DNA of 24,621 bases from a virus. Where the stretch lies: positions 1 through 24,621 of the IMG/VR virus record IMGVR_UViG_3300042350_003189. One strand, 5' to 3'. Numbering within the stretch: position 1 is the first letter of the stretch; the number at the start of each line of letters is the position of its first letter. A program made the position numbers and the translations under genes. Below the pieces are notes generated by a model. It did not search any database. It was given only the letters and a program-made list of their open reading frames with translations, and had not been told where the DNA came from. This document shows, piece by piece, positions 1 through 24,621 of this stretch.

Positions 1-945
1 CACTGGACTGTTCACCCTGAACGTGACCAAGCTTGGAGAGACCAACAAGACATCATTCTTGGCCCAGCACTTGCTGCCCAAGAGTGTGATGGTGACTTCC
101 TTTCATCGGGTAACTCTGTTGTTGACGGTAATATCATCGACTGGTATCAGAAAACGTATATAACAGAACCAAAAGAAAGAAGAGGTGCAGAAGACGCACT
201 TTGGATATGGGATTATCCTGACCCAAATAAATCTTACATGATTTCTGCGGACGTTGCTCGTGGTGATGGAAAAGACTATTCTGCCTTTCATATCATTGAC
301 ATTGAAAACGTAGAGCAAGTTGCGGAGTATCAAGGTAAGTTAGACACCAAATCATTTGGCAATCTTCTTGTATCTCTTGCAACTGAATACAATGATGCCT
401 TACTTGTAGTTGAAAATGCTAATATTGGTTGGGCAGTAATCCAACAAATAATTGACCGTGGTTATCCAAATCTTTACTACACGTATAAAGAAGATGGTTA
501 TACCGACCCATCGGTTCACATACCGAAGGGATATGACCTCAAGGATAAATCACAGATGGTTCCTGGATTTACAAACAGTTCAAAGACAAGACCACTTATC
601 GTTTCGAAGTATGAGATGTATTTCAGAGAAAGAGTGCCAATTATTAAGTCGAATCGTCTTGCAGAAGAAATGTTCGTGTTTATTTGGAACGGTGGTAGAG
701 CAGAAGCCCAAACGGGATATAATGATGACTTAGTAATGTCATTCGCTATCGGAATGTGGGTCAGAGATACTGCTTTGAAACTTCGTCAAGAGGGTTTGAT
801 GAAAACAAAATTGAGTTTGGAATATATGAAAAAGTCAACACAGGTTTATAATCCGGCTATGAGAAACGATATGAAGAAAGATTCTGGCTGGGCAATGGAT
901 GTTGGTGATAATAAACCAAGTGAAGATTTGACGTGGTTAATGTAA
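1..945 (+). CDS. terL: Terminase large subunit (gp17-like), 5'-truncated
   Basis: This is the C-terminal 314 residues of the DNA-packaging motor. The frame is open from the first base of the window, so the N-terminal ATPase domain lies outside it. The visible part is the RNase H-fold headful nuclease. An Asp sits in the motif SADVARGDGKDYSAF (D84, counted from base 1), a Glu in VVENANIG (E138), and a late acidic pair in YNDDLVMSFAIG (D242/D243). These match in order and spacing the three metal-binding acidic residues of T4 gp17 (known for the family). The ATG at 238 lies inside the conserved nuclease core and is not the true start. The gene is followed by a 63-bp gap with a promoter-like octamer and then the portal gene, the usual T4-type order. 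Identification is firm; only completeness is lacking. Confidence 0.93.
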   Translation, partial: HWTVHPERDQAWRDQQDIILGPALAAQECDGDFLSSGNSVVDGNIIDWYQKTYITEPKERRGAEDALWIWDYPDPNKSYMISADVARGDGKDYSAFHIIDIENVEQVAEYQGKLDTKSFGNLLVSLATEYNDALLVVENANIGWAVIQQIIDRGYPNLYYTYKEDGYTDPSVHIPKGYDLKDKSQMVPGFTNSSKTRPLIVSKYEMYFRERVPIIKSNRLAEEMFVFIWNGGRAEAQTGYNDDLVMSFAIGMWVRDTALKLRQEGLMKTKLSLEYMKKSTQVYNPAMRNDMKKDSGWAMDVGDNKPSEDLTWLM

Positions 946-970
946 AAGTGTATTAAAAAATACTTCCGTA

Positions 971-978
971 TATTTATA
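971..978 (+). promoter_or_regulatory. Putative late promoter -10 element before the portal gene
   Basis: TATTTATA lies 31 bp before the portal ATG. It is one of eleven such octamers found in every intergenic gap of 39 bp or more in this window. No -35 element is apparent, as in T4 late promoters. The promoter role is inferred from position and recurrence. Confidence 0.55.
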
Positions 979-1008
979 TGTATGAATTCATAATTAAACA
1001 GGTAACAA

Positions 1009-2895
1009 ATGGCACAAAAATCATTATTTGACCGACTTAAAACACTTTTCTCAACAAACGTTGTTGTGAGAAACGTCGGTGGTAAGAAATTAAAAGTAAT
1101 CGATACTGCTCGTTATCAAGCCGATGGTAATCCACACACATCAAAAGTAATTGATAGATACGGTAGGTTACATGGAACTCGCGGAACTCCTATCTCCGTT
1201 TACAATCAGTATAACTCATTCTCTGCAACAAAGATTGACCTTTACACAGACTATGAGGCAATGGACACTGATGCCATCATTTGTTCTGCACTTGACATTT
1301 ATGCAGATGAATCAACACTGAAAAATGATACTGGTGATGTTCTTACAATCAAAACGGATAATGATAACATTCGTAAAATTCTTCATAATTTGTTCTATGA
1401 TGTTTTGAATGTTGAATATAATCTATGGCCGTGGATTCGTAATCTTTGTAAGTATGGTGACAATTATCTTTACCTCGATGTAAAAGAAGGTCTTGGTGTT
1501 ACAAACGTTGTTCCACTTTCACCGTATGAAATGCAACGTGATGAAGGAACAGACCCCGAACACATCTATATGACCAAGTTTATTTACGAAGGTCCACTTG
1601 GTAAAGGTGAATTTCAGAATTATGAAATTGCTCACTTCCGTCTTTTGGGTGATACAAACTTCTTACCGTATGGTAAGTCAATGTTGGAAGGTGCTCGTAA
1701 ACTTTACAAGCAACTTGTTCTCATGGAAGATGCGATGTTGATTCACCGTATCATGAGAGCTCCTGAAAAGCGTATCTTTAAGATTGATATTGGTAACATC
1801 CCACCAGCGGAAGTTGACCAGTATATGCAAAACATCATGAATCAAATGAAGAAAACACCTGTGGTAAATGAACAAACAGGACAGTACAATCTTCGTTATA
1901 ATATGCAAAACATCTTGGAAGACTTCTATCTTCCTGTTCGTGGTGGTCAAGCTGGAACTGCAATCGAAACACTACCTGGACTTCAATATCAAGCAATCGA
2001 AGACGTTGAATATCTGAAGGGTAAGATATTTGCTGCTCTCAAGGTTCCAAAGGCATATCTTGGATTTGATGAATCTCTTGAGGGTAAGGCAACTCTTGCC
2101 ACACTTGATATTCGATTTGCAAGAACAATCGAACGTATTCAACGTATTGTTGTTTCTGAGTTAACAAAGATTGCGATTGTACACCTTTATTCACAGGGTT
2201 ATGAAAATGCAGACCTTGTTAATTTTGAAATATCTCTTACCGGCCCATCTATCATTTATGAGCAAGAGAAGATTGCTCTGATGAAAGAAAAGGTAGACCT
2301 TGCTGGTTCACTCATCGAAAAGAAATTACTTTCCATGAACTACATCTATTCAAATATCTTCAATCTATCAGAAGATGAAGCAGAATTTGAAAAGAATCAA
2401 ATCATCGAAGATATTAAACTTCAATTCCGCCAAAAGCAAATTGAAAGCGAAGGTAATGACCCAGCAATCACGAAGGAATCCTTCGGTACTCCACACGACT
2501 TGGCTACTATGAATATTTTTGGTGGTAAAAATGTCAGACAAATAAATGACATTGAAGTACCAGACGGAGGATGGCCGGGTGCAGGCAGACCACCTGAACA
2601 TCGTTCAACATATGGAACAGATGCTAGTTCTTTTGGTAGAGACCCACTTGGTAAAAAAGATATTAGTAAAACTCTTAATGTTAATAGGTCGCCGAAACAT
2701 AATTATAAAGGTGGGTCACCGTTGACAACAGAAGGTCAGGAATTATCAAAAGAATTTTCAAACTTGTTAGACAGTATGTCTGGAATGAAAATGAAAACGA
2801 AATCTATTATTTCTGAAAGTTTGAAGCCATCTGCACAAAATGAAAATAATGAGCCAAATCTTTTAGATGAGTCGAATTTATTGGAAGAAATGTAA
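1009..2895 (+). CDS. gp20: Portal vertex protein (gp20-like)
   Basis: This 628-residue protein would form the dodecameric portal at the head vertex, the channel through which terminase pumps DNA and to which the neck attaches. Recognisable T4 gp20-type stretches include LYTDYEAMDTDAIICSALD (about residues 78-96), the APEKRIFKIDIGN segment (about 250-262), and the core around LKVPKAYLGFDE and GKATLATLDIRFARTIERIQ (about 345-385), which is typical of T4-like portals. T4 gp20 is about 524 residues. The extra length is a Gly/Pro/Asn/Ser-rich polar tail from about residue 505, containing GGWPGAGRPPEH, which looks disordered. The ATG at 1009 follows an AGGT Shine-Dalgarno at 1000-1003. It is probably its own transcription unit, with promoter octamers before and after it. 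Confidence 0.93.
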   Translation: MAQKSLFDRLKTLFSTNVVVRNVGGKKLKVIDTARYQADGNPHTSKVIDRYGRLHGTRGTPISVYNQYNSFSATKIDLYTDYEAMDTDAIICSALDIYADESTLKNDTGDVLTIKTDNDNIRKILHNLFYDVLNVEYNLWPWIRNLCKYGDNYLYLDVKEGLGVTNVVPLSPYEMQRDEGTDPEHIYMTKFIYEGPLGKGEFQNYEIAHFRLLGDTNFLPYGKSMLEGARKLYKQLVLMEDAMLIHRIMRAPEKRIFKIDIGNIPPAEVDQYMQNIMNQMKKTPVVNEQTGQYNLRYNMQNILEDFYLPVRGGQAGTAIETLPGLQYQAIEDVEYLKGKIFAALKVPKAYLGFDESLEGKATLATLDIRFARTIERIQRIVVSELTKIAIVHLYSQGYENADLVNFEISLTGPSIIYEQEKIALMKEKVDLAGSLIEKKLLSMNYIYSNIFNLSEDEAEFEKNQIIEDIKLQFRQKQIESEGNDPAITKESFGTPHDLATMNIFGGKNVRQINDIEVPDGGWPGAGRPPEHRSTYGTDASSFGRDPLGKKDISKTLNVNRSPKHNYKGGSPLTTEGQELSKEFSNLLDSMSGMKMKTKSIISESLKPSAQNENNEPNLLDESNLLEEM

Positions 2896-2904
2896 TTACG
2901 GATA

Positions 2905-2914
2905 TATTTATTTA
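2905..2914 (+). promoter_or_regulatory. Putative late promoter element before the head operon
   Basis: TATTTATTTA is the only such octamer upstream of the eight closely packed genes from 2944 to 7474. It lies about 30 bp before the first ATG. The role is inferred from the recurring motif. Confidence 0.5.
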
Positions 2915-2943
2915 ATGAACATAATACTCATGGGTAAACATAA

Positions 2944-3774
2944 ATGAAGAAGGTTAAACACTCAAAATTTAAAAATACTGGTATGTTATTTGAGCTTTTA
3001 GCAAGACAGATAACATCGGACATCATATCTACAAACGAGTCCGTAGCCACAAATATTCTCAAGAAGTTCTTTGGTAAAAATAGTGAACTTTTAAAGGAGT
3101 ATGGTCTTTATAAAACATTGTGTGATGAAAAATTTTCTTCGGATTCAAAGGCAACAATGCTCATCGAAGCAGTATTGAAGGCAAGAAAGAAATTGGATAA
3201 AACGAAATTGAGAGAAGAAAAATATCAATTGATTAAATCGATTAATGAAAATTTCAATATCAATTCATTCTTTCAAACGAAAGTTGGGAATTACAAACTT
3301 CTTGCTTCTATTTACAAAATCTTTGAATATAGTGAGATAGAAAATCCAACGGAAATAACACGTTCAAAGATAACGATTATCGAAAATATGACATCGGAAA
3401 ATCGTAGTAGATTAACAGAAGATGTTGCTGGTATTAGAAACGAGCCAAAAGAAATTCGTTTATTATCATATAAGATACTCGTCGAGAAGTTCAATCAGAA
3501 ATATGGTGAACTCTCCCAAGAACAAAAAGCAGTTCTTCGTGAATATATCGGAAACGTAAGTAATACGAATAATTTAAAAGAGTTCTTGAAGACAGAAGCT
3601 ATTAGAGTTCAAGATGTCTTAACGAAAAAAGTAAAGAACGTTAAAGACAAATCTTTGAAGATAAAATTGGCAGAGGTTATTAATCTTCTTAATGAATATA
3701 AGACGATAAAGAACGTAGAAGAAAATCACGTATCTGCTCTATTAAGATATTATAGTTTAATTGACGATTTATAA
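2944..3774 (+). CDS. Conserved phage protein of unknown function (276 aa)
   Basis: A lysine-rich, mostly alpha-helical protein beginning MKKVKHSKFKNTGMLFELLAR. It has no signal peptide, no membrane segment and no catalytic motif that I can see. From memory, similar proteins sit between the portal and prohead protease genes of marine T4-like phages, so it appears to be a conserved member of the head module, but I cannot give it a function. In T4 this interval holds the prohead core genes 67 and 68, so a core or assembly role is possible on position alone. The N-terminal LLARQ and central KARKKLDKTKLREEKYQLI stretches suggest helical packing. The next gene starts 12 bp downstream behind a GGAG, so the two are translated from one message. 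Confidence 0.8.
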   Translation: MKKVKHSKFKNTGMLFELLARQITSDIISTNESVATNILKKFFGKNSELLKEYGLYKTLCDEKFSSDSKATMLIEAVLKARKKLDKTKLREEKYQLIKSINENFNINSFFQTKVGNYKLLASIYKIFEYSEIENPTEITRSKITIIENMTSENRSRLTEDVAGIRNEPKEIRLLSYKILVEKFNQKYGELSQEQKAVLREYIGNVSNTNNLKEFLKTEAIRVQDVLTKKVKNVKDKSLKIKLAEVINLLNEYKTIKNVEENHVSALLRYYSLIDDL

Positions 3775-3786
3775 GTGGAGTAAATA

Positions 3787-4107
3787 ATGCCAGATGTAAA
3801 TGAAATACATCCGTATAACTATGGTTCAAACCAAGCATCGGACTTCGAAAGAAAAGGACACCCAGGAAAATTTTTATTCTCGATTACTTGTACTTCCGGT
3901 ACAACTAATTTTACTGGCTCCAATTATGGCGTTGGTGGGGTAATTGTCCCTGCTGGAACAATCGGAACAGCTTCACTTTCAGCCGGCGGTGTGATACCAC
4001 TTTCGATTCTTACTGGTAGTATCGGTGTAGTTGAACTTTCACTTTCAAGTGTTAAAGTTGATTCTGGAACAGTATATGCTTTAATTCGTAATCAAATGAT
4101 TAGGTAA
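3787..4107 (+). CDS. Small beta-rich protein of unknown function (106 aa)
   Basis: Not recognised. After a polar N-terminus (MPDVNEIHPYNYGSNQASDF), residues 28-106 are Gly/Ser/Thr/Val-rich with alternating hydrophobic residues, as in a small beta-sandwich. The segment FSITCTSGTTNF is followed by several near-repeats built on G-x-I/V and SLS. The start has a clear GGAG (3777-3780) at normal spacing. The gene ends five bases before the next start, in a translationally coupled head-gene cluster. The composition would suit a small structural or head-decoration protein, but that is inference from composition and neighbours only. Confidence 0.72.
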   Translation: MPDVNEIHPYNYGSNQASDFERKGHPGKFLFSITCTSGTTNFTGSNYGVGGVIVPAGTIGTASLSAGGVIPLSILTGSIGVVELSLSSVKVDSGTVYALIRNQMIR

Positions 4108-4111
4108 TCAT

Positions 4112-4609
4112 ATGAACATAAAAGAATTCATACAGAAACTTAAAGAATCCGAAGATTATAAAAAGTTTAAAGGCGAAATGTCTGAAATGAGTGTGACAGG
4201 TGCCGTTGCTGGTTATGATACTCCAAAAGCATTTGCACCTTCTGAAAAGGAATTTGAGGCTCATAGTAAAGAAACAGCCGAAGTTTATGGATATACAGTT
4301 GTACCTAAACAGAAAAAGAAAAATTTCGAATCAACATATGTCCAAGCAATAAAGTCATTGACAGAGGCATCATACAAATCATATAAGACAGATGAAACAC
4401 GCACTGTTAACGCAAAAATTAATCAGTCAATTAAAGAAATAAACCGTGCGATTTATGAAATTGAACGTGTTGTTAATCATGCTTCGAGATTAAAAACAGA
4501 AATGGCAGTTGACCAACGTACTCTTTGGTCATCTTCACATTCACGTCTTCATAAAATTGGTGAACGTTTAAATAGAATTGGTAAAAAAATAAACGAATTA
4601 GGTGCTTAA
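4112..4609 (+). CDS. Putative prohead core / internal protein (165 aa)
   Basis: A basic, helical protein directly upstream of the prohead protease, the position held by core protein gene 68 in T4. The N-terminus MNIKEFIQKLKESED is a short amphipathic helix ending in L-K-E. It resembles the T4 capsid-targeting peptide, in which hydrophobic-x-Glu is the gp21 cleavage site (family knowledge). A polar region VTGAVAGYDTPKAF (about residues 29-42), of a kind I associate with small proteins of T4-like phages, follows. Residues 85-165 are a predicted long basic helix or coiled coil (KINQSIKEINRAIYEIERVV and RLHKIGERLNRIGKKI). Translation is coupled: its stop lies one base before the protease ATG. The function is inferred from position; no homologue is identified with certainty. 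Confidence 0.7.
   Translation: MNIKEFIQKLKESEDYKKFKGEMSEMSVTGAVAGYDTPKAFAPSEKEFEAHSKETAEVYGYTVVPKQKKKNFESTYVQAIKSLTEASYKSYKTDETRTVNAKINQSIKEINRAIYEIERVVNHASRLKTEMAVDQRTLWSSSHSRLHKIGERLNRIGKKINELGA
4600..4604 (+). promoter_or_regulatory. Shine-Dalgarno fixing the protease start at ATG 4611
   Basis: AGGTG lies six bases before the ATG at 4611. An in-frame GTG at 4602 falls inside this Shine-Dalgarno and has no ribosome site of its own, so the ATG is preferred. Confidence 0.6.
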
Positions 4610-4610
4610 A

Positions 4611-5285
4611 ATGAAACAATTACTCATAGATACAATACTTTTTAACGTTGACCCAAAACAACTAAACGAGTCTTCACGGGAAAACAATGGAAAGGTTATT
4701 GTAACTGGTGTTTTACAAAGAGCGGAAGCTAAAAATCAAAATGGTCGTGTTTATCCAAAACAAATTTTGATGCGTGAAGTTACAAAGTATCAAAATAATC
4801 AAGTAAAAGAAAACAGAGCTCTCGGTGAACTTGACCACCCAGATTCATCAGTTGTAAACCTCCGTAACGTTTCACATAATGTGTTGGAATGTTATTGGAA
4901 GGGAAATGATGTTATGGGTAAAGTTGAGATTTTACCAACACCATCGGGTAACATTCTTAAAAACCTTCTTCAAGCCGGTATTCGTCTTGGTATCTCATCA
5001 AGAGGACTTGGTTCGGTAAAAGAGATAAATGAAAACACAGTAGAAGTTCAAGATGATTTTGAATTAATTGGATGGGATTTTGTTTCGAATCCATCAACAC
5101 AAGGTGCATTTATGTACCCAGCCGGTGGTGGTGAAGTTGTTGGTGAGGGTCTTATCAAAGAAGGTGTCAGTATGAACACTATTAAAAAAATTGACCCAAA
5201 AATCAAACGTATAAACGAGAATATAACAAATATCATCTGTGAAATTGGTAATGTATGTGAATGTATATTCGATGGAGATAAATAA
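4611..5285 (+). CDS. gp21: Prohead core maturation protease (gp21-like)
   Basis: A serine protease of the herpesvirus-assemblin-like fold used by T4-type phages. It sits in the prohead core and, once activated, cleaves scaffold, capsid and internal proteins after (I/L)-x-Glu. The 224-residue protein (T4 gp21 is 212) carries the expected signatures. These are VTGVLQRAEAKNQNGRVYP (residues 31-49), His76 in GELDHPDSS, and S129/S130 in LGISSRGLGSV. The next conserved block, WDFVSNPST (about 155-163), holds D156. His76 and one of the two serines are the probable catalytic pair. The start at 4611 is chosen for its AGGTG Shine-Dalgarno. The stop overlaps the next start as TAATG. The potential substrates gp22, gp23 and the N-terminal peptides of neighbouring proteins are encoded nearby. 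Confidence 0.9.
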   Translation: MKQLLIDTILFNVDPKQLNESSRENNGKVIVTGVLQRAEAKNQNGRVYPKQILMREVTKYQNNQVKENRALGELDHPDSSVVNLRNVSHNVLECYWKGNDVMGKVEILPTPSGNILKNLLQAGIRLGISSRGLGSVKEINENTVEVQDDFELIGWDFVSNPSTQGAFMYPAGGGEVVGEGLIKEGVSMNTIKKIDPKIKRINENITNIICEIGNVCECIFDGDK

Positions 5286-5902
5286 TGCCAGCAGTATCGC
5301 AACAACAGCAAAAAATTATGGGACTTGCTCTTGCTTATAAGAGAGGTCAAGTTCCTGCATCAAAAGTTAGTGCTCAAGTAAAGCAAATTGCAAAATCGAT
5401 GACTGAAAAAGAACTTGAAAAATATGCCGGCACAGAACACAAAGGTCTTCCAAAGAAGGTCGGTGAAAACAAGAAAGCCATGACTGAACTTAAAAAGATG
5501 ATTGCAAAGGCAGTAAACGAAGTTATCAAAGAAGGTATTTCACAAGACCCACCAAAAGACCCGATTCTAACACCAGAACAAAAGAAGAGATATATTGAAT
5601 CGATTGCAAAATTCAATGAGTATGGTGATTCGATTTATCGTGGTGGTGATTTGAAAAAAGTTTACAAGGAAATTAAAGAAGCAGTTTCTTTTGCTTCAAA
5701 AAACATAGTCGAAGAATCAGGTGATTGGTTTGACCAAGTAACTCTCGGAAGACATTCTAAAAAACTATCAGAATCCCTTAAAATATTTGAAAAGACGATA
5801 ACAGAGGCAATTAAATTACAACAACGTCTTGAATCGGTATATGAAGATATGGGACAAACTCTGAACAAGTATTACGAAATCAAAGATATTAAAAAGAAAT
5901 AA
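5285..5902 (+). CDS. DUF3008-like protein with helical C-terminal extension
   Basis: The first 60 or so residues match the short DUF3008 pattern from memory: MPAVSQQQQKIMGLALAYKR at the start, a basic helix, then SMTEKELEKYAGTEHKGLPK (about residues 38-57). That family is usually a stand-alone polypeptide of about 60-70 residues common in phages, and its function is unknown. Here it is followed by some 145 more residues of charged helix with a P-rich linker (SQDPPKDPILTPEQ, about 85-98) and a coiled-coil-like end. The start overlaps the stop of the protease (TAATG), and the Shine-Dalgarno TGGAGAT lies inside the protease end, so the two are coupled. A head or core role is suggested only by the neighbours. 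Confidence 0.75.
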   Translation: MPAVSQQQQKIMGLALAYKRGQVPASKVSAQVKQIAKSMTEKELEKYAGTEHKGLPKKVGENKKAMTELKKMIAKAVNEVIKEGISQDPPKDPILTPEQKKRYIESIAKFNEYGDSIYRGGDLKKVYKEIKEAVSFASKNIVEESGDWFDQVTLGRHSKKLSESLKIFEKTITEAIKLQQRLESVYEDMGQTLNKYYEIKDIKKK

Positions 5903-5917
5903 AAAAGGAAAAAGGTT

Positions 5918-6145
5918 ATGGGTGATTATTACAGTGCTAATCCAAAGACGGCACACGTCAAGGTTAAAGGAAATGGAATGAATATCGACCTTATGTTAAA
6001 GATATTCAAAAGAAAGGTGAAGGAAAGTGGTATTCTCGAAGAGTATAAGAGTAGAACAGAATACATCAAACCTTCTGAAAAAAAGAAAGATAAACGAAAC
6101 GCCTCTCGGAAGAGACAAAGAAAGCTTGACCGAGAACAAGAATAA
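5918..6145 (+). CDS. rpsU: Phage-encoded small-subunit ribosomal protein bS21
   Basis: A 75-residue, very basic protein. Residues 14-75 follow bS21 from end to end: VKVKGNGMNIDLMLKIFKRK lines up with the E. coli start IKV...DVALRRFKRS, then SGILEEYKSRTEYIKPSEKK with [20 protein letters not shown]. The C-terminus is a Lys/Arg-rich helix (RNASRKRQRKLDRE). bS21 binds the 30S platform near the 3' end of 16S rRNA and assists mRNA initiation. Viral copies are known from large phages and some marine phages and are thought to bias host ribosomes. The first 12 or so residues (MGDYYSANPKTA) are an extension. It lies 15 bp after the previous stop, behind an AAGG-type Shine-Dalgarno, inside the late head operon, which is an unexpected place for a translation factor. 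Confidence 0.88.
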   Translation: MGDYYSANPKTAHVKVKGNGMNIDLMLKIFKRKVKESGILEEYKSRTEYIKPSEKKKDKRNASRKRQRKLDREQE

Positions 6146-6159
6146 CTAACTCGGTTAAT

Positions 6160-7308
6160 ATGATACGACTAAAAAACATACTACTGGAAGAACCAAAATC
6201 GCCAAGTGAAGACCCCGATAAAATGCTTGTGAAGAACAAGGAAAGCGGGAAGTCGTATTATATTAGTAAAGCAAGTTTCGACCCTTCGATTCACGAAAAA
6301 CCAGAAGAAAAAAAGAAAAAGAAAAAAGAAGAACCTTCCACACCTAAAAAAGAAAAAGGTGGTGGTGGTGGTTTAATGGATAAATTAAAGGCCGAGAAGG
6401 AAAAATCTTCATCTGGTGAAGAAGAAGAAAAGCCGGAAGAGAAAAAAGAAACACCGTCTCAAAAGTTAGAAAAGAAACTCGGTTCTTTTGTCTTTGTTGA
6501 TGAAAAAGAAAAAGAGGAAATTGCCGACGATGCTCGGAGTATGAGACCCGACCTCAAAGAAAAACTATTGAAATTCGATTTCACATCATTTTTCAGAGAG
6601 TATGATTCTTTAATGGACACACTCGGTGACCAACAGGATAAGAAAGATAACGAAGGTGCAAAAGAAACTGTTATCGCAATAAGAAAAGCTGCTAAGAGGA
6701 TTCAAGGTGTTGCCATTGCAAAATTGGCAGCACTTTCTACATTCAAAAATGACCCCGAAGTAATAACTGCTTCAAAATATTATCATAATGATTCTACAAG
6801 TATAAATGAATTCTTACGCCAAGGTGGTGAAATAAATTGGTCTTTGGAGGATTTGAAGAAGACATTAGATACACCAAATGCAAAAGAAAAATTTCCACTA
6901 AAATATAAGATGTATAATGTCCTAACTTTGGATAATCATTTTAAAACAGATGGTGCTAAACTACAAAACGATACTGTTGTTTATCGTGGTGTAAAGGATG
7001 ATATTTTGAAAAAATTTGTTGAATCTGGTGAGTGGGTTGATAATGGATTTGTTTCAACTTCACTTAATCCACTTATTGCCGAAGATTTTACAGATAGAAA
7101 TTTGACAACGGGTAACAGAAAAGCAAGAACACCGATATTCAAAATAAACTTAAAACGAGGAAACCCCGTACTTATGTTACCTTGTTCAGAAGATGAATTT
7201 TGTATTGAATCAGAAATAACACTTCCTCGTGGTTGTAAATTTACAATAACGGGTAAAGACGAAGAAAAGAACATTTACGATATATCAGTGGAGTTTCCAA
7301 ATGCCTGA
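6160..7308 (+). CDS. Alt/ModA-like mono-ADP-ribosyltransferase
   Basis: This 382-residue protein carries the complete R-S-E signature of arginine-type ADP-ribosyltransferases. R276 is in VVYRGV. The STS motif (S299-T300-S301) is in GFVSTSLNP. The E-x-E pair (E350, E352) is in CIESEITLPRG. T4 Alt has the closely similar FVSTSLYP and MEVILPRG (known). T4 Alt, ModA and ModB use NAD+ to modify host RNA polymerase and translation proteins. Residues 1-11, MIRLKNILLEE, look like a capsid-targeting peptide. Residues 45-105 are a Lys/Glu-rich low-complexity linker with a Gly5 run, and 105-240 form a helical region. No Shine-Dalgarno is visible before the ATG, which lies 14 bp after bS21. The setting among head genes suggests it is packaged and injected, as Alt is; that part is inference. 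Catalysis is well supported, target unknown. Confidence 0.88.
   Translation: MIRLKNILLEEPKSPSEDPDKMLVKNKESGKSYYISKASFDPSIHEKPEEKKKKKKEEPSTPKKEKGGGGGLMDKLKAEKEKSSSGEEEEKPEEKKETPSQKLEKKLGSFVFVDEKEKEEIADDARSMRPDLKEKLLKFDFTSFFREYDSLMDTLGDQQDKKDNEGAKETVIAIRKAAKRIQGVAIAKLAALSTFKNDPEVITASKYYHNDSTSINEFLRQGGEINWSLEDLKKTLDTPNAKEKFPLKYKMYNVLTLDNHFKTDGAKLQNDTVVYRGVKDDILKKFVESGEWVDNGFVSTSLNPLIAEDFTDRNLTTGNRKARTPIFKINLKRGNPVLMLPCSEDEFCIESEITLPRGCKFTITGKDEEKNIYDISVEFPNA
6292..6474 (+). repeat. Lys/Glu low-complexity linker in the ADP-ribosyltransferase
   Basis: An A/G-rich stretch encoding runs of Lys, Glu and Pro plus a five-glycine run (GGTGGTGGTGGTGG near 6360). It separates the N-terminal peptide from the rest of the enzyme and is probably disordered. 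Confidence 0.7.
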
Positions 7309-7474
7309 TAACAAACAAGAAGAAAAACCAAAACGTGTAGAAAGATTCATCTATTCAGAAGATGATGTTAATCACATTTTTAAGTTGGGAAAAACTGGTG
7401 GTGTATTTGATAAAGAAAAATCAAATATTTTACTAAAAAACTTAGTTCCAACCACAAAAAAATCGAATAAATAA
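7301..7474 (+). CDS. Small unknown protein (57 aa)
   Basis: A short ORF overlapping the last eight bases of the ADP-ribosyltransferase gene. It has a good GGAG Shine-Dalgarno (7290-7293) before its ATG. The protein is polar: MPDNKQEEKPKRVERFIYSE, then DDVNHIFKLGKTGGVFDKEK and a short basic tail. The overlap, the ribosome site and the position as last gene of the operon argue that it is real. I do not recognise it. It could be a small partner of the enzyme upstream, but nothing in the sequence shows that. Confidence 0.6.
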   Translation: MPDNKQEEKPKRVERFIYSEDDVNHIFKLGKTGGVFDKEKSNILLKNLVPTTKKSNK

Positions 7475-7486
7475 TTCTGTTACTTA

Positions 7487-7498
7487 TATTTATTTATA
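7487..7498 (+). promoter_or_regulatory. Putative late promoter for scaffold and capsid genes
   Basis: TATTTATTTATA holds two overlapping copies of the recurring octamer. It is the only such motif before gp22 and gp23, because the gp22-gp23 gap has none. It is followed at once by a hairpin and an unusually long leader. Confidence 0.58.
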
Positions 7499-7502
7499 CA
7501 AT

Positions 7503-7521
7503 ACTCTATCTCTTATAGAGT
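7503..7521 (+). promoter_or_regulatory. Stem-loop at the predicted 5' end of the gp22-gp23 message
   Basis: ACTCTAT (7503-7509) pairs perfectly with ATAGAGT (7515-7521) around a five-base loop. It begins about five bases after the promoter octamer, so it would lie at the extreme 5' end of the capsid mRNA. A 5' hairpin of this kind can protect an abundant message from decay. The T-rich run at 7530-7536 leaves open a weak terminator for the upstream operon. Confidence 0.45.
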
Positions 7522-7572
7522 CAATTATTATTTTTACTGTTGATTAGAGTTCTTAATAACTTTAAAATTGTT

Positions 7573-7576
7573 GGAG
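7573..7576 (+). promoter_or_regulatory. Shine-Dalgarno fixing the gp22 start at ATG 7583
   Basis: GGAG lies six bases before the ATG at 7583. An in-frame TTG at 7568 lies upstream of this site and lacks one of its own, so it is rejected as a start. Confidence 0.65.
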
Positions 7577-7582
7577 ATTTTT

Positions 7583-8593
7583 ATGACAGACCTATTGAAA
7601 GAAGCAATCGCAGATGCAAAGGCAGTACGTGAAGTCGCACTTGCTAATGCTAAGCTTGCTTTGGAAGAAGCTTTCACTCCACGTTTACAATCAATGATTG
7701 CATCTAAACTTTCAGAAGAAGCCGAAGAGGAAGAAATGGAAGAAGGTGAATCACACGATGAAGAAACAATGGAAGAAGGAGACGAAGAAGAGGCACCTGA
7801 AATGGAAGAAGGTGAATCAGAAGAAGAAACGGTAGAAGAAGAATTTGGTGATGATTGGTTTGAAGAAGAGCCAGGTTCTATGGCAGAAGCCGAAGAAGAA
7901 GAAGAGTCACCAAAGATGGAAGAAGGTGAAGATGAAGAAGAGCCAATGGACGAAGATTTGATGGAAATTATCCGTCAACTCGAAGAAGATATGGATTCAT
8001 CTGAAATCGGAACTGGCGATAACAAGCAACCATCAAAGTATGCTTCTGATGATTCAACAGAAGACAAGAAAGAAAAACTTGTTCAGATGGTTGAAGGTGA
8101 AGACGCTCCTGCTGAAGAAAAGCCAGCCGAAGTAGAAGAAGAGTTTGATATTCAAGAAATTCTCCGTGCTCTTCGTGAAGAAGAAGGTGAAGAAGAAAAG
8201 GTTGAAGAAGGTGAAGAAGGTGAAGAAGAAAAGGAAATGGCAGAATCTAAGCTTCAAGAAGCATATGCTGTTATTCAATTCCTTCGTGAAAAGATTAATG
8301 AAGTTAATCTTCTTAATTCAAAGCTTCTTTTCTCTAACAAGCTTTTCCGCTCACACGCACTTACTGAATCACAAAAGATGACGGTTATTGAGAATTTCGA
8401 TCGTGCAAAGAGCTTACGTGAAGTCAAGTTGGTTTATGCAACACTTGCTGAATCATTAAAGACATCAAAGGTTAAGCAGCTTAAAGAGTCATTTGCTAGC
8501 AAGCCAATTGCAAGCACACGTCCATCAAAGGCTATTCTTAGTGAAGGCAATGAGATGGCATCAAGATTAAGAAAATTAGCAGGTTTAAAGTAA
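7583..8593 (+). CDS. gp22: Prohead core scaffold protein (gp22-like), highly acidic
   Basis: The scaffold around which the capsid assembles and which the prohead protease later destroys. It has 336 residues (T4 gp22 has 269). The helical N-terminus MTDLLKEAIADAKAVREVAL contains an L-K-E site. Next comes a conserved-looking EEAFTPRLQSMIASKLSE (about residues 28-45). The middle, from about residue 46 to 220, is very rich in Glu with repeated (M/V)EEGE units. The C-terminal 115 residues are helical, SKLQEAYAVIQFLREKINEV to the basic end KLRKLAGLK, which is the likely capsid-contacting part. The assignment rests on position between protease and capsid, acidity and helicity rather than on a sharp motif. 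Start 7583 is set by the GGAG at 7573-7576. It is cotranscribed with gp23. Confidence 0.85.
   Translation: MTDLLKEAIADAKAVREVALANAKLALEEAFTPRLQSMIASKLSEEAEEEEMEEGESHDEETMEEGDEEEAPEMEEGESEEETVEEEFGDDWFEEEPGSMAEAEEEEESPKMEEGEDEEEPMDEDLMEIIRQLEEDMDSSEIGTGDNKQPSKYASDDSTEDKKEKLVQMVEGEDAPAEEKPAEVEEEFDIQEILRALREEEGEEEKVEEGEEGEEEKEMAESKLQEAYAVIQFLREKINEVNLLNSKLLFSNKLFRSHALTESQKMTVIENFDRAKSLREVKLVYATLAESLKTSKVKQLKESFASKPIASTRPSKAILSEGNEMASRLRKLAGLK
7719..8245 (+). repeat. Degenerate GAAGAAGGTGAA repeats encoding (M/V)EEGE units
   Basis: Purine-rich imperfect repeats inside gp22, reading as MEEGE or VEEGE followed by runs of Glu. Clusters lie at about 7737-7860, 7915-7965 and 8160-8235. Such repeats can expand or contract by slippage, which may explain the length difference from T4 gp22. 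Confidence 0.75.
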
Positions 8594-8616
8594 CAATTTT
8601 TATTGGAGATATATAA

Positions 8617-10251
8617 ATGAGTATTCAACAACTTTTAGGTGCTTCTGCGAATCCGCACAAGCGTCTTATTGAAGAAAACCGTGGCACAGTTAAGAAGTGG
8701 GAAAAGACAGGACTTCTTGACGGCATCGGTAGCGACTATGAAAAGAACTCGATTGCAGTTCTTCTCGAAAACCAAGCAAAGCAACTTATCGACGAATCAT
8801 CACGTACAGGTACATCAGCAGGTTCAGAAGAATGGGCTGGCGTTGCTCTCCCACTCGTTCGTCGTATTTTCTCTGAAATCGCAGCAAAGGATTTCGTTTC
8901 TGTTCAACCTATGAACCTTCCTTCAGGTCTCGTGTTCTTCCTTGACTTCAAGTACGGAACAGCACAACCTGGTTTCACAACTGGTGCTGGTAAGGATTCA
9001 CAAACTGACTCTGTATTCGGTGTAACTGGTAAAGAAGCTAAGGGTGTTGACCCATCTGGTGGTCTTTACGGTGCAGGTCGATTTGGTTATTCTATCAACG
9101 AAGCTCAAGTTGTTCTCTCAAAGGCAACTGCACTTTCTGCAACAGAATTCGTAACAGGTTCGGTAACACACGCAACACCAACACTTTGGCAGAATGACAC
9201 ACGTTTCCAAAACACATACTCAGCATCACTTGCTGCTGGAAACATCATGTCTATCACAGTTTCTTCTGGGTCTCTCTTAAACGAAGATGTTGAAGCAATT
9301 CGTGCATTCAAGGTTTCTGGTTCAACAATTCTTGGTTACTTCCCACAGTTCACATACGCAAATGCAAATGATTCACAAATCACATTTATCGTATCGGCTT
9401 CTGCTGCTCCTGCAACAGTTGGTGTTGCTTACGAAAAGCAACCAACATCAACAACTCGTGGTGACTTCGAAGACACAACAGGTGCAGACGTAAACATTCC
9501 AGAAATCAACCTTGAACTTCGTTCTGAGTCAATCGTGGCTAAGACACGCAAGTTGAAGGCTGTATGGACACCGGAATTCGCACAAGACTTGAACGCTTAC
9601 CACTCAATCGATGCTGAAGCAGAATTGACATCGATGCTTTCTGAGTACATTTCACAAGAAATTGACCTCGAAATCCTCGATATGCTTATCAAGAACGCTC
9701 AGACAACAGAAAGATGGTCAGCTCGTATCGGTCGCACATATGATGGTAACACAAACACATTCGGTGACTACGCAACAAACCAAGCTGCAGCTTCGGCATT
9801 CAACCAACAAACATGGTTCCAAACACTTGGTACCAAGATTCAAAAGGTATCGAATGCTATCCACCAGAAGACACTTCGCGGTGGTGCTAACTTCCTCGTT
9901 TGTTCACCACAAGTTGCTACAATCCTTGAATCAATTCCTGGATATGCAGTTGACGGTGAAGGTATGAAGTTTGCCATGGGTGTTCAGAAGGTTGGTCAAC
10001 TTAACGGTCGTATCACAGTTTACAAGAACCCATATATGCTCGAAAATCAAATCCTTGTTGGTTTCCGTGGTAGCCAGTTCCTTGAAACAGGTGCGGTATA
10101 TGCTCCTTACATCCCACTCGTGATGACACCGCTGGTCTATGACCCAACGAACTTCACACCACGTAAGGGTGTAATGACTCGCTACGCTAAGAAGATTGTC
10201 CGTCCAGAATTCTACGGTCTCATCCAAGTAGATTCTCTCGGTGACATATAA
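8617..10251 (+). CDS. gp23: Major capsid protein (gp23-like)
   Basis: The HK97-fold hexamer subunit of the head, 544 residues (T4 gp23 has 521). T4-type stretches include SIAVLLENQAKQLIDE (about 45-60), ALPLVRRIFSEI (about 77-88), VQPMNLPSGLVFFLDFKYG (about 95-113), YSINEAQV (about 153-160), RKLKAVWTPEFAQDLNAYH (about 311-329), and the C-terminal GVMTRYAKKIVRPEFYGLI. The N-terminal 60-70 residues are probably removed by the prohead protease. L-I-D-E at residues 57-60 fits the hydrophobic-x-Glu rule, and E71/E72 are other candidates. The Shine-Dalgarno TTGGAGAT precedes the ATG. Codon choice looks more selective than in the neighbours, as expected for the most abundant virion protein. No separate promoter octamer is seen; it relies on the gp22 promoter. 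A strong terminator follows. Confidence 0.95.
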   Translation: MSIQQLLGASANPHKRLIEENRGTVKKWEKTGLLDGIGSDYEKNSIAVLLENQAKQLIDESSRTGTSAGSEEWAGVALPLVRRIFSEIAAKDFVSVQPMNLPSGLVFFLDFKYGTAQPGFTTGAGKDSQTDSVFGVTGKEAKGVDPSGGLYGAGRFGYSINEAQVVLSKATALSATEFVTGSVTHATPTLWQNDTRFQNTYSASLAAGNIMSITVSSGSLLNEDVEAIRAFKVSGSTILGYFPQFTYANANDSQITFIVSASAAPATVGVAYEKQPTSTTRGDFEDTTGADVNIPEINLELRSESIVAKTRKLKAVWTPEFAQDLNAYHSIDAEAELTSMLSEYISQEIDLEILDMLIKNAQTTERWSARIGRTYDGNTNTFGDYATNQAAASAFNQQTWFQTLGTKIQKVSNAIHQKTLRGGANFLVCSPQVATILESIPGYAVDGEGMKFAMGVQKVGQLNGRITVYKNPYMLENQILVGFRGSQFLETGAVYAPYIPLVMTPLVYDPTNFTPRKGVMTRYAKKIVRPEFYGLIQVDSLGDI

Positions 10252-10278
10252 TCTATCTAACAAGATAGAAGTAATTTG

Positions 10279-10313
10279 AAAAAAGGAGTGAGAAATCACT
10301 CCTTTTTTCTTTT
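10279..10313 (+). terminator. Rho-independent terminator after gp23
   Basis: AAAAAAGGAGTGA (10279-10291) pairs with TCACTCCTTTTTT (10296-10308) around a GAAA tetraloop and runs into further T-rich sequence. It is the strongest terminator of the window and closes the scaffold-capsid unit. Confidence 0.9.
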
Positions 10314-10322
10314 GTTACTACA

Positions 10323-10334
10323 TATTTATTTATA
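10323..10334 (+). promoter_or_regulatory. Putative late promoter before the 247-aa protein
   Basis: TATTTATTTATA lies just after the gp23 terminator and 33 bp before the ATG, with GGAG in between. This gives the next gene its own unit, bounded by terminators on both sides. Confidence 0.55.
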
Positions 10335-10367
10335 GTTAACTAAAACTATTATCATGGAGATTATCAT

Positions 10368-11111
10368 ATGTCAAGTTCAATACGTTTAAAAAATTTAGTT
10401 AAAGAAAATTCAATGCAGGCAGTTTTAAAAGAAACTCTGCAAAGATTGAATGAAGAAGATGTTGACCCGAAGGTTGAGGACGAAGTAGAAAAGGCATTTA
10501 AAGACGCAATGAATAAGGCAATGACTGATTTTTCTGCAGCTGGAAAAGAAGCTGAAAAGAAAACAGACGACGAAAATGCGGTTAAAGCTGCTCTTAAAAA
10601 GACACCGGAACTTGAAAAGGTAGCAAATGAATCACTTCGTAGACGTAATAAGGCGCTAATGGAAGGAAACATCAAAGAGCAACAAATAAATGAAATTGGT
10701 GTTCTTTTTGCAGTTTCTCTTGCAGTTGCAATACCACGTATAGTTGAACTTGTTGGTAAAGCTGTAAAAGTAATAACAATTGCTATGGGTGGAAAGGGGT
10801 CTGTTGGTGATAAACTCGAAAAGGCAGGACATAAGTGGCACGATGTTATCATCAAAATGCTCATGAAAGGTTTAACACTTATTCCTGGTTTTAAGGAATT
10901 ACCACCCGATAAGCAAGAAAAGATTGCAAAAATCGCCCATACAGTTATTGTTGCTGGTTTGGCTGTTTATTCTGGTACACAAGCTGTTGACGCAGTTATA
11001 CAAGGTAAATCAGCACTAGCTGGTGTAGAGGGAGCTCTCGCAGCAGTAAAAGCAGGAGAGTTGGGTATTACAAAATTTATTTCTGCCGCTATTGCAAAAA
11101 TCTTAGGTTGA
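10368..11111 (+). CDS. Putative internal (capsid-packaged) hydrophobic protein (247 aa)
   Basis: Not recognised by family. The N-terminus MSSSIRLKNLVKEN shares the SIRLKN/MIRLKN motif with the ADP-ribosyltransferase start and ends in V-K-E, like a capsid-targeting peptide. Residues 20-106 are charged helix. I-N-E at 107-109 is another possible protease site. The remainder is hydrophobic and Ala/Gly-rich: IGVLFAVSLAVAIPRIVELV (110-129), then an amphipathic stretch (150-185), HTVIVAGLAVYSGTQAVDAV (191-210), and an Ala-rich end (215-247). The gene is monocistronic, with its own promoter octamer, GGAG site and UUCG-loop terminator, directly after the major capsid gene. An internal protein that meets the host membrane on DNA entry is my inference. 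A membrane-acting lysis or exclusion protein is an alternative. Confidence 0.72.
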   Translation: MSSSIRLKNLVKENSMQAVLKETLQRLNEEDVDPKVEDEVEKAFKDAMNKAMTDFSAAGKEAEKKTDDENAVKAALKKTPELEKVANESLRRRNKALMEGNIKEQQINEIGVLFAVSLAVAIPRIVELVGKAVKVITIAMGGKGSVGDKLEKAGHKWHDVIIKMLMKGLTLIPGFKELPPDKQEKIAKIAHTVIVAGLAVYSGTQAVDAVIQGKSALAGVEGALAAVKAGELGITKFISAAIAKILG

Positions 11112-11137
11112 TTATACTTAAAAATAATATACAAAAC

Positions 11138-11166
11138 AGGGTGGCTTCGGTCACCCTTTTTGTTTT
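11138..11166 (+). terminator. Rho-independent terminator with UUCG tetraloop
   Basis: AGGGTGGC (11138-11145) pairs with GTCACCCT (11150-11157), one G-T pair included, closed by the very stable c(TTCG)g loop and followed by TTTTTGTTTT. It ends the monocistronic unit of the 247-aa protein. Confidence 0.88.
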
Positions 11167-11174
11167 AAGATAAC

Positions 11175-11182
11175 TATTTATA
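11175..11182 (+). promoter_or_regulatory. Putative late promoter almost touching the 11187 start
   Basis: TATTTATA ends only four bases before the ATG at 11187, whereas the other copies lie about 25-85 bp upstream. Transcription starting 5-8 bases after it would give a leaderless message. Confidence 0.5.
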
Positions 11183-11186
11183 GAAT

Positions 11187-11780
11187 ATGGAACTAGCAAT
11201 CAACTACATACAGTTAATCATATCGAGCACCGTTACACTCATCGGTGTGTTTCTCTCGTGGTTCCTAAAATACAAGTATGGCGAATATAAGCACAAAAAG
11301 ATTAATCGTGAAATTTCTCAATCAAAACTTGTCCAAACAATTATAGAACAACAACTTGATGAATATGGTGCCCAACGTGCCTTTATTTTACAGCGTCACA
11401 ACGGTGGTAAATATGGCAGTGGTCGTTCTATGAACAAACTATCCACAACATTTGAAGCACTAGAAGAAGGTGTGAGTACCGAATTTAAAGAATATCAAAA
11501 TTTACCGATTTCACTTTACTCTAATTTTATAGATACCGTTCAAAATGAACGTGCCATATTTCCAACTGTGGAATCCATAGATGATATTTTGACACGAGCA
11601 TTTTTCATCCAACGAGGAACTAAATCAGCTATCGTTTATCCTATATTAAAAGGTGTAGAATTAATCGGTATAGTTGGTTTTGAGTGGACACATAAAGTAG
11701 AAAAGAATATAGAACAATCATATGTTCAGTATAAACAAGGCGGCAAAGTTATAGGAGAAACCCTTTCCAAATTATTGTAG
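11187..11780 (+). CDS. Membrane-anchored protein, possibly with a GAF-like domain (197 aa)
   Basis: Residues 6-26 (NYIQLIISSTVTLIGVFLSW) are a single transmembrane helix, followed by a positively charged stretch (KYKYGEYKHKKINRE), which suggests the C-terminal domain lies in the cytoplasm. Residues 50-197 form a soluble domain with RAFILQRHNGGKYGSGRSMN (about 64-83), SAIVYPILKGVELIGIVGFEW (about 146-166) and a final amphipathic helix, an alpha/beta pattern that recalls GAF sensor domains. The fold call is tentative and the ligand unknown. There is no Shine-Dalgarno and almost no leader before the ATG, but the next Met (near residue 82) would lose the membrane helix and half of the domain. PhoH follows eight bases later, so the two are cotranscribed. 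Confidence 0.7.
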   Translation: MELAINYIQLIISSTVTLIGVFLSWFLKYKYGEYKHKKINREISQSKLVQTIIEQQLDEYGAQRAFILQRHNGGKYGSGRSMNKLSTTFEALEEGVSTEFKEYQNLPISLYSNFIDTVQNERAIFPTVESIDDILTRAFFIQRGTKSAIVYPILKGVELIGIVGFEWTHKVEKNIEQSYVQYKQGGKVIGETLSKLL

Positions 11781-11788
11781 GAGTTTTT

Positions 11789-12508
11789 ATGATAAATGAA
11801 AATACAGAAGAGTACATTGATGAAGAAGTCGGCGGTATCGAAGTTTCTGGTATAAAGAAAGGGCGGAAACAAATAAAAAACAAGATACATTTCAACTTAT
11901 CGTTGAATGCAGAACAAAAAGAAGTAAAGGCAAATATACTCAGAGACACCATCTCTGTTTTAACAGGAAAAGCTGGCTCTGGTAAAACACTTCTTGCAAC
12001 ACAAATTGCTCTTGAACATCTATTCTATCGTGAAGTTGAAAGAATTATCATCACACGACCAACAGTTTCTAATGAAGATATTGGATTCTTACCGGGTGAT
12101 ATAAAGGAAAAGATGAATCCGTGGGTTGCTCCAATCCATGCAAATATGTATATGTTATATGGTAAGCCAAAGATTGAAAAACTCATAAACGAAAACATAA
12201 TTGAAATTGCACCGATTTCATTCCTTCGTGGTAGAACATTCGTAAATGCGTGTGTTATCGTCGATGAAGCACAGAACGTAACGAAATCACAGATGGAGAT
12301 GATTCTTTCTCGTCTCGGTACAAATTCGAAGATGTTAATTTGTGGTGATGTTACACAAACTGATTTAAAGAATAAGAAAGACAGTGGTTTCCCATATTTA
12401 TTTAATATGGTCAACTCTGTTCCTGGTCTTGGTGTATATGAATTAAAAACAAATCACCGCCATCCAATAGTTGACAATATATTGAATTATTTTGAAGAAC
12501 AGAAATAA
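11789..12508 (+). CDS. phoH: PhoH-like ATPase
   Basis: A P-loop ATPase of the PhoH family, 239 residues. Walker A GKAGSGKT is at residues 60-67, and ITRPTVSNEDIGFLPGD (about 88-104) is the PhoH signature after it. Walker B VIVDEAQN has D159/E160, and the LKNHRH-type TNHRHP motif lies near the end. Family knowledge: PhoH is common in marine phages. In bacteria it was first linked to phosphate starvation, and related proteins act on RNA, but the phage role is not settled. The first 35 or so residues are an acidic then basic tail outside the ATPase core. The start has GTAGGAG at good spacing. It lies between a membrane protein and neck genes rather than with metabolic genes, and belongs to the same late unit. 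Confidence 0.92.
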   Translation: MINENTEEYIDEEVGGIEVSGIKKGRKQIKNKIHFNLSLNAEQKEVKANILRDTISVLTGKAGSGKTLLATQIALEHLFYREVERIIITRPTVSNEDIGFLPGDIKEKMNPWVAPIHANMYMLYGKPKIEKLINENIIEIAPISFLRGRTFVNACVIVDEAQNVTKSQMEMILSRLGTNSKMLICGDVTQTDLKNKKDSGFPYLFNMVNSVPGLGVYELKTNHRHPIVDNILNYFEEQK

Positions 12509-12517
12509 GAGAAATAA

Positions 12518-13648
12518 ATGGTAGAAATTCCTATATGGCCTGGTAGTTCAAGTTTCTCAACAGGTAGTACACCGTTCGGATTCTTTGATACCGATGCCAC
12601 ATTTCAAACCGATGCAGATAACGTCGCAGATTGGTGTGCGAAACGTCTTGGTTATCCACTTGTAGACATAGAACTTCAGGCCGGTAACTTTTATGCTTGT
12701 TTTGAAGAAGCCATATCTGAATATTCAAACCATGTAAATCAGTTTAATATCCAACAAAATATGTTGAGTATCATGGGAACACCGACCACAAATGAGTTGA
12801 CCCATAGAAATATCTCAACAAACATGGGTGGTCTTGTTCAATTAGCAACTGAATATGGTTCAGAAACATTTACGAACGGTAATGTTAATTTTTATACTGC
12901 ATCTATTTCAATTGCAACTGGTGTTCAACTTTATAATCTTGATAAATTGATTCGTGATATAAAGTCACCAACTGGTTCTATTGAAATTAAACGAGTACAC
13001 CATTATGCTCCACCTGCATCTATTCGTTTCTATGACCCATACTTGGGTAATCAGGCGATGTTAGATACGTTCGGCTTCGGTGCATATTCAACAGGTGTAT
13101 CATTCATGTTGATGCCTATGTATGCAGACTTACTTCGTATTCAGGCAATTGAGTTTAATGATTTGATGAGAAAGTCATCTTATGGATTTGAACTTATAAA
13201 CAATCAATTAAGAATACATCCTATTCCTGTAAAAGATTTTACACTTTGGATAGAATACATTGTAAAAGAAGAACGTGCAAATCCGTTGAAATATCCGGGT
13301 GGAACAGTATCGGATATATCAAATGCGCCATACTCAAGAATGCAATATGGTAACATCAATTCCGTTGGTCGTCAATGGATTTATCGTTACACACTTGCTC
13401 TTGTAAAGGAAAACTTGGGATATATTCGTGGTAAGTACGGAACAATTCCAATTCCAAATGGTGAAACAACTTTGAATGCGGCAGACCTATTAACTGCTGC
13501 AAGTGCAGAAAAAACACAGTTGATTGAAGAATTGAGAACAATGTTAGATACAATGACTCGTTCAAAACTTCTTGAAGCAAAACGTGCAGAGACAGAACAT
13601 TTAAATGTTGCTCTGAACGGAACTCCTTTAAAGATTTATGTGGGATAA
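12518..13648 (+). CDS. gp13: Neck / head completion protein (gp13-like)
   Basis: A head-to-tail connector protein that binds the portal after packaging. The 376-residue product (T4 gp13 has 309) has the N-terminal block known from T4-like neck proteins: WCAKRLGYPLVDIELQAGNF (about residues 40-59) and CFEEAISEYSNHVNQFNI. A central region with YDPYLGNQ and LRIHPIP, and the helical NVGRQWIYRYTLALVKENLG-like segment (about 285-305) with GKYGTIPIP after it, are also typical. The residues before about 35 are Gly/Ser/Phe-rich. Assignment is by these stretches as I recall them and by the order 13-14-15. It starts nine bases after phoH and ends three bases before gp14, clearly an operon. Confidence 0.8.
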   Translation: MVEIPIWPGSSSFSTGSTPFGFFDTDATFQTDADNVADWCAKRLGYPLVDIELQAGNFYACFEEAISEYSNHVNQFNIQQNMLSIMGTPTTNELTHRNISTNMGGLVQLATEYGSETFTNGNVNFYTASISIATGVQLYNLDKLIRDIKSPTGSIEIKRVHHYAPPASIRFYDPYLGNQAMLDTFGFGAYSTGVSFMLMPMYADLLRIQAIEFNDLMRKSSYGFELINNQLRIHPIPVKDFTLWIEYIVKEERANPLKYPGGTVSDISNAPYSRMQYGNINSVGRQWIYRYTLALVKENLGYIRGKYGTIPIPNGETTLNAADLLTAASAEKTQLIEELRTMLDTMTRSKLLEAKRAETEHLNVALNGTPLKIYVG

Positions 13649-13651
13649 TAG

Positions 13652-14176
13652 ATGCCATTATTTCACGGACAAAGGGATGCTGGTTTAGTCCATCGATTCA
13701 ATACAGAATTGATAGTGGATATAATTGACACGGAAGTTGGACTTTATAAACTTTCGTTGGTAGATACAAAAAGTAATATCTATGATGAGTCAGACAAAAA
13801 GGTTTATCAATTACCGATAAAACTACCAGCACTTATCAATCGTCAGCCACAGACATTTGAAGGAACGGAGTTTGGACAAGATTATACACAGCCCTGTGAC
13901 TTTGGATTCATCCGTGAATATCTGAAGAAGGTGAATACTTACATTGAAGTTGGTGACGTAATAGAATACAACGGGGAATACTGGGAAGTCGATGGTATTC
14001 TTGAAAATCAATACTTCGGTGGTAAGAATCCTGATTATTCTTTTGCAACGGAAAGATGGGGACATAACGTCTCTATTATAGCTAACACACACTTGACAAG
14101 ACGTTCTCGTATCCATGTGGAAGAAGTTCGTTCTGCTCCAAGAATGGATAACAACGATTTACCGGATAACATCTAA
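13652..14176 (+). CDS. gp14: Neck protein (gp14-like)
   Basis: A 174-residue protein in the place of T4 gene 14, between gp13 and gp15. It has mixed beta content with GDVIEYNGEYWEVDGILENQ (about residues 108-127), followed by YFGGKNPDY. This recalls the T4 gp14 segment in which a short beta hairpin precedes a Pro/Tyr/Gly loop contacting the tail. It is shorter than T4 gp14 (256 residues), so the T4 C-terminal part would be missing. The TAATG overlap with gp15 shows coupled translation. Position is stronger evidence than sequence here. Another connector-type protein is the main alternative. Confidence 0.68.
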   Translation: MPLFHGQRDAGLVHRFNTELIVDIIDTEVGLYKLSLVDTKSNIYDESDKKVYQLPIKLPALINRQPQTFEGTEFGQDYTQPCDFGFIREYLKKVNTYIEVGDVIEYNGEYWEVDGILENQYFGGKNPDYSFATERWGHNVSIIANTHLTRRSRIHVEEVRSAPRMDNNDLPDNI

Positions 14177-15174
14177 TGAAAAACTCATCCCCATACCGTA
14201 AAGCACCGATAAAAAGAACAAGAGATTCTTTCATAGATGATAAAAATTCAGTTGAAAATCCAAGAACAGATTTTGGTCAAGCACGTCATAGAGAAGTTCG
14301 TCGGGATAAAGACAAAGTTAAAAGCTTAGGTATAACACTCTATGATGTTGATTTTGCGGTCAAATCGTATATTGACCAAACAATGCAACTTAAAGTTGAA
14401 GACAATGGTGAATTCATACCCGTACCAACTTTATATGCAAACTCAGAAAAATGGGCATCAATACAAAAGAACGGTTATCTAAAAGATAAAAAAGGAAAGA
14501 CACTCGTTCCTCTTATCACATTTAGACGTTCTGCCGTTAACATGAAACAAGAGTTAAGACGTAATAAGGTTGCAACAACAAACCAACTTGGTTACGTTAT
14601 GCAACAAAAATACAGTAAGATGGCACCATATGATAAGTTCTCAACATTATATGGGTCAAAGAAACCACAGGAATATTATGTAACACCAATTCCAGATTAT
14701 GTTGATGTGACATATGACTTTATTCTTTGGTGTGAATATCAAACTCAGCTGAACCACGTAATAGAAAATTTTGTATATTATGCAGGTAAATCTTTTGGTG
14801 AAAAAAATTTCTTCAAATTTTCTACAAACATAGATTCTATAACGATGGAGGATAATAATACAACTGGTCAAGATAGGGTTGTTCGTGCTACCTTTCAAAT
14901 AACTGTACACGCATATCTTCTACCAAAAGATGTTGCTGGTGAGGTTACAACAAAACGAGTGGTATCTCCTAATAAGATAAGTTTTGTATCTGAGGCATTT
15001 GCAGATATTAATACTGCCTTTGCACAAAATGATAGACTATACAATAGTCAAAACTTTAAATCTCTTAATAGGGACGAACAAGAAAAGTTGGAAGATTTAC
15101 AAAGAAGGCTAAATGACTTTACTGATAAATCTCTAAACAAGAGTCCAGATGTATATCCAACGGAATTAGATTAA
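14176..15174 (+). CDS. gp15: Tail terminator / sheath stabiliser (gp15-like)
   Basis: The protein that caps the finished tail tube and sheath and docks on the neck. It has 332 residues (T4 gp15 has 272). Similarity to T4 gp15 is visible in FIPVPTLYANSEKWASIQ (about 77-94, T4 FIRVPITYAS...), PLITFRRSAVN (about 112-122), the PIPDYVDVTYDFILWCEYQT segment (about 172-191) and the beta strand VVRATFQITVHAYLLP. The extra length is a basic N-terminal tail (about 45 residues) and a charged C-terminal helix (about 290-332). Its stop is followed at once by two overlapping promoter octamers, so the long unit that begins at 11187 probably ends here in front of a new start. Confidence 0.86.
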   Translation: MKNSSPYRKAPIKRTRDSFIDDKNSVENPRTDFGQARHREVRRDKDKVKSLGITLYDVDFAVKSYIDQTMQLKVEDNGEFIPVPTLYANSEKWASIQKNGYLKDKKGKTLVPLITFRRSAVNMKQELRRNKVATTNQLGYVMQQKYSKMAPYDKFSTLYGSKKPQEYYVTPIPDYVDVTYDFILWCEYQTQLNHVIENFVYYAGKSFGEKNFFKFSTNIDSITMEDNNTTGQDRVVRATFQITVHAYLLPKDVAGEVTTKRVVSPNKISFVSEAFADINTAFAQNDRLYNSQNFKSLNRDEQEKLEDLQRRLNDFTDKSLNKSPDVYPTELD

Positions 15175-15188
15175 TATTTATATTTATA
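15175..15188 (+). promoter_or_regulatory. Putative late promoter, two tandem octamers
   Basis: TATTTATATTTATA contains two full TATTTATA copies (15175-15182 and 15181-15188) immediately after the gp15 stop and 25 bp before the next ATG. Confidence 0.55.
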
Positions 15189-15213
15189 ATGTTTCATTTA
15201 CGATGAGGTTTTT

Positions 15214-15498
15214 ATGTCAGAACAAGTTGGACAAGAATTTGCAGCGGAGGATATTGAAGCTGTGAAAAATTTACAATCAAACTATGCAACCAATACAGCA
15301 CAGATTGGACAAGTTGAAGTTGAGTTGCATCTTTTGAATAAACGTTTAGAACAAATTCAAGAGTTACGAACGAATTTGTTTCAAACATATGAAGATTTAC
15401 AAACTAAAGAAAAAGAACTCGTAGAGCAACTAAACCAAAAATATGGCGATGGTGTTCTTGATTTGGATTCTGGAAGATTTATTCCATCTGCTTCGTAA
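15214..15498 (+). CDS. Small coiled-coil protein before the sheath gene (94 aa)
   Basis: Almost entirely predicted coiled coil: residues 12-78 show heptad-spaced Leu, Ile and Val (VEVELHLLNKRLEQIQELRT), with Glu and Gln between. They are followed by a short end YGDGVLDLDSGRF. The pattern resembles small prefoldin-like or assembly helper proteins, but no family is recognised. It has its own doubled promoter octamer and a GAGG Shine-Dalgarno (15203-15206), and another octamer separates it from gp18, so its dose is set independently of its neighbours. A role in tail assembly is inferred from position only. Confidence 0.75.
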   Translation: MSEQVGQEFAAEDIEAVKNLQSNYATNTAQIGQVEVELHLLNKRLEQIQELRTNLFQTYEDLQTKEKELVEQLNQKYGDGVLDLDSGRFIPSAS

Positions 15499-15516
15499 TT
15501 TAGATTTTTTTATCTA

Positions 15517-15524
15517 TATTTATA
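15517..15524 (+). promoter_or_regulatory. Putative late promoter before the sheath gene
   Basis: TATTTATA lies 38 bp before the GTG start of gp18, in a T-rich spacer. Confidence 0.55.
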
Positions 15525-15551
15525 GAAGAGATAATTACATCAATTTTTTTT

Positions 15552-15555
15552 GGAG
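15552..15555 (+). promoter_or_regulatory. Shine-Dalgarno fixing a GTG start for gp18
   Basis: GGAG in the common TTGGAGAT-like context lies seven bases before GTG 15563. The ATG at 15570 is out of frame, so the sheath gene starts with GTG. Confidence 0.7.
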
Positions 15556-15562
15556 ATAAATA

Positions 15563-18001
15563 GTGGCTAATGAAAGAATTGTAAGTCCTGGTGTGTTTAC
15601 GATAGAAAAGGACCTTTCATTCTTACCACAAGGTATTGGACAAATTGGAGCTGCCCTCGTCGGACCAACGATGAAAGGCCCTGCATTTGTTCCTACTGTG
15701 GTTGAAGGGTACAACGATTTCGTAACTCAATTCGGTGGCACATATGAGCAATCATACTTGCCTTATACAGCAAAAAGTTATCTGAACAACGCCGGTAGTG
15801 CAACTATCGTTCGCGTACTAGGTTCAGGTGGATATACACTTAAACACCCCCTTGCACTCGTTGCAACAGGTAGTTGGGGTAAAAAGTTAATATCTGTTCT
15901 TCACCCAACATTTGTTGTTTCAAGTGATGATTCAACATCATTGTTTGCACAATCAACATTGGGTTCTAACAATAGTGGTTCGTTTGTTCTTACAGTTTCT
16001 GGTGCTTTTGCAACAGATACATCGGCATTTACAAACGCAATAAATGAAAACGGAATACCATACAGTGCTTCTATTAATCCAGAATCAACTGCATTCGTTG
16101 GTGACCTTTATGGATATAACCCATACGGCACACACGCTGTTTACAACTATGTAAACTTCAAATGGCAGGCATCTGCTTCACTTGCTTCTGACGGTGCAAC
16201 AAGAATATTGATTGAAACTGGTTCAGCATCATCGCCATGGGATTTCAGTGATGATTATCTCGAAGCATATACTCCGTATGTGACTTCACAAAAAGTCGGT
16301 GGATTGGCAACAAATCTCTTCCGTTTTGCAACACTTTCACACGGTATTCACGCTAACTATGAAGTTAAAGTCGGTATCGCAAACATTCGTCCAGCTGGCA
16401 CAATCGCTGGTTCTGAATACGGTGACTTTGATGTTGTAATTCGTTATGTAGACCAATCAAAGGTTCCACAAACACCATTCACAACAGAAGACGATGACCT
16501 TCGTCCAAATGTAGTAGAGCAGTTCAAGGTTAACCTTGACCCTAACTCTCCAAAGTATATCTCCCGTGTTATCGGCGATAGATATATCACAGTAACATCT
16601 GAAGGTAAAGTTGTTGTAAACGGTGATTATTCGAACAAGTCAAAGTATGTCCGTGTTGAAGTAACGGACGCAGTTAATAACGGTGGTATTTCACCAACAT
16701 TGGTTCCTTTCGGATTCCGTGCACCGGTATCTCCAATTCCAATCGGATTTACTGCACCTCCTGCGGCATCTTATGTTGCTTCTCAAACAGCTGGTGGTGC
16801 TTATAATCGTCGAGTATATTGGGGATTCAGCTATGATTTCTCAAATACAGACAACTTCAACTACCTCCGTCCACTTCCAGTATCTGTAAATCAAACAACT
16901 GGTTCAAATGTTGACTTCTATCTTGGCGATTACAATCAACCAGCTGGTGCAAACTTCCCAAGTTCTGCTGGCGGATATAGCTCTTCGATTGACTTAACAA
17001 CAAATACTGCACTTGACACACGTAAGTTTATGATTCCGTTCCAAGGCGGATTTGATGGACACAAGCCACATCTTCAAAAGAAGACAGGTACATACATCGA
17101 AGCTGGTAACACACAAGGTTTTGATATTTCTTCAACAGGCGCTGATGGTTATACATCATATAAGAAGGGTCTTGACGCAATATCTAACTCTGATGAATTT
17201 GACATCAACATGATTGTAACTCCTGGTGTTCTTCACTCGTTGCACTCACCAATCACAACATACGCAAAGGATGTTTGTGAAGACCGTGGTGACGCTTTCT
17301 ATGTGATGGACGGTAACGCTATCGCTGACAATATCGCAACAGCTGTTTCAACTGTTGAAGGTCTTGACACAAACTATGCGGCTACATACTATCCGTGGGT
17401 TAAGATTCTTGACTTCGATAGAAACAAGCCAATTTGGGTTCCACCGTCTGTTGTTCTTCCGGGTGTTATTGCATTCAACGACCGTGTTTCTGCTGAATGG
17501 TTCGCTCCTGCTGGTCTGAACCGTGGTGGTCTCACAGAAGTTCTTGAAGTTAAGACACGTCTTACACACTCAGAGCGTGACACACTTTATGAAGGTCGTA
17601 TCAACCCAATCGCAGTATTCCCATCAACAGGAGTATGTGTATGGGGTCAGAAGACACTTCAAGGTCGTCCATCTGCTCTTGACCGTATCAACGTCCGTCG
17701 TCTCTTGATTGCAGCTAAGAAGTTCATCGCTTCGTCTACACGTTACCTTGTATTCGAACAAAATACAACACAAACACGTACACGATTCCTGAACATCGTA
17801 ACTCCTTACTTGGAGTCGATTCAACAACGTCAAGGTTTGTATGCATTCCGTGTTATCATGGATGAGTCAAACAATACACCTGACATCATCGACCGTAACA
17901 TTCTTTATGGTCAATTGTTCTTACAACCTGCGAAGACTGCTGAATTCATCATTCTTGACTTCAACATTCAATCAACAGGTGCGGCATTCCCAGGTGCTTA
18001 A
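15563..18001 (+). CDS. gp18: Contractile tail sheath protein (gp18-like)
   Basis: The subunit of the contractile sheath around the tail tube. The N-terminus MANERIVSPGVFTIEKDLSF is the classic T4-like sheath start, from which a linker arm extends to the next subunit. The C-terminal third (about 560-812) holds the conserved core: KARLTHSER-type KTRLTHSERDTLYEGRINPI, WGQKTLQGRPSALDRINVRR, SSTRYLVFEQNTTQTRTRF and the final FIILDFNIQSTGA. At 812 residues it is about 150 longer than T4 gp18 (659). The extra length lies in the middle (about 100-520), which in T4 forms surface-exposed domains. The start is GTG, set by GGAG at 15552-15555. It is monocistronic, with a promoter octamer before and a terminator after. 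Confidence 0.95.
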   Translation: MANERIVSPGVFTIEKDLSFLPQGIGQIGAALVGPTMKGPAFVPTVVEGYNDFVTQFGGTYEQSYLPYTAKSYLNNAGSATIVRVLGSGGYTLKHPLALVATGSWGKKLISVLHPTFVVSSDDSTSLFAQSTLGSNNSGSFVLTVSGAFATDTSAFTNAINENGIPYSASINPESTAFVGDLYGYNPYGTHAVYNYVNFKWQASASLASDGATRILIETGSASSPWDFSDDYLEAYTPYVTSQKVGGLATNLFRFATLSHGIHANYEVKVGIANIRPAGTIAGSEYGDFDVVIRYVDQSKVPQTPFTTEDDDLRPNVVEQFKVNLDPNSPKYISRVIGDRYITVTSEGKVVVNGDYSNKSKYVRVEVTDAVNNGGISPTLVPFGFRAPVSPIPIGFTAPPAASYVASQTAGGAYNRRVYWGFSYDFSNTDNFNYLRPLPVSVNQTTGSNVDFYLGDYNQPAGANFPSSAGGYSSSIDLTTNTALDTRKFMIPFQGGFDGHKPHLQKKTGTYIEAGNTQGFDISSTGADGYTSYKKGLDAISNSDEFDINMIVTPGVLHSLHSPITTYAKDVCEDRGDAFYVMDGNAIADNIATAVSTVEGLDTNYAATYYPWVKILDFDRNKPIWVPPSVVLPGVIAFNDRVSAEWFAPAGLNRGGLTEVLEVKTRLTHSERDTLYEGRINPIAVFPSTGVCVWGQKTLQGRPSALDRINVRRLLIAAKKFIASSTRYLVFEQNTTQTRTRFLNIVTPYLESIQQRQGLYAFRVIMDESNNTPDIIDRNILYGQLFLQPAKTAEFIILDFNIQSTGAAFPGA

Positions 18002-18011
18002 TGAAATAATA

Positions 18012-18043
18012 GGGGGAGTTGAAATATACTCCCCCAATTTTTT
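18012..18043 (+). terminator. Rho-independent terminator after gp18
   Basis: GGGGGAGT (18012-18019) pairs with ACTCCCCC (18028-18035) around an eight-base A/T loop, followed by AATTTTTT. It separates the sheath and tube messages. Confidence 0.88.
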
Positions 18044-18053
18044 AAAAGCATCA

Positions 18054-18061
18054 TATTTATA
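18054..18061 (+). promoter_or_regulatory. Putative late promoter before the tube gene
   Basis: TATTTATA lies just after the sheath terminator and 30 bp before the gp19 ATG. Confidence 0.55.
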
Positions 18062-18091
18062 TGAAAGAGATTTTTAAACTTGGAGAAATAA

Positions 18092-18580
18092 ATGGCTGAA
18101 TTACTGGATCCTACCGAAGTATTTTTTACCCCATATGAACCGAAACTTGCTAACCGGTTTATTATGTACATCGAAGGTGTTCCTGCTTATCTCATCAAAG
18201 GTGCAAGTAGACCAAACATTAACTTTAACCCTATCACACTTGACCACATCAATGTGAAGCGTAAGGTTAAGGGTAAAGGTGAATGGCAGGATGTCACTAT
18301 CAAGCTATATGACCCAATCGTTCCATCAGCTGCACAGGCAGTCATGGAGTGGGTTCGTCTATCACACGAGTCTGTAACAGGTCGTGATGGTTATTCTGAC
18401 TTCTATAAGAAGGACATTACATTCAACGTTCTTGGTCCAGTTGGTGACAAGGTTGAAGAATGGACTTTGAAGGGTGCGTTTATCACAGCAACAACATTTG
18501 GTGATATGGATTGGTCAACAGATAACTTTGTTGAAATTTCCCTCACACTTGCTTACGATTACGCAATCCTCCAATACTAA
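18092..18580 (+). CDS. gp19: Tail tube protein (gp19-like)
   Basis: The inner tube subunit through which DNA passes, 162 residues (T4 gp19 has 163). Recognisable features are the opening LDPTEVFFTPYEPKLANRF (about residues 5-23), the beta strand ITLDHINVKRKVKGKGEW (about 49-66), the loop segment LSHESVTGRDGYSDFYKKD, and the final strands TWSLKGA-type EEWTLKGAFITATTFGDMDW and NFVEISLTLAYDYAIL, typical of T4-type tube proteins. Length, position directly after the sheath and the end pattern all agree. A TTGGAGAA Shine-Dalgarno precedes the ATG. It is its own transcription unit between two terminators. Confidence 0.94.
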   Translation: MAELLDPTEVFFTPYEPKLANRFIMYIEGVPAYLIKGASRPNINFNPITLDHINVKRKVKGKGEWQDVTIKLYDPIVPSAAQAVMEWVRLSHESVTGRDGYSDFYKKDITFNVLGPVGDKVEEWTLKGAFITATTFGDMDWSTDNFVEISLTLAYDYAILQY

Positions 18581-18601
18581 AATTTAGTAAGGAAAACTTT
18601 G

Positions 18602-18631
18602 TGGGTATCTCGAATTTTTTCGGGATACCCA
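18602..18631 (+). terminator. Terminator-type hairpin after gp19
   Basis: GGGTATCTCG (18603-18612) pairs with CGGGATACCC (18621-18630), one T-G pair included, around AATTTTTT; the flanking T and A extend it by one pair. There is no pure T run afterwards: the promoter-like ATATTTATTTATA follows directly and would supply the weak A/U tail. Confidence 0.72.
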
Positions 18632-18643
18632 TATTTATTTATA
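18632..18643 (+). promoter_or_regulatory. Putative late promoter abutting the gp19 terminator
   Basis: TATTTATTTATA begins one base after the hairpin and lies 37 bp before the gp26 ATG. Terminator tail and promoter are the same bases. Confidence 0.55.
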
Positions 18644-18680
18644 CGAACAATATTGTTTAATTTAGTTACAGGATTATGTT

Positions 18681-19550
18681 ATGGCACAGTTACCAACTGG
18701 TTATGAAGCCCCAAAAAATGCTATGGAAATGAGTGACGAAGAACTCAAAGCCAATTTGATGGCAGATTTCAAGCAAACTTCAGTCAAGAAATCAAACTTT
18801 CCAACAGAAATTGTCCCACTCCCGTCCAAAGGTTTACTTTACCCAGAGGGACATCCACTTGCAGACGGTACTATCGAAATGAAGTATATGACTGCAAAGG
18901 AAGAAGATATTCTCACATCACAGAACCTTATTAAACAAGGCGTGGTATTAGATAAATTGTTTGAGTCACTCATTGTTACTCCAATTAATTATGGTGACCT
19001 TTACGTCGGTGATAAGAACGCAATCATGGTTGCAGCAAGAATTTTAGGTTATGGCAAAGATTATGTAGTAGAAATTGACGACCCGTTTTCACCAGGTACT
19101 AAACAAAAAGTTACAATTGATTTGACTCAAATAGAGCACAAGGAGGTGGATTATTCTCTATTCGAGCACAGGAAGAATGAGTTCGACTTCCAACTGCCTC
19201 AGTCGAAACGGGTCGTCACATTTCGTTTGATGACTCATGAATTGGAAAAACAAATTCAAACAGAAATAAAGAGTATGAACAAAACACAAGTTCGTACTGG
19301 AATTGATAGAGAATTAACAACAAGATTGAAAAATATCATTGTTGCTATTGATGGTGAATCTGGTAGGGCAACTGTAAATAATTTTGTTGATAACGAATTG
19401 TTTGCGGTTGATTCACGAGCTCTTCGTGCTCATATCAAGGATATGTCACCTGACCTTGATATGGGATTCACATTTATTTCAGATACTACTGGTGACGTAA
19501 AGGAGATGGAAATCCCTATGGGAGTTTCATTTTTTTGGCCTGGGAATTGA
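18681..19550 (+). CDS. gp26: Baseplate hub assembly protein / tail chaperone (gp26-like)
   Basis: This 289-residue protein matches the T4-like gp26 (T4_baseplate) family as I recall it: VPLPSKGLLYPEGHPL (about residues 45-60), MKYMTAKEEDILTSQNLIKQ (about 68-87), VVLDKLFESLIVTPINYGDL (about 88-107) and GDKNAIMVAARILGYGKDY (about 110-128). In T4, gp26 and gp51 are assembly factors for the baseplate hub and are not abundant in the virion. The frame ends in FFWPGN and TGA at 19548-19550. Just before the end, a T7 run (19530-19536) can shift ribosomes into a gp51-like frame, giving a fusion of about 360 residues. The gene is followed by the tape measure, as the G/GT chaperones are in other tailed phages. 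The start has an AGGA site at 18670-18673. Confidence 0.82.
   Translation: MAQLPTGYEAPKNAMEMSDEELKANLMADFKQTSVKKSNFPTEIVPLPSKGLLYPEGHPLADGTIEMKYMTAKEEDILTSQNLIKQGVVLDKLFESLIVTPINYGDLYVGDKNAIMVAARILGYGKDYVVEIDDPFSPGTKQKVTIDLTQIEHKEVDYSLFEHRKNEFDFQLPQSKRVVTFRLMTHELEKQIQTEIKSMNKTQVRTGIDRELTTRLKNIIVAIDGESGRATVNNFVDNELFAVDSRALRAHIKDMSPDLDMGFTFISDTTGDVKEMEIPMGVSFFWPGN
19530..19536 (+). promoter_or_regulatory. Candidate programmed frameshift site (T7 run)
   Basis: Seven T residues are read as TTT TTT TGG in the gp26 frame. A phenylalanine tRNA on 19533-19535 could re-pair one base downstream (19534-19536) while the Trp codon waits, so that GGC is read next (+1). A -2 slip reaches the same frame with one extra Phe. 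A -1 slip would meet a TAG at 19559-19561. The two frames overlap only in 19501-19550. Confidence 0.6.
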
Positions 19551-19764
19551 TTATAAATTAGCATTACACGAGGAGATATTCTCTTTATGTTATCATGGTC
19601 AAGGTGGGTTCACTTGGGATGAAGTTTATGGATTGCCTATACATTTGCGAAGATTCTATATTAAAAAGATTATAGATACAGTCGAGGCAAAAAACAAGGC
19701 ACAATCAGAATCACAAAGAACATCAACTTCAAAATCAAAACCACCAAGTTTTAGACCTAAATAG
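19537..19764 (+). CDS. gp51: gp51-like frame without a start codon, expressed by frameshift from gp26
   Basis: A continuous frame of 75 codons, +1 relative to gp26. It reads GLGIDYKLALHEEIFSLCYH, then GQGGFTWDEVYGLPIHLRRF, YIKKIIDTVEAKNK and a Ser/Lys-rich end. The HEEIF...GGFTW..VY.LP.HLRRFY pattern is that of the gp51 hub-assembly proteins of marine T4-like phages, as I recall them. The frame opens after a TAA at 19498-19500 and contains no ATG at all. The first possible TTG start is at 19633, beyond the conserved LHEEIF and GGFTW part. The coding pattern and conserved motif argue that it is translated, so the simplest route is a shift at the T7 run. A rare CTG (19540) or ATT (19546) start, or a sequencing error of one base in the T run, are the alternatives. 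Confidence 0.72.
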   Translation, partial: GLGIDYKLALHEEIFSLCYHGQGGFTWDEVYGLPIHLRRFYIKKIIDTVEAKNKAQSESQRTSTSKSKPPSFRPK

Positions 19765-19768
19765 TTTT

Positions 19769-19805
19769 TGGTTCACATATTTATATGTATGTGGACCATT
19801 TTTTT
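19769..19805 (+). terminator. Terminator after gp26/gp51 with a promoter octamer in its loop
   Basis: TGGTTCACAT (19769-19778) pairs with ATGTGGACCA (19789-19798), one T-G pair included, around a ten-base A/T loop, followed by TTTTTTT. The loop and last stem base hold the octamer TATTTATA. Confidence 0.8.
19778..19785 (+). promoter_or_regulatory. Putative late promoter inside the terminator loop
   Basis: TATTTATA occupies the loop of the 19769-19798 hairpin and lies 34 bp before the ATG at 19820, so the next message would start within or just after the hairpin. Confidence 0.5.
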
Positions 19806-19809
19806 ATAT

Positions 19810-19813
19810 GGAG
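19810..19813 (+). promoter_or_regulatory. Shine-Dalgarno fixing ATG 19820
   Basis: GGAG lies six bases before ATG 19820. The in-frame ATG at 19808 overlaps the site itself and has none upstream, so the downstream start is preferred. Confidence 0.65.
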
Positions 19814-19819
19814 TTTATT

Positions 19820-20020
19820 ATGGAATTGAAAGAGGCACTATCTAAAACAATCGTAGATTATATTTCAAAAGGAAAAATTGGAAGCTTAGAACGTGCATTT
19901 AAACAAGACGCTGTTTTAAGTAGTTATATCCAAGATTATTGGAATTCTCATAATGATTTTATGAAAAGAATAGATATGTGGTGCAAAAAATACCCAGAAT
20001 CCTGTAAGAAAAAAGTTTAA
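19820..20020 (+). CDS. Small protein before the tape measure (66 aa)
   Basis: Not recognised. A compact helical protein: MELKEALSKTIVDYISKGKI, a middle with LERAFKQDAVLSSYIQDYW, and a Lys-rich end holding two cysteines (MWCKKYPESCKKK). It is the first gene of the tape-measure unit, behind its own promoter octamer and a strong GGAG, and it ends 12 bp before the tape-measure start. The size and place would suit a tape-measure chaperone, but this is inferred from position alone. Confidence 0.7.
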   Translation: MELKEALSKTIVDYISKGKIGSLERAFKQDAVLSSYIQDYWNSHNDFMKRIDMWCKKYPESCKKKV

Positions 20021-20032
20021 CTGGATTTATAA

Positions 20033-23000
20033 ATGGCAAAAGAAACACAAAATAATAAGAATGATGGTGAACTTATAAAACTTCGTCGTCAAGAACTTGG
20101 TGTAACACAAGAGATAATGAATCTTCGTAAGAAATTAGAATCATTATCCGCTCGTGATTTATCAAACATCAAAGAAATTGAAAAGTTAAAAAAGAGTATT
20201 TTAAATCTTGAAACAAAAAAATCGGAAATATCTAAGAAGCTGATTGATTCTGATGAAAAAGTAAAAAAGATTAAAGAAGATACTTTAGATACTGTTGAAA
20301 AAACGGCAAAAAAGGAAAAAGAACAAGTTGATTTGACAAAAGAACATCAAAAGCAACTTCGTGAAAATAAAAAGATATTGAACGATGTTCAAGATACAAG
20401 TGCCGATATTCAAAATTTAACTAAACAATTACTTAAAGATGATAAATCGAGAAATGACCTTGTAGACAGATTAAATGGTGCGTACCAAGTAAGTCAAGGA
20501 TTAGTACAATCAATACAATCGGGTGTAAAAGATACATCCGAAGAGTATAAGAATTTTGTCTCAATCGGTAAAGATGTACAAAGTTTACTCTTATCATCGG
20601 TAAATCTAGAAGCACAGATAAATGAATCCAGAAAAATGGCATCTCAAGGTATGTACGACGAAGTAGATGTCAGAGAACAAGAAAGTTTATTAAGAAAGAT
20701 AAATATAGAACTTGAAGATGAAGACGTAAAACTTACAAAAGAAAAACGAGAACAACTTGAAATGGCAAGGGATATTGCAATGGAATCAATAGATATTGCC
20801 AAGAAACAAAATGAAATAAATGAAGAGGCCGCGAAAATAGCAGAGGGTCATAACAAATCCATATCCAATTCAAGTGAATTACTTGGTGGATTATTTGATA
20901 AAACAGAAGGTCTTGTTAGTAAATTACCGGGTGGTGATAAATTACTCAAGGTTTTTGGATTCGAAAAGATGAAATCTCAAATAAATGAAAATCTTGGCGG
21001 AACTTTAACAAATGTAATCAATGGATTTAAAGAAGGTGGTGTATCTGGATTCAAAGCACTTGGACAAGGTGCAATGCAATTTGGGAAAACATTGTTGATG
21101 GGCCCACAGGCTGCAATATTTGGAATACTTGCGGCAGTTGCACTTGTTGTTGATATGTTTATGGATTTAGATGGTGCTGTATCTGAAGTACAAAAAGAAC
21201 TTGGTGGAACAAAAAAGGAAGCCCTTGCTGCTCATGAAGCGGCACATGATATGGCGCACGAGATGAATCTCGTCGGTGTTAATACGAAAGAAGTTGTAAA
21301 GGGTATGTCAACTGTCTCTGAAATTATGGGCGGTATAGACGTTAAGAATATGATGCAGGCACCTGGAATGAAAGAGATGGTAAAGGATGCAACTCTTCTT
21401 TCAGAAAAATTTGGTATGTCAAAAGAAGAAATCGAGAACGTACATACTCTTTCTACAATAACTGGCAAATCAATGTCAACACTTGCAGGAGAAGCTATTC
21501 AAGTTGCAGGTGGTGTAATGAAAACAAAGGATGCTGTTAAACTTCTTGGTGGTATATCAAAAGATGTTGCTATTTCATTTAAGGGCGGTACAAAAGAACT
21601 TATAGCCGCGGCAGCAAAGGCAAAATTACTTGGTACTGATTTAAAGAAAGTTAAAGATATTGGTATGGGTATGTTGGATATTGAAACGTCTCTTGAAAAG
21701 GAGATGGAAGCCCGTGCCATACTTGGTAGAGATATTAATTTAGATAGGGCAAGAGAAGCTGCATTAAGCGGAGACGTTGCAACACTCCAAGACGAATTAT
21801 TAACACAGGCTGGTTCACTTAAACAATTTCAAGATGGTGGTCCTCTAAAACAAAAAGCACTTGCCGATGCTATGGGAATGACGGTCGAAGAAATGACCGA
21901 TATGTTGACTAAGGCCGAGGAAATGAATAAACTCGGATTAGACAAACAACTTCAAGAAAAATTAGCAAATGCAACTGCCGAAGAAAAAGCTGCAATTTAC
22001 AAAAAACAAGCAGAAACTCTACAAGGAGAAGCGAGAGATTTGGCACTTCGTAAAGCCGCCGAAGAAGAATCCGCATCAACGGCTGAAAAGTTCGGCGATA
22101 TAATGACCAAGATAAAAGAAACTGCCATGAAATTGGTAACTCCAATTCTTGATATGGTTCATGGTTTAATGGATGGTGCCACACAGGGCGGTGGACTGTT
22201 AGACGTTTTTGATGGAATAATATCAACACTTAAACCAATAATGGAAATCATCTTCGGTATAGGTAAGATAATATTTCAGAGTTTGATATTTCCATTCAAA
22301 CTTGTCTTTTCGATTGTTTCGCCTATAATAGATGCGGTAAAAGAAGTCTTCTCTGCATTCAGTTCTGGTGAAAAAGATGCAACCAGTATTTCAGATATAT
22401 TCGATGGTATAGCTGGTGTGATGTCTACAATACAAGATGTAGTTGGTGGTATAGTTAAAGTATTTATCGGTGGTTTAATAGAACCGGGTAAAATACTTTG
22501 GAAATCAATTATAACACCATTGTGGGAAACATTTAAGGGAATATATGATACACTTTCAAAGGCATTCGAACCTTTGTTTGCTGCAACCGGAGAAGGTGAA
22601 AAAACCGCAGGAGTTATGGAAACTATAAAAAAAGTTATTAGTTCACTTTCACCTGTACTTGAAGTGATAGGTGGATTAATCGCTGGTGTAATCATGAAGC
22701 CATTTGAAATGTTCGCCAATTTAATACAAATTGTGATTAAATTGTTTACAGGTGACATGACAGGTGCCGTTGATAAATTAGGAGAGTATCTCTTTGATTA
22801 CTTTCTTGGTATCCCAGAAATGGTAATCACTGCTGTCTCAAAAATAATAGATGGTATTTTTGGAACAAATCTAACGGCAGGTGTTACTGACTTTTTTGCA
22901 TTTATAAAAGATGGGTTTAAGTCTATTGCCGGATTAATTGAACCTATATTTGGATTTATCAAGAAAATTGGTGGACTCATTATTGACAACATAATGGCAC

Positions 23001-23677
23001 CATTTAAATTTGTATGGGGGATACTTGGTGGAATTGGTAAAATGTTTACCGGTGATTTCATGGGAGGACTAAAACAAATCGGTAGTGCAATTACTGAATA
23101 CATAATGACACCTATTAATTTTGTTAAAGGTTTATTTGAAGGATTTGTTGGTCTGTTTACGGGTATAGCAGATAAGATAAAAGGAGTAATCAAAGATTTA
23201 CTACCAGGATGGGCATTGGATATATTAGGATTGGGTGAAGAGTCTGCACCAGCAACATCTGGTGGTAGCAAATCAGAGTCAGTTCAAGTTGCAGCTGCGG
23301 CGAAGGGTGGTGAAGTTGCAAAGGGTGGTATGATGTTAGTTGGTGAAAAAGGACCGGAGATTGTTACATTACCACAAGGTGCCTCTGTTGCATCCACCAG
23401 TGCAGGAGAACAAACTGGTGGAATATTAAGTGCAATGGGTGTTGACGATATGGGTGGCACATCTGGTGGAATCGCCACATCAGGAAACGGTGGTGGTAAT
23501 AATATGTCAAATGTAGAAAAGAAACTGGACACACTTATTACATTATTCTCACAAGCTGCAAACCAACCAACAGTTATCAAGTTTGGTGATAAGACCGTGG
23601 AAGAAATTAAAGGTCAACTAAACTTCAAAAAAGCATATACGATAGGAACGGATAATAGTTATGGTCGTTCAATCTAA
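20033..23677 (+). CDS. Tail tape measure protein
   Basis: This 1214-residue protein sets tail length and is carried in the tube lumen. Residues 1-270 are long Lys/Glu-rich coiled coils (KLRRQELGVTQEIMNLRKKL, KEKREQLEMARDIAMESIDI). Residues about 355-378 hold a hydrophobic segment (GPQAAIFGILAAVALVVDMF). The region 380-680 is helical with KAEEMNKLGLDKQLQEKLAN, and 700-1075 carries repeated hydrophobic Gly/Ile/Phe-rich stretches such as PILDMVHGLMDGATQGGG and IIDNIMAPFKFVWGILGGIG. Near the end is GGMMLVGEKGPEIVTLPQGA (about 1099-1118), a motif found at the C-terminus of many tape measures. It takes the place of T4 gp29 (590 residues) but is twice as long, without visible similarity to it. The Shine-Dalgarno is weak (GGA), suggesting coupling to the 66-aa gene. 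Confidence 0.9.
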   Translation: MAKETQNNKNDGELIKLRRQELGVTQEIMNLRKKLESLSARDLSNIKEIEKLKKSILNLETKKSEISKKLIDSDEKVKKIKEDTLDTVEKTAKKEKEQVDLTKEHQKQLRENKKILNDVQDTSADIQNLTKQLLKDDKSRNDLVDRLNGAYQVSQGLVQSIQSGVKDTSEEYKNFVSIGKDVQSLLLSSVNLEAQINESRKMASQGMYDEVDVREQESLLRKINIELEDEDVKLTKEKREQLEMARDIAMESIDIAKKQNEINEEAAKIAEGHNKSISNSSELLGGLFDKTEGLVSKLPGGDKLLKVFGFEKMKSQINENLGGTLTNVINGFKEGGVSGFKALGQGAMQFGKTLLMGPQAAIFGILAAVALVVDMFMDLDGAVSEVQKELGGTKKEALAAHEAAHDMAHEMNLVGVNTKEVVKGMSTVSEIMGGIDVKNMMQAPGMKEMVKDATLLSEKFGMSKEEIENVHTLSTITGKSMSTLAGEAIQVAGGVMKTKDAVKLLGGISKDVAISFKGGTKELIAAAAKAKLLGTDLKKVKDIGMGMLDIETSLEKEMEARAILGRDINLDRAREAALSGDVATLQDELLTQAGSLKQFQDGGPLKQKALADAMGMTVEEMTDMLTKAEEMNKLGLDKQLQEKLANATAEEKAAIYKKQAETLQGEARDLALRKAAEEESASTAEKFGDIMTKIKETAMKLVTPILDMVHGLMDGATQGGGLLDVFDGIISTLKPIMEIIFGIGKIIFQSLIFPFKLVFSIVSPIIDAVKEVFSAFSSGEKDATSISDIFDGIAGVMSTIQDVVGGIVKVFIGGLIEPGKILWKSIITPLWETFKGIYDTLSKAFEPLFAATGEGEKTAGVMETIKKVISSLSPVLEVIGGLIAGVIMKPFEMFANLIQIVIKLFTGDMTGAVDKLGEYLFDYFLGIPEMVITAVSKIIDGIFGTNLTAGVTDFFAFIKDGFKSIAGLIEPIFGFIKKIGGLIIDNIMAPFKFVWGILGGIGKMFTGDFMGGLKQIGSAITEYIMTPINFVKGLFEGFVGLFTGIADKIKGVIKDLLPGWALDILGLGEESAPATSGGSKSESVQVAAAAKGGEVAKGGMMLVGEKGPEIVTLPQGASVASTSAGEQTGGILSAMGVDDMGGTSGGIATSGNGGGNNMSNVEKKLDTLITLFSQAANQPTVIKFGDKTVEEIKGQLNFKKAYTIGTDNSYGRSI

Positions 23678-23694
23678 TAATCCAACGTTTTAGA

Positions 23695-23702
23695 TATTTA
23701 TT
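23695..23702 (+). promoter_or_regulatory. Putative late promoter before the last gene
   Basis: TATTTATT lies 19 bp before ATG 23722 and after the tape-measure stop. It is the eleventh copy of the recurring octamer. Confidence 0.5.
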
Positions 23703-23721
23703 GTAAATAACAGGTATCAAA

Positions 23722-24621
23722 ATGGCATTATTAGATTTATCATCCGACTTATCAAGATTTCGTTCCGAAACTTCAAAAGAGGCAAAAAATACTCCTGAAG
23801 CTTCGAAGGCAACGAACAATAAGAATTTTGCAACGATGCAACCTATAACTCAAAAGTTGTCATCGTTCTCCCCTACAATCAATAAGGTTGAAACCAAAAA
23901 GTTAGAAGACAATCTTGGTTCCACCCGATTGGATGATATACGTAAATTTGCGATGGAGAACCTCCTAATAAATTCTGTATCCAGATTCTCAGATGTAAAT
24001 CTTGCCTTTAAAGAAGAAAGTTTAGGACAGATTTCAACAGAACAAGTTGCATCCAGATACAACAAATTGCAACAAGGTGGATTTGTTAGTCGCCTTGATA
24101 AATCAAATACTCTTGTTGTAAAGACAACACAAGGAACAAACAATCTAACTTCTCCAATTGATATAGTTGTAAATAAGAATGATGCATCGGATAACATTCA
24201 AAATCCGAATATAAACATCACACCGTCTAAACTTACATTTGACCGAGCAAACACAACTCCAAATATCAAACCAGTTGTTGGTGATGCCACAGATAATATC
24301 ACGAATCCAAACATTGATATAATTCCGGGTCAACTTACATTTGATAGAAGTAACTCAAGTCCAAATATTTCGGTAAACAAAAATGATGCATCCGATAATA
24401 TTACAAACCCAGATGTTGTAATCAACAATGTTCCTTTAACATTTGATAGAACAAAGTCCAGTCCAAATTTAGTTATCAAACAAGATGATGCAATTGACAA
24501 TATCACAAATCCAAATGTTGATATAGTAAAGAAGGCACTTTCATTTGATAGAACAAAACAATCTGTAAACATTAATACTGATTTGGTTTCTCCGATTAAC
24601 AACATCGTTGACCCAAAGATT
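23722..24621 (+). CDS. Repeat-containing tail/baseplate-associated protein, 3'-truncated
   Basis: The frame is open to the end of the window (300 codons), so the full length is unknown. The N-terminus is MALLDLSSDLSRFRSETSKE, then a polar region with KFAMENLLINSVSRFSDVNL (about residues 76-95). From about residue 150 the protein is made of 34-residue repeats with the pattern D-A-x-D-N-I-x-N-P...(L)TFDR....PN(I/L). Four full units and part of a fifth are visible. In T4-like phages the genes after the tape measure encode tube-cap and baseplate proteins, so a baseplate or tail-surface component is likely from position. I recognise no family. AGGT before the ATG (23712-23715) is the likely Shine-Dalgarno. 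Confidence 0.75.
   Translation, partial: MALLDLSSDLSRFRSETSKEAKNTPEASKATNNKNFATMQPITQKLSSFSPTINKVETKKLEDNLGSTRLDDIRKFAMENLLINSVSRFSDVNLAFKEESLGQISTEQVASRYNKLQQGGFVSRLDKSNTLVVKTTQGTNNLTSPIDIVVNKNDASDNIQNPNINITPSKLTFDRANTTPNIKPVVGDATDNITNPNIDIIPGQLTFDRSNSSPNISVNKNDASDNITNPDVVINNVPLTFDRTKSSPNLVIKQDDAIDNITNPNVDIVKKALSFDRTKQSVNINTDLVSPINNIVDPKI
24169..24621 (+). repeat. 102-bp coding tandem repeat (34-residue unit), at least 4.4 copies
   Basis: The anchor GATGC occurs at 24181, 24283, 24385 and 24487, exactly 102 bp apart, in frame each time. Units are roughly 24169-24270, 24271-24372, 24373-24474 and 24475-24576, with a fifth cut by the window end. Third positions differ freely while D-N-I-x-N-P and T/S-F-D-R persist, showing selection on the protein. 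The weaker LTSPIDIVV before the first unit may be an older copy. Confidence 0.9.

Follow-up and report, generated by a model that had tools for sequence, protein, structure and literature searches.

In phage lambda, the tail assembly chaperone gene G/GT lies between the tail tube and tape measure genes, and is expressed as a short form and as a long form made by a -1 frameshift at the first frame's 3' end. Forward shifting is known from the +1 sites of prfB (CUU UGA) and Ty1 (CUU AGG C), where a YUU codon in the P site can re-pair one base forward.

Tail assembly chaperones of T4-like phages were identified earlier, and in some of these phages the short form has one gene and the long, fused form another (PMC10885494). 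The assignment of T4 gp26/gp51 as chaperones is already published, the link being attributed to Vladimirov, Gautam and Davidson (2022) in papers that cite them (PMC10885494; PMC12846349), and so are the poly-T -1 shifts of T4-like phages, which PMC12846349 credits to the same work; that gp26/gp51 is the pair meant there is our reading of the paper's title and of the domain layout of gp51. The annotated frameshifts of actinobacteriophages, mostly in chaperone genes, include +1 events; a study that also covers the prfB +1 frameshift used 350 forward sites for training (PMC10885494).

Here we analyse a locus in a 24,621-nucleotide stretch of viral DNA (hereafter the window), which very probably, as comparison with related sequences suggests, encodes a lambda G/GT-like tail assembly chaperone, belonging to the T4-type (PF12322) family and made by a programmed +1 shift, as in hundreds of uncultured relatives. 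It resembles lambda G/GT in its place between the tube and tape measure genes and in having a short form, G, and a long form, G-T, that departs from the first frame at its 3' end, but differs from it in the direction of the shift, which would occur at UUU UUU UGG, and in its sequence family. T4 shares with it a homologous G domain, and the set that T matches includes the C-terminus of gp51; however, T4 uses two genes that lie on opposite strands, with no shift, whereas the window has one gene plus a +1 frame. The -1 poly-T sites of cyanophages, Aeh1 and Vandenendeviridae likewise have Phe-Phe codons at the junction and a T tail in another frame (PMC12846349), but they read T TTT TTY, while in the window and its relatives T is in +1 and the unbroken run almost never has a T before it. 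At glass-sponge mitochondrial +1 sites, too, UGG precedes a Gly codon of the +1 frame (PMC2267718).

Frames and homologies of the G and T parts

The preliminary description of this DNA had placed a 75-codon frame in +1 of a gp26-like gene, which was confirmed (19537-19764 relative to 18681-19550; Table 1). The +1 open reading frame runs from 19501 to the stop TAG at 19762-19764, and its 75 codons from 19537 to 19761 start GLGIDYKLALHEEIF. As also described, it has no start ahead of its conserved motif: ATG is absent, and the earliest alternative start, a TTG, comes 97 nt past the junction, within that motif. The TTTTTTT run is present as well, but not followed by a Trp codon as had been worded, the seventh T being itself the first base of TGG: in phase 0 of the G frame, positions 19530-19536 read TTT, TTT and then the T of TGG.

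Table 1. Features of the chaperone locus and its flanks (window positions)
Feature	Position	Strand	Basis or remark
Tail tube gene (gp19-like)	18092..18580	+	phrog_4542 E 6.9e-27; PF06841 E 1.3e-6
Short chaperone form G (gp26-like, PF12322)	18681..19550	+	ORF, 289 aa, frame 0
Long form G-T (predicted product, 360 aa)	18681-19535 joined to 19537-19761; span 18681..19764	+	
SD-like AAGGAG	19500-19505	+	within possible hairpin region
Possible upstream RNA hairpin, ending at the T-run	19500..19536	+	window fold -14.0 kcal/mol; suggestive only
Shift site UUU UUU UGG	19530..19538	+	phase and conservation
Shift-site codons	19530-32 UUU (E site); 19533-35 UUU (P site); 19536-38 UGG (A site)	+	
T part, +1 frame	19537..19764	+	75 codons plus TAG; frame open from 19501
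0-frame stop TGA	19548..19550	+	four codons past slip point
Tape measure gene	20033..23677	+	phrog_991 E 1.6e-14

G matches PF12322 (E 1.3e-6, 28.7 bits over a cut-off of 24.5) and phrog_150 (E 1.9e-11), and aligns by hhalign with T4/cyanophage gp26 along its length up to the Phe-Phe end (E 9.7e-10). T aligns by the same program (E 7.6e-8) with a 14-row set that combines T parts of the -1 frame with the C-terminus of T4 gp51; the fusion family profile gave no significant match to T4 gp51 alone, and T has a weak match to DUF6760 (E 0.004, below the curated cut-off). In T4 gp51, a PF12322 domain (1-201) precedes a T-type tail, so that on sequence grounds gp51 is the long form encoded as its own gene, with gp26 as the short form. 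The proposal that gp26 and gp51 are the two parts of a chaperone is supported, except that gp51 does not correspond to the small frame alone, since it has a full gp26-like domain in front of the T tail. The structures of G and T were predicted apart and compared with the PDB, where neither had a significant match and G had none to a solved chaperone; its comparison with the HK97 chaperone 2ob9_B (E 5, probability 0.14) was not significant.

The G/T locus lies between tail tube and tape measure genes, in the gene order of tail assembly chaperones. Together with the profile match of G to T4 gp26 and that of T to the set containing the gp51 C-terminus, this position points to a G/GT-like chaperone, a reading of the preliminary description that is strongly supported by the comparative evidence on frame, junction, gene order and homology.

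T is separated from the tape measure gene by a 70-codon ORF (19808-20020) with family matches of E 0.03 or worse, and a hypothetical gene occupies the matching position in Mel-JY01. Elsewhere in the window, the C-terminal half of an ORF in the head cluster (6160-7308) looks by eye like an ADP-ribosyltransferase (YRG...STS motif). A tRNA scan of the window found none.

Conservation of the T frame and of the probable shift site

We fetched 80 IMG/VR relatives as a first set and gathered a second one starting from a member found on a WOR-3 bacterial contig; with both sets and further scans pooled, the frame of T was scored by HMM in the 342 loci where T could be placed. T is in +1 in every member of the first set having both parts, in 80/80 of the second set and in 340/342 loci overall. 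Among 52 non-redundant close relatives (<90% identity), the decamer TTTTTTGGCC is invariant (52/52) while neighbouring codons vary. A miscount of the seven T by sequencing is refuted by this shared frame and identical decamer. The 0-frame stop comes 3-6 codons after the slip point in nearly all relatives. The start position of T is not conserved: some relatives have an ATG or TTG shortly upstream in the +1 frame, and three (L053, L062 and L063) lack ATG, GTG and TTG throughout the +1 ORF.

The two exceptions to +1, L293 and L297, have altered junctions (TTC TTG TAT and TTC CTT TGG CCA), and T sits there in a different frame just after the G stop, where it has an ATG of its own and a longer N-terminus, a natural example of a separate T. 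They are the only relatives in which T has a start codon to itself and the slippery run is missing.

Site statistics were drawn from 245 non-redundant members. The P-site codon is TTT in 232, CTT in 12 and TTG in 1, the A-site codon TGG in 235 (the others being TAC, TAT, TTC or, in the SP-15 type, CAC), and a T follows the P-site codon in 244/245. The junction core is [T/C]TT.T, extended by the Trp codon TGG in 235, and some relatives carry exactly CUU UGG C; the slippery run is conserved across the aligned loci, along with the lack of a conserved T start. In 244/245 members the site has the P-site YUU followed by U of the prfB type. It departs from the -1 pattern X XXY YYZ, in which T would lie in -1 behind U UUU UUY. 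Neither the Trp codon nor the GGC after the shift proved essential, TAC, TAT and TTC being found in the A site, and GGT and GGA in place of GGC.

Third bases are constrained as well. TTC is never the P-site Phe codon, although it makes up 27% of Phe codons elsewhere. A T precedes the unbroken TTT TTT in 1/217, where codon usage predicts ~102, and precedes the TTC-broken run (TTC TTT) in 3/11; comparing unbroken runs with all others, Fisher's test gives P 0.005, a value that assumes independent sequences and overstates the case. A (as in the window), C and G all occur before the run, with many amino acids encoded. This third-base evidence shows that the signal is under selection, and the avoidance of U before the unbroken run is what is expected if a U there allowed backward slippage on U UUU UUU.

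These data bear on the other ways in which T could be expressed. It is very improbable that T is made as a small protein of its own, through independent initiation or translational coupling. The Mel-JY01 record does list T as its own CDS, some members offer a +1-frame ATG or TTG just ahead, and L293 and L297 indicate that a free T is possible; however, the start position is not kept, several members lack any of the three start codons, that of the window lies inside the conserved motif, and independent starts would leave both the YTT.T TGG junction and the third-base constraints unexplained. The conserved junction and the lack of a conserved start argue instead for a C-terminal extension of G reached by frameshifting, as far as sequences can tell.

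For the frame change itself, the preliminary description had allowed +1 or -2, and the comparison supports +1. A -2 shift makes the Mu chaperone, and six or seven T would permit the P-site tRNA to re-pair two bases back, but the sites TTC TTT TGG and TTT CTT TGG (11/245 each) would put the Phe or Leu tRNA on TCT or TTC, where it cannot re-pair, and the sites of immuto (CTT TGG) and GXN1 (TTC TTT CGT) tell against it too, leaving -2 with a minimal chance of being right. We give as little credence to slippage of RNA polymerase on the T-run, by which some mRNAs would be one T shorter and no ribosomal shift would be needed: most members have seven T, but the +1 relation is kept in members with just three or four consecutive T, and the exclusions of UUC from the P site and of U before the run are codon-phase effects.

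Proposed slippage and the upstream RNA

In the +1 mechanism that we propose, most ribosomes would stay in frame 0 and terminate at 19548, giving the short form G, while a fraction would pause with tRNA-Phe on the P-site UUU and UGG waiting in the A site, perhaps through slow decoding of UGG, although TAC, TAT and TTC are found in the A site of some relatives. The P-site tRNA would then re-pair one base forward (UUU.U to UUU; YUU to UUU family-wide), the U at 19536 would be skipped, GGC at 19537-19539 would enter the A site and reading would go on into T, producing the 360-aa G-T fusion. The two products would be made in a set ratio; by analogy with lambda, G would coat the tape measure protein, with tail tube subunits recruited by the less abundant G-T. 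The frame relation, the missing starts, the conserved site, the conservation of both parts, the homologies and the gene order are read directly from the sequences; the occurrence of the shift, its efficiency and the chaperone roles of G and G-T are inferred.

RNA structure upstream of the site may assist the shift. Among 160 relatives, folding upstream exceeds the expectation from protein and codon usage, with a mean z of -1.3 to -2.0 versus -0.1 in a control region; against base composition, it is about -1.0 at -36..+5, the lowest in a 500-nt scan in which other windows reach -0.75. A hairpin beside the E site was found to increase +1 and decrease -1 shifting on 70S ribosomes (PMC6321510). 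The shape of the hairpin varies between clades and covariation is weak, and its role as a stimulator is suggestive. We rejected a universal upstream hairpin, as consensus folding and covariation give no single shared shape in spite of the folding statistics, and also a consensus downstream stem-loop, gapless RNAalifold on 52 members giving no structure and downstream folding being near random.

About half of the relatives carry SD-like AGGAG or GGAGG motifs 28-38 nt ahead of TGG, where these are strongly enriched over the rest of G; this distance is too far for the usual spacing. The prfB site, by comparison, has an SD 3 nt upstream and a stop codon in the A site, whereas here the A site holds UGG and the stop follows 3-6 codons later.

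Direction of the probable shift across the PF12322 family

T is not in the same frame throughout the family. It lies in -1 with T TTT TTY in the cyanophages Syn1, S-RIM8 and S-H9-1 and in Melnitz, phiN3, Yut2, Aeh1, PA5oct, XacN1, RAS14, Atu_ph07 and LR756511, and in -1 with another site in Vibrio D531 and the Ackermannviridae phage STML-13-1. It lies in +1 in RM378 (TTT TTT TGG), immuto (TTT CTT TGG), Mel-JY01, SP-15, LIS04, GXN1, BRock, LuckySocke and LR756508. The frames of these distant phages were assigned from open frames and motif likeness judged by eye, with no individual HMM score. On a G-domain tree the directions cluster, with 4 changes versus a shuffled mean of 13.4; RM378, T4 gp26, T4 gp51 and LR756511 form long branches whose placement is uncertain.

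In Syn1, S-RIM8 and Melnitz, the annotated gp51 or hub assembly genes begin at an ATG inside T, upstream of which the -1 frame stays open into gp26, with T TTT TTY. Aeh1, a member of the Straboviridae and a relative of T4, has gp26 with a -1 T frame behind GAT TTT TTC GAC TGA.

Taken jointly, three proposals seem to us somewhat better than even: that a very large group of uncultured phages uses a deeply conserved +1 shift of bacterial ribosomes at a sense codon (YUU UGG) with an upstream RNA stimulator, that the T4-type chaperone family switched the direction of shifting while its Phe-Phe junction stayed largely constant, and that T4 itself swapped the shift for a gene duplication. The literature searched yielded no +1 branch of the PF12322 family with a UUU UUU UGG signal, no family-wide switch of direction and no statistically supported upstream RNA structure.

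The finding corrects a common mis-annotation: the immuto, GXN1 and LIS04 records omit T, some others cover only part of it with a small hypothetical ORF, and that of Mel-JY01 gives it as a separate hypothetical gene, while the 'gp51' of cyanophage Syn1 is annotated from an internal ATG and G is termed 'baseplate hub' in many public records. It also provides a natural data set on forward versus backward slippage, in which homologous Phe-Phe codons serve both +1 and -1 and the two kinds of loci differ in the base before these codons and in the codon after them. The origin of the two-gene system of T4 becomes testable.
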